Position numbers and translations under genes: made by a program
Part shown: piece after piece, positions 1 to 64,000 of the stretch
Layout of the letters: each line of letters begins with the position of its first letter
Position numbering within the stretch: position 1 is the first letter of the stretch
DNA from: Spirochaetota bacterium
Lineage (GTDB): Bacteria; Spirochaetota; UBA4802; UBA5550
Direction of reading: 5' to 3'
Length of the DNA: 64,000 nt
Assembly: GCA_017999915.1 (NCBI GenBank)
Contig: JAGNKX010000001.1
Location: forward strand, 817,440 to 881,439
Notes under the pieces: model-generated
Database searches by the model: none
Seen by the model: the letters and a program-made list of their open reading frames with translations, nothing else
Told to the model about the DNA's origin: nothing

Positions 1-1
1 G

Positions 2-208
2 ATGAAGCTGGAAGGAATTCCCGTCAGGCTGGACCGCAACCGCGGGGCCATGCACCACAAGGTCATAATCATTGACGGCGAACGGGTGATCATGGGATCG
101 TACAACTATTCCCGGAACGCCAACAGGTCCAATGACGAGAATATCCTCATTATCGACAATAAAAAGATCGCCTCCGAATACCTTGCGGAGTTCAAGCGGT
201 TATGGTGA
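2..208 (+). CDS. Phospholipase D-like phosphodiesterase, C-terminal fragment
   Basis: This is the last part of a PLD-superfamily protein whose beginning lies outside the window. The visible 68 residues hold one complete HKD motif: His-His-Lys near residues 18-20, then Asp about five residues on, then Gly-Ser-Tyr-Asn near residues 32-35. The family uses two such motifs to form a covalent phosphohistidine intermediate on phospholipids, nucleic acids or cardiolipin precursors. The short Leu-rich tail after the motif is typical of the family C-terminus. The ATG at base 2 is probably internal rather than the true start. The substrate cannot be told from this fragment; a stand-alone nuclease of the Nuc type and a phospholipid enzyme are both possible. 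Confidence 0.8.
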   Translation: MKLEGIPVRLDRNRGAMHHKVIIIDGERVIMGSYNYSRNANRSNDENILIIDNKKIASEYLAEFKRLW

Positions 209-324
209 GGAGGGCGTGAACGGATACGCCTGTATTGAACGGGATACCCGTCATCGCGGATCGGTCATATGCGCTTTTTCCCGTAAATTTTTTATTTTTT
301 TTGCATCCATTCGTTTATCTACAT

Positions 325-1014
325 ATGGAACAGAACATAAATAACAATACGGTTTTTGAGCACTATCTCCTGCCGGTGCAGAAGTGCCGGGAAGGTGCGG
401 ACATCAGGGTCCTTTCGGACCATGAGCTCCTTGCCGTCATGGTGGGAACCGGGACAAAGGGCCATGACGTGGTCGACCTTTCCACGGAAATGCTGAAGAG
501 CTTCGGGAGCCTCGGGGGCCTGGCCTCGGCGGGCATCAGGGAAATAGCCCGGCTCCGGGGCATCGGCTTCACCAAGGCCGTGCGGATCCACGCGGCCTTC
601 GAAATGGGGCGGCGCGCCGTGGCCAGGCCCGGCGCGTCCCGCCATCTCGATTCGCCGGGAGCGGTATGGGAGGTCCTCCTGCCCCACATGGCCTGCCTCG
701 ACCGGGAGGAGTTTCGGGTCCTCATCCTGAACAACAAGAACAGGCTCCTGAAAAACACTATGATATCGGCCGGCACCATATCGGAGGCGATCGTACACCC
801 GCGGGAGGTGTTCAGGGACGCCATTCGCGAGGGCGGGGCAGCGGTGATCGTGGCCCACAATCATCCGACGGGGGAGCTCACGCCGTCGCGGGAGGACATC
901 CACACCACGCAGCGCCTGGTGGACGCGGGAAAGATCGTGGGTATCCCGGTGCTGGACCATGTCATTGTCACCAACGCCTCCTATTACAGCTTCAAGGAAG
1001 GCGGGTATATTTAA
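325..1014 (+). CDS. radC: RadC-family JAB1/MPN metalloprotein
   Basis: This is a RadC (DUF2466) protein of 229 residues, the usual family length. A helix-hairpin-helix-like segment (residues about 50-95) precedes the JAB1/MPN metallopeptidase-like domain. The zinc-binding signature is visible as His178-x-His180-Pro-x-Gly and Asp191, with Glu154 upstream in the SAGTISEA stretch. The biological role of RadC is unsettled; despite its name it is not essential for DNA repair. I place the start at 325 because the domain begins there and the 30 upstream in-frame residues are hydrophobic and non-conserved. No clear ribosome-binding site precedes either start. The gene converges with metH, 15 bases away. 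Confidence 0.9.
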   Translation: MEQNINNNTVFEHYLLPVQKCREGADIRVLSDHELLAVMVGTGTKGHDVVDLSTEMLKSFGSLGGLASAGIREIARLRGIGFTKAVRIHAAFEMGRRAVARPGASRHLDSPGAVWEVLLPHMACLDREEFRVLILNNKNRLLKNTMISAGTISEAIVHPREVFRDAIREGGAAVIVAHNHPTGELTPSREDIHTTQRLVDAGKIVGIPVLDHVIVTNASYYSFKEGGYI

Positions 1015-1029
1015 ACCGGAAGGGTTTCG

Positions 1030-4000
1030 CTATATGATGAAATACCGGGCCCCGGGATGGTGGACGATGAAGGCGCTGGTGGATTGCTCAGGCACCATCC
1101 CGCCGCTTTCCACCGTGGTTATGCCGATGCGGTCGGCCCCGAGGATATCCAAAAGCGTCCTGTTGTCGTCAAGGCTCGGGCAGGAGGGATAGCCGAAGGA
1201 ATAGCGCAGTCCCCGTCCCGCGGGAGTGGATGGCTCGCTGCTGCGTAAACCCAGCTCTGAGCCGATCCTGGCGTTCACCATCTCGGCCATGGCCTCCGCC
1301 AGCTCCACGCCGAGGCCGTGGTAGAAGAGGTAATCACGGTATTCCCCGGCCTCGTAAAGACCATGGACCAGCGCGTCCAGGCCGGGGCCGATGGTCACCG
1401 CCTGCAGGGCGACCAGGTCGGTGACACCGCTCCCTTTCGGCAGGAAGTAATCCGCAATGGATCGGAAGGGCGGTCTTTTCTGCCGGGGAAAATGGAACAG
1501 CCCAATTGTCGAAGCACTGTCAGCCGGGTCCAGGACCCGTACCGTGTCGCCGTCGGACAGGCAGGGCCAGTAGCCATATGCCGCCCGGGGCGAGAGGATC
1601 TTTTCCCTGAGAAGGCGCTCCTTCATCTCCTCGAGTGCCGGAACCGCCTCTTTCCTTATAAGAGCATCAAAATCATCCGGTTCAAGGCCGCGGCTGCGGA
1701 AGCTCCATCGCGCCCTGAAAAGCGCACGTTCGTTCAGGTACGGAAAGATCGATTCGGTCGTGATCGAGTCCAGCACCACGCCTCCCCGGAAGGGGGGTTT
1801 CGGTATGGATGGGGCCGGCGCCAGGGTATCCGCATCCTCCGAGGCAACCTGACGGGGCGGCCTCACCGTTGAGGCGTAACGGATTTTTTCAGCCTCGCCG
1901 TATTCAGCCAGCTTCCCCTCCTTCAGCAGGGTCATGGCGCGGAAACCCTTGAAGGCGTCCTCGCAGTAGAGGACCGGCGACTCCAGGATCGGATCGCAGG
2001 TTTCCATCACATAGCTCCGGGTCAGGGCGGCACCGCCCAGGAGCACCGGGATATCGAGGCCCTGGGCCTTCATGAATTCAAGGTTTTCCCTCATGACCTG
2101 GGTCGATTTTACCAGGAGCCCGCTCATGCCGATGGCGTCGGCGCCCGTTTCCCTGGCCTTGTTTATTATCTCCTCGATATCGACCCGGATGCCCAGGTTG
2201 TGGACCTGGAACCCGTTGTTCGACAGGATGATGTCCACCAGGTTCTTTCCTATGTCATGGACGTCGCCCTTCACCGTGGCCAGGACGATGCTGCTTTTCC
2301 GCGTTGATTCGATCTTGTCCATGCGGGGGGTCAGGTAGTCCACGGACCGTTTCATGACCTCGGCGGACTGCAGCACAAAGGGAAGCTGCATCCTGCCGCT
2401 GCCGAAGAGCTCTCCCACCTGCTTCATGGCCGGCACCAGGATGGCGTTGATGATTTCAGCCGGAGGGATGGCGCCAAGGAGACGCTCCAGCAGCTCTTCA
2501 AGGCCGGCCCTGGAGCCTTCGATGAGGCGCTTCCGCAACAGGTCCTCCGGGCGCAACGATTCTTCAGACGCTCTGTCGTTATCCTCGATGACGGCGGTCC
2601 GACTTTCGAAATGCCCTATGAATTCGAGAAGGGGATTGCCCGGACCGGCGTTGTCGATTAGGTTCAGCGCCATTTTCAGATCGGCCTCGTCGATGCGGTT
2701 CACCGGAATGATCTGGGCCACATTGACAATGGCCAGGTCCAGGCCGGCCTGGACGGCGCGGTAGAGAAACACCGAGTTCAGTATCTGCCGCGACCGCGGG
2801 TTCAGGCCGAAGGATATATTGGAAAGGCCAAGGAGTGTGAACACGCCGGGAAGGGCTTCCTTGATGAGCCCGATCCCCCGGAGCGTTTCGATGGCCGCTG
2901 TTTTCAGCGTTTCGTCGCCGCTACCCAGGGTAAAGGTCAGGGGGTCGAAGATCAGGTCGGACGGCGCGAGGCCTTCTTCCGTGGCTATGTTAAAAAGCCT
3001 CCGGGCCACGGCGAGCTTCTTTTCCGCGGTTTTGGCCATGCCCTCCTCGTCTATGGTAAGGGCGATGACGGCCGCTCCGTAGCGCCGCGCCAGTGCGCAG
3101 ACGCGGCGGGTCCTTTCTTCCCCTTCCTCCAGGTTTATGGAATTGATGATGGCGCGGCCGCCGTAGCGCTTGAGGGCCGCCTCGATGACGGCCGGGCTTG
3201 TGGAGTCGATGACCAGGGGCAGCGGCACCTCCAGGGCGAAGCGGGGCGCCATCCTGACGATATCGGCAATTTCATCGCGGCCGGCGTAGGCCACGCAGAG
3301 GTCCACGGCGTGGGCCCCTGACCGGACCTGGTTTTTCCCGATCTCTACCATGCCGTCCCAGTTCTCGGCCAGGAGATATTCGCGGAACTGCCTGCTGCCG
3401 TTGGTGTTGGCGCGCTCTCCCACGAAAAAAGGCGCCGGCTCCTGGCGGAGCTCCTGGAAGCGGTAGAGGCTCGCCACGCCGGGAACTGATTCCATCGCGC
3501 GGCCCGCCGGACGGACGCCGGCAAGGGCTTTTTTCAGGGCCCTGATATGGTCGGGGGAGGTTCCGCAGCAGCCTCCGACGAGGCTCACGCCGTACTGTGT
3601 GACGAACTTCCGGAGCTCTTCTGCGAAGGCCTCCGGCTCCAGGGTATAGACCAGGGAGCCGTTGACGTTCGTTGGAAGGCCGGCGTTGGGCATGACCAGG
3701 ACCGGCCCGGGGAAGGTCCGGCAGAGCTCCTGCACGTGGGGCGCCATCTGGGACGGTCCGGTGGCGCAGTTGATGCCGAGGATATCGACCGGGAGCGCCG
3801 CCAGGATCGCCACTGCGGCCAGTACCTCGGTGCCGACGAGGAGCGTTCCCGTGGTCTCAACGGTGACGCTGGCCGCCACGGGAATATTCAGGCGCCGCTC
3901 AGACTGGGCGTCCCTGATGGCGCAGAGGCAGGCCTTGATCTGGAGCGGGTCCTGGCAGGTCTCGAGAAGAAAAAGATCTATGCCGCCGTCAAGTAAACCC

Positions 4001-4437
4001 TGGATGGCCGGAAGGTATGCGTCATAGATCCCGTCGAAGTCCGTGTGGCCCAATGAGGGAAGTTTCGTCCCCGGACCGAGTGAGCCTGCGACGAAGCATG
4101 GACGTTCCTTTATGTCGGCCGCCGCTTCGCGTGCGATCGTCGCCGCCGCCCGGGCCACGGCCCGGGCCTCGGCGCCGAGGCCGTATTCCGAGAGAACCGC
4201 CGCTGATGCGCCGAAGGTGTTGGTCTCTATGACATCGGCCCCTGCCGCCAGATAGGCGCGGTGAATATTCCTGATGGCGTCCGGCGCGGACAGGTTCAGG
4301 GCCTCGTTGCAGCCCGGGCGCCCTCCCCAGGCGCTGTCGGCGAGGGAGAGCTCCTGTATCTCGGTGCCCATGGCTCCGTCCAGTACCAGGACCGCGCGCT
4401 CCCCGAGATATTGAAGAAATGCAGTGCCGCCGCTCAT
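1030..4437 (-). CDS. metH: Cobalamin-dependent methionine synthase
   Basis: This cytosolic enzyme moves a methyl group from 5-methyltetrahydrofolate through cob(I)alamin to homocysteine. All four modules are present in the 1135 residues. The homocysteine-binding domain occupies about 1-310, with zinc ligands Cys224, Cys290 and Cys291. The pterin-binding domain spans about 335-610 (GERANTNGS near 340-348). The cap and B12 domain span about 640-870, with the DVHDIG signature and axial His727. The AdoMet reactivation domain spans about 890-1135 and contains a YSFGYPSCPSL stretch. The length is slightly below the roughly 1230 of the E. coli enzyme. The start lies four bases after the stop of the upstream Hcy-MTHFR gene, so the two are almost certainly one operon. 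Confidence 0.97.
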   Translation of the reverse strand: MSGGTAFLQYLGERAVLVLDGAMGTEIQELSLADSAWGGRPGCNEALNLSAPDAIRNIHRAYLAAGADVIETNTFGASAAVLSEYGLGAEARAVARAAATIAREAAADIKERPCFVAGSLGPGTKLPSLGHTDFDGIYDAYLPAIQGLLDGGIDLFLLETCQDPLQIKACLCAIRDAQSERRLNIPVAASVTVETTGTLLVGTEVLAAVAILAALPVDILGINCATGPSQMAPHVQELCRTFPGPVLVMPNAGLPTNVNGSLVYTLEPEAFAEELRKFVTQYGVSLVGGCCGTSPDHIRALKKALAGVRPAGRAMESVPGVASLYRFQELRQEPAPFFVGERANTNGSRQFREYLLAENWDGMVEIGKNQVRSGAHAVDLCVAYAGRDEIADIVRMAPRFALEVPLPLVIDSTSPAVIEAALKRYGGRAIINSINLEEGEERTRRVCALARRYGAAVIALTIDEEGMAKTAEKKLAVARRLFNIATEEGLAPSDLIFDPLTFTLGSGDETLKTAAIETLRGIGLIKEALPGVFTLLGLSNISFGLNPRSRQILNSVFLYRAVQAGLDLAIVNVAQIIPVNRIDEADLKMALNLIDNAGPGNPLLEFIGHFESRTAVIEDNDRASEESLRPEDLLRKRLIEGSRAGLEELLERLLGAIPPAEIINAILVPAMKQVGELFGSGRMQLPFVLQSAEVMKRSVDYLTPRMDKIESTRKSSIVLATVKGDVHDIGKNLVDIILSNNGFQVHNLGIRVDIEEIINKARETGADAIGMSGLLVKSTQVMRENLEFMKAQGLDIPVLLGGAALTRSYVMETCDPILESPVLYCEDAFKGFRAMTLLKEGKLAEYGEAEKIRYASTVRPPRQVASEDADTLAPAPSIPKPPFRGGVVLDSITTESIFPYLNERALFRARWSFRSRGLEPDDFDALIRKEAVPALEEMKERLLREKILSPRAAYGYWPCLSDGDTVRVLDPADSASTIGLFHFPRQKRPPFRSIADYFLPKGSGVTDLVALQAVTIGPGLDALVHGLYEAGEYRDYLFYHGLGVELAEAMAEMVNARIGSELGLRSSEPSTPAGRGLRYSFGYPSCPSLDDNRTLLDILGADRIGITTVESGGMVPEQSTSAFIVHHPGARYFII

Positions 4438-4441
4438 CGCT

Positions 4442-6265
4442 TTACCCCTTCAGCACGTCAAGGGCGTACTGGACGCGGCCGAAGGGGGCCGATATCTGCA
4501 CCCCCTGTATCATGCCTCTCATGTCATCCAGCAGTTCCCGCGCTATGGCGATCCCCTCTTTGACCGCCTCAGGTCCCGTTCCGGCCCTGCGCATCCTTTC
4601 GAGGATGGACTGCGGCACTACGACCCCCGGCACTTCGTTGTTCATGAACTCGGCGTTTCGGTGGGACACCAGGGGCCAGAGCCCCGCTATCACCGGGATG
4701 CCGAGGCCGTCGATGCTCTTCATGAAGGCTTCGAACTGGGCGATATCAAAGACCGGCTGGGTGATCACAAACTCCGCGCCCGCTTCCTTTTTCTGGAAGA
4801 GACGCTCGATCTCCCTTTTCTGGTCCTCGAAGCCGGGGTTGGCGCCCACGCCTATCAGGAAGCCCGTGGGTGTGCCGATGGGATGGCGGCCGATATCATG
4901 GCCGTGGTTGAGGTCCCGGACCACTCTGACCAGTCCGATGGAGTCGAGGTCGAACACCGCCGTCGCGTTCGGGTAATCCCCGAGCTTCGGCGGGTCACCG
5001 GTAATAATGAGGACGTTCCTGAGGCCCGCGGCGTAGGCTCCGAGAAAATCGGACTGCATGCCGATGATGTTACGGTCCCGGCAGGTATAGTGGAGCACGG
5101 TCTCTATCCCCGCCTCGCGCTCCAGCAGTATCGCCAGGGGCATGGGCGCCAGCCGCGCGGATGCGCGGGGGCCGTCGGGGATGTTCACGGCGTCGATGCC
5201 GTTCTGCTTCAGGAGCTTCGCTGAATCGACCACCGCGGCCGCGTCGCAGCCCCGGGGCGGCGTTATCTCAACGGAGACCACGAATTCCCCCCGGGCGAGC
5301 TTGGCCCCCAGGGCGGACTTTTTCTCTAGGGGGATTGTTTCCACCGTGTCGCGGCCGGATGTTTCCTCCACCACCGTATCCCGCTTCTCAGGGTATCGGG
5401 ACTTTATGGCCTGCTTCATGGCCCGTATGTGTTTCGGCGTGGTGCCGCAGCATCCGCCGATGATGCTGGCGCCGCTATTCAGGAACTGCACCGCGTATTC
5501 GGACAGGTATTCGGGGGTGGTCATGTAGATGTTGCGGCCCCCGACGTGGCGGGGATAGCCCGCGTTGGGCTGGACCGATACGGGCTTGTCCGTCAGGCGG
5601 ACCATTTTTTTAAGAAGATCGAGCATGGGAGCGGGACCGACGGTGCAGTTCAGGCCAATGACGTCGGCATCGGTCCCGTTCAGGAACCGGACCGCCTGCT
5701 CCAGGGAGGTGCCGTAGGTGGTCCTGCCGTCCTCGTTGACCGATACCTGGGTGATGACGGGCACTTTTTTTCCCGGGAGGACCGCACCAAGGGCTGCTTC
5801 GAGCATATCCAGCTGGTCAAAGGTCTCAAGGATGAGAAGGTCCACTCCGCCCTCTATAAGGGCCTCCGCCTGCTCGCGGTATGCCTCCTCAGCCTCGGTA
5901 CAGGTCACCGCGCCCAGGGGCTCCACATTGGTCGACAGGGGTCCCATGGAACCGGCCACCAGTACGGCGGAACCCGCGGCGGAGCGGGCAATTCCGGCGC
6001 CGGCGATATTGATGTCGCGGACCCTGTCGGCCAGGGCGTACTTGGCCAGGTTCACCCTGTTGGCGCCGAAGGTGTTGGTCTCCACCACGTCGCAGCCGGC
6101 CTTGACGTATTCCTCGTGAATTTCCTTAATAAGGCCCGTCTGAGTCAGGTTGAGGTTGTCGAAGCACTGGTTTATGTATATCCCCTTGTCGTAGATCATG
6201 GTGCCCATGGCGCCGTCGAAGAGGATCGCTTTACCCTGCGTGAGCATTGATAAAAATGGATTCAT
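4442..6265 (-). CDS. Bifunctional homocysteine S-methyltransferase / methylenetetrahydrofolate reductase
   Basis: This is a 607-residue fusion of the YitJ type. Residues 1-290 form a homocysteine S-methyltransferase barrel with zinc ligands Cys207, Cys272 and Cys273. Residues about 325-600 form a MetF-like FAD-dependent 5,10-methylenetetrahydrofolate reductase, recognisable by EITPPRG near its start, an LxITGDPP stretch and QPVFD. The product, 5-methyl-THF, is exactly what the next gene, metH, consumes. Its own Hcy domain duplicates the N-terminal module of MetH, and its methyl donor is not obvious from sequence. The gene is first in a two-gene minus-strand operon, about 160 bases downstream of a good promoter. 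I keep the symbol blank because metF and yitJ are both used. Confidence 0.94.
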   Translation of the reverse strand: MNPFLSMLTQGKAILFDGAMGTMIYDKGIYINQCFDNLNLTQTGLIKEIHEEYVKAGCDVVETNTFGANRVNLAKYALADRVRDINIAGAGIARSAAGSAVLVAGSMGPLSTNVEPLGAVTCTEAEEAYREQAEALIEGGVDLLILETFDQLDMLEAALGAVLPGKKVPVITQVSVNEDGRTTYGTSLEQAVRFLNGTDADVIGLNCTVGPAPMLDLLKKMVRLTDKPVSVQPNAGYPRHVGGRNIYMTTPEYLSEYAVQFLNSGASIIGGCCGTTPKHIRAMKQAIKSRYPEKRDTVVEETSGRDTVETIPLEKKSALGAKLARGEFVVSVEITPPRGCDAAAVVDSAKLLKQNGIDAVNIPDGPRASARLAPMPLAILLEREAGIETVLHYTCRDRNIIGMQSDFLGAYAAGLRNVLIITGDPPKLGDYPNATAVFDLDSIGLVRVVRDLNHGHDIGRHPIGTPTGFLIGVGANPGFEDQKREIERLFQKKEAGAEFVITQPVFDIAQFEAFMKSIDGLGIPVIAGLWPLVSHRNAEFMNNEVPGVVVPQSILERMRRAGTGPEAVKEGIAIARELLDDMRGMIQGVQISAPFGRVQYALDVLKG

Positions 6266-6403
6266 GGCCTGTTACCGCCTGCTAATAAGTTATGTTTCAA
6301 CAGTAATAACAATGATCGGCACGTTCAATTCATGATAGTGCAGGTGGTTAAGAAAATGCAAATGTTTCTTGCCTACCGGTTTTATAGTGTGACGCACTGT
6401 ATA

Positions 6404-6458
6404 ATATTACTATATCAATATATATAGATATAGTAATATAAATGATGTTTAAAGTCAA
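6404..6458 (-). promoter_or_regulatory. Promoter and palindromic operator of the met operon
   Basis: On the minus strand TTGACT (6458-6453) is followed after exactly 17 bases by TACTAT (6435-6430). The -10 lies inside a perfect inverted repeat with 13-bp arms (6404-6416 and 6427-6439) around a 10-base AT spacer. This placement suggests a repressor site covering the -10. The predicted start is near 6423, giving a leader of about 157 bases. I recognise no SAM or cobalamin riboswitch in that leader. The palindrome does not resemble the E. coli MetJ box. Confidence 0.55.
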
Positions 6459-6540
6459 TATTTTTTTAATTTTTCCCGGGCAATAATTAGGGCCGAAGTA
6501 TTTATATATTTGAGTCAGGCTTTGTTACTAAATATAATAT

Positions 6541-6787
6541 TAGCGAATTTGATATCACATTTTTTTCTCGTTTCGTTTGTCAGTTATTGATGTCGATTGT
6601 TTTGCTGCGGAAGGTCCATCGTGGACCATCCTCGCTTCACGCAAAAGCAGAGCCTTTTTGCGACTTCCTGTCGCGGCTCTGCACTCGATCATCCTGATCA
6701 GCGCACCTTGTTTTGCTCGTTTTTGAGCAAATTCAGGCAATTTATTATTTATCACGTCGAAAAAATGAGATGTCAAATTCGTTGTTA
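6541..6787. repeat. MITE-like dispersed repeat, long copy
   Basis: This non-coding element has imperfect terminal inverted repeats of about 26 bases: a left arm from 6541 and a right arm ending at 6787 with the core GAGATGTCAAATTCG. A second, shorter copy lies at 40713-40810 and shares both ends plus the inner GCTCGTTTTnGAGCAAA hairpin. This copy has about 150 additional internal bases, themselves containing hairpins such as GGTCCA/TGGACC. No transposase or convincing gene lies inside, so it looks like a non-autonomous mobile or REP-type element. Confidence 0.6.
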
Positions 6788-6944
6788 ATTTATATGAAAA
6801 ACATCTGACTCAAGTTGTCTTTTTATGTAAGATTGACTGGATGAGAGAGGATTCATCAATCCTATAAATACTTCTTGAAAAAAATGCCCCGAAGCATTCC
6901 TGTAACTCCATCATCTAGCTTGTACCGGTAACGAGGTGCCCACC

Positions 6945-7841
6945 GTGAAACACACACTTTTTTTTTCAATTATTTTAATCATGGCCATTTCCTCTTTGTC
7001 CGCAGGAAAAGAGGAAAAATCCCCCTATGACATAAAACCGGGACGGTGGCTTCGGAACGTTAAAGTCGAATATGAAGAAGGCTCGGTCAAGGGCCGGGGC
7101 CTCGTCCAGATCTATTTTCCGAAGAATTATACAGGCGGCTCAAAGGCCCGGACCCTTATTGTGCTCCACGGCTACCGGCAGCAGCCGAGCGACTGGGAAA
7201 ACGGCACGCCCGTTACCGAGTACGCGGACCGCTACGGCTTTGTCCTGGCCTGTCCAGCCATGACCACGACACTGTACGAGTCACGGTATTTCCCGGAGAC
7301 GGTGAACAGGTGGGCGCCCCAGCCGGGAGGGGTATTCATATCAAAGACCCTGATCGAATTTCTGAAGAAGAATTTCGGCCTCGCCAAGGACCGCGGCACC
7401 ACCGGCATATTCGGCATATCCACCGGCGCCCGGGGGGCCGTTCTCCTGGCTGCCCAGCACAGGAAAATATTCGGGGCGGCCGCGGGCCTCTCCGGGGACT
7501 ACGATTCAGAATCGATAAAGAACGACCGGCTCCTCATTTCCGTATACGGATATTATGAGTCCAATAAAGAGCGCTGGGAGGAGGAAGTCAATATCATCAA
7601 GCTGGCGGAAAATCTCAAAAAAACGCCGGTATTCCTCGGGCATGGGACCAATGACGGGGTGGTGCCGCCGCCGCAGACAACAATGCTGGCAGACCGCCTG
7701 ATGCAGCTCGCCGCAGACAAGGGCGGGTATGAAGTTGTCGTGGACAGTGAGAAAAGCAAGGGCGCCGGCCATGACTGGAAGTACTGGGGCAGCCTGGTGC
7801 CGGAGGTTTTCGCCTTTTTCGATAAAAAGCTCGGGAAATAG
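6945..7841 (+). CDS. Secreted alpha/beta-hydrolase, esterase-like
   Basis: This exported hydrolase has about 298 residues. An N-terminal signal peptide (Lys followed by a hydrophobic run ending near Leu-Ser-Ala-Gly) precedes the fold. The nucleophile elbow is Gly-Ile-Ser-Thr-Gly in the middle of the protein. The acid is the Asp of GTNDGVVP and the catalytic His is in GAGHDW near the C-terminus, giving a complete triad. The oxyanion-side HGYRQQ motif after LIVLHG suits the esterase D / feruloyl esterase / PHB depolymerase group. I choose the GTG at 6945 because GAGGTG sits six bases upstream; the GTG at 6936 overlaps that site. The substrate is unknown. The gene converges with the NYN gene, one base apart. 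Confidence 0.8.
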   Translation: MKHTLFFSIILIMAISSLSAGKEEKSPYDIKPGRWLRNVKVEYEEGSVKGRGLVQIYFPKNYTGGSKARTLIVLHGYRQQPSDWENGTPVTEYADRYGFVLACPAMTTTLYESRYFPETVNRWAPQPGGVFISKTLIEFLKKNFGLAKDRGTTGIFGISTGARGAVLLAAQHRKIFGAAAGLSGDYDSESIKNDRLLISVYGYYESNKERWEEEVNIIKLAENLKKTPVFLGHGTNDGVVPPPQTTMLADRLMQLAADKGGYEVVVDSEKSKGAGHDWKYWGSLVPEVFAFFDKKLGK

Positions 7842-7842
7842 C

Positions 7843-8346
7843 CTACAACTTTTTACCTTTTTTTGTAAAAAGTCTCTCCCAGAAAGAAATCTCCTCGTCT
7901 GACACGGCGGGATTGTCCTCCTTTTCGGGCAGGACCTCGGCGTAATGATCTTCAATGGTCTTCGTGAGGAAATCGGCGAACTTTTCGCTCGTCATGGTCT
8001 GCGCCTTGAACCGGTTGACGTAAAAGAGGATGTCCTTGTCGGAGGTCACCACGGTGCTCATCTTCGGGTTCGGGTCTTTCTTGATGAATTCCTTGATGAG
8101 AAAGTCGGCGGAATAATCGAGGGAGTAGTACACGTCGATAGTGGCGACCCGCTCGCTGCGGACATTGTGGGAGGGGTTTTTCTTCCCGTCAAAGACCACC
8201 CGTATCCTGGATTTCCTGATTTTCTGGAATTCCTTCAGCCGGTCCAGGAGGCCCGCCCGGGCCTCGTTGAGCTGCCCGAGGAGCATCTTCTCCTCCAGGT
8301 CCGGGAACTTGTACATCAGGTTGAAGCCGTCAATCAGCAGTACCAT
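7843..8346 (-). CDS. NYN-domain (YacP-like) putative ribonuclease
   Basis: This 167-residue protein matches the YacP/DUF901 NYN family, a PIN-like nuclease fold. The acidic residues expected at the active site are visible: Asp6 in LLIDGFN, Asp in the VVFDGKKNP stretch, and Asp-Lys-Asp in TSDKDIL. The Bacillus relative Rae1 cleaves mRNA on the ribosome, but this assignment does not transfer without further evidence. The gene lies six bases downstream of the aminotransferase gene and is probably co-transcribed with it. The C-terminus is lysine-rich. Confidence 0.8.
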   Translation of the reverse strand: MVLLIDGFNLMYKFPDLEEKMLLGQLNEARAGLLDRLKEFQKIRKSRIRVVFDGKKNPSHNVRSERVATIDVYYSLDYSADFLIKEFIKKDPNPKMSTVVTSDKDILFYVNRFKAQTMTSEKFADFLTKTIEDHYAEVLPEKEDNPAVSDEEISFWERLFTKKGKKL

Positions 8347-8352
8347 GGCCGG

Positions 8353-9543
8353 TCATTTCAGGCTTTTCGCGAACCGCTCGATCCGCGTCATCGCCTCCCT
8401 GAGGTTATCCATTGACGTGGCGTAGGAGCAGCGGACATGGCGTTCGCCGCACTCGCCGAAGGCCCTGCCGGGCACCACGGCGACCTTTTCCGCGGCCAGG
8501 AGCTGCAGCGCGAAATCCCTGCCCGAAAGGCCGGTGCCCGAAACGTCGGGAAAGACATAGAAGGCCCCCTCCGGGACAAGGCAGTCAAGGCCGATCTCGT
8601 TGAACCTGCCCGATATGAAGTTCCTCCGCTTCAGGTACTCCTTCCTCATGGCGGTAACGTCTTTCTCTCCTTTCCGGAGCGCCTCGATGGCGGCGTATTG
8701 GGCCATGGACGACGCGCAGAGGGCCGTGTACTGGTGGATCTTCATCATTATATCGATGAGGAACTTCGGCCCCCCCACATAGCCGAGGCGCCACCCCGTC
8801 ATGGCATGGGACTTTGAAAAGCCGTTCAGGTAGATGGTGCGCGATTTCATCTCCGGAATGGAGGCTATGGAAAAGTGGTCGCGGTCGTAGGAGAGGGCGC
8901 AGTATATCTCGTCGCTGAGGACTATGAGGTTACGGCTCATGGCCAGCTCCGCCACCTGCTCAAGGGTGGCCCGGTCAATGGTGGATCCCGTTGGATTTGA
9001 CGGGTAGTTGAGCATGATTGCCTTTGTTTTAGGGGTGACGCTTTTTTTCAGGAGGTCCAGGTCGATCTTGAAGCGGTCCTTCTGGTAGGTCGGTATGATG
9101 ACCGGCTTCGCGTGCAGGAGCGACACGTTGGCGGTATAGGAGACATAGCAGGGCTCGAAGATTATCACCTCGTCGCCGGGATTCAGGATGCTCCGCAGGG
9201 CGAGGTCGAGGCCCTGGCTAACGCCCATGGTGACGATGAGCTCCGTGTCCGGGTCGTAATTGACCTTGTAGTGCGCGGCGATGTACTCGACAATGAGGTC
9301 GCGCAGGTCCGGCAGGCCGCGGTTCGGGGTGTAATGGGTGTTGCCGTCCTTGATGGCGAAGATGCCGCTGTCCGATATGCGCCAGGGCGTGACAAAATCC
9401 GGCTCCCCCACGCCCAGGGAAATGCAGTCCGGCGTGGAATAGACGATATCAAAGAACTCGCGTATCCCCGAGGGGGGGACGGCGCTGCCCACCTGGGAGA
9501 CCAGGGACTCGGGATTGTTTTTTTCTACCAGTTTCAGCTTCAT
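8353..9543 (-). CDS. Class I/II PLP-dependent aminotransferase
   Basis: This 396-residue cytosolic fold-type I aminotransferase has the PLP lysine at Lys244 in NGFSKSHAMTGWRLGY. Other family marks are NYPSNPTG (179-186), the Asp of SDEIY (211) and an Arg near the end (RHVRCSYAT) that binds the substrate carboxylate. It most resembles the aromatic/aspartate aminotransferase group (PatA, AspC-like), but specificity cannot be read from sequence. It sits downstream of nadB and a GNAT gene on the same strand, with a 100-base gap that could hold its own promoter, and upstream of the NYN gene. Confidence 0.88.
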   Translation of the reverse strand: MKLKLVEKNNPESLVSQVGSAVPPSGIREFFDIVYSTPDCISLGVGEPDFVTPWRISDSGIFAIKDGNTHYTPNRGLPDLRDLIVEYIAAHYKVNYDPDTELIVTMGVSQGLDLALRSILNPGDEVIIFEPCYVSYTANVSLLHAKPVIIPTYQKDRFKIDLDLLKKSVTPKTKAIMLNYPSNPTGSTIDRATLEQVAELAMSRNLIVLSDEIYCALSYDRDHFSIASIPEMKSRTIYLNGFSKSHAMTGWRLGYVGGPKFLIDIMMKIHQYTALCASSMAQYAAIEALRKGEKDVTAMRKEYLKRRNFISGRFNEIGLDCLVPEGAFYVFPDVSGTGLSGRDFALQLLAAEKVAVVPGRAFGECGERHVRCSYATSMDNLREAMTRIERFAKSLK

Positions 9544-9643
9544 GGCGCTACCCGCGGCGCCGGCTTCGCCGGGCGCCTCTTTTTTTTATTGGTTTCCAAA
9601 AAATCGATTGCCGCCTCCCGTGCGGAAAAGGCGTCACTCATGA

Positions 9644-10093
9644 TCATTTCGGTAAAAAGTTCTCCATAATTATAAATCGATTTGATTCAGTAAAGCCAAA
9701 ATTCCGGTAATACTCGATTAATTCGGAATTTCCTTCGGGAAGGGCGATTAATATTTTTTCGATATGCCTTCCGGCGAGTAATGATTTGAATTCCCTGAGC
9801 AAGCCCTCCATCAGGCCGGCCGGCCTTGACGGGTCGGCGCAGAGCCACCGGATCGTGGCGGTTTGAACGCCGTCTCCCTCGTCGAGGGATGCGATGAGAA
9901 AGCCGGCGACGCTCTTCTTTGTCACGGCTACCAGGCCGAGCCCCCGGTTCCCGGCAAGGCAATCGGCAAGGCTGGTCTCGTTCCAGTCCTGGAGGATCGG
10001 CGAGTGGCGACGGGTGAAGAATTCGCGGCCCAGGAGAAAGACCTTCCTCAGGTCGTCGATCCGCACCGGCCTTATCTCGACAGGACCCTTCAT
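9644..10093 (-). CDS. GNAT-family N-acetyltransferase
   Basis: This short 149-residue protein begins with the beta strand IRPVRIDDL and ends with the typical YYRNFGFTESNRFIIMEN motif of GNAT acyl-CoA transferases. The acetyl-CoA pyrophosphate loop (R/Q-x-x-G-x-G/A) is poorly conserved; the corresponding stretch reads ADPSRPAGLMEG. Its ATG follows directly after the nadB stop codon, so the two are translationally coupled. The substrate is unknown. It might act on a metabolite or protein unrelated to NAD synthesis. Confidence 0.7.
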   Translation of the reverse strand: MKGPVEIRPVRIDDLRKVFLLGREFFTRRHSPILQDWNETSLADCLAGNRGLGLVAVTKKSVAGFLIASLDEGDGVQTATIRWLCADPSRPAGLMEGLLREFKSLLAGRHIEKILIALPEGNSELIEYYRNFGFTESNRFIIMENFLPK

Positions 10094-11752
10094 TCAGGAC
10101 CGTTCCAGCTTCAGGAGCCTCGGCTCATGGTCGGCCTGGAGGACTACATTGACCTGTCGCTTCCCCGGGAGGGGATGGTCCGAATTGTAATGGAGGCCGA
10201 TGCTGTCCTTCCGGGCCAGGGCGCTTCGTATGATGAGCTTGGCCACGGTGGCGAGGTTGCGGAGCTCCACGATGCGGGATGAAATGGTGCTCTTCTTGTA
10301 GTAATCGTGGATATCGTCGGCGAGCATCAGGATGCGCTTGTGCGCCTTCTGGAGACGCTTGTCGGACCGGACGATCCCCACGTAGTCCCACATGAGGCGC
10401 TTCACGTCCTCGATGTCGTGCTGCACCAGGACCCACTCCTCGAGGTCAAAGGTCCCGGCCTTGTTCCAGTTGGGGAATTCCGGGATAACGCGCTTCTTGT
10501 CGAATTGCCCGAGGTGCTCCTCTGCCCGCAGAAAGGCCCGGTGGGAAAAGACGATCCCCTCCAGGAGGGAATTGCTGGCCAGGCGGTTGGCGCCATGGAC
10601 GCCGGTGCAGGACGATTCGCCGGACACGTAGAGGTTTTCGATCGATGTTTTGCCGTCGTAGTCGCTCACAACGCCGCCGCAGAGGTAATGGGCCGCCGGC
10701 ACCACCGGTACCGGCTCCTTCGACATGTCGATCCCCTCTTCAAGGCACTGGGCGTAGATGTGGGGGAACCGCTGCATGAGGAACTTCTTGCTCTTGCTCG
10801 TGATGTCGAGATAGACGTTGGTGACACCGTGCTTCTTCAGCTCCATATCTATGGCGCGGGCCACGATGTCCCGGGGCGCCAGGTCCCTGAGGGGATGGAT
10901 CTGCTCCATGAATCGCTCCCCCCGCCTGTTGACGAGGATCGCCCCTTCCCCGCGGACCGCCTCGCTGATGAGAAAACAGGGGCCGCTCTGCTTTGTGCTG
11001 TAGAGGGCGGTGGGATGGAACTGGATGAATTCCATGTCCGCGATGAGGGCCCCGGCACGGTAGGCCATGGCTATGCCGTCGCCGGTGGCGATCTCCGGGT
11101 TCGTGGTGTGGAGGTAGACCTGGCCCACGCCTCCCGTGGCGAGGAGGGTCATCTTTGCGTTGAAGGTGTTCACCATGCCGGTGGTGTTGTCGAGAATGTA
11201 GGCCCCGTAGCAGTGGATGGCGGCCCGTTTCGAAGGCTTCACCTTCAGCTGGTGCTCGGTCAGAAGGTCAACGCCGGTATGGTCCTCAAAGAGCTGGATA
11301 TTCTTTATCTCGGAAACTTTCTGCAACAGGGCCCGCTCCACTTCCTGGCCGGTGAGGTCCTGGGCGTGGACGATGCGGTTTTTGGAATGGCCCCCTTCCC
11401 GGCCGAGGTCAAGGATCGTGCCGCCGGGGCCGTCTTTCTCTGAAAACTGGGTGCCCCATTCCATCAGCTCCCTGATCCGTTCCGGGCCGGACCGCACCAG
11501 GATCTCGATGGTCTTGCGATCGCCGAGGCCCGCGCCCGCTTTTATCGTGTCTTCAATGTGCTTTTCGAAGGAGTCTTCCGGGGAGAGAACCGAGGCGATT
11601 CCCCCCTGGGCGTAGTTGGTGTTGGAATCGAAGTCCTTTTTTTTCGTTACGATGTTCACCGATCCGAAGCGCGATGCCTTGATGGCGAAGGCAAGGCCCG
11701 CGATGCCGCTTCCGATCACCAGGAAATCAGATTTGAACTTTTTTGGCCTCAT
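10094..11752 (-). CDS. nadB: L-aspartate oxidase
   Basis: This FAD enzyme oxidises L-aspartate to iminoaspartate, the first step of de novo NAD synthesis. The N-terminal Rossmann motif is VIGSGIAGLAFA, followed by the NTNYAQGGIASV stretch characteristic of NadB. HPTALY and a catalytic-Arg region (RGERFMEQ) lie centrally, and GANRLASNSLLEG, a hallmark of the succinate dehydrogenase flavoprotein/NadB family, lies towards the end. The length of 552 residues fits. The start overlaps the end of tatD by 26 bases. nadA and nadC are not in the window. Confidence 0.95.
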   Translation of the reverse strand: MRPKKFKSDFLVIGSGIAGLAFAIKASRFGSVNIVTKKKDFDSNTNYAQGGIASVLSPEDSFEKHIEDTIKAGAGLGDRKTIEILVRSGPERIRELMEWGTQFSEKDGPGGTILDLGREGGHSKNRIVHAQDLTGQEVERALLQKVSEIKNIQLFEDHTGVDLLTEHQLKVKPSKRAAIHCYGAYILDNTTGMVNTFNAKMTLLATGGVGQVYLHTTNPEIATGDGIAMAYRAGALIADMEFIQFHPTALYSTKQSGPCFLISEAVRGEGAILVNRRGERFMEQIHPLRDLAPRDIVARAIDMELKKHGVTNVYLDITSKSKKFLMQRFPHIYAQCLEEGIDMSKEPVPVVPAAHYLCGGVVSDYDGKTSIENLYVSGESSCTGVHGANRLASNSLLEGIVFSHRAFLRAEEHLGQFDKKRVIPEFPNWNKAGTFDLEEWVLVQHDIEDVKRLMWDYVGIVRSDKRLQKAHKRILMLADDIHDYYKKSTISSRIVELRNLATVAKLIIRSALARKDSIGLHYNSDHPLPGKRQVNVVLQADHEPRLLKLERS

Positions 11753-12533
11753 GGTTCAGTAACTCCGTTACATTTTTTTGCGCGGCCTCCGCGATGCTCT
11801 CTACGGGCTCGCCGCGCAGCTCGGCGATGAACCGGTATGTATGAATGATGTAATCCGGCCTGTTCTGCTTTCCCCGCAGCGGCACCGGCGTCAGGAAAGG
11901 GGCGTCGGTCTCGACAAGGAGCCGGTCCAGGGGTACATAGGCGGCCGCGTCATGAAGATTCACCGCGGCCCGGTAGGTGACATTGCCCGCGAAGGAGATG
12001 TAGAAGCCCAGGTCCATGCATTGCCTGGCGGAGTCCCTGTCGCCGGAAAAGCAGTGGATGACGCCGCCGGTTCTGCACGATTCCCGGAGGATGGCCAGGG
12101 TTTCCTCCATGGCGTCGCGGGAGTGCACGATCAGGGGCATCCCCAGTCTGTTCGCCAGGCCGATCTGGAAGCGGAATGATCGCTCCTGCTCCTCCTTCGG
12201 CCGGCGCATCCGGTAGAAATCGAGGCCGCATTCGCCGATGCCGAAAAGCAGCTTTGCGTCAGGGCCGTTAAGTATTGAAACGGCAAGTTTTTCCAGTTCC
12301 TCGAGTTCCGCGACAGGGGCAGGGGAAGAGGGGTGTATGCCAACGGTAAATACCATGCCATTGGAGGACCGGCGCACGGCGAAGTCGCGGGACCACCGGG
12401 AACTGGCCATGTCGATGGAGGCCTGCACCACCCGGGAAATACTGTTTTCGCCCAGATGCTTCATGAGAGCGTTTTCATCAATCGGCGAGTCTTCAAGGAT
12501 CAGGTCAAAATGTGCGTGGGAATCGATATACAT
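11727..12533 (-). CDS. tatD: TatD-family metal-dependent deoxyribonuclease
   Basis: This TIM-barrel amidohydrolase has about 268 residues. Metal ligands are visible as His-x-His in the opening YIDSHAHFD, Glu in IGECGLDFY, His in LIVHSRDA, His in GVIHCFSG and Asp in LLVETDAPF. TatD proteins act as 3'-5' DNases/RNases or D-aminoacyl-tRNA-type hydrolases; the exact role is not settled. I start at the ATG at 12533 because the domain begins immediately and CGAGAAACG provides a ribosome site. The longer frame adds 17 unconserved residues. The gene is first in a run with nadB and the GNAT gene. Confidence 0.9.
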   Translation of the reverse strand: MYIDSHAHFDLILEDSPIDENALMKHLGENSISRVVQASIDMASSRWSRDFAVRRSSNGMVFTVGIHPSSPAPVAELEELEKLAVSILNGPDAKLLFGIGECGLDFYRMRRPKEEQERSFRFQIGLANRLGMPLIVHSRDAMEETLAILRESCRTGGVIHCFSGDRDSARQCMDLGFYISFAGNVTYRAAVNLHDAAAYVPLDRLLVETDAPFLTPVPLRGKQNRPDYIIHTYRFIAELRGEPVESIAEAAQKNVTELLNHEAKKVQI

Positions 12534-12618
12534 GACGTTTCTCGAAGGATTGTCCTGGTGTCGTTGTACCGGTATGAGCGTCATAATTGCAAGTATAAAA
12601 TAATTGATGAATAATTGG

Positions 12619-12648
12619 TTGAATTTTTTATATATCGAGTCATACTAT
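12619..12648 (+). promoter_or_regulatory. Promoter giving an apparently leaderless transcript
   Basis: TTGAAT (12619-12624) and TACTAT (12643-12648) are 18 bases apart. Transcription would start near 12655, immediately at the ATG at 12656. No Shine-Dalgarno sequence precedes that ATG, which fits a leaderless mRNA. Confidence 0.5.
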
Positions 12649-12655
12649 CCCACAT

Positions 12656-13306
12656 ATGAAAATACTAGCCATCGCCGATATCCATGGAGATATGAAATAC
12701 TTTGACGATGCCGCTGATCTGATCAGGTCGGCCGATCTCGTTGTCATCTGCGGCGATCTCGGCAAGGGAGGAGACTGGAAATCGGCGGAAGATGTCCTTT
12801 CCCGAATCGAGCGATATACGGGAAACATCGTGGGCGTTCACGGGAACTGGGACAGGAGGGAGGTTTGCTCATTGCTGGAAGGGAGGGGATACAGTCTTCA
12901 TGGAAGGGGACGGATCATCGGCGGCATCGGCTTCTTCGGAGTCGGAGGGTCGAACCAGACGCCGATGAACACGGCCAGTGAATATTCCGAGGAAGAATAC
13001 AATGACTTGCTGACAGCGGGGTTCCGGCAGATTGCGGGGGCGTCCGCGTCGGTTCTCGTGTCCCATGCCCCGCCGCATCGCCTGCGGGACAGGACCTTCA
13101 TAGGCATCAGGGGAGGAAGCAGGGCTATCAGGGCATTTATCGAACAAAACAGGGTCGATCTCTGTCTTGCGGGCCATATCCATGAAGCCTACGGCGTGGA
13201 GCGCTTCAATGATTGCCTGGTGGCAAATTCCGGATCATTTAAAAAGGGGAGATACTCGTTGATAGACATGGGAAGCCCCATTACCGTGGACCAGGGCAGG
13301 CTGTAA
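12656..13306 (+). CDS. Calcineurin-like metallophosphoesterase
   Basis: This 216-residue protein has the full metallophosphoesterase signature: Asp8-x-His10 in IADIHGD, GDLGKGGD near 33, GNWD near 63, SHAPPH in the second half and GHIHE near 175. The family hydrolyses phosphomonoesters or diesters with a di-metal centre. The compact size fits the YfcE/MPPED-type group, but the substrate is unknown. The gene is divergent from tatD. A promoter sits so close that the mRNA probably begins at the start codon. Confidence 0.85.
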   Translation: MKILAIADIHGDMKYFDDAADLIRSADLVVICGDLGKGGDWKSAEDVLSRIERYTGNIVGVHGNWDRREVCSLLEGRGYSLHGRGRIIGGIGFFGVGGSNQTPMNTASEYSEEEYNDLLTAGFRQIAGASASVLVSHAPPHRLRDRTFIGIRGGSRAIRAFIEQNRVDLCLAGHIHEAYGVERFNDCLVANSGSFKKGRYSLIDMGSPITVDQGRL

Positions 13307-13388
13307 TAGCATCGGGGTTAAAAAAATATTGCCACAGCGATAAATAATTTGACAATTTTGCCCTGTGCATTAACTATCAGGTTTTAAT

Positions 13389-14351
13389 ATGAATTCCCTC
13401 AAGCGTAAAGATCTCCTTGATATTCAATCGTTATCTGTAGAGGAGATTCTTCTTATCTGCAGGTCTGCCAAGTATTTCAAGGATATTTTTACCCGGTCAG
13501 TGAAGAGCGTTCCCGTATTACGGGGGAAATCGGTCTGTACCCTCTTTTACGAGCCGTCGACGAGGACGCGGCTGAGCTTTGATCTTGCCGCCAAGCGGCT
13601 CTCGGCCGACCTGATCAATTTCGCGGTGTCGACCTCGAGCGTCGTAAAGGGAGAGTCCCTCATCGACACGGTCCATACCTTAGAGGCCATGAAGGTGGAT
13701 TACATTGTAATGAGACATGCGGCGTCAATGGCGCCGCATTTTTTATCCCGTAACATCAAGGCTTCGGTCATCAACGCCGGCGACGGGTTCCACGCCCACC
13801 CGACTCAGGGGCTGCTCGACGCCTATTCCATCATGGAACAACTGGGCATCCTGGAACAGGGAACCATGGAGGGGCTTCATATCGGCGTCATCGGCGACAT
13901 CAAGCACTCCCGCGTGGCCCGCTCGGACGTGGAGGTGTTCAAGAAGCTCGGGGCGAAGGTCACCCTCTGCGGCCCGCCGACCCTGATCCCGGATGTTTTC
14001 AAGCACTATGGCGTCGAGATCAGCTATAATCTGGACTCCCTCCTGCCGGAGCTTGACGTCGTCAACCTGCTCCGGATCCAGAAGGAGCGGCAGAAGGGCT
14101 CACACTTCCCGTCGCTGCGGGAGTATCACCGGCAGTTCGCCCTCACCGACGAGCGTTTCCGGCGGTGCAGAAACGACGTCATCGTGATGCATCCGGGCCC
14201 GGTGAACAGGGGCATTGAGATCGACGACGCCGTCATGAGCAGCCCCAAGACAATAATCAACGAGCAGGTCACCAACGGGGTGGCGGTGCGGATGGCGATA
14301 TTCTATCTCCTGGCGGGAGGGGCGCCCCTGGAGGAAATGAGCGAGGAATGA
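13389..14351 (+). CDS. pyrB: Aspartate carbamoyltransferase catalytic subunit
   Basis: This enzyme condenses carbamoyl phosphate with aspartate, the committed step of pyrimidine synthesis. It has 320 residues. The carbamoyl-phosphate motif EPSTRTRLSF lies at 55-64, Lys88 is the loop lysine from the neighbouring subunit, and HPTQGLLD is at 137-144. A regulatory PyrI subunit gene is not adjacent. A TTGACA at 13349-13354 with a weak -10 (TAACTA, 13371-13376) precedes it. pyrC follows seven bases after the stop. I see no PyrR-type attenuator in the short leader. Confidence 0.96.
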   Translation: MNSLKRKDLLDIQSLSVEEILLICRSAKYFKDIFTRSVKSVPVLRGKSVCTLFYEPSTRTRLSFDLAAKRLSADLINFAVSTSSVVKGESLIDTVHTLEAMKVDYIVMRHAASMAPHFLSRNIKASVINAGDGFHAHPTQGLLDAYSIMEQLGILEQGTMEGLHIGVIGDIKHSRVARSDVEVFKKLGAKVTLCGPPTLIPDVFKHYGVEISYNLDSLLPELDVVNLLRIQKERQKGSHFPSLREYHRQFALTDERFRRCRNDVIVMHPGPVNRGIEIDDAVMSSPKTIINEQVTNGVAVRMAIFYLLAGGAPLEEMSEE

Positions 14352-14358
14352 GGTTCCC

Positions 14359-15636
14359 TTGAAAATAGCAATTAAAAACGGCCGTGTCATCGACCCCGCC
14401 TCACGGACCGATGACACGCTGGACATACTCATCGAAGACGAGACCATCGCGGACATTTCCCGCGGCATTGCCGTACGTGACGATTACGGCGTCATCGACG
14501 CCGGCGGCTGCCTGGTGCTGCCGGGCCTCATCGACATGCACGTGCATTTCCGGGAGCCGGGGCGCGAGGACGTCGAAACCATTTACAGCGGGTCGAAGGT
14601 CGCGGCCAAGGGCGGATTCACGTCGGTCTGCACCATGCCCAATACCGATCCCGTCATCGACAACCAGGCCCTGGTGCGGTTCATCAAGCTGGAAGCTGAA
14701 AAGGGACCGATCAATGTTTTCCCTGCGGCGACCATCACCAAGGGCCTGAAGGGCGAGGAAATATCGGAGATGGGCGAGCTGATCAACGCCGGCGCCGTGG
14801 GTTTCACCGACGACGGCCTGCCGGTCAGGAGCTCGAACCTCATGCGCCGCGCCCTCGAGTATTCCCGCATGTTCGACGTGCCCATCATGACCCATTCGGA
14901 GGACCTCGACCTTACCGACGACGGCATCATGAACGAAGGGAAAAATTCGATGTTCCTGGGCCTCAAGGGAATTCCCCGGGAGGCGGAAGAGGTGATGATC
15001 GCGCGGGACGTGATCCTCACCCGCCTGGCGGGGGGACGCCTCCATGTCGCCCACGTCTCATCGGGGGGGTCGGTCGAGATCATACGGCGCGCCAAGAGCG
15101 ACGGCATCAGGGTAACCTGCGAGACGGCGCCGCACTACTTTTCCCTCACCGATGCGGCCGTGGCGGAATACCTCTCCATGGCGAAGATGAAGCCCCCCCT
15201 CAGGACCGAGGATGACCGGAAGGCCATTATCGCTGGGCTCAAGAGGGGAATCATCGACGTCATCGCGTCGGACCATGCTCCCCATTCTCCCAATGAGAAG
15301 ATGCAGGAGCTCGAGTACGCTCCCTTCGGCATCGTCGGCCTTGAAACGACGGTGCCCCTCATTATCTCCGTCCTGGTAAGGGACAACGGATTTTCCTATT
15401 TTGAGGCCTTTGAAAAGGTGACCGTCAATCCGGCGCGTATTCTGAAGATCAACCGCGGAGAGTTGAAAATCGGCGGCATCGCCGATGTGACGATAATCGA
15501 CCCGGAAAAGAAGGTAATGATAAACGAGGAATTCATGCTCTCAAAGTGCAAGAATTCCCCCTTCCTCGGAAAGGAGCTGTTCGGGTCCGTGGAATATACC
15601 ATCTGCAACGGTAACGTGGTCTATTCAAATAAATAA
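14359..15636 (+). CDS. pyrC: Dihydroorotase, class I
   Basis: This zinc amidohydrolase cyclises carbamoyl aspartate to dihydroorotate. In its 425 residues the metal ligands are His61-x-His63 (MHVHFREPG), Asp151, His179, His232 and Asp305 (SDHAPH), the class I (PyrC/AllB) arrangement. It starts with TTG, preceded by GAGG at 14350, and the start is seven bases downstream of pyrB. The pair is therefore a short pyrBC operon. There is no sign of the non-catalytic pseudo-dihydroorotase type, since all ligands are retained. Confidence 0.95.
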   Translation: MKIAIKNGRVIDPASRTDDTLDILIEDETIADISRGIAVRDDYGVIDAGGCLVLPGLIDMHVHFREPGREDVETIYSGSKVAAKGGFTSVCTMPNTDPVIDNQALVRFIKLEAEKGPINVFPAATITKGLKGEEISEMGELINAGAVGFTDDGLPVRSSNLMRRALEYSRMFDVPIMTHSEDLDLTDDGIMNEGKNSMFLGLKGIPREAEEVMIARDVILTRLAGGRLHVAHVSSGGSVEIIRRAKSDGIRVTCETAPHYFSLTDAAVAEYLSMAKMKPPLRTEDDRKAIIAGLKRGIIDVIASDHAPHSPNEKMQELEYAPFGIVGLETTVPLIISVLVRDNGFSYFEAFEKVTVNPARILKINRGELKIGGIADVTIIDPEKKVMINEEFMLSKCKNSPFLGKELFGSVEYTICNGNVVYSNK

Positions 15637-15775
15637 CCGCCATGACGCGCCGGAGAGCCTTCAGGGTCACGGATTTATCCTTGACATAATACAAACAGTA
15701 GCCATACCTATTGTCACAGGGCGGCGCCGTTCCATGCCGCGTGGAATTTATACATCAGTTTACCGAGGAGGCTGT

Positions 15776-16060
15776 ATGCGGTTTTTCAAGATACTACTTA
15801 TCATGATGGTGGTTTCAGTTCTTGCCGTATCATGTACCATGAAGAAGGAAATGAGCCTGGAAGACTACGCCAAAATTGAGCTGGAAATCAATCTGCCCAA
15901 TCCGGAGCTTGACAAGGCCAAGGTCGAGGAAGTGGCGAAAAAGTACGGATACACCTACCAGCAGTACAAGGACATGTTCGAAAAGGTGGAAAAGGATACG
16001 AAGCTGAAAGAGAAACTGGGTGAGATGAGGCTGCAGGACCAGAAAGAAGGGAAAAAGTAG
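15776..16060 (+). CDS. Small lipoprotein
   Basis: This 94-residue predicted lipoprotein is not recognised beyond its export signal. The peptide begins with positively charged MRFFK, has a hydrophobic stretch and reaches a lipobox-like LAVSC with Cys20. The mature part is charged and helical, rich in Lys and Glu, with a YGYTYQQYKDMFEKVEKD segment. It probably sits in a membrane facing the periplasm. The start is set by GAGGAGG at 15765-15771; the upstream ATG of the same frame at 15734 has no ribosome site and would bury the signal peptide. Confidence 0.75.
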   Translation: MRFFKILLIMMVVSVLAVSCTMKKEMSLEDYAKIELEINLPNPELDKAKVEEVAKKYGYTYQQYKDMFEKVEKDTKLKEKLGEMRLQDQKEGKK

Positions 16061-16124
16061 GCTTTCTCCAAAACCGTCTTTTTTTACGATTCTGCACTCC
16101 TCGGGATCACGGGGCAGTGCGGTG

Positions 16125-16964
16125 TCATAGAATCTTCAGCAAACGGGCGGCATTCCTTCCCAGAATGTCCGCCTTTATTTCTTCATCGGAAATCCCGCAA
16201 TCTATGGCCTCCAGGTATCTCCGGTAGGGGATAAGGGGATAATCGCTGCCGAAGAGTATTTTCCGCGGATCGGTGATCTGCCGGGCGATCCCGTAAATAT
16301 CGTTCGTATATATGAAGGGCGAGGCGGCCGTGTCATAGCGGCAGCGGGACAGCGCCTTCGATACTTCCGGCATGAGCTCGTAAAAGATCATGCCGCCCCC
16401 CCAGTGCGAGAGTATCACGTCGACGTCAGGGAATTCCGAGAGGGCGGCGTAAAGGTCCCGCAGGTTGGGCTCGTATTTTCCGTTGTAGGGATGTCCCACC
16501 GGCTCGTTGACATGGATGCAGAGGGGGAGCGAACAGGCCCCGGCCGCCCCAAGGAGCTCTCTCAGATAGTCAAGGCCCCACCTCCCGAGTCCGTGACGGT
16601 ACCATGCAACTTCGCCGATTCCCCGCAGTCCCATCTCCCGAATCTCGCGCGCCCATCGGCCCACATCAACGCCGGGGCGCACCGGGATCGACCCGAAGGG
16701 AATGATGGCTCCGCCGGATTGGTCCATCGCGGTGCGAAGATATTCATTCTGGGCAGCGCACAGGTCCTCTTTCTCCCAGGAAAAGCCGAGGGCCACGGCG
16801 TAATCGACGCCGGCGTCTTCCATGGCGGCCATGAGGCCCCGGTGATCGATCAGCTTCGATTTTTCCGAGCCATAGATCGAGCTGAACTGGCCGTCCCCGA
16901 GGCCCCCCGACCTGTCGCGGCACAGGTCGCCGCTGAATATATGGGTGTGAACATCAATGATCAT
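16125..16964 (-). CDS. Amidohydrolase-2 family metal-dependent hydrolase
   Basis: This TIM-barrel hydrolase of about 279 residues has the amidohydrolase-2 pattern. It has His-x-His at the N-terminus (DVHTHIF), a His in the middle (LCIHVNEP), a second His (ILSHWGGG) and an Asp in FGSDYPLIPY near the C-terminus. Related enzymes are decarboxylases and lactone or amide hydrolases, and the substrate cannot be assigned. The ATG at 16964 is preferred over a TTG two codons upstream. The gene converges with the lipoprotein gene and is divergent from the outer-membrane gene. Confidence 0.8.
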   Translation of the reverse strand: MIIDVHTHIFSGDLCRDRSGGLGDGQFSSIYGSEKSKLIDHRGLMAAMEDAGVDYAVALGFSWEKEDLCAAQNEYLRTAMDQSGGAIIPFGSIPVRPGVDVGRWAREIREMGLRGIGEVAWYRHGLGRWGLDYLRELLGAAGACSLPLCIHVNEPVGHPYNGKYEPNLRDLYAALSEFPDVDVILSHWGGGMIFYELMPEVSKALSRCRYDTAASPFIYTNDIYGIARQITDPRKILFGSDYPLIPYRRYLEAIDCGISDEEIKADILGRNAARLLKIL

Positions 16965-17012
16965 GGTCAAAAAGGATACGGCGGGAACTGATTTGTAGCA
17001 ATAAATTTTTAT

Positions 17013-17040
17013 TTGACTTTTAAAATAATTACCCTATCAT
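17013..17040 (+). promoter_or_regulatory. Promoter of the outer-membrane barrel gene
   Basis: TTGACT (17013-17018) is followed after 16 bases by TATCAT (17035-17040), about 30 bases before the chosen start codon. Confidence 0.45.
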
Positions 17041-17071
17041 AAACGGCGCATGGGCTATGCAGGGATTTCAC

Positions 17072-18379
17072 ATGAAAAATAACATAATAATTGTTTTTCT
17101 CGCCACCCTTTCACTGTGGCTCTGTGCCGGAGCGCGGGCCGAGGCATCCGCCATATCCATGGGGCAGATCCAAACCGTCGCTTCAGACGGGTCCCTTGAT
17201 GTTCTCAGAAATCCTTCGCTTCTCACGGCCCAGAGCACGGATAACGCACTGGGGGTCCTCTTCCTCTCCACGGCCTTTTCAGACCGCCGCTATTCCTACA
17301 GCGGGGCTACAATAAGCTCCACCGTCTCGCGGCCCCGCTACGGCACCTCGAAATATCTGGCGGGAAGCCTGTTCCTGTCATACAGCAGAAGGACCTCCGG
17401 CGGCACGGTGGGCATCGGGATTGATGCCGGCAATCCCTTCCAGGCCATGAAAGAAAGAAATGGCCGCAATTACTACGGCATCAACACCTCCAGTTACGCT
17501 ATCGAGTATCTGAGCGCGCATTCCGACAGGAATTCGATATCGCCGCGCCTCGTCATATCCTACGGCCTTGTCGTTTCCGGAAACCATGCCATCGGCCTCC
17601 AATGGGCCCTGGGCTATGGGCAGGCCAGGGAAAAGGATGATTTTGTGCAGACCTATGGCACCACCGTTGTCGGACAGCACTGGGTGACGAAAAAAACCGA
17701 AGATATCAACGCGGAAATGTCACTGGGATATTCATTCAAAAAGGAAGGGTCCCAGGCCGGATTGATGGTGCGGTCCGGCAGGTTCAACTGGGAACGGACA
17801 TACCTGCGTTTCGGCCACGGGGATTTCGGGAAGGGGCTGGTTTTCTCGGGATCGGTCAGGGAGAACTATTATCTCCAGTATGACCGCGGGTTGCGTATCA
17901 TGGCGGGCGGATATCAGAGGCTGGGATCATTCTTTGCCGTTGCCCTTGAGGGGGCATACGGAATACCCTTTAGCTATAATTATAAGGATGTCCGGTACGA
18001 CGAGGTAACGTCCTTTTACGGCATGTCGAACAATATGACGATTCGTAAATCCGGGCTCTATTCCCTCAGCGCAGGCTTTGAAATACTTCCCTCCGGACCG
18101 GCCACGATAAGCCTGGGAGGGAACCTGAGTTCCACCAGGGAGAGGCGGACCAATGGCAAGATAAAGGAAACCATGAACGTTGACACCTATGCGGGTTCCC
18201 TGGGCGTCGATATCAGGGCAATAGACGCCCTGCTCATCATGGTGGGGTCCAGCCTGACCTATACCCATAGACGTACCGGCGTATCCTCAAATATTAATTA
18301 CTTAGGATCGGTTTCGATCGGCGGCCTCACCCGCGCATTGCAGGTTGACCTGTTTCTCGGCCTGTCAGGCGGATTTTAA
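17072..18379 (+). CDS. Outer-membrane beta-barrel protein
   Basis: This 435-residue exported protein has a classical signal peptide (MKNNIIIVFLATLSL..., cleavage near ARA-EA). The rest shows alternating polar/hydrophobic strands rich in Gly, Ser and Tyr and a terminal Phe, as expected for an outer-membrane barrel. Early text such as ISMGQIQTVASDGSLDVLRNPSLL resembles the start of FadL/OmpP1-like or UPF0164-like proteins, where a plug region precedes the barrel. Its function (porin, transport or assembly) is unknown. I choose 17072 because AGGGA sits six bases upstream. The PilZ-like gene follows 41 bases later on the same strand. Confidence 0.7.
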   Translation: MKNNIIIVFLATLSLWLCAGARAEASAISMGQIQTVASDGSLDVLRNPSLLTAQSTDNALGVLFLSTAFSDRRYSYSGATISSTVSRPRYGTSKYLAGSLFLSYSRRTSGGTVGIGIDAGNPFQAMKERNGRNYYGINTSSYAIEYLSAHSDRNSISPRLVISYGLVVSGNHAIGLQWALGYGQAREKDDFVQTYGTTVVGQHWVTKKTEDINAEMSLGYSFKKEGSQAGLMVRSGRFNWERTYLRFGHGDFGKGLVFSGSVRENYYLQYDRGLRIMAGGYQRLGSFFAVALEGAYGIPFSYNYKDVRYDEVTSFYGMSNNMTIRKSGLYSLSAGFEILPSGPATISLGGNLSSTRERRTNGKIKETMNVDTYAGSLGVDIRAIDALLIMVGSSLTYTHRRTGVSSNINYLGSVSIGGLTRALQVDLFLGLSGGF

Positions 18380-18420
18380 ATCATGGCGGGGAATCCCTGC
18401 CGGTTAATCGAGGTGATCTC

Positions 18421-19527
18421 ATGGATATTGTAACCGTTCTGGGAATCACATGGCGCAAGGCTTCGATGGGAGATCTCTCCATCGTGTTTGCGATTTTAAT
18501 GATCCCCGTAAGCCTTTACTTCATTCTCAGAATTATCCAGGCCGTGAGGAACAGGAAGGTCCACGAGGAGCAGCTGTTCCTGTTCAGGCTCAAACGGCTC
18601 GGCCTGTCCAATTTCCAGATCAGGATCGTCAACAACCTCATTGATATGCTCGGTCTTCCCAGGCCGATGCAGTTCATGGAAAATCCGGAATTGTTCGAAA
18701 AGGCCATCGGCAGGTTCCTTACCCATACCCGGGGCATGGGGGAAACAGAGGAGTCCCAATTGTTGATCTGCAAGGATCTGACATCCATCTATGACAAGCT
18801 CTATTTCCACATGAAGGCCAAGAAGCCTCTGAAGGGCATAGGTGATGTGGATGAAGAACAGCTTATCTATTTTTTACCTGTTCCCGGCAAGGTGTTCCTG
18901 GGAAAAATCACATCACGGGACGCCGCGAATCTTATTATAAGGATATTCGGAAATCCGGGGGACATCGGCGCGGTTCCGGACGACAAACCGGTGACCTTCC
19001 ATGTGTTCCGGGTCGGCGACGCGGAATACGATTTCACCTCCGCCATACGCGGCCGCGAGGGGACCGCCATCAAGGTCGGCCTTCCTTCAGAGATTGTCAA
19101 GCGCGAGGAATCCCGGCACCCTTATATAGACGTGATCGTGCCGGCCCTTATCTCCAGGGAGGAAACGGCCCCGAAGGAAAAGGAGCTCAGGGAGCTTGAC
19201 GCGATCATTGAAAAAAATGAAGGGAAAGCCGAGCTCTCCGAGGAAGAGGGGATGATCATAGACGAGGCCCAGGAAGAGAAGCTGCCCTGCACCATCTACA
19301 AGCTCAATGATTACGAGGCGGTGATCCGCCTGCCGCAGAAACTCGATTTCAATTCCCGGTACATGCTCGATTTCCAGGCGATGGATTTCAATTTCAGGAT
19401 CTTCGTCCGGATCATCGCGAGTAAAACGGTCGACGAGGGCAGCACCATGTATTATACGGTCAAGTTCGACGAGATGTCTCCCATCTCAAACAGCGTCCTG
19501 AAAAAGTTCGTGTACGAGCACCTGTGA
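18421..19527 (+). CDS. Membrane-anchored PilZ/YcgR-like protein
   Basis: This 368-residue protein has one N-terminal membrane segment (about residues 20-38, IVFAILMIPVSLYFILRII) and a long cytoplasmic part. Residues about 150-220 resemble a YcgR N-terminal barrel. A linker then reads KREESRHPYIDVIVPA, which fits the RxxxR c-di-GMP motif opening a PilZ domain. The second PilZ motif (D/N-x-S-x-x-G) is degenerate and an acidic insertion separates the parts, so c-di-GMP binding is uncertain. Such proteins often tune flagellar motility. The start follows GAGGTG at good spacing. The gene converges with mtnP. Confidence 0.55.
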   Translation: MDIVTVLGITWRKASMGDLSIVFAILMIPVSLYFILRIIQAVRNRKVHEEQLFLFRLKRLGLSNFQIRIVNNLIDMLGLPRPMQFMENPELFEKAIGRFLTHTRGMGETEESQLLICKDLTSIYDKLYFHMKAKKPLKGIGDVDEEQLIYFLPVPGKVFLGKITSRDAANLIIRIFGNPGDIGAVPDDKPVTFHVFRVGDAEYDFTSAIRGREGTAIKVGLPSEIVKREESRHPYIDVIVPALISREETAPKEKELRELDAIIEKNEGKAELSEEEGMIIDEAQEEKLPCTIYKLNDYEAVIRLPQKLDFNSRYMLDFQAMDFNFRIFVRIIASKTVDEGSTMYYTVKFDEMSPISNSVLKKFVYEHL

Positions 19528-19531
19528 TGCC

Positions 19532-20392
19532 TCAGAAATGCTCGGGCAGGATCGCCTTCAATTTTTCTATCTGATCCCTGGCCCGCCTGTCTCCGGCCGT
19601 TATTATGGCGTACTTCGACGCTTCAACGCACCCGCAGTCCCGCTTCTCGCCGAGCCGATCGAGTATGCGCTTCAGGAGCTGTTTCGCGTGGCCGGCATTA
19701 GTGGTGAGGTTCCGGATGACCATGTCGATGGTGACGTGCTCCTCGGTCTCATGCCAGCAGTCGTAGTCGGTGCTCATGCAGATGACGGCATAGCAGATCT
19801 CCGCCTCCCGGGCCAGCTTCGCTTCCGGCAGGGTGCTCATGTTGATCACACCGGCTCCCCAGGAGCGGTACAGGTTGCTCTCCGCCTTGGTGGAAAAAGC
19901 GGGCCCCTCCATGCAGATGAGGGTTTCGCCGGCATGCATGGTCAGATCCATCTCGTCCGCGGCGGCCTTGATGTGGCCGTGGAGCCTCCCGCAAAAGGGG
20001 TGGCCGAAGGATACGTGGGCCGCCACGCCGTTGCCGAAGAACGAGCTGGGCCTGGCCTTTGTCCGGTCGATCACCTGGTCGGGCAGGACGAAGTCAAGGG
20101 GCTTGATCTCCTCCTTGAGGCTTCCCACGGCTGAAAAGGCTATGATCTCCCGGACCCCGATCATCTTCAAGGCCGCGATATTGGCCCGCGCGTTCACCTC
20201 GTGGGGGAGATAAACGTGGCCCTTCCCATGGCGCGGCAGAAAGGCGGCGCGATGCCCCTCTATTTCAGATATCACGATTGAATCAGAAGGCTTTCCCCAG
20301 GGCGTTTCAATCGATAACTCTTCGATGGTTTTGGCCCCGTTTATTTCGTAGAGTCCCGAGCCGCCGATGACGCCTATAGTGGCCTTGTTCAT
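19532..20392 (-). CDS. mtnP: S-methyl-5'-thioadenosine phosphorylase
   Basis: This 286-residue enzyme cleaves methylthioadenosine with phosphate to adenine and methylthioribose-1-phosphate, feeding methionine salvage. It has the family start GVIGGSGLY, the phosphate-binding LPRHGKGH stretch, and METHYL-site residues in CMEGPAFSTKAES and VINMSTLPEAKLAREAEICYA. The NMST sequence and the Asp pair in STDYDCW favour MTA over guanosine substrates. It stands alone, convergent with the PilZ-like gene. It complements the methionine operon at 1-6 kb functionally but is not linked to it. Confidence 0.92.
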   Translation of the reverse strand: MNKATIGVIGGSGLYEINGAKTIEELSIETPWGKPSDSIVISEIEGHRAAFLPRHGKGHVYLPHEVNARANIAALKMIGVREIIAFSAVGSLKEEIKPLDFVLPDQVIDRTKARPSSFFGNGVAAHVSFGHPFCGRLHGHIKAAADEMDLTMHAGETLICMEGPAFSTKAESNLYRSWGAGVINMSTLPEAKLAREAEICYAVICMSTDYDCWHETEEHVTIDMVIRNLTTNAGHAKQLLKRILDRLGEKRDCGCVEASKYAIITAGDRRARDQIEKLKAILPEHF

Positions 20393-20651
20393 GCCGCACC
20401 TCTCGCTGTTGATTGATCAGGGACGGCCTACACTGTGCCGCCCCGGTCCATTATAGCCGATTTAGAGGCACGGCGCTTTTTATCGCAAGGAAAAAAGCTC
20501 AATTCGATGGCGGCATTGGGGCATGCAGGAATGTGTAAATCATGGAAAAAATATTGCCAAATGCATAATTTATATTATTATAGTCTCAATATCAATATGG
20601 ATGATAATAGAGATTTGCATCATGTCATTTTAAAATATTAAGGGAGGTCCC

Positions 20652-21137
20652 ATGAACATTTCAAAGGTTATTGCGCTATCCATGATTACGGTGCTGCTCT
20701 TCTGGGCCGGATCGACAAGGGCGCGGCAGACAGATATACCGGTAGACCAGGTCCCGGCGGATGTCATCGAGGTGCTGAACAGGTATCTCCGGATATTATC
20801 GACCAGCACGTCCCTGGACGCCTGCGCCATGGAAGTGGCGAAAATATCCGGAGGGCATATGCTCTCACAATCCGGGGCTATCTCCCGGGACGTCCTGCCC
20901 TACAGCCTGAAAAAAGACTATGAAAACGTGAAATTCTACAAGGTGCCGGCTGTCATCACGAGGGTTGCCTATTCCGAGGACGACTATGACGGATTCGGTC
21001 CCACGCTGATCCAGGGGGCGCGCTATAAGATCTGGATAGCCAAGAAGGACGGTGTCGCGGGACTTCCGGCCCCCATTCCCATCATAAAACCGAAGGACGG
21101 GAAGCCGAAGATCGTTACCGTTATCGGCAGCCTCTAA
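20652..21137 (+). CDS. Secreted protein of unknown function
   Basis: This 161-residue protein has a signal peptide (MNISKVIALSMITVLLFWAG..., cleavage near STRA-RQ) and no family that I recognise. The mature part opens with a helical DQVPADVIEVLNRYLRIL segment and has one Cys. It then has mixed strands with an acidic EDDYDGFGP loop. GGGAGG at 20641-20646 sets the start. It is likely periplasmic. A second small secreted gene faces it from the other strand, and the two share no visible similarity. Confidence 0.65.
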   Translation: MNISKVIALSMITVLLFWAGSTRARQTDIPVDQVPADVIEVLNRYLRILSTSTSLDACAMEVAKISGGHMLSQSGAISRDVLPYSLKKDYENVKFYKVPAVITRVAYSEDDYDGFGPTLIQGARYKIWIAKKDGVAGLPAPIPIIKPKDGKPKIVTVIGSL

Positions 21138-21195
21138 TACAGGGGCCCGCATCGGACCGGGACAGGGCTGATGCGGGCGCCGCTGTTATCGTCGA

Positions 21196-21759
21196 TTATT
21201 TCCAGTACCCGGGAAGGTATATGTCGTAGACCGGCTCGAGGGTCAGGTCCGGGGCATTGATGAGCTTTCCCACGAACACGGTGACATAGCCGGTGCCGCC
21301 GTACTTCTCGATGTATTTAGCGCGATCGAAATTCTTAGGCGACCTGAGCTGCACCATCATGAAATCGGGCATGAGCCCTCCTTCGCCGAAAATAAGATTC
21401 AGTGAGGCGTTATCGTTGAAGGGATTGGGATTGGCCTGTGCGGCGAACAGGATATACTTTCCCTTCGCTTTTTTCATGAAGAGCTTGACCCGGTCCTCTT
21501 TTTTTCGTATGTTCTTCTCCCTGATCTCCTGCACGATCTCGTTGCCGTCAATGAACCCCTTCGTCTCGGGAATCCCCGCTTCTATGGCAGCCCTGCGCTC
21601 GGGTGTAAGTTTCCAGTCCATTGCCCTGGTGACTTCATAGGGCGTTTTCTTTTTAGCCTGTTGGGCCGAGATGCCGTCCTTTACTAATACCGCCATGAAC
21701 GCTGCGATCATGGCGGGAATAATTATAAAGGCCCGTGATGCCGATCCGGTCTGTCTCAT
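21196..21759 (-). CDS. Secreted protein of unknown function
   Basis: This 187-residue protein starts with a signal peptide (Arg-rich start, hydrophobic AFIIIPAMIAAFMAVLV, cleavage near ISA-QQ). The mature sequence is charged (KKTPYEVTRAMDWKLTPERR) and then has a compact region with FAAQANPNPFNDNASL and a GYVTVFVGKLI strand. I recognise no family. A strong AGGAGAGAGG site precedes the ATG. It lies between the preceding secreted gene, which is convergent with it, and the FAD oxidase downstream on the same strand. Confidence 0.65.
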   Translation of the reverse strand: MRQTGSASRAFIIIPAMIAAFMAVLVKDGISAQQAKKKTPYEVTRAMDWKLTPERRAAIEAGIPETKGFIDGNEIVQEIREKNIRKKEDRVKLFMKKAKGKYILFAAQANPNPFNDNASLNLIFGEGGLMPDFMMVQLRSPKNFDRAKYIEKYGGTGYVTVFVGKLINAPDLTLEPVYDIYLPGYWK

Positions 21760-21926
21760 ATCCTCTCTCCTTGGTCTATTTTATTTGAACGGTTCTCCCT
21801 ATTCATGTCGGAGCCTGCTCTTAGGAAAATGCATGGATCAAAAAAAAGCAATAATAAAATGACCTGTGATCAACGGTATTTTTCAGGGAGGCCCCGGGCA
21901 GTGATTCTCGGCGGGGCTTGCTTCTG

Positions 21927-23315
21927 TCAGGATATTATTTTGTCCGGGTTCAGTATTCCCTTCGGGTCGAAGGCCTTTTTAATCCGCCTGAGCAGGTCGA
22001 CCTCCCCGGGGGAGAGGGCCAGGCCGAGGTAATCCCTGCGGATGTATCCCACACCGTGCTCGCCCGTGATGGTGCCTCCCAGGGCGATGGCGCGCCGGTA
22101 TATCTCGCGCTTCAGGTCGGGCAGCATGGCTTTCCACCGATCGTAGTCAATATCCCCTTTCAGCACATCGATGTGCACATTGCCGTCGCCGGCATGGCCG
22201 AACATGACGGAACGGAGCGACCGGGATTCAAAGTGCGATTTCAGGGCCGTGAGAAATTCCGGGATGCGGGAACGGGGGACCACGCAGTCCTCCGCCAGGA
22301 ACACGGGACTCTCCGCGTGGATCGCCTCGCGAATGGTGCGCCGGGCCTTCCAGAGACGCTCCCGCTGGAGCGGGGACTGGGCCACCATGATCGAATCCCG
22401 GTCGGCGACAACGACCCTTCCGATCGTTTCAACGTCTTCCAAGACCGCCTCATCGGAATTACCGTTGACCTGGATGAGGAGATGGGCCCCGGCGTCGGGG
22501 AAGTGGATGTCCCTGTTCAGAAACTTCCCGACGAGGGTGATGGCGTCGTGCTCCATGAATTCGATCGCGCAGGGGATGATCCTGTTGACCAGGATCGCGT
22601 GGACGGCTTCGGCAGCTTCCTTGAGGGACGGGAAGGGGATGAGGATATCCACCGTGTGGAGCGGCGCCGGTATAAGGCGCAGAAATATCTTCGTGATGAC
22701 GGCCAGGGTCCCCTCCGAGCCGATCAGTATGCCGGTCAGATTGTAACCGGTGACGTTCTTGACTATCTTTCCCCCGGTGGTGATCACGGTCCCGTCCGGG
22801 AGCACGAACTCCAGGCCCAGGATATAGTCCTTGGTGACGCCGTACTTGACGGCCCGTGGACCGCCGGCGTTTTCCGCCACGTTCCCGCCGATGGAGCATG
22901 ACTCGAGGCTGGCCGGGTCCGGGGGGTACAGGAGCCCTTCCTCCAGGGCGGCGTCCTGTATCGCCCGGGTGACAGCGCCCGGCTCCACCACCGCCACCAT
23001 GTTCTCCCGGTCGATTTCGATGATGCGGTTCATCTTTTCAAGGGAAAGTACCACGCCGCCCCTGACCGGCACAGCGCCGCCGGTGACTCCCGTGCCGGCT
23101 CCCCGGGGAACGACCGGCACGCCGCGCTCGTTGCACAGCCTCAGCGTGGCGCTTACGTCGCCCGCAGAGGAGGCCCTCACCAGGATGTCGGGCATGGCGG
23201 CCAGGTCGGAGGTCTCGTCCCTGGAGTAGCTCTCCAGTATCTCGGGGTCGGCGACCACTTTTTTCGCGCCGAGGAGGCGCGATAATTCTTCAGCCAGTGA
23301 TTGGTATGATGTCAT
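21927..23315 (-). CDS. FAD-linked oxidase of the GlcD/D-lactate dehydrogenase family
   Basis: This 462-residue flavoprotein has an N-terminal FAD-binding-4 (PCMH-type) domain with VPRGAGTGVTGGAVP near 85-99 and the SIGGNVAENAGGPRAVKYG signature. A C-terminal FAD-oxidase domain ends in TGEHGVGYIRRDYL, whose His residues take part in catalysis. It oxidises a 2-hydroxyacid such as glycolate or D-lactate. No GlcE or iron-sulfur GlcF partner is adjacent, so the acceptor is unknown. The ATG at 23315 is preferred because GAGATGG lies just upstream. The frame continues 14 codons further without a ribosome site. Confidence 0.88.
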   Translation of the reverse strand: MTSYQSLAEELSRLLGAKKVVADPEILESYSRDETSDLAAMPDILVRASSAGDVSATLRLCNERGVPVVPRGAGTGVTGGAVPVRGGVVLSLEKMNRIIEIDRENMVAVVEPGAVTRAIQDAALEEGLLYPPDPASLESCSIGGNVAENAGGPRAVKYGVTKDYILGLEFVLPDGTVITTGGKIVKNVTGYNLTGILIGSEGTLAVITKIFLRLIPAPLHTVDILIPFPSLKEAAEAVHAILVNRIIPCAIEFMEHDAITLVGKFLNRDIHFPDAGAHLLIQVNGNSDEAVLEDVETIGRVVVADRDSIMVAQSPLQRERLWKARRTIREAIHAESPVFLAEDCVVPRSRIPEFLTALKSHFESRSLRSVMFGHAGDGNVHIDVLKGDIDYDRWKAMLPDLKREIYRRAIALGGTITGEHGVGYIRRDYLGLALSPGEVDLLRRIKKAFDPKGILNPDKIIS

Positions 23316-23614
23316 GGGCCATCTCTTTATTGTCACAGGTAATGGCCCTTTGATCATAAAGTCAAGGATTTACTGCATGGTGAAAAACCGTTAACAATCA
23401 AATTATTTCAAAATGTGTCTCGCTATTTCTGATAATTTGAGTTGCTGCAAATTAGTCGTTTCGACGAATTTCGGGATGAGGAGATATGAATTAATCCTTG
23501 ATTTATTCAAATTGAATTGATAGAAGGATATATATAAAAAAAGCGGGTATCCGTTCCACAGAACACCTGTACAGCCACCGCCGTGGCCGATACTGATTTG
23601 TCATGGAGGGTCCT

Positions 23615-24256
23615 ATGCGACAATGCCACAATTGCCGTCAGCAGATAAATGACGACAGCGCCTTGTATTGCAGCAAGTGCGGAACGCGCCTGTTGAATGC
23701 GCAGACCGCACCAGGCTCGCCGGCGCCGGGGAGCGGAATGCCGCAGATGCCCGGGCAGGGTCCGGCAACGAAGAAAAGAAATATAAAAGTAACGGCGTTC
23801 ATTGCCATCGCCATAAATCTTGTCATGGTGGGAGGATTCTTTTTTATGTCCAGGGGCTGTTCCAGCGTCACCGGTACCCTGGTGGCCAGGGGCGAGCCCC
23901 TTGGCACGTTCACCTTCGTGCCGAAACAGTGTCGTTCGGGCCAGCGCATGAATTTTTTCGGGTCCGTGATCCTGGGCGAGGGCCAGCAGGACGGGGCAGT
24001 GGTCGCCATCATCGATCCGGTCAAAGGAAAAGTGGTGAAGGTCGAGGTGCCCGGTTCCTGCCTGCCCCCGGACTATGAGAAATGCAAGGAAGTCATCATA
24101 GATCCGCAATACTGCTCCCGCTATGACGTGACGGTTGATAAAATACCGGTCATGATCAACAACATAGTTATGGTCGGCGGGCGCTTGAATCTCGATTGCG
24201 CCTTTCCAGGCGGCGGCACCGCAAAAGGAGAAATAAAGTTTACACGGTGCAATTGA
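23615..24256 (+). CDS. Zinc-ribbon membrane protein of unknown function
   Basis: This 213-residue protein opens with a zinc ribbon (CHNC near residues 4-7 and CSKC 14 residues later). A Pro/Gly-rich linker and one membrane helix (about residues 55-75, AFIAIAINLVMVGGFFFM) follow. The remaining ~140 residues would be extracytoplasmic and contain several Cys (QCRSG, GSCLP, KCKE, QYCSR, LDCAF), possibly disulfide-bonded. The ribbon would be cytoplasmic, an arrangement common in regulators or scaffold proteins. No family name can be given. GGAGGG four bases before the ATG fixes the start. It converges with trpA. Confidence 0.65.
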   Translation: MRQCHNCRQQINDDSALYCSKCGTRLLNAQTAPGSPAPGSGMPQMPGQGPATKKRNIKVTAFIAIAINLVMVGGFFFMSRGCSSVTGTLVARGEPLGTFTFVPKQCRSGQRMNFFGSVILGEGQQDGAVVAIIDPVKGKVVKVEVPGSCLPPDYEKCKEVIIDPQYCSRYDVTVDKIPVMINNIVMVGGRLNLDCAFPGGGTAKGEIKFTRCN

Positions 24257-24276
24257 TCCATGAAAATCGTGCAATC

Positions 24277-24984
24277 TCATCCATGGTTCAGTGAACGGAG
24301 ATAGTCGTTCAGCGCGGCCGGGTCCTTCTGCCGAAGCACCGCCTCCGTGCCCACCACGTAGCCGTCCCCGATGGAGAGGGCCCGCCTCGCGTCATCGGCG
24401 GTCTTGATGCCGAAGCCGATGATGATCTTTTTGCCGGTATGCTTTTTTATCATGCGGATTTTGTCCAGCAGCTCCGGGGACGTGAAATCCGATTGCGATC
24501 CGGTAATGCCCCGTACGCCAATAAAGTAAATGATCTCGCTTTTCGACCTGTTCATCATTTCGATATCCGATTCGCGGGACTCAAGGGTGGCGAAGGGAAC
24601 GATGGGGATGCCGAAACCCTCGTCATAAAAGAGCCGCGCCATCCTGTTGGGGAGGTCCGGGATGATCACCCCGTCGAGGGAGCCCGCCATCCTGTCAGAG
24701 AATTTTTTTATGCCATGGGAATATATGATGTTCGCGTAGGTCATGACATATTTTTTTATGTATGTATCCTTCAGGGCGACGATGGCATCCACCATGGCGT
24801 CAGGGGTTATGCCTCTCTCAATCGTGGAGTGAATGGCCCGGGCGATGACGGGGCCGTCGGCAATGGGATCATTGAAGGGGATGCCGATCTCGATAAAATC
24901 AAATCTGTTATTGGCTACCGCGTGGAAGCACTCATTAAATGTGCCCATATCCGGGTAACCGCCGGTGAGATATATCCCTTTCAT
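24277..24984 (-). CDS. trpA: Tryptophan synthase alpha subunit
   Basis: The alpha subunit splits indole-3-glycerol phosphate to indole, which passes to TrpB. It has only 235 residues against about 265 in the standard enzyme. The protein begins at YLTGGYPD, the position of the usual ITAGDPD, so the N-terminal helix is missing. The catalytic Glu and Asp are present in [14 protein letters not shown]. The [11 protein letters not shown] stretch and the phosphate-binding [11 protein letters not shown] are intact. Its ATG overlaps the trpB stop by four bases. It is the last gene of the operon. Confidence 0.93.
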
Positions 24985-26156
24985 AATTCCTCCCTGTTCT
25001 GTTGCTCGATGATGCCAAGGTCCTTGTCCCCGCGGCCCGACAGATTTACCAGCACCCGCCTGCCCCGCAGCTCGCCGGCATGGTCAATGGCCCAGGCCAG
25101 GGCATGGGATGATTCCAGGGCCGGTATGATACCCTCCAGCCTGGTGAGCTCGTGAAAGGCCCTGAGAGCCTCCTTGTCGAAAACATGATCGTACCTGACC
25201 CTGCCGGTGTCTTTCAGGTATGAATGCTGGGGCCCTATGCCGGCATAGTCGAGGCCCGCTGAGACAGAATGCACATCCCGGACCTGGCAGTTTTCGTCCT
25301 GAAGAAGGTATGAGAGGGCACCCTGGAAAATGCCCTTGCTTCCCAGGGAAAGGGTGGCGGCATTGTCGCCGGGACCGAGGGAGCGGCCCCCGGCCTCGAC
25401 GCCGACGAGACGCACCTCCGGCAGGTCCAGGAACCCCTGGAAGATCCCCATGGCGTTGCTCCCGCCTCCCACGCAGGCGATGACGCAGTCCGGGAGGAAT
25501 CCTTTTCCGCGGAAATAATCAATCGCTTCCCTGCCGGTCACCGCATGGAAGAAGGCTACCATTTCAGGAAAGGGATGGGGTCCGGCAACCGTGCCCATGA
25601 GGTAGTGGGTGCCGGTGACGTTGGTGACCCAATCCTTGAGGGAGGCGCTGATGGCGTCTTTCAGGGTGCGGAGCCCCTCGTCGACCGGCACGACTTCCGC
25701 GCCGAGAAGCTTCATTTTTTTTACATTGGGCATCTGCCGCTCCACATCGAGGCTCCCCATGTAGATGCGGCACCGGAGGCCGAAGAGGGCGGCCGCCGTG
25801 GCGGTGGCCACGCCGTGCTGACCGGCTCCCGTTTCCGCTATGACGCGGCCTTTCCCCATGTGCTTCGCCAGCAGCGCCTGGCCTATGGTGTTGTTGATCT
25901 TATGGGCGCCGGTGTGGAGCAGGTCCTCACGCTTGAGATAGAGATTGAAGCCGTATTTTTCCGACAGGTTCTTCGCATGGTATACCGGCGTCGGCCGTCC
26001 GGCGAAATCATCAAGGTAGCGGTTGAATTCTTCCATCGATGAGGCGCTGGCGGCAAATTCACGGAATGCCCGCTCCACCTCGTCCAGGGCCGGGATTAAA
26101 AGCTCCGGAACGAACTGCCCGCCGTAGGGCCCGTAAAATCCTTTATCTGAGAGCAT
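24981..26156 (-). CDS. trpB: Tryptophan synthase beta subunit
   Basis: This 391-residue PLP enzyme joins indole and serine. The PLP lysine is in [13 protein letters not shown], followed by [13 protein letters not shown]. The phosphate-binding glycine loop is [10 protein letters not shown], and the late Ser-Gly-Arg-Gly-Asp segment (NLSGRGDKD) closes the site. It overlaps trpF by 14 bases and trpA by four, so translation is coupled and the alpha-beta complex is made in matched amounts. This is the TrpB1-type enzyme by length and motifs. Confidence 0.97.
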
Positions 26157-26685
26157 TGTGTACCTCGGTAATGAATTGTTTCATCAGATTGTAATCCTTG
26201 ATCCCCCGCCGGGACTCGACCCCGCTGGACACGTCCACGCCGAAGGGGCGATATTCCCGTATGACCCCGGCGACGGTTCCTGCCCGGAGGCCGCCGGAAA
26301 TGATGAGCCGATAGCTCACATCATGGAGCCACGGGGGAAGCTCCTTCTCCTCGCCGCTGCCCCTGCTCGCGTCATACAGGAAGAGGGCGCCCTCGCGGGA
26401 CCGCTCCTCGGTGTCGCCGGCGGATATGAGACGGTCTGCCGGGCAGTTCTCATAGACCTGGACGAGATCGAAATCATGGTAGCAATCGGCCACCTCCTCG
26501 AAGGTTACTCCCACCGCTATGGTCGATACTCTGCCCCGGCCGTACAGCGCCAGCTTTCGGGCATAATCGGCGTTACAATGCCTGACGCTCCCGGGGTGGA
26601 GCACGATCCCCACGGCCGAGTATCCCAGGTCGACGGCCCAATCGATCTGCTCCAATGACGTGATGCCGCATACTTTTACGAACAT
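26143..26685 (-). CDS. trpF: Phosphoribosylanthranilate isomerase
   Basis: This isomerase converts PRA to CdRP. The general-base Cys lies in the opening VKVCGIT, and the general acid Asp is in [10 protein letters not shown] near the end. GGLRAGTV supplies the phosphate-binding glycine. At 180 residues it is on the short side of the family (about 200), with the middle of the barrel abbreviated. It overlaps trpC by 10 bases and trpB by 14. Confidence 0.9.
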
Positions 26686-27437
26686 GGCCGCACCAGGGCA
26701 TTGTGGAATTCCTTCAGCTTTGCCGCCGGGTCGCCGGCGGTCATGAGGGCGGTGCCGATCAGGTAGGCGTCGGCCCCGGCTTTCCTGAAGCGTATGATGT
26801 CGTCGGCGGTTTCAATGCCGCTTTCGGCTATTTTCATGAAATCGCCGTTGAGAGAGCCGATCGTTCCCATGGCCTTTTCCTTGTTTATGGCGAAGGTCTT
26901 CAGGTCCCGTGAATTGACGCCCACCATCTCCGGGTCCAGGGCCTTGATTTTTCTGAATTCCTCGGCCTCGTGGATCTCATAGAGTACCTTCATCGAATAG
27001 TGATGCGCGCGCCGGGTCAGAAAATAGAGTTCCCTGACGTTCAGGATAGACGCGATGAGAAGTATGAAATCCGCCCCGTGGGCAAAGGCATTGTCGATCT
27101 GGATCTCGCTTATGATGAAGTCCTTGCACAGGAGGGGTGTCTTCACCGCCCCGGCAATCTCCGTCAGAAATCCGTAACTTCCCTGGAAATAGCGGGCGTC
27201 CGTGAGGACGCTCACCGCCCCGGCGCCGCCCCGCTCGTAGAGCCGGGCCTGGCCGACGATGTCCACCGCCTGGTTGATGGCGCCCCGGGACGGAGAGGCC
27301 TTCTTTATCTCGCAGATAAAGGGCTTCTCCCTGAGATGGTCCAGGGGATCGAGGACCGCCCTGGTACGGCTCTGCGCCGAAGGGATCAGGCCCTTTATTT
27401 CATTCCGTTTGTGCTCGATTATTTCATTCAGATACAT
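26676..27437 (-). CDS. trpC: Indole-3-glycerol phosphate synthase
   Basis: This 253-residue (beta/alpha)8 enzyme closes the indole ring from CdRP. Family motifs in order are ICEIKKASPSRG, LTDARYFQGSYGFL, LCKDFIISEIQ, GVNSRDLKTF and AESGIETADD. The catalytic Lys and Glu residues are therefore conserved. It is separate from trpF, not fused as in E. coli. It starts four bases after the trpD stop. Confidence 0.95.
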   Translation of the reverse strand: MYLNEIIEHKRNEIKGLIPSAQSRTRAVLDPLDHLREKPFICEIKKASPSRGAINQAVDIVGQARLYERGGAGAVSVLTDARYFQGSYGFLTEIAGAVKTPLLCKDFIISEIQIDNAFAHGADFILLIASILNVRELYFLTRRAHHYSMKVLYEIHEAEEFRKIKALDPEMVGVNSRDLKTFAINKEKAMGTIGSLNGDFMKIAESGIETADDIIRFRKAGADAYLIGTALMTAGDPAAKLKEFHNALVRPCS

Positions 27438-27441
27438 GGTC

Positions 27442-28458
27442 CTATCCCTGCATTGCCTCTTTAAGTGAAACAGAGCCGCCCGTCAGCTCCTCAAGCTTGA
27501 CCATGGCTTTCCCCTCGGCGATGTGGTTTTTTACCAGAAGGAAACCGTCGCGCATGCCGCAGCGGTTCATGGTGCGGAGTGCAAGGGCGGTGTTCAGTGA
27601 AAAGATGTTGGACACCTCCTCGTTTGTTCCGGAAAGGCCCCCGAGGAAAAGCCGCTTCGCCTCGACGCGGTCCCTGACCACTGGCATGGGAAAGGGCTCG
27701 AAGAAATCCGACGGGTCAATGGAAAAGCGGCGGTCGTTACCATCCCCGATATGGATGCATTCGGTGGGCTCCCGGGATGATACTTCGTCGTACCCGTCCT
27801 TTGAGGCGTACACGGTAATGTTGCTTTTTCCCACCTTGTGTATAACCTGTGCGATGAATTCCAGGCGGTCTCTTCTGCTGATGCCTATGACCTGGTAGGC
27901 CGGGTCTGCCGGGTTAATGAGGGGCCCCACGAAGTTAAATATTGTGGGGACCTTCAGCTCCCTTCGGATCGCGCCAATTCCTTTCAGGGCAGGATGGTAT
28001 TGGGGCGCCACCATGAACACGTACCGGTGACGGTTGAAGTATTCCTCGGGAGAGGTGCCGCCATAGGCAAGGTCCATACCCAGCTCCGACAGGATATCGG
28101 CGGAGCCGACCACGCCGCTCTGGGCCGTGTTGCCGTGCTTGACCACGGAGCAGCCGAGGGACGCCAGGAGGATGCTCACCGCGGTGGATACGTTGACCGT
28201 GGATTTGCCGTCGCCGCCGGTGCCACAGGTGTCGATCGTATCGTTTCCGGGGGCCTCAAACCTTCGCTTGTGGCGGTCGAGGGTCGCAGCCAGGGCCGCC
28301 ACTTCATCAACGGTCTCCCGGCGGAACTTCATCGCGATGAGGGATGAGGCCACCTGGGAATCCGAGAGCCGCCCCTGGATCATGGCCTCGAAGAAAGTCC
28401 GGGCATCGTCAAAGCTGAGCCGTTCCCCGGAGTTGATCTTTTTTACCATTGCATCCAT
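27442..28458 (-). CDS. trpD: Anthranilate phosphoribosyltransferase
   Basis: This enzyme adds phosphoribose from PRPP to anthranilate. It has 338 residues, the normal length. It shows the PRPP-binding DTCGTGGDGKSTVNVSTA, KHGNTAQSG and the second Mg/PRPP region DGYDEVSS. I start at the ATG at 28458, just inside the trpG stop codon and behind a G-rich ribosome site, because the alignable protein begins there. The open frame extends 27 codons further into trpG. It is not fused to the TrpG amidotransferase. Confidence 0.95.
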   Translation of the reverse strand: MDAMVKKINSGERLSFDDARTFFEAMIQGRLSDSQVASSLIAMKFRRETVDEVAALAATLDRHKRRFEAPGNDTIDTCGTGGDGKSTVNVSTAVSILLASLGCSVVKHGNTAQSGVVGSADILSELGMDLAYGGTSPEEYFNRHRYVFMVAPQYHPALKGIGAIRRELKVPTIFNFVGPLINPADPAYQVIGISRRDRLEFIAQVIHKVGKSNITVYASKDGYDEVSSREPTECIHIGDGNDRRFSIDPSDFFEPFPMPVVRDRVEAKRLFLGGLSGTNEEVSNIFSLNTALALRTMNRCGMRDGFLLVKNHIAEGKAMVKLEELTGGSVSLKEAMQG

Positions 28459-28459
28459 A

Positions 28460-29050
28460 TCAAGCCCCCACTTTTTGAATTTCTCTCTGCGACGCGTCTC
28501 TGGCCGCGAAGTCGAGGAAGTTCGTGACGATCCTTCCACCGAACTCGCTTAAAATCGATTCGGGATGGAACTGAACACCGAAGATTTTCCGTTCATCGTC
28601 CTCGATGGACATCACGGTGCCGTCCTTTTGGGAGCGGGACGTGACATGGCGGCCGTCCATGGCCACGGCTAGGGAATGATAGCGCACCGCGGAAAAGGTT
28701 TCCGGCACATCGGTAAAGAGCACTGACCCGCCTGTCACCTCGATCCGGTCCACCTTGCCGTGCTGTATGGTGCCGGCCCTGACGATATCATACCCGAGGG
28801 TATAGGCGATGGCCTGCATGCCCAGGCACACCCCGAAGATCGGCTTCCGGCCCAGGTAATCGCCGATATAGCGGAGGGTGGTGCCGGAATTCTTCGGCGA
28901 TGACGGCCCCGGGGATAGGATGATGCCTTCGTATTCTTCGGCCGGGACAAACCTGTCGTTCTTGACGACGGCGACATCGGCGCCACATTCGTTGAAAAGG
29001 GCCTTCAGGTTGTAGGTAAAGGAATCGTAGTTATCGATCATTAAATACAT
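28460..29050 (-). CDS. trpG: Anthranilate synthase component II, glutamine amidotransferase
   Basis: This 196-residue class I amidotransferase hydrolyses glutamine to give ammonia to TrpE. The oxyanion/nucleophile elbow is GVCLGMQ and the His-Glu pair is in FHPESILSE. ILSPGPSSP is the family glutamine-site motif. The start at 29050 follows GGAG by seven bases and overlaps the end of trpE; the open frame upstream is only trpE read out of phase. Relatives also serve p-aminobenzoate synthase, but the operon makes a tryptophan role clear. Confidence 0.94.
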   Translation of the reverse strand: MYLMIDNYDSFTYNLKALFNECGADVAVVKNDRFVPAEEYEGIILSPGPSSPKNSGTTLRYIGDYLGRKPIFGVCLGMQAIAYTLGYDIVRAGTIQHGKVDRIEVTGGSVLFTDVPETFSAVRYHSLAVAMDGRHVTSRSQKDGTVMSIEDDERKIFGVQFHPESILSEFGGRIVTNFLDFAARDASQREIQKVGA

Positions 29051-30515
29051 TACGTTTCTCCAGCGTGTTGATTGTCTGTATAGCCTGGAACAGGGCGCCC
29101 AGCTTGTTGCCCACCTCATGGTATTCCTTTTCCGGATCGCTGTCATAGACGATGCCGGCCCCGGCCCGAAGGATGACCCGGTCACGCTTGACGTAGGCGC
29201 TCCGGATGACGATGCAGGTGTCGATGACCTGGCTGTAGGAGAAATAGCCGGCGCACCCGGCGTAGAAGCCCCGGGGCGATTTCTCGTACCGGTCAATGAG
29301 CTCCATGGCCCGGACCTTGGGGGCGCCCGAAACGGTCCCTGCCGGGAAGGTGTTGCAGAAGAGCCGCAGGGGCGACATGTCGTCCCTCATTGTCCCCTGG
29401 ACCTCGGAGACGATGTGGATCAGGTGGGAATAGACTTCGGGCTCGAAGGAGCTGACCACGGCGACGCTCTCCGGCGCGCACCCGGTGTAGAGGTCGTTCC
29501 GCGCCAGGTCCAGGAGCATGAGGTGCTCGGCCCGCTCCTTTTCGTCGGCCAGGAGCCTCGCTGAAATCTCGCCGATGGGGCGTCCGTCGATGCGGTAGGT
29601 CCCGGCTATCGGCTTCAGGGTCGCCGTGCGGTCCTGTATCTTCAGGTGCACCTCCGGGGAGGTGCCGCAGAGCACCTCGTCCCCGACCTTGATGTAGAAC
29701 ATGTAGGGGGACGGATTGATGTTGCGGAGCAGCCGGTACAGGTCAATGGGATTGATGGCGCAGGCGATCTCGTACTTGTTGGACAGGACCGTCTGGATGC
29801 ATTCGCCGGCGATGATCTCCTCCTTGAGGGCGCGAACCGCCTCCATGTAGGAGTCCCGGTCGAATTCCTGGCGCTGCTCCGGCTCGTTGCCGGGGAGAAA
29901 GAATTTTTTATGGCTGTGCAGTATCTCTGCCGCCATTTCCAGGGTCCGATCCGAGGCCCTGGCATAGGCGTCCCGGGGGTCTTCGCCCGAGCCGGTGAGG
30001 ACCGAGGAGGCCGCATAGAGCTTGCCCATGTGGTTGTCGAAAACGTAAAATTCATCGACCTGGAAAAACGCCATGGTGAGGCTTTCCGCGTCCTCCCGGA
30101 CCTTTTCCCGGAGGGTCCCCATGTAATTGGCCATGTCGTATCCCATGAAGCCGACGTATCCGCCGCAGAAATTGCCCATGGCGGCGTTTTTGTTCGAATT
30201 CTCGCCGGCGAGCTCGCCGACCAGGTATTCGATCGGATTGGTATCCAGGCGCTCAACGCCCCGCTCCCGGGATTCGACGGTCAGTGCCCCCTTCCGGAAG
30301 GTGATGACCCTCCGGGGACGGATGCCGAAGAAGGTGTAGCGGGAAAAACTCTTGTCGAGGTTTGCGCTTTCCAGAAGGAACAGGTTGCCGGCGTTGGAGA
30401 AATTGAAGAGGAGGCTGATGGGAGTTATCATGTCGCCGGCTATTTCCCGGTACAGGACCACGCGCCGATGGCGGCCGGAAAGTTCCGTGAATTGCTGTAG
30501 TGTAGGATAAAGCAT
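29031..30515 (-). CDS. trpE: Anthranilate synthase component I
   Basis: This chorismate-utilising enzyme has 494 residues. The N-terminal half carries the tryptophan feedback site (LLES in NLFLLESAN). The C-terminal half has the chorismate-binding motifs LLDLARNDLY, HIVSEVQG, FPAGTVSGAPKVRAMELI and GYFSYSQVIDTCIVIRS. The ATG at 30515 has AAGGTG upstream; the longer frame runs backwards through the attenuator terminator and is not real. It is the first structural gene after the trp leader, so it is controlled by attenuation as well as by the enzyme's own feedback inhibition. Confidence 0.96.
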   Translation of the reverse strand: MLYPTLQQFTELSGRHRRVVLYREIAGDMITPISLLFNFSNAGNLFLLESANLDKSFSRYTFFGIRPRRVITFRKGALTVESRERGVERLDTNPIEYLVGELAGENSNKNAAMGNFCGGYVGFMGYDMANYMGTLREKVREDAESLTMAFFQVDEFYVFDNHMGKLYAASSVLTGSGEDPRDAYARASDRTLEMAAEILHSHKKFFLPGNEPEQRQEFDRDSYMEAVRALKEEIIAGECIQTVLSNKYEIACAINPIDLYRLLRNINPSPYMFYIKVGDEVLCGTSPEVHLKIQDRTATLKPIAGTYRIDGRPIGEISARLLADEKERAEHLMLLDLARNDLYTGCAPESVAVVSSFEPEVYSHLIHIVSEVQGTMRDDMSPLRLFCNTFPAGTVSGAPKVRAMELIDRYEKSPRGFYAGCAGYFSYSQVIDTCIVIRSAYVKRDRVILRAGAGIVYDSDPEKEYHEVGNKLGALFQAIQTINTLEKRNVFNDR

Positions 30516-30548
30516 ATTGTCACCTTGCTTATAACGTTCTGAGAAAAT

Positions 30549-30574
30549 AAAAAAAGTGCGGCAGGCTGCCGCAC
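30549..30574 (-). terminator. trp attenuator terminator
   Basis: On the minus strand a perfect hairpin, GTGCGGCAG / CTGCCGCAC around one base (30574-30556), is followed by seven T residues (30555-30549). It lies between the leader peptide and trpE. A competing antiterminator can form between GGCTG (30610-30606) and CAGCC (30568-30564), which would open this hairpin. The first partner begins exactly at the leader stop codon. Confidence 0.88.
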
Positions 30575-30609
30575 TTTTTGCATAAAAACACAAATGACAC
30601 GCCGCCAGC

Positions 30610-30684
30610 CTATCGGAAGGTTCTTGCGCGCCACCACCATATGGTTTTGTTAATTGATGTTATCCTGCCCATGTCCGGGTCCAT
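30610..30684 (-). CDS. trpL: trp operon leader peptide
   Basis: This 24-codon reading frame (or 20 codons from the second ATG at 30672) has three consecutive TGG codons as codons 16-18 (30639-30631) and a TAG stop at 30612-30610. A ribosome stalled on the Trp codons leaves the antiterminator strand starting at 30610 free, while one that reaches the stop covers it. This matches classical transcription attenuation. No strong ribosome site precedes either ATG. The frame lies about 35 bases downstream of the predicted transcription start. Confidence 0.85.
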   Translation of the reverse strand: MDPDMGRITSINKTIWWWRARTFR

Positions 30685-30687
30685 GTA

Positions 30688-30753
30688 ATAGTAACTATGT
30701 TTCTATTTATAGAAACATAGTTACTATGTATAGAAACACGGTCGTTGCGTCAA
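30688..30753 (-). promoter_or_regulatory. trp promoter with palindromic operator
   Basis: TTGACG (30753-30748), a 17-base spacer and TACATA (30730-30725) form a strong promoter on the minus strand. A perfect inverted repeat with 18-bp arms (30688-30705 and 30710-30727) around four bases overlaps the -10 and the predicted start. Because half of it lies upstream of the start, it should act as DNA, that is, as a repressor operator. Each arm contains its own CATAG-3-CTATG dyad. Confidence 0.75.
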
Positions 30754-30788
30754 GATAAATAATAATTTTTTTTAAAAATAAGCGTTTT

Positions 30789-30950
30789 TTATTTGCCGCA
30801 GTTTTCAATGGACCGGAAGGGACAGGAGGCGCACGCATCGGGAGAGCAGGGCAAATGGCCGGTTTTCGGCTTAAAGAAACGGTACAATTTCACAGCTGTT
30901 GATACAACTGCAAGGGCAATGATGATGATGACTATTGTTGTTTGTGCCAT
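30789..30950 (-). CDS. FeoB-associated Cys-rich membrane protein
   Basis: This 53-residue protein has one N-terminal membrane helix (TIVIIIIALAVVSTAV) and a C-terminal cluster of Cys residues in the pattern Cys-x4-Cys-x2-Cys-x7-Cys (PCSPDACASCP ... ENCGK). It matches the small FeoB-associated Cys-rich family that often follows feoB and may help ferrous iron transport. The ATG at 30950 is five bases past the feoB stop and uses GGGGTGAT inside the feoB end as its ribosome site. The longer frame into feoB is not coding. Confidence 0.85.
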   Translation of the reverse strand: MAQTTIVIIIIALAVVSTAVKLYRFFKPKTGHLPCSPDACASCPFRSIENCGK

Positions 30951-30955
30951 AATAA

Positions 30956-33535
30956 TCACCCCATCAGCCTGCCAATATGGTGGATCAGGAACGCCGCTGT
31001 CCAGGCCAGTGAAATGGTGAAAAGAGCGGAAAAAGCCGGCCATTTCCACGATCCTGATTCTCTTTTCATGGCGGCCAGCGTGGCCACGCAGGGGACATAG
31101 AGGAGCATGAAAACCATGTAACCCAGCGCAGTGACGGGATCAAAAATGGGCATCCCTGCTTCGGGCCCCGAGCTGTACCGCTGTTCTTTAATACCGGCTA
31201 TCAGGGACCGGCCGCCATCGGGAGAGTCCGTATCGGCATGATAGAGAATGCCCATGGTGCTCACGGCAATCTCCTTTGCCGCAAGGCCGGTGATGATGCT
31301 CACGCCCATCTTCCAGTCGAAGCCAAGGGGCCGCAGGGCCGGCTCGAACATTCTCCCGACCATCCCAATATAGGATTTTTCAAGGCGGTCCTCGGCTTTG
31401 CTGCGTTCCAGGGATCGTATGTCCGCATCCATACGTTTTTTGATCGAGGCCGTTGATGCAGCGCCGCGCAGACCGGCTGTCTCAATCTCCGCCTGATAGC
31501 GCTGCTGTGTGCCGGCTATTTTCGCCTCATAAGAGCCGGCGGCGCCTCCATGATCGGGAAAGCGTCCCAGTGCCCATATGAGGATGGAGGCGACGAGGAC
31601 AATGCCGCCGATCTTTTTCACGTACTCCTTGCCCTTGTCCCACATGTGGCGGGTGGTGTTTTTCATGCGGGGAGAGCGGTATGGCGGCAGCTCCATGACA
31701 AAGGGCGCTTCGACCTTTCGGAAAAAGGTTTTTTTCATGACCATGGCGGAGATCACCGCCGCCGCGATGCCGGCCATGTAAAGCCCGAAGAGAACAGTGC
31801 CGGCATGGGCGGGGAAAAAGGCGCTGATAAAAAGAACGTATATGGGGAGACGAGCGCTGCAGGACATGAAAGGAATGATGAGCATGGTCAGTATCCGGTC
31901 CTTCCTGCTTTCAAGGGTGCGGGTCGCCATGATGGCGGGCACGTTGCACCCGAATCCCATGACCAGGGGTATGAAGGACTTGCCGTGGAGTCCCAGGGCG
32001 TGCATGAGCCGGTCCATGATGAAGGCGGCCCGGGCCATGTAGCCGGTGTCCTCCATGAGGGAGATCATGAAAAAAAGTATCAGTATGCTCGGGATGAAGA
32101 CTATGACGCCGCCGACGCCGGCGATGACGCCGTCGGTCAGCAGCTCCCGCAGCAGGCCGGGCTGCAGGGAGGCCGTGATGAACCTTGAAAAAGCGGAGGT
32201 TCCGGCCTCGATCCATTCCATGGGATACTTCCCCGCGGCAAAGGTGAGCTGGAACGTGATCCACATGAAAAGGAGGAAAATGGGGAATCCCAGGATCTGG
32301 TGGGTCAGAATCCGGTCTATTTTTTCGCTTATGGTGACCTCAGGGCGCGGTCCCGGCCGGTATGTCTCACGGAGGGCGCCGGAAACGAAGCCGTACCGCG
32401 CGTCGGCGATCAGGGTTTCGCTGTCCTCCTTCAGCTCCGATTCCAGGAAGCGGATTTCCTTCTCGGCCTGCCGGAACAGGGCCTCTGCGTTATCGTCAGT
32501 GCAGGTCAGGTGTCGCTTAGTATCCGCGTCCTTTTCAAGGAGTTTGACCGCCGTGTATCGGGTCGGGACCGGGGATGGCGTTTTGCCCGAGTCGGCCAGC
32601 CGCTTCCGCAGCGAGGCAATGGCCTTTTCTATATCCGCGCCGTAATTGATGGTGACGTCCCGGACGGCGGGTTCTCGCTTTTCATGGACCGCTATGACCG
32701 TGTCAAAGAGATCATCGATGCCTTTGCCCGTGGAACCCACGGTAGGTACAAAGGGCATTCCCAGGAGCTTGCCCAGGGCCTCATGGTCAAGGAGGTCGCC
32801 CTTCTTTTCAAGCTCGTCGTACATGTTCAGGGCGACCACCACCGGCACGCCCATTTCAATGAGCTGCGAGGTAAGATAGAGGTTGCGCTCGAGGTTGGAG
32901 GCGTCAACGACATTGATGACCAGATCCGGCCCGTTCTCAAGGATATGCCTTCTCACGCAGAGCTCCTCCGGCGAATAGGCTGAAATCGAATAGGTGCCCG
33001 GGAGGTCGGTTATGATAAAGGTGTGCTCTCCGTGCCTGAACCGGGCCTCTCTCGATTCCACGGTCACGCCGCTGTAATTGCCGACCCGCTCCCTCGAGCC
33101 GGAGGCGTGATTGAAGATCGTTGTCTTTCCGCTGTTGGGATTACCCACCAGGGCCACATGGATCGTCCTTGAATCATCGCCGGAATTGAACGGCTCCCCG
33201 TGAGCCTGATGGTTGCCGAGGCGGCGCCTGTATCTTCGTGCCGAATGATCCGAATCAAAGCATTGGCCTCTTATTTCAGCGTTCAGGCGGGTTTGCCCGA
33301 CATCGAAGTATCGGGGAAATTCCACTTCAATCAGGCGGGCTTCGGACCGGCGGAGGGAAATGTTTGAATCCATCAGCCTGTATTCGATGGGGTCTTTCAT
33401 GGGGGCATTTTTTATAACGGTCACGGATTTCCCTTTGACGAATCCCATTTCAGTGATTCTCTTGCGGAAGGGGCCCTGGCCGCGGACGTTGGTTATTATC
33501 CCCCGTTCCCCCTTTGTTAATTCAGATAATTTCAT
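30956..33535 (-). CDS. feoB: Fused FeoA-FeoB ferrous iron transporter
   Basis: This 859-residue inner-membrane protein combines a FeoA SH3-like domain (residues 1-75; KRITEMGFVKGKSV) with FeoB. After a charged linker the G domain shows GNPNSGKTT (G1), DLPGTYS (G3) and NMYDE (G4). The membrane part has two Gate regions with the conserved Cys in FGCNVPAIMATRTLE and FMSCSARLPIYVLF. A hydrophilic loop of about 60 residues lies before the last Gate. Fusion of FeoA to FeoB is known in several phyla. The gene starts about 40 bases after a promoter at 33.6 kb and is followed by the Cys-rich accessory gene. Confidence 0.95.
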   Translation of the reverse strand: MKLSELTKGERGIITNVRGQGPFRKRITEMGFVKGKSVTVIKNAPMKDPIEYRLMDSNISLRRSEARLIEVEFPRYFDVGQTRLNAEIRGQCFDSDHSARRYRRRLGNHQAHGEPFNSGDDSRTIHVALVGNPNSGKTTIFNHASGSRERVGNYSGVTVESREARFRHGEHTFIITDLPGTYSISAYSPEELCVRRHILENGPDLVINVVDASNLERNLYLTSQLIEMGVPVVVALNMYDELEKKGDLLDHEALGKLLGMPFVPTVGSTGKGIDDLFDTVIAVHEKREPAVRDVTINYGADIEKAIASLRKRLADSGKTPSPVPTRYTAVKLLEKDADTKRHLTCTDDNAEALFRQAEKEIRFLESELKEDSETLIADARYGFVSGALRETYRPGPRPEVTISEKIDRILTHQILGFPIFLLFMWITFQLTFAAGKYPMEWIEAGTSAFSRFITASLQPGLLRELLTDGVIAGVGGVIVFIPSILILFFMISLMEDTGYMARAAFIMDRLMHALGLHGKSFIPLVMGFGCNVPAIMATRTLESRKDRILTMLIIPFMSCSARLPIYVLFISAFFPAHAGTVLFGLYMAGIAAAVISAMVMKKTFFRKVEAPFVMELPPYRSPRMKNTTRHMWDKGKEYVKKIGGIVLVASILIWALGRFPDHGGAAGSYEAKIAGTQQRYQAEIETAGLRGAASTASIKKRMDADIRSLERSKAEDRLEKSYIGMVGRMFEPALRPLGFDWKMGVSIITGLAAKEIAVSTMGILYHADTDSPDGGRSLIAGIKEQRYSSGPEAGMPIFDPVTALGYMVFMLLYVPCVATLAAMKRESGSWKWPAFSALFTISLAWTAAFLIHHIGRLMG

Positions 33536-33561
33536 GTTTATAAAAACTCGTTAATAACACT

Positions 33562-33611
33562 TACATTAAGGCCTTGATTATTAATGTATCGTTGAATAAT
33601 GTTAGTGTCAA
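33562..33611 (-). promoter_or_regulatory. feo promoter with palindrome over the -10
   Basis: On the minus strand TTGACA (33611-33606) and TACATT (33588-33583) are 17 bases apart. The -10 forms part of the inverted repeat TACATTAA-N11-TTAATGTA (33588-33581 and 33569-33562). An iron-responsive repressor is the natural candidate, but the site is not a textbook Fur or DtxR box. Confidence 0.55.
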
Positions 33612-33754
33612 CTAATTTTAGTAGATATATCTATTTTTTTTGTTATGATAGGGAAAAATGTGTTAACTCCAAAGACATGACCAAAATTGTAATCATCCAC
33701 CGGGTAATTCTGCCGTTGAAAAATTCGATAATGGGTCGATAATAATATCATAAT

Positions 33755-35302
33755 ATGGATACTGGGAAGATTACATACGAGATCATCAAGACCGGACAGG
33801 ACCTGGACACCATCCTGGTCAGATCCGGCGGCAGGGAAGTGCCGCTCCACAGCAGGGTAAATCCCGAGAGGGATTCCGATCTCCTGAAGGATAAATTCGA
33901 TCCCTCCCGCTATGATTTCCTCGTCATCCTGGGCGTGGGCCTTGGATATCACTGCCTTCCTTTGAAAAACCTTATCGACCGGTACAGGCGCGTGATCCTC
34001 GTTGACATACTGGATGGAATTGAGGCGGCCATTGCCGCCAACAGGATCACCTCGTTTCTGCTGAAGGATACCCGCATCACCCTGGTGGCGGGAAAGACGG
34101 CGGCAGAGGCGGAGCGCATTGTTGCGGAAAATCTGGACATGGATGACGTGCGGGGCATTTCGGTGCTGGAACATCCCGCGTCAATGAGGATATTCGGCGA
34201 TTATTATGATTCAATAAAAAAGTCCATTGATAAGATAATCGCCATCAAGGCGGGAAACAAGGCCACGCGGCAGGCCTTTGGCATCCGCTATCTTCGCAAC
34301 GTGTTGTTGAATTTTACCATGATAAAAAAGGCCCGTCCCGTGCGGTCGCTCTTCAATGCCTTTGCCGGGTATCCGGTCATTATCGCCGGGTCCGGGCCGT
34401 CCCTGGACGACGGTAGCGCGATGATAGGGCGGTACCAGGACAGGTTTTTCATCATTGCCGTTGATTCAACCCTGCCGGTGCTGGAACAGAAGGGGATACG
34501 TCCCGACATCGTCATCACCATCGACCCGCAGCCCTACGCGCGGGAGCATTTCCTCGGGTGCGGCACCGACGGCGTCCTGGCCGTGTATTCCATCTCGTCC
34601 CATCCTTCCCTGGTGCGGGGCCTGAGAGGTTTCGTGTCTTTCAACTCCCATCCCTTTTCGCAGCTTGCGTCGGAGGTGTACGGCGGGCAGGTAGGATCCA
34701 TTGATTCCGGCACGGGCAATGTCTCCGGGGACGCGGTGAGCCTCGCGGTCAAATGCGGGTTTTCATCCATCGGCATTACGGGCCTCGATTTTTCGTTTTC
34801 CAGGTTCGCCGTGTATGCCCGGGGGACCGCGTACCAGAAGCGGTACGGCGCCTTCTTCCAGGATCGATTTTCCACCGTGGAAGGATTGAACATGAGGTAT
34901 ATCATGACCTCCAGCGGCGGAACCAAGCACGGAGGCATATTCACCCGGAAATCCTTTTTGCATTATCATCATGCCCTGGAGGACTATATCCGGGACAATG
35001 CCCTGTCATCGATAATCGCCCTCAATGGCCGCGGGATCCCCCTGGCCGGCGCGGTCCCCATGGACATGGAGAGTTATATCAGGCTCCATTGCCCGAAGAT
35101 CATAGATAAAAAAAGGGTCCTTGAAGCAATAGATTCATCGGCGCGGGAAATCGACGCCGCCCCTCTGGCGGATGCCCTTGGGAGGATCGTGAATAATGTC
35201 CTTTTCGATGAGCTCCTGGAGGCGTCTCTGGGAGGGAGGGTCGATGATACCGTTAAAAATCGATACCGGACCATGGCGCGTATCGCCTCCTCGCCCGGAT
35301 AA
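33755..35302 (+). CDS. DUF115 (MptE-like / Maf-related) protein
   Basis: This 515-residue protein belongs to the DUF115 family. After an N-terminal alpha/beta region (LGVGLGYHC, a nucleotide-sugar or SAM-like glycine loop near 63-71), the core domain carries PVIIAGSGPSLDD near 210-222, FFIIAVDSTLPVL, PDIVITIDPQP and the GLDFSF segment. Relatives include archaeal 6-hydroxymethylpterin diphosphokinase MptE and the flagellin glycosyl-transfer Maf proteins. A motility role is possible in a flagellated host, but no flagellar gene lies nearby. A TTGAAA-16-GATAAT promoter lies so close that the mRNA leader would be only a few bases, and no ribosome site is visible. Confidence 0.75.
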   Translation: MDTGKITYEIIKTGQDLDTILVRSGGREVPLHSRVNPERDSDLLKDKFDPSRYDFLVILGVGLGYHCLPLKNLIDRYRRVILVDILDGIEAAIAANRITSFLLKDTRITLVAGKTAAEAERIVAENLDMDDVRGISVLEHPASMRIFGDYYDSIKKSIDKIIAIKAGNKATRQAFGIRYLRNVLLNFTMIKKARPVRSLFNAFAGYPVIIAGSGPSLDDGSAMIGRYQDRFFIIAVDSTLPVLEQKGIRPDIVITIDPQPYAREHFLGCGTDGVLAVYSISSHPSLVRGLRGFVSFNSHPFSQLASEVYGGQVGSIDSGTGNVSGDAVSLAVKCGFSSIGITGLDFSFSRFAVYARGTAYQKRYGAFFQDRFSTVEGLNMRYIMTSSGGTKHGGIFTRKSFLHYHHALEDYIRDNALSSIIALNGRGIPLAGAVPMDMESYIRLHCPKIIDKKRVLEAIDSSAREIDAAPLADALGRIVNNVLFDELLEASLGGRVDDTVKNRYRTMARIASSPG

Positions 35303-35435
35303 CCGCCGACACCTGAAAAACGGCTTCTTGCAAAGACATCATGACGCCAAATTTTAATTAAGCATGGGCCATGTTCCGGCCGATCATGGTAGTGTACTCA
35401 CAGCCGTTTATTATTTCTGAAAGGCAGGTCGTATT

Positions 35436-36314
35436 ATGGACATGGATCAATTCAATATACCTCACCAGAAAGTGAAGGAAAAAAGCGTGTATATGCTCCA
35501 CCTGGACACGGCCCGGATCATTCTGATATCGGCGGCCGTCATCGGCATTATTATTGTTTCATTTCTTCTGGGCATGAATTTCTTCAAGGGGAGCGACGGG
35601 GCCAAGGCCCTGGAAACCACAAGCGATATATTTGACGGCCGGAAAGAGCTTGATATGCTGAAGAGCAACATCCCGGATTCTCCTGAGGAAGAAGATCTGT
35701 CCAAGCCGATGGACGACAAGCTGGCCGCCTCCGAAAAGGATGACAAGGGCCAGGTGCGGGAGAAAAAGGAGATGGACGCCATTGTCGGGGACAAGGAAGA
35801 CGCTCCGGCCATATCAAAAAATGAGTCATCGGACCTGCTGACCGGCGATAATATCGACAAGGCGGTCCCCAGGGCCCACAAGATGAAGAACCAGAAGAAA
35901 AAAAGAGCAGCTGTGACCGATGAGGACAGGAGCATTTCCCGGTCTTCGGACAATGACATGGATGACAAGCCGGTCAGGAAGGCCACGGTAAAAAGCGACC
36001 CGAAGAAAAAGAAGCGGGCCAAATCAAAAGTGGTCGCAGTGGCGGTCGACAGGGTCGAGGAAAATAAATCGCTTCATTCAGGGGAATACGCCATACAGAT
36101 CGCATCGTTTGATAAAAAGTCGAAGGCCCAGACGGAAGTGAGGGCCCTTAAGGACCGTAACTATGACGCTTTCCTCGATGAATCCCAGGTCAAGGGAAAG
36201 CAGTATTACCGGGTAAGGATAGGGCCGATCGCGTCGAAGAAAAAGGCCCTGGAACTGCTCAAGGATATACAGGGAAACGAAAAATACCAGGAAAGCTACA
36301 TGGTGCGCCAATAG
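35436..36314 (+). CDS. SPOR-domain membrane protein
   Basis: This 292-residue protein has a short cytoplasmic start, one membrane helix (residues about 28-48, IILISAAVIGIIIVSFLLGM) and a long charged, Lys/Asp-rich linker. A C-terminal SPOR domain follows (residues about 213-292; AIQIASFDKKSKAQTEVRAL, YYRVRIGPIASKKKALELL). SPOR domains bind denuded peptidoglycan glycan strands at division sites. The protein is thus likely a periplasmic cell-wall-binding factor. The low-complexity linker should be extended. A strong terminator follows. Confidence 0.85.
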   Translation: MDMDQFNIPHQKVKEKSVYMLHLDTARIILISAAVIGIIIVSFLLGMNFFKGSDGAKALETTSDIFDGRKELDMLKSNIPDSPEEEDLSKPMDDKLAASEKDDKGQVREKKEMDAIVGDKEDAPAISKNESSDLLTGDNIDKAVPRAHKMKNQKKKRAAVTDEDRSISRSSDNDMDDKPVRKATVKSDPKKKKRAKSKVVAVAVDRVEENKSLHSGEYAIQIASFDKKSKAQTEVRALKDRNYDAFLDESQVKGKQYYRVRIGPIASKKKALELLKDIQGNEKYQESYMVRQ

Positions 36315-36378
36315 GGCGCACTATTAAAGGCTGTCCCGCCGGATGGCCTTTTTTATTTCCTGCAGAACTGTAAACAGC

Positions 36379-36414
36379 AAAAAACCCCATTCCGTCATAT
36401 CGGGATGGGGTTTT
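36379..36414. terminator. Bidirectional Rho-independent terminator
   Basis: The hairpin AAAACCCCAT ... ATGGGGTTTT, with additional TCCG/CGGGA pairing inside, is flanked by A and T tracts on both sides. It separates the convergent SPOR gene and the unknown membrane gene ending at 36438. Confidence 0.85.
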
Positions 36415-36437
36415 ATATCACAGGCCATTGCCGCGCC

Positions 36438-37928
36438 TTAGAGGACTTCCTCAATCCTCCGTATGCCGTTCCTGTTCAGGATGATCCTGAAGCGGCGGAG
36501 ATACTCCATGTCATCGACTATGAAACAGGTGATCATGTTGATGTGGTAGACCCGCATGCCATAGGCTTTCCGGTAGCCTGATTGCGTGGGAATGAATATC
36601 TTTTTTTCCGGATTGTCCATGCTCCTGAGAAAATGCTGGATGTTGAAGCGCATGATGTCAATGACGTCGTTGGCGGAGTGGCGCTGCTTGATCTTTTTGA
36701 ATTGCCTGGAGCTGAGGCGGATGTACTTGCGGTACAGGATGACATTCTCGCCGGTCATGCTGTTGTTGATGTCGGTGATGCTGTCGCGCGACCGGTACTC
36801 CATTATTTTTGCCGGGACGGCGCTGTCGGTGATGATGTTGAAGCTTTCCCTGCAGGTGCCGATCTTTTCATCGAAGCTGTGGTAGATGTTCCGCCGGCGG
36901 TCGTAGAGCCGCTTGTGAAGGGCCACGTTCAGATAGAGGCGGAGGGATTCCTTCATGCGGTCCTTGAACATGTAGCTGATCACCAGGGCGATGAAGAAGG
37001 GAAGGGAGAGGCTTCCGTACCAGCTCTGCCCGATGAACGCCACCAATGTGGCGAAGACCATGGCGATGCCCGCGGCGACGCTATAGACGGCCTGCTCCAG
37101 GTATTTGCCCCCCCTTTCGACGCGGGTCTCCAGGTAGAGGATATTGCTCAGGAACTTTTTCAGCGCCCCCTGGCGGAACACGTATTTTTCGTTATCGCCC
37201 TCCTGCATCGGGATGGAGGGATAGCCGCTCTCCATGCGGTATGACGTTTCGCCGTTGATGATGTTCATGAGGCGGCGCTTGTATTTCCTATGCAGCCGCG
37301 GGTGACGCTCCTTCAGGATCTCCATGAGGCTGCATGAGTGCGTTTCTGTCTTTATGCTGATGTATTCGTCGGCAAAGAGGTACACCGTCTGCAGCTTCCC
37401 GGGAAGGCTGTTGGCGGTGATCATCGGTTTCAGCTCCCTGAACCGCCCGATGAGGGCGCCGGCCCCGGAGATGAATTCGGACACCAGGTGTTCGGCTTCC
37501 TTCATCCGATCGGATTTCTTCAGAAACCGCAGCTGCACCCCAATCGATTTTTTATACACGAGGCAAAACATCTTGATATGGTATTCGTAGCTGGAAATGT
37601 TCTTCCTGCTTCTCGACGCGAGAAGGTCCTCGATGCTTTTCCGCATGCGGTCCGTGAGGTCGATATCGGCTGCGAGTTTTTTCAGAAGGAACGCCGGCGT
37701 TTGAAGGCGAATGGTGGCGCGCAGGTCCTTGTAGAAGTCCCCGCTCGAATAGGTCTCCCGGTTGATGTTGAGATTGTTCGGAATAAAAAAGTAGGTCTGC
37801 ACGAAATAGGAGTTCGTCGTCCTGCTGTCCAGGGAAAGGTTGTAGGCCTGCTTTATCTCGAACTGATAGTTATCGTGTATCTTGATCGTCTCTTTTATGT
37901 GGGAACATGGTTGCGATGAAAGGGCCAT
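36438..37928 (-). CDS. Unknown protein with central membrane hairpin
   Basis: This 496-residue protein is not recognised. The first 270 residues are soluble, charged and helix-rich, with several basic stretches such as RHPRLHRKYKRRL. Two adjacent membrane helices lie at about 285-325 (YSVAAGIAMVFATLVAFIG and LSLPFFIALVISYMF). The remaining 170 residues are again cytoplasmic, so both ends face the same side. The C-terminal part contains many Arg/Lys and ends in ILNRNGIRRIEEVL. No ribosome site is obvious before the ATG. The gene downstream of a terminator-like hairpin at 37.97 kb is separately transcribed. Confidence 0.7.
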   Translation of the reverse strand: MALSSQPCSHIKETIKIHDNYQFEIKQAYNLSLDSRTTNSYFVQTYFFIPNNLNINRETYSSGDFYKDLRATIRLQTPAFLLKKLAADIDLTDRMRKSIEDLLASRSRKNISSYEYHIKMFCLVYKKSIGVQLRFLKKSDRMKEAEHLVSEFISGAGALIGRFRELKPMITANSLPGKLQTVYLFADEYISIKTETHSCSLMEILKERHPRLHRKYKRRLMNIINGETSYRMESGYPSIPMQEGDNEKYVFRQGALKKFLSNILYLETRVERGGKYLEQAVYSVAAGIAMVFATLVAFIGQSWYGSLSLPFFIALVISYMFKDRMKESLRLYLNVALHKRLYDRRRNIYHSFDEKIGTCRESFNIITDSAVPAKIMEYRSRDSITDINNSMTGENVILYRKYIRLSSRQFKKIKQRHSANDVIDIMRFNIQHFLRSMDNPEKKIFIPTQSGYRKAYGMRVYHINMITCFIVDDMEYLRRFRIILNRNGIRRIEEVL

Positions 37929-37969
37929 GGTATATATGTCGGAAAAAAAGAGCGAAATAATAACAGAAA

Positions 37970-37991
37970 GGCCTGGTTTTTGGACCAGGCC
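37970..37991 (-). terminator. Probable terminator after the 134-residue gene
   Basis: The inverted repeat GGCCTGGT / ACCAGGCC (37970-37977 and 37984-37991) lies 30 bases beyond the stop of the gene at 38022 on the minus strand. Only a short T run (TTTCTGTTATT) follows, so termination may be partial. Confidence 0.5.
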
Positions 37992-38021
37992 CTGCGGGTC
38001 ATTCCATGGAGCAGGCGGATG

Positions 38022-38426
38022 TCAGTAGATGTTGTCTTTTATAAGGATCTCTTCCAACTCGTCGGCCTTGGCCGCGATGAAAGAAAGAGATTTCATGAAC
38101 CGGAGGGGATCGCAGTCTTTGAGAAGTATGCTGTTCCTCAGTATCATGGTATCGCTCAGGAGGGCGATGGAGCCGTAATCCAGGGTCGTGTTGAGCTGGA
38201 GGCAGTACTTGTAGAGCTCGCACAGGTCTTTTTTAATCTTTCCGATGATCGAGTAGTAATTGATGATCCGGTCCCCCGACTCGTCCTTGGCCAGGGTGAT
38301 AAGCACTTCCTGGGAGCGCCCGTTATCGAATTCTATATGCGTGGTGTAGCTGCCCTGGGCGTCCTTATGGAACCGGATCTTGAATTCGCTGGCAATGGCT
38401 GATATGAAACCGTCAAAAACTTCCAT
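38022..38426 (-). CDS. Small CesT/YbjN-like protein of unknown function
   Basis: This 134-residue soluble protein has no motif that assigns a function. The order of strands and helices recalls the secretion-chaperone-like CesT/YbjN fold. A helix comes first, then the strand-rich THIEFDNGRSQEVLITLAKDE, then DRIINYYSIIGKI and two helices ending in FMKSLSFIAAKADELEEILI. That fold suggestion is weak. The gene is upstream of, and on the same strand as, the 496-residue membrane protein, but a terminator-like hairpin lies between them. Confidence 0.55.
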   Translation of the reverse strand: MEVFDGFISAIASEFKIRFHKDAQGSYTTHIEFDNGRSQEVLITLAKDESGDRIINYYSIIGKIKKDLCELYKYCLQLNTTLDYGSIALLSDTMILRNSILLKDCDPLRFMKSLSFIAAKADELEEILIKDNIY

Positions 38427-38605
38427 GGTGGCGCCTCTTATAATAGGGTATGGCGTCGATCGGGCAGCGGCCCCGGGGTGCCGCCCCGATACATACAGGA
38501 GTATGGATCAATAATCAATTAAGTCAAGAAATAACTTTGAAAAATCCTTGAAAAATAACCGTTTAAAGGCTGTAGTGTCGGTAATCGCAAGAAGGATCTC
38601 CATCA

Positions 38606-39517
38606 ATGATAGCGCTCTTATCCCCCGACTCCCGTGAGAAAAAAAACGTTAAAAAAAATACCCGGGAAATAATCCGCCATCTTTCCGTTGATATCGGGGA
38701 GCGGACCATACGAAAATACGACAACCTGGAGCGGACGAGGCGGTATATTATCGAGTATTTCACCCGGTACGGATATCCCCCCTGGGAGGAGCCCTATGAG
38801 GCGGGCGGTCACAGCGTGTACAATATCGTGACCGAGATCCCCGGGACCGAGAAGCCGGATACCATCATAGTCGTCGGCGCTCATTACGACACCATCGAGG
38901 ACACGCCCGGCGCGGACGACAACGCGTCGGGCATCGCCGGGCTTCTGGAGCTCTACCGGCTGCTCTCGCCGCTGCGGTTCAGAAAAACGGTCCGCTTCGT
39001 GGCCTTCACCCTGGAGGAGCCGCCCTTCTTTTCAACGGAGCTAATGGGAAGCATGGTCTACGCCAAAAGCTGCCGCAAGCGGAAAGAGAACATCGAGCTG
39101 ATGGTGTGCCTCGAAATGATCGGGTACGGATCGAGACGATGCCACCAGGATTACCCCCTGAACCACAACCTGAAGGAGTTCCCGATCCATGGGAATTACA
39201 TGAGCGTGATATCGCTCCCGTCCAACGCGCCCTACGTGTATCTATGGAAAAAGATCTACAATGACCGTGCCCGGTGGAAAATTTACGAATACATCGGCCC
39301 CGCGTCGATCCCGGGCATGGACCTGTCCGATCACATGTCCTTCATCCGCTCCGGGTACCGGGCCATCATGATATCGGACACCGGTTTCTATCGCAACAAG
39401 AACTACCATTCGCCGGACGACACCTTTGAGACGATCAACTTCAGGCTCCTGGCGGAAACCGTCTTCGACTCCCACGTGGCGTTGAAGGAGATCCTGGACA
39501 TGGACATCAAAATCTGA
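38606..39517 (+). CDS. M28-family zinc aminopeptidase
   Basis: This 303-residue hydrolase has the M28 di-zinc ligand set. His is in GAHYDTIED near 93, the bridging Asp is in GADDNASG near 105, and the catalytic Glu is in TLEEPPFF near 136. A later Asp is in LSDHMSF and the final His is in NYHSPDDT near 273. No signal peptide is present, so it should be cytoplasmic. Substrates of this family range from peptides to N-terminal pyroglutamate, and specificity is not evident. Its end overlaps the convergent methyltransferase gene by 11 bases. Confidence 0.85.
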   Translation: MIALLSPDSREKKNVKKNTREIIRHLSVDIGERTIRKYDNLERTRRYIIEYFTRYGYPPWEEPYEAGGHSVYNIVTEIPGTEKPDTIIVVGAHYDTIEDTPGADDNASGIAGLLELYRLLSPLRFRKTVRFVAFTLEEPPFFSTELMGSMVYAKSCRKRKENIELMVCLEMIGYGSRRCHQDYPLNHNLKEFPIHGNYMSVISLPSNAPYVYLWKKIYNDRARWKIYEYIGPASIPGMDLSDHMSFIRSGYRAIMISDTGFYRNKNYHSPDDTFETINFRLLAETVFDSHVALKEILDMDIKI

Positions 39518-40664
39518 CGTCCCCGCTGCGCGGCCGCAACACGCAGAACAGCTCAACGTGGGGGGTCTGGGGGAACATGTCAAAGGCCTCCACCGATTCC
39601 ACCCTGTAATTTTCCAGCATCAGAACATCGTCGCGGAAGGTCTTCGGATTGCACGACATGTACAGGATCGTTCCGGCGTTCATGCGATCGATGCGCTCCA
39701 TGACGGCCCGCTGCATGCCCGTCCGGGGCGGGTCCATGACGATGGTATCGTAGGCGCCCGGCCCGGTCCCGAGAAACTCCGCGGCGTCCGCACAGACGAA
39801 TTCCGCGTTGTTGATCCCGTTGATCTCCCTGTTGGCGCCGGCGATTTCAACGGCCTCCGGGTTCAGCTCGACCCCGGTGACCCTTTCGGCAGCGCCTGCG
39901 ATGAAGAGCGAGATGCTGCCGACCCCGGCGCAGAGGTCCAGGACCCTGCCGCGGGCATGGTCCCTGATGCGGCGGTACATTTGCACCGCGATCCCGGCAT
40001 TGGACTGGAAAAAGGAGTTCGGGGTGATGCGGTAGCGGACGCCCTCAAAGGACTCTTCTATGTATCCTCCCTTGACCGTTTCCATGATATCGCCATAGCT
40101 CAGGTCCGCGCGGCCGCCGTGATGGATGATAGAGATCGAATCGACGTCGTCGCGGACGGCGTCGATCACGGAGGAGAGCCTGTTCTCCTTTTCCGCCACC
40201 ACGAAATTCAGCATCACCTGGCCGGTATAGCGGGCCTCCCGGAGCACCGCGTACCGGAGATATCCCTGGTGGCGGAGATAATCGTATCCCTCGATATTTT
40301 CCAGAAAGGGGCGCGCCTTCCGGTACAGGTTGTCCGTCTTTTCCCGCATGATCTGGCAGCCTGTCACGTCCACAACGGCGCGGAAGCTCCCGCGGCGGCG
40401 GAGGCCTATCCTGCCGAAGGCCGTCACCATGTCCATGCGGCTCCGGTACCGGTAGGGGTCCGACGGATGGACGGAGTCGACCGCCGCGATGCCCTGGAGG
40501 ATGTCGTTCACCATCTCCCGCTTCAGGGCAAGCTGGTCGCCGTAGTCCATGTCCTGGAAGAGGCATCCGCCGCACTGGCCGAAGTGTGGGCAGGGCGGGG
40601 CTGTTCCGGCGCCGCGGTATTTTTCAATAAGCTGGCTTATGTATTGCTTTTCTTTTTTTTTCAA
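39507..40664 (-). CDS. 23S rRNA m5U methyltransferase of the RumA/RlmD family
   Basis: This 385-residue SAM enzyme methylates a uridine in RNA. An N-terminal iron-sulfur cluster motif is visible (Cys-x6-Cys-x2-Cys in CPHFGQCGGC, with a fourth Cys near 103 in TGCQIM). The SAM loop is DLCAGVGSISL, MDPPRTG is motif IV, and the nucleophile Cys lies in YMSCNPKTF. The usual N-terminal TRAM domain is missing or very short, since the protein begins directly with the cluster region. It is thus closest to RlmC/RlmD-like proteins, without the exact target known. Confidence 0.85.
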   Translation of the reverse strand: MKKKEKQYISQLIEKYRGAGTAPPCPHFGQCGGCLFQDMDYGDQLALKREMVNDILQGIAAVDSVHPSDPYRYRSRMDMVTAFGRIGLRRRGSFRAVVDVTGCQIMREKTDNLYRKARPFLENIEGYDYLRHQGYLRYAVLREARYTGQVMLNFVVAEKENRLSSVIDAVRDDVDSISIIHHGGRADLSYGDIMETVKGGYIEESFEGVRYRITPNSFFQSNAGIAVQMYRRIRDHARGRVLDLCAGVGSISLFIAGAAERVTGVELNPEAVEIAGANREINGINNAEFVCADAAEFLGTGPGAYDTIVMDPPRTGMQRAVMERIDRMNAGTILYMSCNPKTFRDDVLMLENYRVESVEAFDMFPQTPHVELFCVLRPRSGDVRF

Positions 40665-40712
40665 TTTTGATTACCTTGTGACGTTCAGGCATTTTTAATT
40701 ATAATAGTATAT

Positions 40713-40810
40713 TAGCGAATTTAACATCTCATTTTTTGCTCGTTTTCGAGCAAATCTATACCTGTTGTCGTTTATTACGTCGAAAAAATGAGATGTCAAA
40801 TTCGTTGCTA
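40713..40810. repeat. MITE-like dispersed repeat, short copy
   Basis: This 98-base element has near-perfect terminal inverted repeats: a left arm CGAATTTAACATCTCATTTT and its right counterpart ending GAGATGTCAAATTCGTTG. It matches both ends and the inner hairpin of the element at 6541-6787 but lacks about 150 internal bases. It sits between the methyltransferase and radical SAM genes and contains no gene. Confidence 0.65.
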
Positions 40811-40858
40811 TTTTAATAATAAACAAACGGCTGATTCGATTTTTTCTCCGGTGATCTT

Positions 40859-42523
40859 TCAAAGCTTCAACATGATTACCCTTTTATCCGGAAGAAAGAT
40901 GGCCACTGCCGCGCCCCCCATGTGCCGCAGCCTGAATTCATCCGATCGAGGTTCAAAGAAAAGGGACCTTTTCAGGTCCGACAGATCGAAGCGGATACCA
41001 CCATCCATGGCCGGCCCTTTTCCGGCAAGGCCTTTATAATGGGAAAAGATTTTCTTTTTCAATTCGGAAAGGCCTTCAGGCTTGATCAGGTTCGGAAAAT
41101 ACAAAGACCGTGATCGGGCGCACCAATCCCACTCCATGGCGTCGAGAAAAAATTGTTTATCTCCGGGGAACCGCGAGTCAATAAACGCCATGAGAAACCG
41201 CGCCCCCGATTCCCAGCCCCTGTCCATGGAGGCTTCGCTTCCATCCCTGAACAGCGTCAGCTCGCGGAACATCGCGAAGGGCGATGCAAAGCGGCCGAGC
41301 AGCACCGACAGAAATGTCTCAAACCGTCCGGTGTTGTAGAGGCGGTCCACGAGGAACGCCATTCGATCGAGGAGAGCAAGGTCCTCTCCGCTTACCCACC
41401 GGTTTTCAAGAACCCGGTAGGGAGCTTTTTCTGAATAGACAATGCTGTACCGGCCGGCGTCATACATCATCTCCGTGCCCGGAAGGACCTTGAGGAAGCC
41501 CAGCTGGAGATGGTCGGGCCGCAGATGGTAACAATCGTTGAAAGACCCCTCGATCGACGCCATGTCATCAAAGGGAAGTCCGGCGATGAGATCACAGTGG
41601 ACCCGGATGGTCCCGAGAGCGAGGAGCCGCTCCAGCGCCGCCCGTTCCCCGGGCCACTGGCCGGCACGCTTCACCGCCGCTACCGTTTCCGGGTTCGTGG
41701 ACTGGACCCCGACCTCGAACTGGAACAGGCCCTCTGGGCATTGTGAGAGGATCTCAAAATCCTCCTCTTCCAGGAGATGGGGGTGCACTTCAAAATGAAA
41801 GGTCGTGGGGCCGTCACCATACTTATCCTTAAGATAGCGCCACAGGGCGCGGCTGTGATTCTTTGCCGCGTTAAAGGTGCGGTCAACGAACTTGACCAGC
41901 CGCGGACCGTCGCGAAGAATGAAATCCAGCTCCTTTTTTACGGTTTCTATGTCCTTCATTTCCAATTTATGGTCTGACCGGGATGAGAGGCAATAGGTGC
42001 ACCGGTAAGGACATCCCCTGGATGATTCATAATAGACATACCTGGTGCGGAGACCTTCCAGGTCTTCTTCCGTATAGGGGATAGGCATGTCGCCAAAGGG
42101 AGGATTGGGAACGGCGATGATTTTTTCTTCGTTCCTGAATCCTTTTTCAGCCAGGGTCCTGAAGCCTTCTTCGCCATGGCCGGTGACAATAAAATCTATG
42201 AAAGGGAAGGCCTCCAGCCAGGAGGCCGGATTATAGCTCACTTCCGGTCCGCCCAGGACCAGGAGGACGCCCCCGCATTTTTCGTGGAGGGCGGGAATGA
42301 GCTCGCGGACCAGCCCGGAGTTCCAGATGTACACGGATAGGGCGATGACGTCGGCCTTTTCAGAGGCTATCTCCTTCATGATCTCCCCGGCATTACGGTT
42401 GATGGAAAAATCCCGCACCACGGTCTCAACGTCAAGGCCGCGCAAAGCTGACTTCAAACAGTACAGTGCGAGGCAGGAATGGGTATAGCGCGCATTAATG
42501 CCGGCGAGGATTATTTTTTTCAT
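40859..42523 (-). CDS. B12-binding radical SAM protein
   Basis: This 554-residue enzyme has an N-terminal cobalamin-binding Rossmann domain (residues 1-140; VLGGPEVSYNP near 92-102) without the DxHxxG loop, as is usual for this class. The radical SAM domain has the cluster motif CPYRCTYC near 174-181. A C-terminal DUF4080-like region contains FLKVLPGTEM and DRMAFLVDRLYNTGRF. Members act as methylases or in cofactor and lipid chemistry; the substrate is unknown. The protein is one open frame with no damage. It is separated from the ankyrin-peptidase gene by about 100 bases and might be transcribed with it. Confidence 0.85.
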   Translation of the reverse strand: MKKIILAGINARYTHSCLALYCLKSALRGLDVETVVRDFSINRNAGEIMKEIASEKADVIALSVYIWNSGLVRELIPALHEKCGGVLLVLGGPEVSYNPASWLEAFPFIDFIVTGHGEEGFRTLAEKGFRNEEKIIAVPNPPFGDMPIPYTEEDLEGLRTRYVYYESSRGCPYRCTYCLSSRSDHKLEMKDIETVKKELDFILRDGPRLVKFVDRTFNAAKNHSRALWRYLKDKYGDGPTTFHFEVHPHLLEEEDFEILSQCPEGLFQFEVGVQSTNPETVAAVKRAGQWPGERAALERLLALGTIRVHCDLIAGLPFDDMASIEGSFNDCYHLRPDHLQLGFLKVLPGTEMMYDAGRYSIVYSEKAPYRVLENRWVSGEDLALLDRMAFLVDRLYNTGRFETFLSVLLGRFASPFAMFRELTLFRDGSEASMDRGWESGARFLMAFIDSRFPGDKQFFLDAMEWDWCARSRSLYFPNLIKPEGLSELKKKIFSHYKGLAGKGPAMDGGIRFDLSDLKRSLFFEPRSDEFRLRHMGGAAVAIFLPDKRVIMLKL

Positions 42524-42621
42524 CGATCATTCCAGTCATCGGGGGCGACGGTGATTACTTCCCGGTAATTATATAAGGGGCCTTTCACCGGCGGCTGTTG
42601 CGGGCATGGATCAGCGCTGCT

Positions 42622-43836
42622 TCATTCAACGGCGCCGCCTTCCCTGAGCAATTTGGCTATCACGGCATTTTCGAATTTGAGGGCCACCGAGAGGGGCGTG
42701 GTCCCCTGGGGAAAGAGAGAGCCGCCGATGGCGCAGCAGGACCCGGTACGGGGGCTTGCCGCGGCGCCCTTCTGAAGCAGGAGGCGCACAAGGTCGGGGT
42801 CGCCCGCCGCCGCCATGTGAAGGGGGGTTATGCCATTCTCGTCAGAGGCGTTGATGTCGGCCCCCCGGTCTATCAGGAGGCGGGATAGGGCGGCGCTTTT
42901 CGCGGCGGCCTCGATGAGGGGCGTCCGTCCGTCTCTGTTGCGGGCGTTCACGGCCGCTTTTTCTGAGAGCAGCGCCTCGATGATGCCCCGGGCAATGGCG
43001 TGCTGCGTTTCAATGATAATTTTGCCGTTGATGAATTCGATCGGGTTCATGAGGGCGCCGTTCAGGCGGACCTCGTAATGGCAGTGGTCTCCGCTGGCCG
43101 CCCCGGTCATGCCGACATAGCCGATGACGGCTCCGCGGCGCACGGGGGAGTTCTTCCTGACAGCAAAGAGGTGACAGTGGCCGTATACGGACTGGTACCC
43201 GTTCCGGTGCTGGAGGATTATAAAATTACCCAGGGTCTGGCTCACGCCGGTGAGGGCAACGACGCCGTTTGCCGTGGCGTGAACGGGGGTCCCGTTTTTT
43301 GCCGCGATATCGATGGCGCGGTGATAGTCGCTGTTGTTGTCAAAAGGGGACCCTCTCCATCCGAACCGGGAGGATATCCGCCCCTCCACGGGAGGGATGG
43401 ACGGAACGTCGGGCGATACGGTCTGCAGGGAGCCGAGGATTATATGGAGCGGCGTGTTCCCGTCAGCGGCCTTCATGTTGACGTCGCCCCCTTTATCGGC
43501 GAGGAGGGCCATCATGTCGCGGGCCTGTTTCGTTTCGGCGTCGGTTTTCTGAGTTTTTGTAAAGATGCCGGTTTTATTGCTGCCGGTGTCGAAGCATAGA
43601 TTCATGACCCTGGTGTAGTCCCACCGCGCGGCAATATGGAGGAGGGTCCACCCGTCAACAAAGCGGTGGTTCGGATTGAAGCCGCGCGAAAGAATATGGC
43701 GCACTTCCTCAACCTCGTTGCCGGCGACGGCGCCGGTGATGCCGCCGTAGATCTCATCCTTATCCTGGATGGAGGCGCACCGGATCCCGTTCGGCAGGAT
43801 TATTAACAAGGCGAGTATGAGTGTAATTCTTTTCAT
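42622..43836 (-). CDS. Ankyrin-repeat protein with inserted M23 (LytM) peptidase domain
   Basis: This exported 404-residue protein starts with a signal peptide (MKRITLILALLIILPNGIRC). Ankyrin repeats come first (GWTLLHIAARWDYT, then ADGNTPLHIILG). A LytM/M23 domain of about 120 residues follows, with metal ligands in HRAIDIAA and the HxH of GDHCHYEV. Further ankyrin repeats close the protein (DGRTPLIEAA, ENGITPLHMAAAGDP, GTTPLSVAL). M23 peptidases cut cross-links in peptidoglycan. Ankyrin repeats on both sides of the protease are an unusual layout that suggests protein-guided positioning. The longer upstream frame would hide the signal peptide. Confidence 0.85.
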   Translation of the reverse strand: MKRITLILALLIILPNGIRCASIQDKDEIYGGITGAVAGNEVEEVRHILSRGFNPNHRFVDGWTLLHIAARWDYTRVMNLCFDTGSNKTGIFTKTQKTDAETKQARDMMALLADKGGDVNMKAADGNTPLHIILGSLQTVSPDVPSIPPVEGRISSRFGWRGSPFDNNSDYHRAIDIAAKNGTPVHATANGVVALTGVSQTLGNFIILQHRNGYQSVYGHCHLFAVRKNSPVRRGAVIGYVGMTGAASGDHCHYEVRLNGALMNPIEFINGKIIIETQHAIARGIIEALLSEKAAVNARNRDGRTPLIEAAAKSAALSRLLIDRGADINASDENGITPLHMAAAGDPDLVRLLLQKGAAASPRTGSCCAIGGSLFPQGTTPLSVALKFENAVIAKLLREGGAVE

Positions 43837-43974
43837 AGTAATACCCAGATAACCGCGCAGTCTTGTTCCGGAATCAGCGGGTATCGCGGCCGCCATGTCC
43901 CGGCTGTGACACTATTGTCACCGGCAAACATCACAGACGCGGCTATACATTACATCATGGAGAGATTTTTGATG

Positions 43975-44016
<42 letters not shown>

Positions 44017-44115
44017 TTCATCCAGCCCTCCCGAGACCGATGCTTCTATATGAGAAAGAATGTTTTTTCGTGGAGAAAGTGCAAGTATTTTTTCATTTTT
44101 TGTGTTAAGTGGTGT

Positions 44116-44162
44116 GGAGTAATGGGGAGTGATGGGATATGATTTGCTACAAATTTGCTACA
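44116..44162. repeat. Tandem short repeats beside the att junction
   Basis: Two pairs of direct repeats lie here: GGAGTAATGG/GGAGTGATGG (44116-44125, 44126-44135) and ATTTGCTACA twice with an 11-base period (44142-44151, 44153-44162). A TAGCAAA inverted copy follows about 45 bases later. Their place next to the tRNA remnant fits integrase arm-type binding sites. The 44017-44376 interval has no gene. Confidence 0.5.
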
Positions 44163-44259
44163 GTACAATATTTATTTTGTTTTACATGCATAAAAAATTG
44201 ATACAAATTTGAATAGCAAAAAATGTTGACATAATTTGCTGCGCATATTAATTTATGAT

Positions 44260-44385
44260 AAGTTGAAAGGTGATGGTGACCGATTAATTATTAAACATTG
44301 AAGAGCTAACAACGACCCTGCTTAACCGAAGCCTGACGTTATGCGTCAGATATTGATGTAGGTTAAGTGGGGTTTTTTATTTTTT
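44260..44385 (+). ncRNA. Candidate small RNA with terminator
   Basis: No gene on this strand precedes the hairpin. The pairing ACCCTGCTTAACC (44315-44327) with GGTTAAGTGGGGT (44361-44373) matches at 11 of 13 positions. It encloses a second hairpin CTGACG/CGTCAG (44333-44338, 44344-44349) and is followed by TTTTTT. A TTGACA at 44226-44231 with AT-rich sequence at the -10 position could start a transcript near 44260. The 3' end overlaps the end of the DUF3800 gene in antisense. It is a prediction; no known RNA family is recognised. Confidence 0.4.
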
Positions 44386-45228
44386 ACCGCGCTTTGTAAG
44401 ATCATGATTATAATCTGAATGATTTGGAACAAACCGCCAGTGCATATAAGGGGAATTCCATGCGTTTATATTGTTTCCCTGAAGACCCGTTGAGACACCG
44501 ATGTTAAAATTTTTATGAATTTTTCGTATTTCTTGTAAAATCACTTTGTATAAGGCCTCTTTCGCTTTAGTTCGACTACCTCTCCTTTTTTTACCAGGAA
44601 TTTTTTCTTTATGTTTATCGTTAAGCCTGAATGAAATTGAACCCAATAATATATCAATGCACTGCGCAAGCACATGGTCATGAGAACGTATTTCTGTTAT
44701 GTCTTCTTTGTGCATTACTACGTTTGCCACCTTTAGTTTAGAATTTTTTTGAAGGCCGAGTATATACCCTTTAAATCGTTCAATTTTTTCCGCTGTGTCA
44801 GGCAATTTATCCAGATATATTCGAATCCTGGTCCCTGGTGATGTATGATTGATAAATTCTAATCCAAAAGCGTGTTTTAGAAATTGGTAATACAACAGAA
44901 AATATTCCTGTTCAGTCTGTTCACGTGAAAGGCCAACCGGAACATAGGCATTTTGACGAAACATTATCCTGATTTTAATATTGTTTTCCGAAATTTCATC
45001 GAACAAAACTTTTATAAATTCTATGTATTTTTGAAGATATCGTTCTGTAACTTTATTCCACTTGATTTCACCATGAAAATTGAGTTGAGTTTTCAATACA
45101 TTTAATCTGTTGGTAATCCTTTGATATTGTGAAGCACCGACGATAAGCCCACCATAGAAATTTGAATAATATTTTCCTCTGGAATCTGATTCATCGCAAA
45201 AAATTATATATTCTTTTTCTGGCTTCAC
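44377..45228 (-). CDS. DUF3800 protein
   Basis: This 283-residue protein has the DUF3800 opening IIFCDESDSRG, where Asp and Glu sit on the first strand, and a later Asp in IRIYLDKLPD plus the HDHVLAQCIDILLG helix. The fold is related to RNase H-like nucleases, and the acidic residues would bind metal. DUF3800 genes are often found on mobile elements and beside restriction systems, without a proven activity. The start is GTG. It follows hsdR by 49 bases and is the last gene of the minus-strand restriction operon. Codon usage is much more AT-rich than in the host genes to the left. Confidence 0.8.
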   Translation of the reverse strand: MKPEKEYIIFCDESDSRGKYYSNFYGGLIVGASQYQRITNRLNVLKTQLNFHGEIKWNKVTERYLQKYIEFIKVLFDEISENNIKIRIMFRQNAYVPVGLSREQTEQEYFLLYYQFLKHAFGLEFINHTSPGTRIRIYLDKLPDTAEKIERFKGYILGLQKNSKLKVANVVMHKEDITEIRSHDHVLAQCIDILLGSISFRLNDKHKEKIPGKKRRGSRTKAKEALYKVILQEIRKIHKNFNIGVSTGLQGNNINAWNSPYMHWRFVPNHSDYNHDLTKRGKK

Positions 45229-45277
45229 TCTACCCGTGCCTCATCGATCTTCGACTTGATTTTATTCTTAATGCCTG

Positions 45278-47665
45278 TCATGCTGTAACCGGTTGTTGAT
45301 ATAGGTATTTTTGAAACCCGCTGAATATCTTTCCGATCAATTCCGGTTTGCCAAGATCGGCCACAGCATCGGCAATGGAGTCGTGATATTTTAGACGGAG
45401 CAGCGGCGTCAGCTTTTCTTGGGCAAGTTCATCAACCCCGACAGTCACATAATGTGACAGCACGAAGTCGAGGAAGGTCTGCTGTTTTGTGGAGAAATGG
45501 GTGCTGATAACGATTTTAGCCCTGGCAGCTCGTTCTTCCCGAGTCAATGGTGGCAATGCATAGGCCACATGGGCTAATACATCAAAAAGGTCACTCTTCT
45601 CGGCATCAATGATCTTTTGCATTTCGGCCAACTGGTCTTTGCCAAACCCCTTGTCCGCGAGCCCATCCAGTAGTTTCTTGCGGGTATCCGGCACACTCCA
45701 TAAGGCACGCAACTCGGCTTCATCCTTGAAAAACTCCGGTAGCTTGCCGAACAACATTTCCATGAACTGCTGCGCAGACATGGGCGTACCGTCCGGATGC
45801 CAGAACGTAGTACACATCATATGCTGAATCGATCGCTCTTTACCATCAGCGAGTTTGACCTTCGCCGGCTTTCTCTTTCTTTTGACACATACACACGGCC
45901 TCTTCCCGCATATCCGGCAAGGACATTCACAAGGTTGCTTACCGCATGTCGGACAAGGTTGAGGTGGTTGCTTTTCGCATTGGCATGGGTATAATCCACA
46001 TTTGGGGCATGTTTCAGGCTCCAACGGCTCTCCATCCCATTCTGGATCGCTAAAATGATGATGTGCCTTTACAAAGTCATATATTGTAAAGTAATCCTTA
46101 CCGTCATAGAGTCGTGTCCCACGGCCAATTATCTGTTTAAACTCAATTATAGAGTTAATTGGGCGCATTAACACAATATTTCTGATATTGCGGGCATCCA
46201 CGCCGGTGGAGAGTTTCTGCGAGGAAGTCAGGATCGTCGGGATGGTTTTCTCGTTATCCTGAAAGTCGCGGAGATGTTGCTCACCCAACTCCCCATCGTT
46301 AGCAGTGACCCGCTGGCAATAGTTCGGGTCCTTGATTTTTTTCAATTGGTTAACGAGGTCACGCACAGCTAAAGCGTGGTTCTGGGTTGCGCAGAAAATA
46401 AGGGTTTTCTCCCGCTGGTCGATCTGGGACATGAAAATCTCGACCCGCTTTTTCTCTCGCTCTTTGATCTCTATGATCTTATTGAAGTCGTCTTCCGTAT
46501 ATAATTTCCCGACCTCAATCTCACCTTCAACCAGTTTGTCATCAGGTGTGTAAACGTACTCGTCAAGCGTAGTAGAGATTTGCTTTACTTTAAATGGCGT
46601 CAGGAATCCGTCATTGATACCATCCTTAAGCGAATAGATATACACCGGCTCGCCGAAATAGGCGTATGTGTCCACGTTGTCCTTGCGCTTGGGCGTAGCG
46701 GTCAGGCCGAGCTGTACGGCAGGCTCGAAATATTCCATGATGCCACGCCAGTTGCTTTCGTCGTTCGCACCGCCTCGATGACACTCGTCGATTATAATGA
46801 AATCGAAGAAATCAGGTGGATACTCGCCAAAATACGGGCTGGGCTTGCCATCCTTGGGCGGTCCGCTCATAAAGGTCTGAAATATTGTAAAGAACAGGCT
46901 GCCATTCTTGGGAACCTTTCCTTTCTTCTTGATGTCCTCCGGTGATACCCGCACCATCGCGTCTTCAGGGAAGGAGGAAAAGGCGTTATAGGCCTGATTT
47001 GCGAGTATGTTGCGATCTGCCAGAAATAAAATGCGGGGACGTCGCGAGGGTTCACGGCTTAAATTCCAGCGTGAATAAAACAACTTCCATGCAATCTGAA
47101 AGGCGATAAATGTCTTCCCCGTGCCAGTAGCAAGCGTGAGCAGGATGCGCTGCTGGTTTGCGGCGATAGCTTCCATTACTCGCTCAATAGCAATATCTTG
47201 ATAATAGCGACTCGGATGTGACCCGCCCTTATCTTCGAATGGTACGGCAGCAAAGCGATCACGCCAGGTGTTTTGCTCCACGAAGGTTTTATTCCAGAGT
47301 TCCTCCGGTGTTGGGAAATGCGTGATTTCCTCCTCATGGCTGGTCTCCATATCTATGCTATAGATCCCCTGTCCATTACTGGAATAAGTGAAACGAATGG
47401 CCAGCTTTCCAGCATAATTCTTTGCCTGCGCCACACCCTCGGTCAATTCCTCATCCCATGCTTTGGCCTCGATTACCGCCAACTTTGTATTATGATATTC
47501 CAGCACGTAATCAGCGGAGAGAGCTTTCCCTCTCCGACCAAGACCTTCGATGCGGCCCGGCGTGATCGGATATTCACGTCGTACACGGCTGCCATCTACT
47601 ACCCCCCAGCCCGCCTCTGCAAGTGCAGGATCAATATGCTCGGCTCTGGTTTCGGCTTCGTTCAT
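45278..47665 (-). CDS. hsdR: Type I restriction enzyme R subunit with tandem Cys motifs
   Basis: This 795-residue motor-nuclease has an N-terminal PD-(D/E)xK domain (Asp in DYVLEYHN, Glu-x-Lys in VIEAKAW). The SF2 helicase motifs are ATGTGKT (I), IIDECHRGG (II), LTATPKR (III) and the IIGRGTRLYDG motif VI. Between the motor and the C-terminal domain (about residues 555-595) is a run of three repeats of the form CxxCGxxPCxC, twelve Cys in all, followed by a basic stretch. I know of no standard HsdR that has this. It could be a zinc-binding module. The gene needs hsdM and hsdS, which lie upstream in the same operon. Confidence 0.9.
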   Translation of the reverse strand: MNEAETRAEHIDPALAEAGWGVVDGSRVRREYPITPGRIEGLGRRGKALSADYVLEYHNTKLAVIEAKAWDEELTEGVAQAKNYAGKLAIRFTYSSNGQGIYSIDMETSHEEEITHFPTPEELWNKTFVEQNTWRDRFAAVPFEDKGGSHPSRYYQDIAIERVMEAIAANQQRILLTLATGTGKTFIAFQIAWKLFYSRWNLSREPSRRPRILFLADRNILANQAYNAFSSFPEDAMVRVSPEDIKKKGKVPKNGSLFFTIFQTFMSGPPKDGKPSPYFGEYPPDFFDFIIIDECHRGGANDESNWRGIMEYFEPAVQLGLTATPKRKDNVDTYAYFGEPVYIYSLKDGINDGFLTPFKVKQISTTLDEYVYTPDDKLVEGEIEVGKLYTEDDFNKIIEIKEREKKRVEIFMSQIDQREKTLIFCATQNHALAVRDLVNQLKKIKDPNYCQRVTANDGELGEQHLRDFQDNEKTIPTILTSSQKLSTGVDARNIRNIVLMRPINSIIEFKQIIGRGTRLYDGKDYFTIYDFVKAHHHFSDPEWDGEPLEPETCPKCGLYPCQCEKQPPQPCPTCGKQPCECPCRICGKRPCVCVKRKRKPAKVKLADGKERSIQHMMCTTFWHPDGTPMSAQQFMEMLFGKLPEFFKDEAELRALWSVPDTRKKLLDGLADKGFGKDQLAEMQKIIDAEKSDLFDVLAHVAYALPPLTREERAARAKIVISTHFSTKQQTFLDFVLSHYVTVGVDELAQEKLTPLLRLKYHDSIADAVADLGKPELIGKIFSGFQKYLYQQPVTA

Positions 47666-47698
47666 GATTATTGTCTCAATTTTGTTTATTTGTGCAAT

Positions 47699-50083
47699 TT
47701 ATATTATAACTGAGTCTCTATTGGTTAAAAAGCTAATTGCATTCGAAGCATCATCAAATTTATCTTTCCTCTCCGATTGATCCACATAATGGTACGAGAC
47801 AAACCTTAAACCGTCTTGTTCTACACGGCTGTAAAAATAACAGGCATTCTTTGCTGAATTGGGAGATGGTCCTATGTTCACCAGAGGTAACAGTAAAAGA
47901 GGCCGATCGCTTTCGTTGGAAATCAAGTAAAGCCGTTCAACATCAAGCCATGATGACATTGGCCGAGTCTCCTTTAAAAACTCACTATTACTGCCTTTTA
48001 AAATGGCAACTTCATTATCAAATTTACCTCGACGAGGTTTACAGCCAAGGCATTGGATCATTTCTATTCGAGTCCAACTATCTGCCATAATGTCACGAAG
48101 TTTATGGACTTCGGATAGCAACTTTTCATTTCTTAACTTTGCTTCTGATTCGCCTACAATACCACCATGTCCACTCCAATCGTTACGCATCTTATTGCCC
48201 GCAGATATTATGGCTGCCAGTTCTTGATTTGACAGCATTTGAGCAAAATCAAGAGATGGATCAGCAAAGATTTCGGCACAGAGACTTCGTTTATCTTTTT
48301 CAGCAGATAAAAGATTTCTCGTTTGTTTACCGAGGTATTCTACAGCGATCTTCCATGTTCCGAATGATGCTCTTTCGAGACTTATATTCTGTTTCTTCCA
48401 TGCAGTTATGAGTTTTGTACGGTGTTCAGAAAAAAATTCGATGTTTGATGAAAAAGCACTTAATAAAATAACACTAATAAACTCAGCGGCTGCTTCGAAA
48501 AAGTGCAACAGATGTTCATATCTGGTCTTATAATCCAGGCTTGATGTGGCCTGCCATGCTCGGAGTATAGATGCAAGTGGGAAAGGAAGTGTTTCAAACC
48601 ACTGATCCAGCGAAATGGCAGCCTGTGGCATGATATCTACTGATAGTCGTTTTGATAATTTATTTAAATGTGAATCTACTTCCGACATACTTTTTGGATT
48701 GGACCAGAGTTCGCGTCTCATTGATGCAAGGTCATTCTGCAGGCTGAGAAGAGTATTTTTTTCGGTCTCCAATTTTGTTTCGATTTCAAGAATTTTATTC
48801 TGAGTTCCAAGGTTCGGGATGAAAACTTGTATTCCCTTTAAACCTGTAGTGTTGAGTTTTTGTATTGTAACTCCAGACTTTTGCATCTCTCGCATCGAGC
48901 GTCCGAGTTCAGAGTTTAAAAAATGAGCCACAAACCGAGCATCTGATCGTTCTTTATCAATAACGACTTGTGCATAGTTTTGCTTTTTGAGAGTCATATC
49001 ATCTATTGTTTCAATGACGTCGCTTAATCCAATCAATGGGATATATAAAGCATTTTGAGCATCCGGGAAATTGAAATCATCGCCTGGTCGGCCAAGTTTT
49101 ATCGATTTGGACAATTCATCCAAAGACATAGCAGGTACACTATATCGATCTTCTGTCTTTCGAAATTGTTCATTTAATCGTAATGGTTCAATACCTCGAA
49201 AATCTGTTGGTTTTACAAGTCGCCCAAGTTCCAATGTTCCGTCAACCCTCTGTTCTATCATGTTCGAGATAATTTGCTGATTTGTCCGGATATCTTGTGA
49301 GAGTTGAGCAACAAACATCTCTGAAATCACCTGCTTCTTCACGACAATAAGGTATGTAGGGATGCTTGTATATGGAGAAAAACTGCCCGCGGGCAATGCC
49401 AACGCTGCTTCAATTCCAAGCCCATATTTAGGAAGATCATGCAGAGTGGATCTCTGGGTGAAAAAGAAACTTGGTGGTACAACAAAAAGGCCAATACCAT
49501 CTGAAGATAACCTCATGGAAGCAGTCACCAGAATGATTTGGCCCAAATCACCGTTAAATCTTTCTTCAGTACCAGAGATAGATTCTCCAAAAAGATTCTT
49601 AATTGCCACATCCCGAGAAATACGCATTCCAAACGGCAACACAGACGCGACTACATCAAGTGTCTCAGTTAATCCGTTAATAAATTCGAGGGGATCACCA
49701 GTATGCCAATCCAAGTGTGGAGACAGCACTCGTGCAAGTGCAGAATTACCGTAGTTTGTATTACATGCAAGTGTCCTTTTTGCCTGAACGAATTTTTGGA
49801 CTGTTGAAGCCAAGACACCGAATCCAGCCCATGGATCAACCACGATGTTAGCAGAACGTCCTTCAATAATTAACGAAATTACATCAATAAGAAATGATGG
49901 TACGAAATGCTCACCTGAACTATGAAAACCTCGCATCAGCTCAGTCGCAAACCATTGGATATCATCGGGTGGAATGGATATCCCAAGATCATGTATCCGT
50001 TTCGCTAAAGCTTCAGGTTGATGAATACCATGTGCTATCTCGTTCCGTAGGGTTCGAAGTGATAGTATAAGATTGTCATTCAT
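47699..50083 (-). CDS. Fusion of degenerate N6-adenine methylase, TRD-like and HEPN-like regions
   Basis: This 794-residue protein lies between the HNH gene and hsdR. Residues about 60-270 resemble an N6 DNA methylase of the HsdM type. FVPSFLIDVISLI corresponds to the YTPRPLIRAI of HsdM, and VVDPWAGFGVL preserves SAM motif I. However, motif IV reads VLPF in place of NPPF, so the catalytic Asn is gone. Residues about 330-460 resemble an HsdS target-recognition half followed by a coiled coil (KLETEKNTLLSLQNDLA). The C-terminal all-helical region contains Arg-Asn-x4-His-Gly (RNDWSGHGG), compatible with the HEPN RNase pattern R-x4-6-H. I start at the ATG at 50083 (AGGGAA upstream). The protein's role is unknown. 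Confidence 0.65.
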   Translation of the reverse strand: MNDNLILSLRTLRNEIAHGIHQPEALAKRIHDLGISIPPDDIQWFATELMRGFHSSGEHFVPSFLIDVISLIIEGRSANIVVDPWAGFGVLASTVQKFVQAKRTLACNTNYGNSALARVLSPHLDWHTGDPLEFINGLTETLDVVASVLPFGMRISRDVAIKNLFGESISGTEERFNGDLGQIILVTASMRLSSDGIGLFVVPPSFFFTQRSTLHDLPKYGLGIEAALALPAGSFSPYTSIPTYLIVVKKQVISEMFVAQLSQDIRTNQQIISNMIEQRVDGTLELGRLVKPTDFRGIEPLRLNEQFRKTEDRYSVPAMSLDELSKSIKLGRPGDDFNFPDAQNALYIPLIGLSDVIETIDDMTLKKQNYAQVVIDKERSDARFVAHFLNSELGRSMREMQKSGVTIQKLNTTGLKGIQVFIPNLGTQNKILEIETKLETEKNTLLSLQNDLASMRRELWSNPKSMSEVDSHLNKLSKRLSVDIMPQAAISLDQWFETLPFPLASILRAWQATSSLDYKTRYEHLLHFFEAAAEFISVILLSAFSSNIEFFSEHRTKLITAWKKQNISLERASFGTWKIAVEYLGKQTRNLLSAEKDKRSLCAEIFADPSLDFAQMLSNQELAAIISAGNKMRNDWSGHGGIVGESEAKLRNEKLLSEVHKLRDIMADSWTRIEMIQCLGCKPRRGKFDNEVAILKGSNSEFLKETRPMSSWLDVERLYLISNESDRPLLLLPLVNIGPSPNSAKNACYFYSRVEQDGLRFVSYHYVDQSERKDKFDDASNAISFLTNRDSVII

Positions 50084-50152
50084 GGTGCATTCCCTTTGTT
50101 TGACTGTTAAAAAATCTGGTGTATGATGAATTTCCAAATTTATATTTCAGAT

Positions 50153-51049
50153 TCAACATCGACGTTTTCGATGCTTGCGTACGATAGCTCTAAGCTTTGT
50201 AATGTCGTCACGTTTGCCATCCATTCGATGAAGCATGCGATGACAGTTGGCACATACGGTTCGTAGATCTTCTATGCGGGTTTGTACGTTATCCCGCAAT
50301 TGACTCAGTGGTACAATGTGGTGTGCTTCGGCGAAATCAATGCCAAGCTTGCCGTAGAGGTCCTTAAAACGAAGTCGACAAACCTGGCACTCATAATTGT
50401 CCTTGTTCTTTCGTGTTGTCGCGAGCAATCGGCTCCGCTCTCGGCGTAGATGCGAGTCAACGAGTTTCCTATTCTCGCACTGTGGATAGATCTCTCGGCT
50501 ATAATCTTCCGGAGTGGTGTAAGGCAGTGTTCGAGCAACAGATTCAAAGAATACTATCGCATGATCAATAAAGCGGCGTGATACCAGGCGTGAGGAGCTT
50601 TTTGTCAGATCGTAAAGCCCATAGTATGTCGTGCCTTCACTGTATTTCTCAAGGATTGGCAGGTTGAACTCAGACCTGAGAAGTCGGATAGCAAGCGAAA
50701 GTTGTGTATTTTCTCCAATGTCATTCTCCGTAATGGTTCGAACCGGAACGAGCTTTTTTTCGACTAATTTTGTTATATTGGTTAATTGGCGTCGATTTTC
50801 TGAGTGGAAACAAACCCAGAGTTTCCGATCATCATACCCGGAGAAACGATCAAACCAGATCTCAAGCCGGGGACGGTTCTTACCAAGATCGCCGATCACA
50901 GCGCTCCAACCATCTGTATTCATTTCGGTAACACGGCTGGGAACTCGAATCCGGATTGGTGTCCCCTCGATCCGAGACCTTAGTTCGATGGCTACAGCTC
51001 TGGCAATTGCCAGTAGCCACTTCTTGCCCTTTCGTTTCTTAGCCTTCAT
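50153..51049 (-). CDS. HNH endonuclease-like protein
   Basis: This 298-residue protein ends in an HNH nuclease domain. A zinc pair is in YECQVCRLRF near 215-224, the catalytic EAHHIVPLS lies near 240, and the second zinc pair with the last His is in CANCHRMLHRM near 264-274. The N-terminal 190 residues are unassigned, mixed alpha/beta, and could recognise DNA or a protein partner. Its start is one base past the hsdS stop, so it belongs to the hsd operon. This domain order resembles McrA-like or type IV restriction proteins that cut modified DNA, but that is inference. Confidence 0.75.
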   Translation of the reverse strand: MKAKKRKGKKWLLAIARAVAIELRSRIEGTPIRIRVPSRVTEMNTDGWSAVIGDLGKNRPRLEIWFDRFSGYDDRKLWVCFHSENRRQLTNITKLVEKKLVPVRTITENDIGENTQLSLAIRLLRSEFNLPILEKYSEGTTYYGLYDLTKSSSRLVSRRFIDHAIVFFESVARTLPYTTPEDYSREIYPQCENRKLVDSHLRRERSRLLATTRKNKDNYECQVCRLRFKDLYGKLGIDFAEAHHIVPLSQLRDNVQTRIEDLRTVCANCHRMLHRMDGKRDDITKLRAIVRKHRKRRC

Positions 51050-51050
51050 G

Positions 51051-52250
51051 TCATAATTCTCCGCTGAAAGCCTGATGCAACAGCGACTTTTTCAATTCGT
51101 CGAGCGCTGTGAGCTTTCGTTGGTATATGGATTTGAGGCATTGTGTCTCGGCTGACATTTCCTCAAGTTTCTTAACGACTTCCAACTGTTTGGGTAGTGG
51201 CGGTATGTTTATTGGAAAGTCCCTTAAATAACCGAGACCAACGAATTTTTGTGTTGTACCCTTCGCCTCTTTCATCATTTTAGAAACAACCCAGCTTGAA
51301 GCTAAATAGTGTTTCAAGAATGGGCCGCTCTGGTTATGTGGAATTTTAAAGAGCGCGACGTTTTTGATTGCAAAATTAGGTTTCACTGTAACGATCGTTG
51401 GATTGCCAATTGTACCAATCATCGCGAACAGCACATCGCCTTTGTGGACGACACTTCGCTGATTAATTTTTATAAAGTCTTGCTCATTGATCAAATTGAC
51501 ATTTTCAAAGGACAGTCCTTCTTTTTTCAAGTTTTTTGATGTAATAAGGGGAAAGCCTGTTGTGTGATACTTTGGTGAATCGTGTGTTCCATCACGAACG
51601 TCATAAACTTCACCTAATCGCTTCTCTTCCCACCCTTGCCCCTGCTGGGTGAAAACGCTCTGTAAATAGCTTTCAAACAGCTCGCGGGCATTCTGGAGGT
51701 TCTTTTCAGTGTTGGATTTGGCAGTGGCAATGCCATCAAACGCCTTGTCAAGGATGCCGACGATACGCCGCTGTTCAGGTAAGGGGGGGATGGGTACCGG
51801 ATATGACTCGATGAATTCTTTTGCTACACGTTTATGGCCGACAGCTCCATTCATACGCGCTGTGCCTTCTTCTCTGAATGATTCACGTGAGAGAACGTAG
51901 TAGATCCATTCCTTGTTTACAAACTTATTTGGACGAAAGACAATATATTCGCTCGATCCAAAACCAATACCATTGGTTAGGTTTGCAGCAATCCCCAGTT
52001 TTCCATTTTCAAAGCAAGGTGTGATTTTTGCTAATAGCACATCGCCGTCAGCAAAGTAGGTGTAGCTGCCATCTACATCACCCAGCGGTTTCGTTTGGAT
52101 TGGCACGAGGATTTTCTGATCAATACCCAAATCCTCCATCGGGACAAACGATACCATATCCGTTGCAGAGAGCCTGCAGCGAGCTTCCGCCTTCGGTGGC
52201 TTAATCTGGCATACTTCAGCCAGTGTTTTTATTTGCCACCCTGTTTTCAC
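51051..52250 (-). CDS. hsdS: Type I restriction enzyme specificity subunit
   Basis: This 399-residue subunit has two target-recognition domains. The first conserved helix follows PIPPLPEQRRIVGILDKAFD near residue 155 and the second follows NIPPLPKQLEVVKKLEEM near 345, as in all HsdS. Each TRD contains an AKITP/GDVLFAMIG-type segment. The two halves differ, so the recognised DNA site is bipartite and unlike on the two sides. It starts with GTG overlapping the hsdM stop codon by four bases. Type I S subunits diverge quickly, and the target cannot be predicted. Confidence 0.92.
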   Translation of the reverse strand: MKTGWQIKTLAEVCQIKPPKAEARCRLSATDMVSFVPMEDLGIDQKILVPIQTKPLGDVDGSYTYFADGDVLLAKITPCFENGKLGIAANLTNGIGFGSSEYIVFRPNKFVNKEWIYYVLSRESFREEGTARMNGAVGHKRVAKEFIESYPVPIPPLPEQRRIVGILDKAFDGIATAKSNTEKNLQNARELFESYLQSVFTQQGQGWEEKRLGEVYDVRDGTHDSPKYHTTGFPLITSKNLKKEGLSFENVNLINEQDFIKINQRSVVHKGDVLFAMIGTIGNPTIVTVKPNFAIKNVALFKIPHNQSGPFLKHYLASSWVVSKMMKEAKGTTQKFVGLGYLRDFPINIPPLPKQLEVVKKLEEMSAETQCLKSIYQRKLTALDELKKSLLHQAFSGEL

Positions 52251-53701
52251 AGCAGCCCCCGGATAGTTTTCAGCACTTTCGCGCTCTCGGCATCGAGTGT
52301 TGCAATCTCATCCATGATTTGTTTCGGGCTGCGATGCATCACTTCTTCGCCACCATTGGGGTTCTTTACCGAGAGGTCAAAGGTCGTCTGGTCGATGCTT
52401 TTAGCGTCCACACTCCAACTTTTGGGCGAGTCAACAAGGGTCTTTTGCAGTTTTACGAACTCGGCCAGGTCATCGTCATTGAGTGGATTTGTCTTGCCCA
52501 GGTTGCGCCCAGGATCGAGCTGATAGAACCAGATTTTACGCGTAGGCGCGCCCTTCTCAAAGAATAGTACCACGGTCTTTACACCCGCACCCTGAAAGGT
52601 GCCGCCGGGGCAATCCAGCACGGTGTACAAGTTGCAGCTTTCCAGTAGTAGCTGCCGAAGGCTCACTGAGGCGTTGTCGGTATTAGATAGGAAGGTGTTC
52701 TTAATGACTACACCAGCTCGTCCGCCGGCTTTGAGCATCTTAATGAAGTGCTGCAGGAACAGGAACGCCGTCTCGCTGGTGCGTATAGGAAAGTTCTGCT
52801 GGACCTCCTTGCGCTCCTTTCCGCCGAAAGGTGGGTTGGCAAGGATCACGTCCAAGCGGTCCTTCTCTTGGATGTCGGCAAGATTTTCAGTGAGTGTATT
52901 GGTGTGCAGGATGTTTGGTGCCTCGATGCCGTGTAGGATCATATTCATAATCGCTATAACATAGGCAAGGGACTTCTTTTCTTTGCCGTAGAAGGTACGC
53001 TCCTGCAGTGTCTTGAGGTCCTTTGTCGTTAGGTTTTTATTTGCCTTCATAAAATCGAACGATTCGCACAAGAAACCAGCCGATCCGCAAGCACCATCAT
53101 AGACGCGCTCGCCGATCTTGGGTTTCACGACCTTTACGATGGCACGGATGAGAGGTCGTGGGGTGTAATACTCGCCACCATTACGTCCGGCATTGCCCAT
53201 ATTCTTGATCTTGGCTTCGTAAAGGTGTGACAACTCGTGTTTCTCGGTCTGTGAGCGAAAGCGAAGCTCATCGATATGATCGATGATCTCGCGCATATTG
53301 TATCCGCTCTGGATCTTGTTTTTAATCTCGCCAAATATCTCGCCAATCTTATATTCAATAGTGTTCGGTCCGCTGGCCTTCTGTTTAAAGCCATGCAGAT
53401 AAGGGAAGAGCTTCTGGTTTACGAAATCGCGCAGGTCGTCGCCAGTCATAGCTTTGTTATGATCGAGCTTTCCGTCCTTGCCCTTGGGAGCGGCCCAGCT
53501 TTCCCACCTGTAGGGCTTGTCGAGGAAGAAGGTGTATTTCTTCCCCTCCAACTCGGCTTCCATCGCCTTATCCTGTTCCAGACCGTCAAGATATTTCAGG
53601 AATAGTAGCCAGGAGGTCTGCTCGGTGTAATCGAGTTCAGTGGTACAACCGGCCTCTTTCCATAGGACGTCGTCTATGTTTTTGAATGCTTGCTCGAACA
53701 T
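52247..53701 (-). CDS. hsdM: Type I restriction enzyme methylase subunit
   Basis: This 484-residue N6-adenine methylase has a helical N-terminal domain (about 1-150). It then has GGEYYTPRPLIRAIV, SAM motif I in YDGACGSAGFL and the catalytic NPPFGG near 287. The intact NPPF contrasts with the degenerate copy three genes downstream. It is first in the restriction operon, whose order is M-S-HNH-fusion-R-DUF3800. A possible promoter (TACAAT at 53745-53740) is immediately upstream. Together with HsdS it protects host DNA, and with HsdR it forms the restriction complex. Confidence 0.94.
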   Translation of the reverse strand: MFEQAFKNIDDVLWKEAGCTTELDYTEQTSWLLFLKYLDGLEQDKAMEAELEGKKYTFFLDKPYRWESWAAPKGKDGKLDHNKAMTGDDLRDFVNQKLFPYLHGFKQKASGPNTIEYKIGEIFGEIKNKIQSGYNMREIIDHIDELRFRSQTEKHELSHLYEAKIKNMGNAGRNGGEYYTPRPLIRAIVKVVKPKIGERVYDGACGSAGFLCESFDFMKANKNLTTKDLKTLQERTFYGKEKKSLAYVIAIMNMILHGIEAPNILHTNTLTENLADIQEKDRLDVILANPPFGGKERKEVQQNFPIRTSETAFLFLQHFIKMLKAGGRAGVVIKNTFLSNTDNASVSLRQLLLESCNLYTVLDCPGGTFQGAGVKTVVLFFEKGAPTRKIWFYQLDPGRNLGKTNPLNDDDLAEFVKLQKTLVDSPKSWSVDAKSIDQTTFDLSVKNPNGGEEVMHRSPKQIMDEIATLDAESAKVLKTIRGLL

Positions 53702-54012
53702 GGGAACCTTTTTGGGATGAATGATTTATTGGGATTAAGATTGTAGATATACCTCTGAAAAATCAATCAAAATTGAATAGAGATTATTTTATTGTATGAC
53801 TATAAAGTAATGGGGTTTCATTTTCATGAAAAAAGCGGGGTTGAACAAAGTATATACTGTGTTATGTTATAATAGTTATCCACAAGTATTAACATTTTAT
53901 TAAGAATTAATAAAAAATTAAATGTGACATAATCTTTTTAATTGTAATTAATTATTGAATGTGAATTGATGTAGTTAATGGTTTTAAATTTTATTCAAAA
54001 GGAGGAAGGCCC
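53702..54012. other. AT-rich intergenic region between hsdM and the small peptide gene
   Basis: I see no gene in these 311 bases. The hsdM promoter would lie at the left end and a -10 box TATAAT is at 53868-53873 on the plus strand, about 140 bases before the peptide gene. A TTATCCACA sequence (53876-53884) equals the DnaA consensus but is probably chance. The long AT-rich leader before the peptide is typical of type I toxin mRNAs. An antisense promoter could not be identified with confidence. Confidence 0.5.
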
Positions 54013-54099
54013 ATGAGTGTAATTGTCTTATTAGAAATAATAAGGGCAATAGTCTTGCTCACTATCGCCCTTGTTAACTTGGCCAGATTGTTTCTGTAG
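54013..54099 (+). CDS. Tiny hydrophobic peptide, candidate type I toxin
   Basis: This 28-codon frame is preceded by AAAGGAGGAAGG, a near-perfect ribosome-binding site. The peptide is almost entirely Leu, Ile, Val and Ala with one Glu and two Arg (MSVIVLLEIIRAIVLLTIAL...), so it should form a single amphipathic membrane helix. Toxins such as TisB (29 residues) have the same size and character, but there is no sequence homology I can prove. A strong terminator follows 11 bases after the stop, making a one-gene transcript with an unusually long (about 130-base) leader. It could alternatively be a small phage membrane protein. Confidence 0.55.
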   Translation: MSVIVLLEIIRAIVLLTIALVNLARLFL

Positions 54100-54109
54100 T
54101 TACAAACCT

Positions 54110-54160
54110 GAACCTGGGAGATATATAACCATGTATGTCTTCCAGGTTCAAATCTTTTTT
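54110..54160 (+). terminator. Terminator of the small peptide gene
   Basis: GAACCTGGGAGA (54110-54121) pairs with TCTTCCAGGTTC (54138-54149) at 11 of 12 positions, followed by ATCTTTTTT. The loop of 16 bases is long, but the stem is strong. Confidence 0.8.
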
Positions 54161-54205
54161 AGATTAATTTAAATATTTTATAAGATCGTGTTCCGGATCC
54201 AGATG

Positions 54206-54256
54206 CCTATCAGGCTTCACCGTTGCCCCTGTATTGCGTTTTATTTCGGTTGGTAG
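54206..54256. repeat. 51-base direct repeat, copy 1
   Basis: This sequence matches 39 of 51 bases with 54746-54796, aligned without gaps. The pair flanks the 61-residue gene, and copy 2 abuts the end of the integrase gene. Neither copy is inside a gene. On the minus strand both read as the same short coding tail (Asn-Lys-Thr ... Asn-Gly-Glu-x-stop), hinting at a decayed duplicated gene end. The remaining interval 54257-54528 holds no gene and several small hairpins (for example GGGG/CCCC near 54457-54474). Confidence 0.5.
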
Positions 54257-54528
54257 GGGAATGGGTGGGTAAATCCATGGCTATCGCAGATATTATATGA
54301 TAGTTAGTGTTCTATGCAATAATATACCAGCGAGGATCGCCGGTGTAAACATAAATAAAGGGCGGCTATTTGCCCCCCCTTCATAGTCAATAATCAGCCG
54401 ATATAGGGCTGATAAATAAGAGATCCCCATGCATCCTTGGCCGGTAGGTTCTTCGGGGGCTATTAATACCCCGGTGGGGGATGACGGGATCTCAAGCTAT
54501 TACATAGCAGCAAAGATTGCTATAAATG

Positions 54529-54714
54529 TCAAGCAAACATATGCTGCAGATCGCTCTCCAGTATAGCAGCCATCGAATAGAGATTCTTTTCTGTAATCTC
54601 CAAATCTTGTGCTTGGCACATAGAGACGAGTTGGTCCCGCAGCCGATCCTCTGTGTACCGCATTGTTAACTGCGGAAATCGTTTCGGGTCCAGTGTTAGA
54701 TTGATATTGTCCAT
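54529..54714 (-). CDS. Small protein of unknown function beside the integrase
   Basis: This 61-residue protein is acidic and helical (NINLTLDPKRFPQLTMRYTED ... ITEKNLYSMAAILESDL). It has no recognised domain. A GAGGAA site six bases upstream makes it a likely real gene. Its place downstream of the integrase on the same strand would suit an excision or accessory factor, but it lacks a helix-turn-helix that I can see. The 51-base repeat flanks it on both sides. Confidence 0.55.
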   Translation of the reverse strand: MDNINLTLDPKRFPQLTMRYTEDRLRDQLVSMCQAQDLEITEKNLYSMAAILESDLQHMFA

Positions 54715-54745
54715 TAAATTCCTCGTTGCATTATAGTTGTAATAG

Positions 54746-54796
54746 CCTTTCAGACTTCACCATTGGCCTTGTGGCGCGTTTTATTTGAGAGGGTAG
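54746..54796. repeat. 51-base direct repeat, copy 2
   Basis: This is the partner of 54206-54256 (39 of 51 positions identical). It lies between the integrase stop at 54809 and the start of the 61-residue gene. Confidence 0.5.
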
Positions 54797-54808
54797 TGTC
54801 TCTCTCTG

Positions 54809-55753
54809 TTATTCATTTATCACATCCAAACCTTTGAGATAATTTTGCGTGATTGTGACATTGCTATGCCCCAGCAGTTTGGAAACCCTGTAAATATCAT
54901 GGTCCCTTGAATATTCGGTCACGGCAAAATAATGCCGCAGGTCGTGGACGCTGTATTCTGCCTGAATGGTCCCAGTCTTAATGAGGACCTTGATCCCGTA
55001 TCGGAAAGACTCCGCTATCCCGCCGGCAGTGCGATCGGCAAAGGGCCGCCCCCCCAAGGGCTTGAGGGCTTTTAGGATCTCCGGGGTCAGTTTTCCCTTT
55101 TGCTCCCTGCCCTTTGTCTCACAGGTGTATCGTCCCTCCCTGATCGTTAGGCTGGGCAAGGACCCTACCCGCAGGCCTGCGCCGGACATCGTTATAACCG
55201 CTGCCCTGGTGGATCCGGAAAAATAATCAATGATGGCGTCCATTTCCTTTGCGTCGGGGATCCGGACGGTTTTCGTTGCCATGCGTTTGGGCCGCGCCCG
55301 TGTCCCCCGGAAGGGATTGGTAATAAACGAGTACCGCCGATCGAGCCAAGTAAAATAAGCCGATACCGCCGCCACATCTCGCCTGATCGATGCCGCTGCC
55401 ATCCTCTCTGCTTTTAACGCATATATAAAATCATCCGCTGCAGCTGGGGTCAGAGTAACGGGTTGGTGTCCATTCGATTGGCACCAGCCATCAAACCGAT
55501 CCAAGGCGGAACGATAGGCCCGCCGTGTGTGTTTGGAAACCAATGTTGTCAAATAGTGTTCACGTTCCTTTGGATAATTGACTTTTTCTGCATCTACCAA
55601 TTTCTGTATCGTTGCCTTGTATTCATCCGCAAGAGCTGCGCTTGCTATTTTCTGCTGCAGCTCCTCGGGTAGATCATTAAAATCAGGTTTCTCGTGGGCG
55701 AGATATTTAACGATCTTGTTTAATACATCCCCGTTTAATTTGGTTACTTCCAT
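54809..55753 (-). CDS. int: Tyrosine recombinase/integrase
   Basis: This 314-residue site-specific recombinase has a complete catalytic set: Arg195 in GAGLRVGSL, Lys214 in ETKG, His270 and Arg273 in VHDLRHYFA, His296 in LGHSN and Tyr305 in TQNYL. The N-terminal SAM-like core-binding domain is at about 60-150. It is more XerC/D-like than lambda-Int-like and has an additional ~55-residue N-terminal helix region. It is the plausible enzyme for integration at the tRNA-Arg junction about 11 kb away. A palindrome lies 26 bases upstream of its start. Confidence 0.9.
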   Translation of the reverse strand: MEVTKLNGDVLNKIVKYLAHEKPDFNDLPEELQQKIASAALADEYKATIQKLVDAEKVNYPKEREHYLTTLVSKHTRRAYRSALDRFDGWCQSNGHQPVTLTPAAADDFIYALKAERMAAASIRRDVAAVSAYFTWLDRRYSFITNPFRGTRARPKRMATKTVRIPDAKEMDAIIDYFSGSTRAAVITMSGAGLRVGSLPSLTIREGRYTCETKGREQKGKLTPEILKALKPLGGRPFADRTAGGIAESFRYGIKVLIKTGTIQAEYSVHDLRHYFAVTEYSRDHDIYRVSKLLGHSNVTITQNYLKGLDVINE

Positions 55754-55779
55754 TGGGATTATCCCTTGTCATTTTGTGT

Positions 55780-55837
55780 CTATTTGATAATATAAGATTA
55801 TCAAATAGATTGGTCAAGTTATTATCTGAAAAAATTG
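55780..55837. promoter_or_regulatory. Operator-like palindrome and direct repeat upstream of the integrase
   Basis: A perfect 12-bp inverted repeat CTATTTGATAAT / ATTATCAAATAG (55780-55791, 55797-55808) precedes the integrase. From 55798 it forms part of a 40-base sequence repeated at 59403-59442: TTATCAAATA at the start and TTATCTGA exactly 24 bases later in both copies. A related TTATCAGATAT lies at 56071. The pattern suggests binding sites for an element-encoded regulator, or recombination sites. Confidence 0.55.
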
Positions 55838-56106
55838 GACATGAGATTATGTAGCAATTTAATAAATGCAAGCTCGACCGATTGTTTTATTATTTTGCAT
55901 TATATTTGCCTGGATGCCTTGGCTCGGGTTGATAATCGGCGGGGTAATTGACTTTCAATAGGGGGTTTGATATCTTGCCGGTTAGGAGTTGTTAAGGGGA
56001 GTTATAGAGCCTTGGACCCGTGTAGTTAGGCACTATTTGTAATATAAATTCATAAAAAATCACTGATCTATTATCAGATATCTCAAATATAAGTTAAAGT
56101 AATTTA

Positions 56107-56421
56107 TTATTTTAAATTTTTCATATATTCTGCTTGTATTTCCGGATCAAGCTCGGGGTGATATTTATATTCAGTTGAATTTTCCCAACATTTAAAATCT
56201 GGTTCATAAAAATACCATATATTATTTTCGAATTTATACACACCGGCATATTTATTAAAATCAAGTTTATCTAATTCGATATTTTTCAGCAGATTCATTG
56301 ATTTAAGAAATGATTCCACAACCTTTACAGTCTTTAAATTATCTCGTAAATAAAAAACATCAACCTCTTTGCCGATATCTTTCGAATATACTTTTCCGTT
56401 GCAAAATATTATTGTGTCCAT
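56107..56421 (-). CDS. AT-rich cassette protein of unknown function
   Basis: This 104-residue protein is unlike anything I recognise. It starts DTIIFCNGKVYSKDI, has a helical DNLKTVKVVESFLKSMNLL segment and a late aromatic stretch (KFENNIWYFYEPDFKCWEN). It is rich in Lys, Asn and Ile as expected for very AT-rich DNA. No ribosome site is evident. It may be part of the same transcript as the following gene (56691-57164), which lies upstream of it on the minus strand with a gap of about 270 bases. Confidence 0.55.
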   Translation of the reverse strand: MDTIIFCNGKVYSKDIGKEVDVFYLRDNLKTVKVVESFLKSMNLLKNIELDKLDFNKYAGVYKFENNIWYFYEPDFKCWENSTEYKYHPELDPEIQAEYMKNLK

Positions 56422-56690
56422 AAATATGACCGAAATATTATTCTCAAACTTTAATAATACTTATAGAATATTTTAAAGAACCTAATTCTAAAGCACTTAA
56501 AGGTCTTTTTCATATCCGAGTTGAAAGCAACCAATATATTCATAAACAATTATAATACCAGTAAGCATTAAGACTTGATACTATTTAAGGTCACATAATT
56601 TTAACCAGACAGAATTTGAAATATATTTAATGGTTCATTTAACAATTAAACAAATCATTTTTTTGTCATTCAAAACAATGACTAAAGAAT

Positions 56691-57164
56691 TTAGAAAGGA
56701 AGTTTTCCAATGATAGTACCTAATATTCCTATAGTCAATCCCCAAAATGCAAGTTTGTAGGAAATTCTCACTTGGTCATCTAAATGATTGAAATAGTAAT
56801 AATGCCGATATAAAATACTCATTCCAGTAAATATCTCGATTTCAAATATCCCAAATTTATCAATATCAATATTTAATTGATTTAACGATCTAAAATTCAG
56901 CATAGCATGGCCTCTTTTAATACCCATACTGCTGGCACCATAAGCAATTCTATAAATCGAATGTTTTTCTATTTTATTAGTAATTTTTACAATCCTGTAT
57001 TTCCATGGCTTTAAATTGAAATCCTTATTATTCCCTTTTATTAACTGGCATAAATCTTCATTATTGAGATATACCAAGTTGTTTGATAAATGTGAATCAT
57101 TTTTATTGCTCTTTATTTTTAAAGGCTTAACAAGTTGAAAAGTATTTCCACCATATTTATTCAT
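56691..57164 (-). CDS. AT-rich cassette protein with C-terminal membrane helix
   Basis: This 157-residue unknown protein has a soluble N-terminal part (KPLKIKSNKND, IVKITNKIEKHSIYRIAYG) and a probable membrane helix at the very end (KLAFWGLTIGILGTIIGKL). An N-in tail-anchored topology would leave the body in the cytoplasm. AGAGGA five bases before the ATG at 57164 makes this a better start than 57206. It is divergent from the MORN gene, which fits a two-component cassette with a membrane partner. No homologous family is recognised. Confidence 0.55.
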   Translation of the reverse strand: MNKYGGNTFQLVKPLKIKSNKNDSHLSNNLVYLNNEDLCQLIKGNNKDFNLKPWKYRIVKITNKIEKHSIYRIAYGASSMGIKRGHAMLNFRSLNQLNIDIDKFGIFEIEIFTGMSILYRHYYYFNHLDDQVRISYKLAFWGLTIGILGTIIGKLPF

Positions 57165-57579
57165 CAATTTCCTCTTTCTGTTATGTTCAATAAATAAATT
57201 TCTCATATTATTGTAGGCTTAGTTCTTTTCTGAAAAATATGTGATAGAATAAATAGTGAATTGTCAAATGATATTAAAAATTATCTGGATAATAATGAAA
57301 ATTCCAACATGCTATCTTTCTATTTATTGTTAGCGGATGTAAAATTATACTCATAAACAATATTAATGTTAGTAGCTCATTTCTTGACACATTGGTGTAT
57401 TAATGACTAATGATGCAAAAAGCTTGACAAAGAGATTAATTTTAAGTTTTATAAAGACTCAGTATTATGTGGGTTTATTGTTTCTTGATAGAGCATTTAT
57501 ATTTTAAGTGATAATTGATTATAACCGAAGTTTTGTTTGCATTTATTAATCAATAAAAAATTTAAGAGGTATATTTATA
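57165..57579. other. AT-rich divergent promoter region of the cassette
   Basis: This stretch separates the divergent membrane-protein and MORN genes. A TTGACA at 57424-57429 with AT-rich -10 candidates around 57447-57455 could drive the MORN gene, leaving a leader of about 120 bases. No coding sequence or palindrome is evident. Confidence 0.4.
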
Positions 57580-59193
57580 ATGTCATTAAATGATAATAAT
57601 CTTGTTCAATTTTATAATATCTATAATATTCAACGGACAGCCCGGGCCACAAATGCTACTGCGATGATGACCCTTGATATTGCAAAATCAAACAGAGAGA
57701 TAGCACATTATGCACAGCAGTCTTTCGAATTAGATCAAATGCGTGCAACAGTTGAAGTCGAAATGGCAATGACGGCTGCGGAAAACAATAAACAATTGAA
57801 AGCTATCAGTAATGATTTGACGGAAATTGGTTTTTCTATTTATAAAATGACCAATCGCCTTGACGCCGGTCTGGGAAAAGTAAAAGACGCAATTAAAGAC
57901 CAAACTGAAATTCATAAAAAGCATTATGATAAATTAGAAAGAGAAAAAGTTTTAAAAGAAATTTTATATAACATGAAGAAATATCAAGATTACTGTGAGA
58001 GTATGGGCGATCAGTTGCAATTAGGTTTTGGCGGAAAAATATTATTAAATCTTGTTAAAAACTACAACTTTGAGACAAAGGATTTAGCAGATATAAAAGA
58101 TAAAGAATATTATGATAAAATCATAAGTAATGCTGAAAAGTCATGGAAAAGCCTAAATAAAGAATCCAGAGAAGAATTTGAGAATTTTGAAAACGTATAC
58201 TATACTTATAAGGAATTATATAAAATAAATATACATGAAACTGTCACCAGATTGTTTCCGATTGATATAAAAAAGGAAGACAAAGAAAAAGATCAAATAA
58301 TAAAAAAACAGAAACAGTATATAGAAAAGCACATAACAATTTTGGAAAATATAGAAGAACATATAAATACTTTTCTGGCACATCATCCAAAGGTACGTGA
58401 ATATTATCCGTATGTATCCGAATATGTTGGGGATTACAAAGATGACAAAAAACATGGACAGGGGACTAATACATGGTTTGATGGAAGTAAGTATACCGGG
58501 GAATGGAAAGATGGTGAAATAAATGGACAGGGGACGCATACATGGCCCGATGGAAGTAAGTATGTCGGGGAATGGAAAAATGGTGAAATAAATGGACAGG
58601 GGACCTATACATGGCCCGATGGAAGTAAGTATGTCGGGGAATGGAATGATATTAAACAAAACGGGCAGGGAACCAAGACGTGGCTCGATGGAAGTAAGTA
58701 TGTCGGGGAATGGAAAGATGGAAAAGTAAATGGACAGGGGACTAAGACGTGGTCTGATGGAAGGAAGTATGTCGGGGAATGGGTAGATGGTAAAATAAAT
58801 GGACAGGGGACCTATACATGGCCCGATGGAAGTAAGTATGTCGGGGAATGGAAAGATAATAAACAAGACGGGCAGGGGACCAATACGGAGCCCGATGGAA
58901 GTAAGTATATCGGGGAATGGAAAGATGGTAAAATAAATGGACAGGGGACCCATACATGGCCTGATGGAAGGAAGTATGTCGGGGAATGGGTAGATGGTAA
59001 AATAAATGGACAGGGGACTATGACATGGCCTGATGGAAGTAAGTATGTCGGGGAATGGTGGGCTGGCTATAGAGATGGGCAGGGGGCCTACACGGAGCCC
59101 GATGGTACTAAGCATGTCGGAGAGTTTACTAAAAATATTTTAGAGAAGGGAATAATTTACAAACCTAACGGAGAAGAAATAAATATATACTAA
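57580..59193 (+). CDS. Coiled-coil protein with ten C-terminal MORN repeats
   Basis: This 537-residue protein has an N-terminal helical region (1-270) rich in Lys, Glu and Gln with coiled-coil potential (AENNKQLKAISNDLTEI, KQKQYIEKHITILENI). From residue 282 there are ten 23-residue MORN repeats of the form YVGEWKDGKINGQGTxTWPDGSK and a degenerate eleventh. MORN repeats form elongated beta hairpins that can bind lipids or other proteins. Seven of the repeats keep Trp and the NGQGT core nearly unchanged. There is no signal peptide. It lies alone on this strand in a very AT-rich segment. The function is unknown. Confidence 0.85.
   Translation: MSLNDNNLVQFYNIYNIQRTARATNATAMMTLDIAKSNREIAHYAQQSFELDQMRATVEVEMAMTAAENNKQLKAISNDLTEIGFSIYKMTNRLDAGLGKVKDAIKDQTEIHKKHYDKLEREKVLKEILYNMKKYQDYCESMGDQLQLGFGGKILLNLVKNYNFETKDLADIKDKEYYDKIISNAEKSWKSLNKESREEFENFENVYYTYKELYKINIHETVTRLFPIDIKKEDKEKDQIIKKQKQYIEKHITILENIEEHINTFLAHHPKVREYYPYVSEYVGDYKDDKKHGQGTNTWFDGSKYTGEWKDGEINGQGTHTWPDGSKYVGEWKNGEINGQGTYTWPDGSKYVGEWNDIKQNGQGTKTWLDGSKYVGEWKDGKVNGQGTKTWSDGRKYVGEWVDGKINGQGTYTWPDGSKYVGEWKDNKQDGQGTNTEPDGSKYIGEWKDGKINGQGTHTWPDGRKYVGEWVDGKINGQGTMTWPDGSKYVGEWWAGYRDGQGAYTEPDGTKHVGEFTKNILEKGIIYKPNGEEINIY
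58423..59112 (+). repeat. 69-bp tandem repeats coding the MORN region
   Basis: Ten in-frame repeats of 69 bases lie end to end. They are so alike at DNA level that a fixed phrase (GTCGGGGAATGG) recurs in almost all of them. This similarity exceeds what protein constraint needs and suggests recent unit duplication or gene conversion. Confidence 0.9.
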
Positions 59194-59229
59194 GGTCGAA
59201 GAATCGATCGGTATTTCTGGTGCCGCCCT

Positions 59230-59376
59230 AACGGTGTCGCTTCTAATTGGGAGTGGATCTTGGCCGAGAGTTAGCGGTGAGCGAGCATCCACAAGGCTCC
59301 CCGAAGGGGTAGTTAGATGAGTGTCCGAAGTCGGCCTGATTAGTCGGTGTATGGCAAGATCAGACTGCCCTTTTTT
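59230..59376 (+). ncRNA. Candidate structured RNA or 3' UTR after the MORN gene
   Basis: The sequence is GC-richer than its surroundings and holds GTGGAT/ATCCAC (59253-59258, 59287-59292), a CCCC-GAA-GGGG hairpin (59299-59309) and a GGCA...TGCC hairpin followed by TTTTTT at 59371-59376. It could be the 3' UTR and terminator of the MORN gene or an independent RNA. No known family is recognised. Confidence 0.35.
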
Positions 59377-59402
59377 ATTTACTTGTAAAATGTCCGATTA
59401 TG

Positions 59403-59442
59403 TTATCAAATAAATATATCAAGTTGTTATCTGATAATAAGA
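59403..59442. repeat. Right copy of the 40-nt direct repeat
   Basis: The sequence shares TTATCAAATA, TCAAGTT and TTATCTGA with 55798-55837, with the same 24-base spacing. TTATCTGATAA (59427-59437) is nearly palindromic. The two copies bracket the AT-rich cassette. Confidence 0.55.
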
Positions 59443-59464
59443 TCTTAACATTTAAATCTGCATA

Positions 59465-59677
59465 TTAACAACAAGTCGAATTATTTCTGATATTATTGTA
59501 TTTAATTTTCCCTATAGCCTCCCATAATTCATCACAACAAGTAAAGCAGATATACCTCTCATATTGACCACCAGCTATACTTTTAAATTGACGATCCCAA
59601 ATTTTAAATGGAACACGTACGTTAAATAAAAGTTCATTTAAACGACCACAAAAATCACATTTGCCATATTTTTCCAC
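59465..59677 (-). CDS. Small zinc-finger-like protein
   Basis: This protein of about 70 residues has a CDFC pair near residue 7, a CFTCC pair near residue 46 and a Cys-Cys end. The two CxxC pairs can hold one zinc ion. AAAGGAG sits six bases before the GTG at 59677, which I prefer to the TTG two codons upstream. The gene precedes nothing obvious on its strand and ends near the cassette boundary. Small Cys proteins are common beside phage packaging genes, but no specific role can be given. Confidence 0.55.
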   Translation of the reverse strand: MEKYGKCDFCGRLNELLFNVRVPFKIWDRQFKSIAGGQYERYICFTCCDELWEAIGKIKYNNIRNNSTCC

Positions 59678-59721
59678 ATTCAACTCCTTTAATAATTTTA
59701 TTAAGCCCTTGATTTATAATC

Positions 59722-61245
59722 TTATTTTCCATTACCCATTATTACACTGGGAAATCGCTTTTTGATCTCATTTAATTTCTGATTAAAAAAATCCGGATCA
59801 GATGGTAGAGGGTTTATTCGTCGTTGCTCTTGTATTGTCTCTTTGTAATCCGATTTTAAAATCACACCAGGTGTTTTATTAACAACGTAACGCTCAATTA
59901 TACCTGCAAGAGAGTCTGGGGCGTCATCATGTCGGGCTAACTCGTTATAATCTAAAACCTGCTGTAGATATGCCCCGGTCACATTCGATGAAAATCGGAT
60001 CTTATCCCAGTTTTTAAGTACAAGATCAGTGATGCGTAAAAATTTATTGGTGGTTGCTTTCTTCTCTCGGACATAGAGCTTCCGCCGGCGCAGCTCGTGG
60101 GCAATAGCTCCCTCGTCTTTGTTGGTTTCCACGGTTAGGCTTTGCACGGTATAAGTTTTACACAGGGTTTCGATTTTCTCATAGTAAGCCTCATCCACGA
60201 TCTTTTTCCAGACAAAACCACCGACTATATAGATCAGGCCCTCATGTTCTCCCCCAATAGTTAAAGCTGAATAATCCCCGCTGGACTCCTCGGAATAGGC
60301 TGGATCAAAATATGCAATGACTTTCAGGCCCTCCGGCGGTTCCGCATAGATCGGCTCCGGGAATATCCGGCTAATCTGATCCGTGGGTCTTTGTTGGTAC
60401 TGTGCGGCCCATATCCGCGCATCAACCTCCCGCTTGGTGCGTGCAAGAGCCTCTGATGAATACTCTGTTGGCCATAAGGCCTCGCCTGCCTTACGTCCAC
60501 AAGGATCCGGCTTATCCTCGGTAGGATCCGCAAGGGCGGGTAACTCTAAAACCGTCCAGTCACCATATTCTTGATCCCGCTCCATGATACGGGCCGCAAG
60601 ATCCCGAGTACCCCAGCGGTGCATACAGAGGACCACAGCACCGCCTTTATGCAACCTTGTGATAAATCCCTGATACCATTCCCATAAATGTTCGAGCTGG
60701 GCCTCGGAACGAGCAACCTCCCAGTTTTTAATAGGGTCATCAATGATACCGATATCGGCACCGCGGCCATAGATCGGGCCGCCAACACCGCAGGCTACCA
60801 GCATCCCGCCGGCGTCTGTCTGGTATCGCTGCTGTGATCGCGCGCTCTTGTTCAACCGGGTTTGAAATACATGTTTGTATTCAGCGGTTTCCATTAGGTT
60901 CAGTTGATAGCGAGAAAAGTCCTCGGCAAGATCTGCACCATAAGATGCCAGGATGATATTGCGGGCAGGGTTCCTGCCGAATAGCCAGGGGGTAAATAAA
61001 CGTGATACGGTATAGCTTTTCCCATGGCGTGGGGGCATGGCAACAAAAAGCCGTTTGATTGCTCCCCGTTCGACCCCTTCAAGGTGCCGGGTAATGATCT
61101 CGACATGCTTTGTCCCCAGGGGGAATTTGGCCCGGAATATTGGGTCAACGTATCGGCCAAACATCGCCAGGTCCTGGCCGCATACGTCCTGAATATATGC
61201 CGGCAGGTTTTCATCAAGAATAGAGCTGTAATCCATCTTGATCAC
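59722..61245 (-). CDS. terL: Phage terminase large subunit
   Basis: This 507-residue packaging motor has an N-terminal ATPase with Walker A PPRHGKS (71-77) and Walker B GIIDDP near 168, followed by the coupling motif. The C-terminal RNase H-like nuclease has Asp in FDPAYSEESSGDY, ETNKDEGAI and the late RHDDAPDSLAG. It moves DNA into the capsid and cuts concatemers. It starts with GTG overlapping the small subunit's stop by four bases. The Terminase_6 type fits tailed phages. No portal or capsid gene is visible in the window. Confidence 0.93.
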   Translation of the reverse strand: MIKMDYSSILDENLPAYIQDVCGQDLAMFGRYVDPIFRAKFPLGTKHVEIITRHLEGVERGAIKRLFVAMPPRHGKSYTVSRLFTPWLFGRNPARNIILASYGADLAEDFSRYQLNLMETAEYKHVFQTRLNKSARSQQRYQTDAGGMLVACGVGGPIYGRGADIGIIDDPIKNWEVARSEAQLEHLWEWYQGFITRLHKGGAVVLCMHRWGTRDLAARIMERDQEYGDWTVLELPALADPTEDKPDPCGRKAGEALWPTEYSSEALARTKREVDARIWAAQYQQRPTDQISRIFPEPIYAEPPEGLKVIAYFDPAYSEESSGDYSALTIGGEHEGLIYIVGGFVWKKIVDEAYYEKIETLCKTYTVQSLTVETNKDEGAIAHELRRRKLYVREKKATTNKFLRITDLVLKNWDKIRFSSNVTGAYLQQVLDYNELARHDDAPDSLAGIIERYVVNKTPGVILKSDYKETIQEQRRINPLPSDPDFFNQKLNEIKKRFPSVIMGNGK

Positions 61246-61721
61246 TGCTGCCTCGCAATAAACAATGCCACGAGTTCCTTTTTTACCGCCATCGGGATCT
61301 CATGAGTTGTGATATGCTGTAAGGGCTTGTCTGGATCGCCCTGGATCCGGGTTGTTTCCGGAATATCATAACAGGCAAATACTCCCCGGCGAGCCTCATT
61401 ATATGCCCGGGTGAGGGCTGCAATATCCTTCGGGTCCGTAGTGACCTGCAGAGTCTTGAGGATTACCGTGGCCAATTTCTGATTCCCTTTAGCGTATTGG
61501 TCTTTGATCTCCAACTGCCTTGATACAAGCTTCTCTGTGTATTTTTCAATCTGCTTTTGAGTGGTTTTTCGGTCAGTTTCGGTTTTAGCCATCCGCCATT
61601 TTTCAGTTTTAATATGTGACCGTATCGTTTCATACGGCACATTAAATTGTTCCGATAACTGCTGTGGCTTGGTCCCGGATAGATAGGCAGCCCGTATTGT
61701 AGGCCAATCGACTGTACTCAT
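61242..61721 (-). CDS. terS: Putative phage terminase small subunit
   Basis: This 159-residue protein lies directly upstream of terL with a four-base overlap. It begins with a helix-turn-helix (TIRAAYLSGTKPQQLSEQFNVPYETIRSHIK) typical of small terminases that recognise the packaging site, followed by a long helical oligomerisation region (KTTQKQIEKYTEKLVSRQLEI). A conserved ends-with-Gln tail follows. The assignment relies on the HTH plus position. Confidence 0.75.
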   Translation of the reverse strand: MSTVDWPTIRAAYLSGTKPQQLSEQFNVPYETIRSHIKTEKWRMAKTETDRKTTQKQIEKYTEKLVSRQLEIKDQYAKGNQKLATVILKTLQVTTDPKDIAALTRAYNEARRGVFACYDIPETTRIQGDPDKPLQHITTHEIPMAVKKELVALFIARQQ

Positions 61722-61751
61722 GCATTAACCTCTTGCCTTATTGTCTTTCTT

Positions 61752-61926
61752 GGGGGATCCAGCGGGTTTAAGGCCCGCTGATCCCCCCCTTATAAAAGAT
61801 TTAAATCTTTTATATCTTTTACTAAATGGGGATGAAACGATGCTGAAACACCCCAAAACAAGGGGTAAGACCATGCTGCAATGTGGGGGAAATGATGCTG
61901 CAATGGGGAGGAAACGATGCTGTAAA
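61752..61926. other. Hairpin, palindrome and short repeats between terS and the upstream gene
   Basis: This non-coding block has a strong hairpin, GGGGGATCCAGCGGG pairing with CCCGCTGATCCCCC (61752-61766, 61774-61788). It also has a perfect 22-base AT-rich palindrome (61792-61813) and three copies of a TGGGGA(N)GAAACGATGCTG-like unit (61827, 61884 and 61904). The latter two are spaced 20 bases apart. It lies just upstream of the packaging genes, so it could be a pac/cos site, an iteron origin or a control region. Confidence 0.5.
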
Positions 61927-61930
61927 TTGA

Positions 61931-63106
61931 TCATGCTGCCTTATCTGCCTTAATAAAGACTATTTGCGGATACTCTTTAGGAAATTCTGCTCCCTGCTCT
62001 ATTGCTGGAATAAGCACCTCCCCCTTTTCTACGAGATTGCCAAAGATCCCCAGGGCTTTCATCGCATGATGGAAATACTGTCCCGAAAGGGCCACGGCCT
62101 CGGAGAATTGTTTGTATCGGATATAGCCTTGGTTATCTATCGCCGAGGGATATAGATCCCCCACTGCTCCCCGGCGCAGGGATATATTGATGCGTCCTGA
62201 TTTGTTTTCCTTTACTATATCCGGAGCAAAATACCGCAGTTCGTATGCTGCCTGTGCGGCCAGAATGATCTTACGGGCTGTTGTCACATCGATACTGCCG
62301 GCTTTCTTCCCAGCCCGGTGTATCTTTGCTCCTAATTGTAAAAATGATGTCAAACCAGCAACCTGGTGGATATACAAGTCCGAGGCCTGCAATGCCGTGC
62401 CTTTTTCGATGGCTGGAAAAAAGAAATAGTCCAGATCAATTATGAGTGCGTCCTTTGCCCCAGATGATTTTCGATATACACGGATTGGTTCTCCCTCAAT
62501 GACGGCAACAATAGATTCTCCGGTTTTAGGATCATGCTTCTGAATACTTGCATACGCCCGTGGCATGGGAACCTTGCCGTCTATGATGGGCATAATCTTA
62601 TCTTTCGCTGCCTCTACGATATCCCCTGCGCCATGGATTGCCCGCCCGTTGTGGTTTACCAGTGCGCCAAATGCTGCCTTATATAGAGTTTCCAGACTAA
62701 TAATAACCCGCGCCCCTACCCGGTCCTCTTTTCTGTTGAGATCGCGTGTGATTATTTCCCGGAAGTCATATAAGCCTTTCCCTTGGGTGGTGATCATGGT
62801 ATAAATGCCCGCCCCAATGTCCGATATAAAGGCGTTATTCACCGAATATTTATAGCGGGCTAAAGATCCAGCTACAAGCAGAGCGTCCGCCTCATGTTTA
62901 ATAAGGCCCTTGACGCCCTCCAGCTCAAAGGCATTATTGATAGAATAAGGTTTTCTTGTCCCGTTTTTTACATCCTCGGCAATCCTGCTCCGGCCCGTTT
63001 CAGGGTGTATATTCCTTGTTGGCACTATTGAAGTTATTTGCCGTGGAATGTTCTCTTTTGATTTATCAAAATTTAGCAGGATATGCTCTGCAGTTTCGTT
63101 TTTCAT
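61931..63106 (-). CDS. Phage/plasmid protein of unknown function
   Basis: This 391-residue soluble protein has no motif I can name. It starts KNETAEHILLNFDKSKENIPRQ, has a Gly-rich middle (GAGIYTMITTQGKGLYDF) and an HQVAGLTSFLQLGAKIHRAGKK segment. It is not obviously enzymatic. Its ATG overlaps the helicase-like gene's stop by four bases, so the two are coupled and may act together in replication. AAGAGG precedes the start. Confidence 0.6.
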   Translation of the reverse strand: MKNETAEHILLNFDKSKENIPRQITSIVPTRNIHPETGRSRIAEDVKNGTRKPYSINNAFELEGVKGLIKHEADALLVAGSLARYKYSVNNAFISDIGAGIYTMITTQGKGLYDFREIITRDLNRKEDRVGARVIISLETLYKAAFGALVNHNGRAIHGAGDIVEAAKDKIMPIIDGKVPMPRAYASIQKHDPKTGESIVAVIEGEPIRVYRKSSGAKDALIIDLDYFFFPAIEKGTALQASDLYIHQVAGLTSFLQLGAKIHRAGKKAGSIDVTTARKIILAAQAAYELRYFAPDIVKENKSGRINISLRRGAVGDLYPSAIDNQGYIRYKQFSEAVALSGQYFHHAMKALGIFGNLVEKGEVLIPAIEQGAEFPKEYPQIVFIKADKAA

Positions 63107-64000
63107 CTTAACCTCTTACCAATGGTGTCGTCATAATCCGACTCATCGATTGCTGCACTGCTGTCCGTTTCCTGGATCATGGAAAGGGGGGTAAAATTAA
63201 AAGCCGCATTTATCTTTGTCTCCCAGCGGCGGCCCTTCGGTCCGAGCTTGTTTTTTGATGCCTTGATACGCCGGGTAGGATCCTCCATGGCAGGAATGAC
63301 TTGGGGTTTCCCGGTGTCTGGATCTTTGATAACTTTCATTTTGCCTGAAATATCGAAAGCAACGTCAGCCACGTTTTCGATCTCGCTGGTTTCTCTGTAC
63401 CGAAATGTTGTGCTGTTGGTATCCCTATTCAGTTGACTGATAAGAAATATTATACAGCCGTCGGCTGCCAATGCTTTTTGTATGTCCTTCAAATTACTTA
63501 CAGCGGCATTGAGGGCCTCTCGTTTTAGCGCATCTACCGGCGTCGGTACTACCTGCAGGTAATCGATGCAAATAATGATCTTTTTGCAGCCGCACTGCTC
63601 TTTGACCTTTTCTGCCTCTATTTGCAGGGTTGCCAGGTCGAGTTTTTCTTTAATTACAATTCGACCAAGTATTTTATTATGCTCCGTGTTCAATGACTCG
63701 ATGTCGAATGTAGTGTTAAATTGGTTCATCCCTGTCATTTGCGAAAGGATGCGCTTGGCGGATACAAATAGGCTATCGTCAAGGCTATAAAACAGTACTA
63801 CCGTATCGTCGTTGTTCTGTAAAATTTCCAGTACCAGGGCCGTGACTATTGACGTTTTCGCGCTTGATGATTCACCGCCAATGACGTTTAGACCGTCTCG
63901 AACAAGAGGCGAATAATCCGGCGAGTTTAAATCCTTAAACACATTGCCCAGACGATACGGTCGGATTTGATAGTTAGCTATCTCTTTTATTTGGTCTAAC
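63103..64000 (-). CDS. DnaB/RecA-type ATPase, cut by the window end
   Basis: The frame stays open to base 64,000, so the start is outside; the visible GTG at 63942 is probably internal. Of the 299 residues seen, the Walker A reads GESSSAKT, with Ala where most proteins have Gly before Lys. A strand Walker B follows in IIICIDYLQVV, then SQLNRD (sensor-like, as in DnaB). The later half has a CxC-like pair (QCGCKK) and a KNKLGPKGR loop similar to DnaB C-terminal helicase domains. It is likely the replicative helicase or helicase-like protein of the element. Confidence 0.75.
   Translation of the reverse strand, partial: LDQIKEIANYQIRPYRLGNVFKDLNSPDYSPLVRDGLNVIGGESSSAKTSIVTALVLEILQNNDDTVVLFYSLDDSLFVSAKRILSQMTGMNQFNTTFDIESLNTEHNKILGRIVIKEKLDLATLQIEAEKVKEQCGCKKIIICIDYLQVVPTPVDALKREALNAAVSNLKDIQKALAADGCIIFLISQLNRDTNSTTFRYRETSEIENVADVAFDISGKMKVIKDPDTGKPQVIPAMEDPTRRIKASKNKLGPKGRRWETKINAAFNFTPLSMIQETDSSAAIDESDYDDTIGKRLR

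Follow-up and report, generated by a model that had tools for sequence, protein, structure and literature searches.

How does a spirochaete control its tryptophan biosynthesis genes, and does it use the means known from enterobacteria? The question is raised by a regulatory region on the minus strand of the DNA analysed here, a stretch of 64,000 nucleotides (the window) from a Spirochaetota genome of 5.46 Mb, where it lies between feoAB and trpEGDCFBA. An earlier sequence-only reading had proposed a complete trp attenuator with classical logic, and this is confirmed: its features are present and recur in relatives, and folding with a ribosome mask fits. That reading was incomplete: it overlooked, in the promoter, a pair of operator-like palindromes that is linked to a TrpR-like repressor. 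We hold it very probable that the region controls trpEGDCFBA through two tryptophan-sensing layers, a repressor operator and an attenuator. The analysis shows the sequence features, their conservation, the co-occurrence of the operator with TrpR genes and the computed folds; the start site, ribosome stalling, read-through and Trp-dependent binding of the repressor are inferred.

On the minus strand the order runs from a FeoA-FeoB fusion gene and a small FeoB-associated protein through the regulatory region to trpE, trpG, trpD, trpC, trpF, trpB and trpA (Table 1). Named relatives of the window's TrpE come from the Spirochaetes bacteria RBG_13_51_14 (81%) and RBG_16_49_21 (79%), which places the window in an uncultured lineage of the Spirochaetota. 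Elsewhere in the window, a 515-aa protein encoded at 33755-35302 (+) has a weak, sub-cut-off match to the flagellin modification protein PseD (34.1 versus 670 bits).

Table 1. Features of the trp regulatory region and its operon, and the trpR-like locus of the same genome (window coordinates unless marked otherwise).
Feature	Position	Strand	Basis or remark
FeoA-FeoB fusion gene	30956-33535	minus	
trp promoter, -35-like hexamer TTGACG	30748-30753	minus	sequence; TTGAC kept at the same place in relatives
Candidate operator, first copy, GTTTCTATACATAGTAAC, differing from GTTTCTATnnATAGAAAC at one position	30720-30737	minus	conserved in relatives; co-occurs with TrpR-family genes
-10 region TATACATA, spacer 15-17, within the first operator	30725-30732	minus	TATA(C/T)ATA conserved in five congeners
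Candidate operator copy 2, GTTTCTATAAATAGAAAC, perfect	30699-30716	minus	motif also upstream of the genome's own trpR-like gene
trp leader peptide ORF	30610-30684	minus	likelier start ATG 30672 (20 aa); longest ATG 30684 (24 aa)
Three consecutive Trp codons, TGGTGGTGG	30631-30639	minus	sequence
1:2 hairpin, arms 30635-30626 and 30602-30593; sequesters region 2 without a ribosome	30593-30635	minus	fold of 30540-30640
Leader stop codon TAG	30612-30610	minus	sequence
Antiterminator (2:3), AGGCUG 30611-30606 with CAGCCU 30568-30563 and a partial inner stem	30563-30611	minus	
Intrinsic terminator hairpin (3:4), then T tract	30551-30579	minus	fold, sequence, kept in relatives
trpE, anthranilate synthase component I	29031-30515	minus	TIGR00564, 410.7 bits; start ATG 30515
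trpG, glutamine amidotransferase	28460-29050	minus	PF00117; overlaps trpE
trpD	27442-28458	minus	PF00591/PF02885
trpC	26676-27437	minus	PF00218
trpF	26143-26685	minus	PF00697
trpB	24981-26156	minus	PF00291; adjoins trpA
trpA	24277-24984	minus	PF00290
trpR-like gene with a further long trpB-like gene (462 aa) immediately after it	L004 1420-3204 (G000:C1 about 469989-471773)		twin operator in promoter

The leader ORF encodes MDPDMGRITSINKTIWWWRARTFR followed by a stop codon, and its tryptophans are codons 16-18 when counted from the longest start. This was the numbering given in the sequence-only reading, of which the Trp-Trp-Trp run stands while the choice of start is the less likely one: the leader ATG of the closest relative, G012, aligns with codon 5 here (ATG 30672), which makes MGRITSINKTIWWWRARTFR, of 20 residues and with Trp at positions 12-14, the probable leader product. 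Inspection of the leader revealed no strong Shine-Dalgarno sequence, which counts against attenuation.

The terminator, AAAAAGTGCGGCAG-C-CTGCCGCACTTTTT, has 13-14 perfect pairs rather than the nine first described, and the seven T residues noted with them are found when those within the arm are counted. It folds at -18.9 kcal/mol, with none of 200 shuffled sequences as good, and is the sole terminator-like site in the region. The stop codon had been placed exactly where the antiterminator begins, and the pairing does start at A30611/G30610, so that TAG overlaps its first two bases. The stop thus overlaps region 2, with the last Trp codon some 20 nt before it, an arrangement in which a ribosome would mask region 2 only when standing at the stop.

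Folding with and without ribosome masking, the check suggested alongside the original proposal, behaves as the attenuation model demands. Placing the ribosome on any of W16, W17 and W18 gives the core antiterminator pairs a predicted probability of 0.92-1.0 before region 4 is made, compared with 0.22 without a ribosome; at the stop codon the ribosome covers region 2 and makes the antiterminator impossible. Once region 4 exists the terminator reaches a probability of 1.0, and at equilibrium it beats the antiterminator in every ribosome state, so the attenuation decision must be kinetic. Classical attenuation is likewise decided kinetically.

The antiterminator of the window is modest, with six pairs followed by an interrupted stem. 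When the stretch after the Trp codons was paired with the 5' arm of the terminator and compared with shuffled versions, the duplex came to -13.3 kcal/mol versus -12.1 for shuffled partners (p 0.24); judged from the window by itself, its strength does not exceed chance. Over 33 loci the duplexes exceed their shuffles, with a Fisher combined p of 1e-16, or 2e-6 with one median per family-level group, and a marginal 0.05 in the window's own family; the genomes in these tests are related by descent, and the p values are therefore too small.

At the trp locus, an Rfam scan at gathering thresholds gave no match and a permissive scan gave nothing near the gathering score; the Trp_leader model RF00513 reached 13.0 bits there (E 6.6), below its gathering score of 41 bits. 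The sole Rfam match in the window is a DUF3800-VIII RNA at 44312-44376 (+), with 63.5 bits against a gathering score of 40.2; it abuts the 3' end of a 283-aa ORF on the opposite strand (44377-45228, -), which may be its DUF3800 partner.

Comparison was made with the regions upstream of trpE in 78 spirochaete genomes. In 28 of the 78, a short ORF holds three or more Trp within five codons, where dinucleotide-preserving shuffles give an expectation of 0.24; no other residue comes near such an excess in the same run test, the next best being M (4 versus 0.7) and E (9 versus 2.5). By a looser criterion, a leader is combined with a terminator at 33 loci (35 rows minus the doubtful G033 and G039, with G021 also doubtful), belonging to family-level groups f1, f2, f3, f4, f6, f7, f9, f27, f28, f41 and others. 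In the family to which the window belongs, a leader with at least two clustered Trp is present in 12 of 18 upstream regions, accompanied by terminators, and G018 has a thirteenth leader with a single Trp. These peptides diverge until little is common to them except the Trp run, and among congeners the position of the leader between promoter and terminator is conserved. Because relatives of divergent sequence repeat the combination of Trp leader, stop codon at the antiterminator and terminator, and because the masked folding fits, classical ribosome-mediated attenuation is supported as the best reading.

Group f2 shows the pairing strikingly: GUCCACC, placed directly ahead of the stop codon, has two possible partners, the Trp codons themselves (GGUGGAC) and a GGUGGAC of the terminator arm. 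At the f2 loci L069, L071, L073, L074 and L076, leaders with three or four Trp codons precede two terminators, one after the other and alike in sequence, and a GGTGGAC-like sequence is common to the Trp codons and the terminator arm. At L031 (G009), in the region from about -250 to -10 before trpE, an insertion with repeat-like CGCAAAGTCGCAGAGACGCAAAG parts the attenuator from trpE.

The second layer, the more interesting part of the result, lies in the promoter. Its TTGACG was not picked up as a -35 element by a consensus scan at the thresholds of that scan, and the -10 hexamer is ambiguous. Two tandem palindromes, 21 bp apart, follow one another here, the first covering the -10 region, and a whole-genome search placed copies of GTTTCTATnnATAGAAAC with no or one mismatch at trp and at the trpR-like gene and nowhere else. 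A Trp-repressor-like protein probably binds this twin palindrome. The 37 motif sites, which were selected by similarity, agree at nearly all 16 defined positions. Allowing two mismatches added two genome sites (C4:146765 and C9:227769), about the control level, which gives no ground for adding members to the regulon; a looser pattern for the half-palindrome, ACATAGTnACTATGT, was dropped because it matched less often than its control. The site at G000:C9:227769 (L131 1501-1518), itself at chance level, lies some 100 bp ahead of a gene for an amino acid permease, which could be a Trp transporter.

The protein that would bind this site scores 74.9 bits against PF01371, for which the curated cut-off is 27, aligns with solved Trp repressors, and resembles TrpR more than YerC (34.9 against 42.2). 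It is called TrpR-like because it is below the cut-off of the NCBI TrpR equivalog TIGR01321 (55.2 versus 67.25 bits). The arrangement of operator, trpR-like gene and trpB-like gene is shared by 12-13 members of the window's family and, outside it, by G125, G043 and G099. With up to two mismatches, the motif precedes trpE in 31 of the 42 genomes that have a TrpR-family gene and in none of the 36 that lack one (Fisher p 8e-13), and outside the window's family in 15 of 24 versus none of 36 (p 2e-8); the 36 span many families, although shared ancestry shrinks these p values. Shuffled trpE upstream regions yielded the motif once in 1560.

Taken as one mechanism, the two layers would work as follows. 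When tryptophan is plentiful, the TrpR-family repressor, encoded elsewhere beside the trpB-like gene and expected to bind its own promoter as well, would occupy the twin palindrome over the -10 region and exclude RNA polymerase. Transcripts starting near 30720 would encode a leader peptide of 20-24 residues with three Trp codons. If charged tRNA-Trp is scarce, the ribosome would stall on these codons and the 1:2 hairpin could not form, leaving region 2 to pair with region 3 and transcription to read into trpE; if tryptophan is sufficient, a ribosome at the stop codon would cover region 2, and the 3:4 terminator would end transcription at the T tract.

Three other accounts of the region have to be weighed against this. 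The palindromes might act in the RNA, as a stabilising 5' hairpin, or serve a regulator other than TrpR, and an RNA hairpin of 18 pairs is indeed possible (-29.3 kcal/mol with flanks, z -8.6), part of it within the transcript. The motif, however, overlaps the -10 region, recurs at two unlinked promoters that have only tryptophan metabolism in common, tracks the presence of TrpR-family genes, and in some genomes stands immediately before trpE with no leader, all of which makes this account improbable. The repressor might instead suffice, the leader ORF and terminator being a decayed attenuator or a constitutive one that lowers basal expression; G004, G013 and G017, members of the window's family that have the operator and lack the Trp leader, would suit such a view, as would the weakness of the window's antiterminator by itself. 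Against it, Trp runs are kept in those 12 of 18 family members despite diverging codons around them, which needs selection on the Trp codons, and families f2, f3 and f9 keep leaders although they have no TrpR, so that we regard sole control by the repressor as quite improbable. That a terminator merely happens to lie upstream of trpE beside an accidental TGGTGGTGG frame, the leader having no regulatory role, would agree with an antiterminator not above shuffles in the window, but the comparative data contradict chance, both in the excess of Trp clusters and in the leader position kept by congeners, and this account has hardly any probability left.

Considering the phylum as a whole, two-layer control by operator and attenuator is one of several states. 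Both operator and Trp leader are found in f1, f4 and f6, an operator without a Trp leader in f12, f15, f19 and f23, and an attenuator without TrpR in the f2, f3 and f9 already mentioned; this mosaic of lineages speaks for repressor and attenuator being functional modules gained or lost separately. It seems likely that the Spirochaetota possess a phylum-wide Trp regulon, with an operator of its own, GTTTCTATnnATAGAAAC, and a diverged TrpR, joined lineage by lineage with ribosome-mediated attenuation (both layers or one), with a history of mixing and loss of the layers separate from that of the enterobacteria. The comparison yields a testable operator motif and a genome mosaic of repressor only, attenuator only, both, and neither.

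A survey of attenuators in 2010 (PMC2965389) knew, by its authors' account, of no leader-peptide system demonstrated beyond the Proteobacteria and Actinobacteria, and then added the Firmicutes, and the 2016 survey of TrpR regulons (PMC5343134) covered Proteobacteria only, with TrpR there in the gammaproteobacteria. The literature searched, which left most subscription journals outside, held no report of a spirochaete trp attenuator or operator, and priority is not thereby proved. Control of trp in two layers, as in E. coli, appears to exist in the distant phylum Spirochaetota. With comparative support for both layers together, this hints that such an arrangement either has a greater age or evolves more readily than one would think from the textbook standing of E. 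coli.

The likeness to E. coli and other enterobacteria (PMC5343134 and general knowledge) extends to a leader with tandem Trp codons whose stop lies at region 2, to 2:3 and 3:4 hairpins that are predicted to compete, to a probable repressor site overlapping the promoter, and to a trpR that is probably autoregulated. Unlike E. coli, the spirochaete, a member of another phylum, has three Trp codons rather than two, a different operator sequence, and a trpR followed by a trpB-like gene, and its leader has no similarity to the enterobacterial Rfam model at the scores given above. The trp attenuators of the actinobacteria Corynebacterium and Streptomyces (PMC1262725) resemble it, as far as the part of that paper drawn on here goes, in being classical attenuators upstream of trp operons, with double or triple UGG codons and a G+C-rich terminator; they differ in phylum and in sequence, and that part describes no TrpR-type operator. 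The trpRBA operon of Chlamydia (PMC7755916) likewise joins trpR and trpB in one operon, but its second layer is the iron-dependent repressor YtgR and not a leader peptide, whereas in the spirochaete trpR precedes a trpB-like gene and the main trp operon lies elsewhere.
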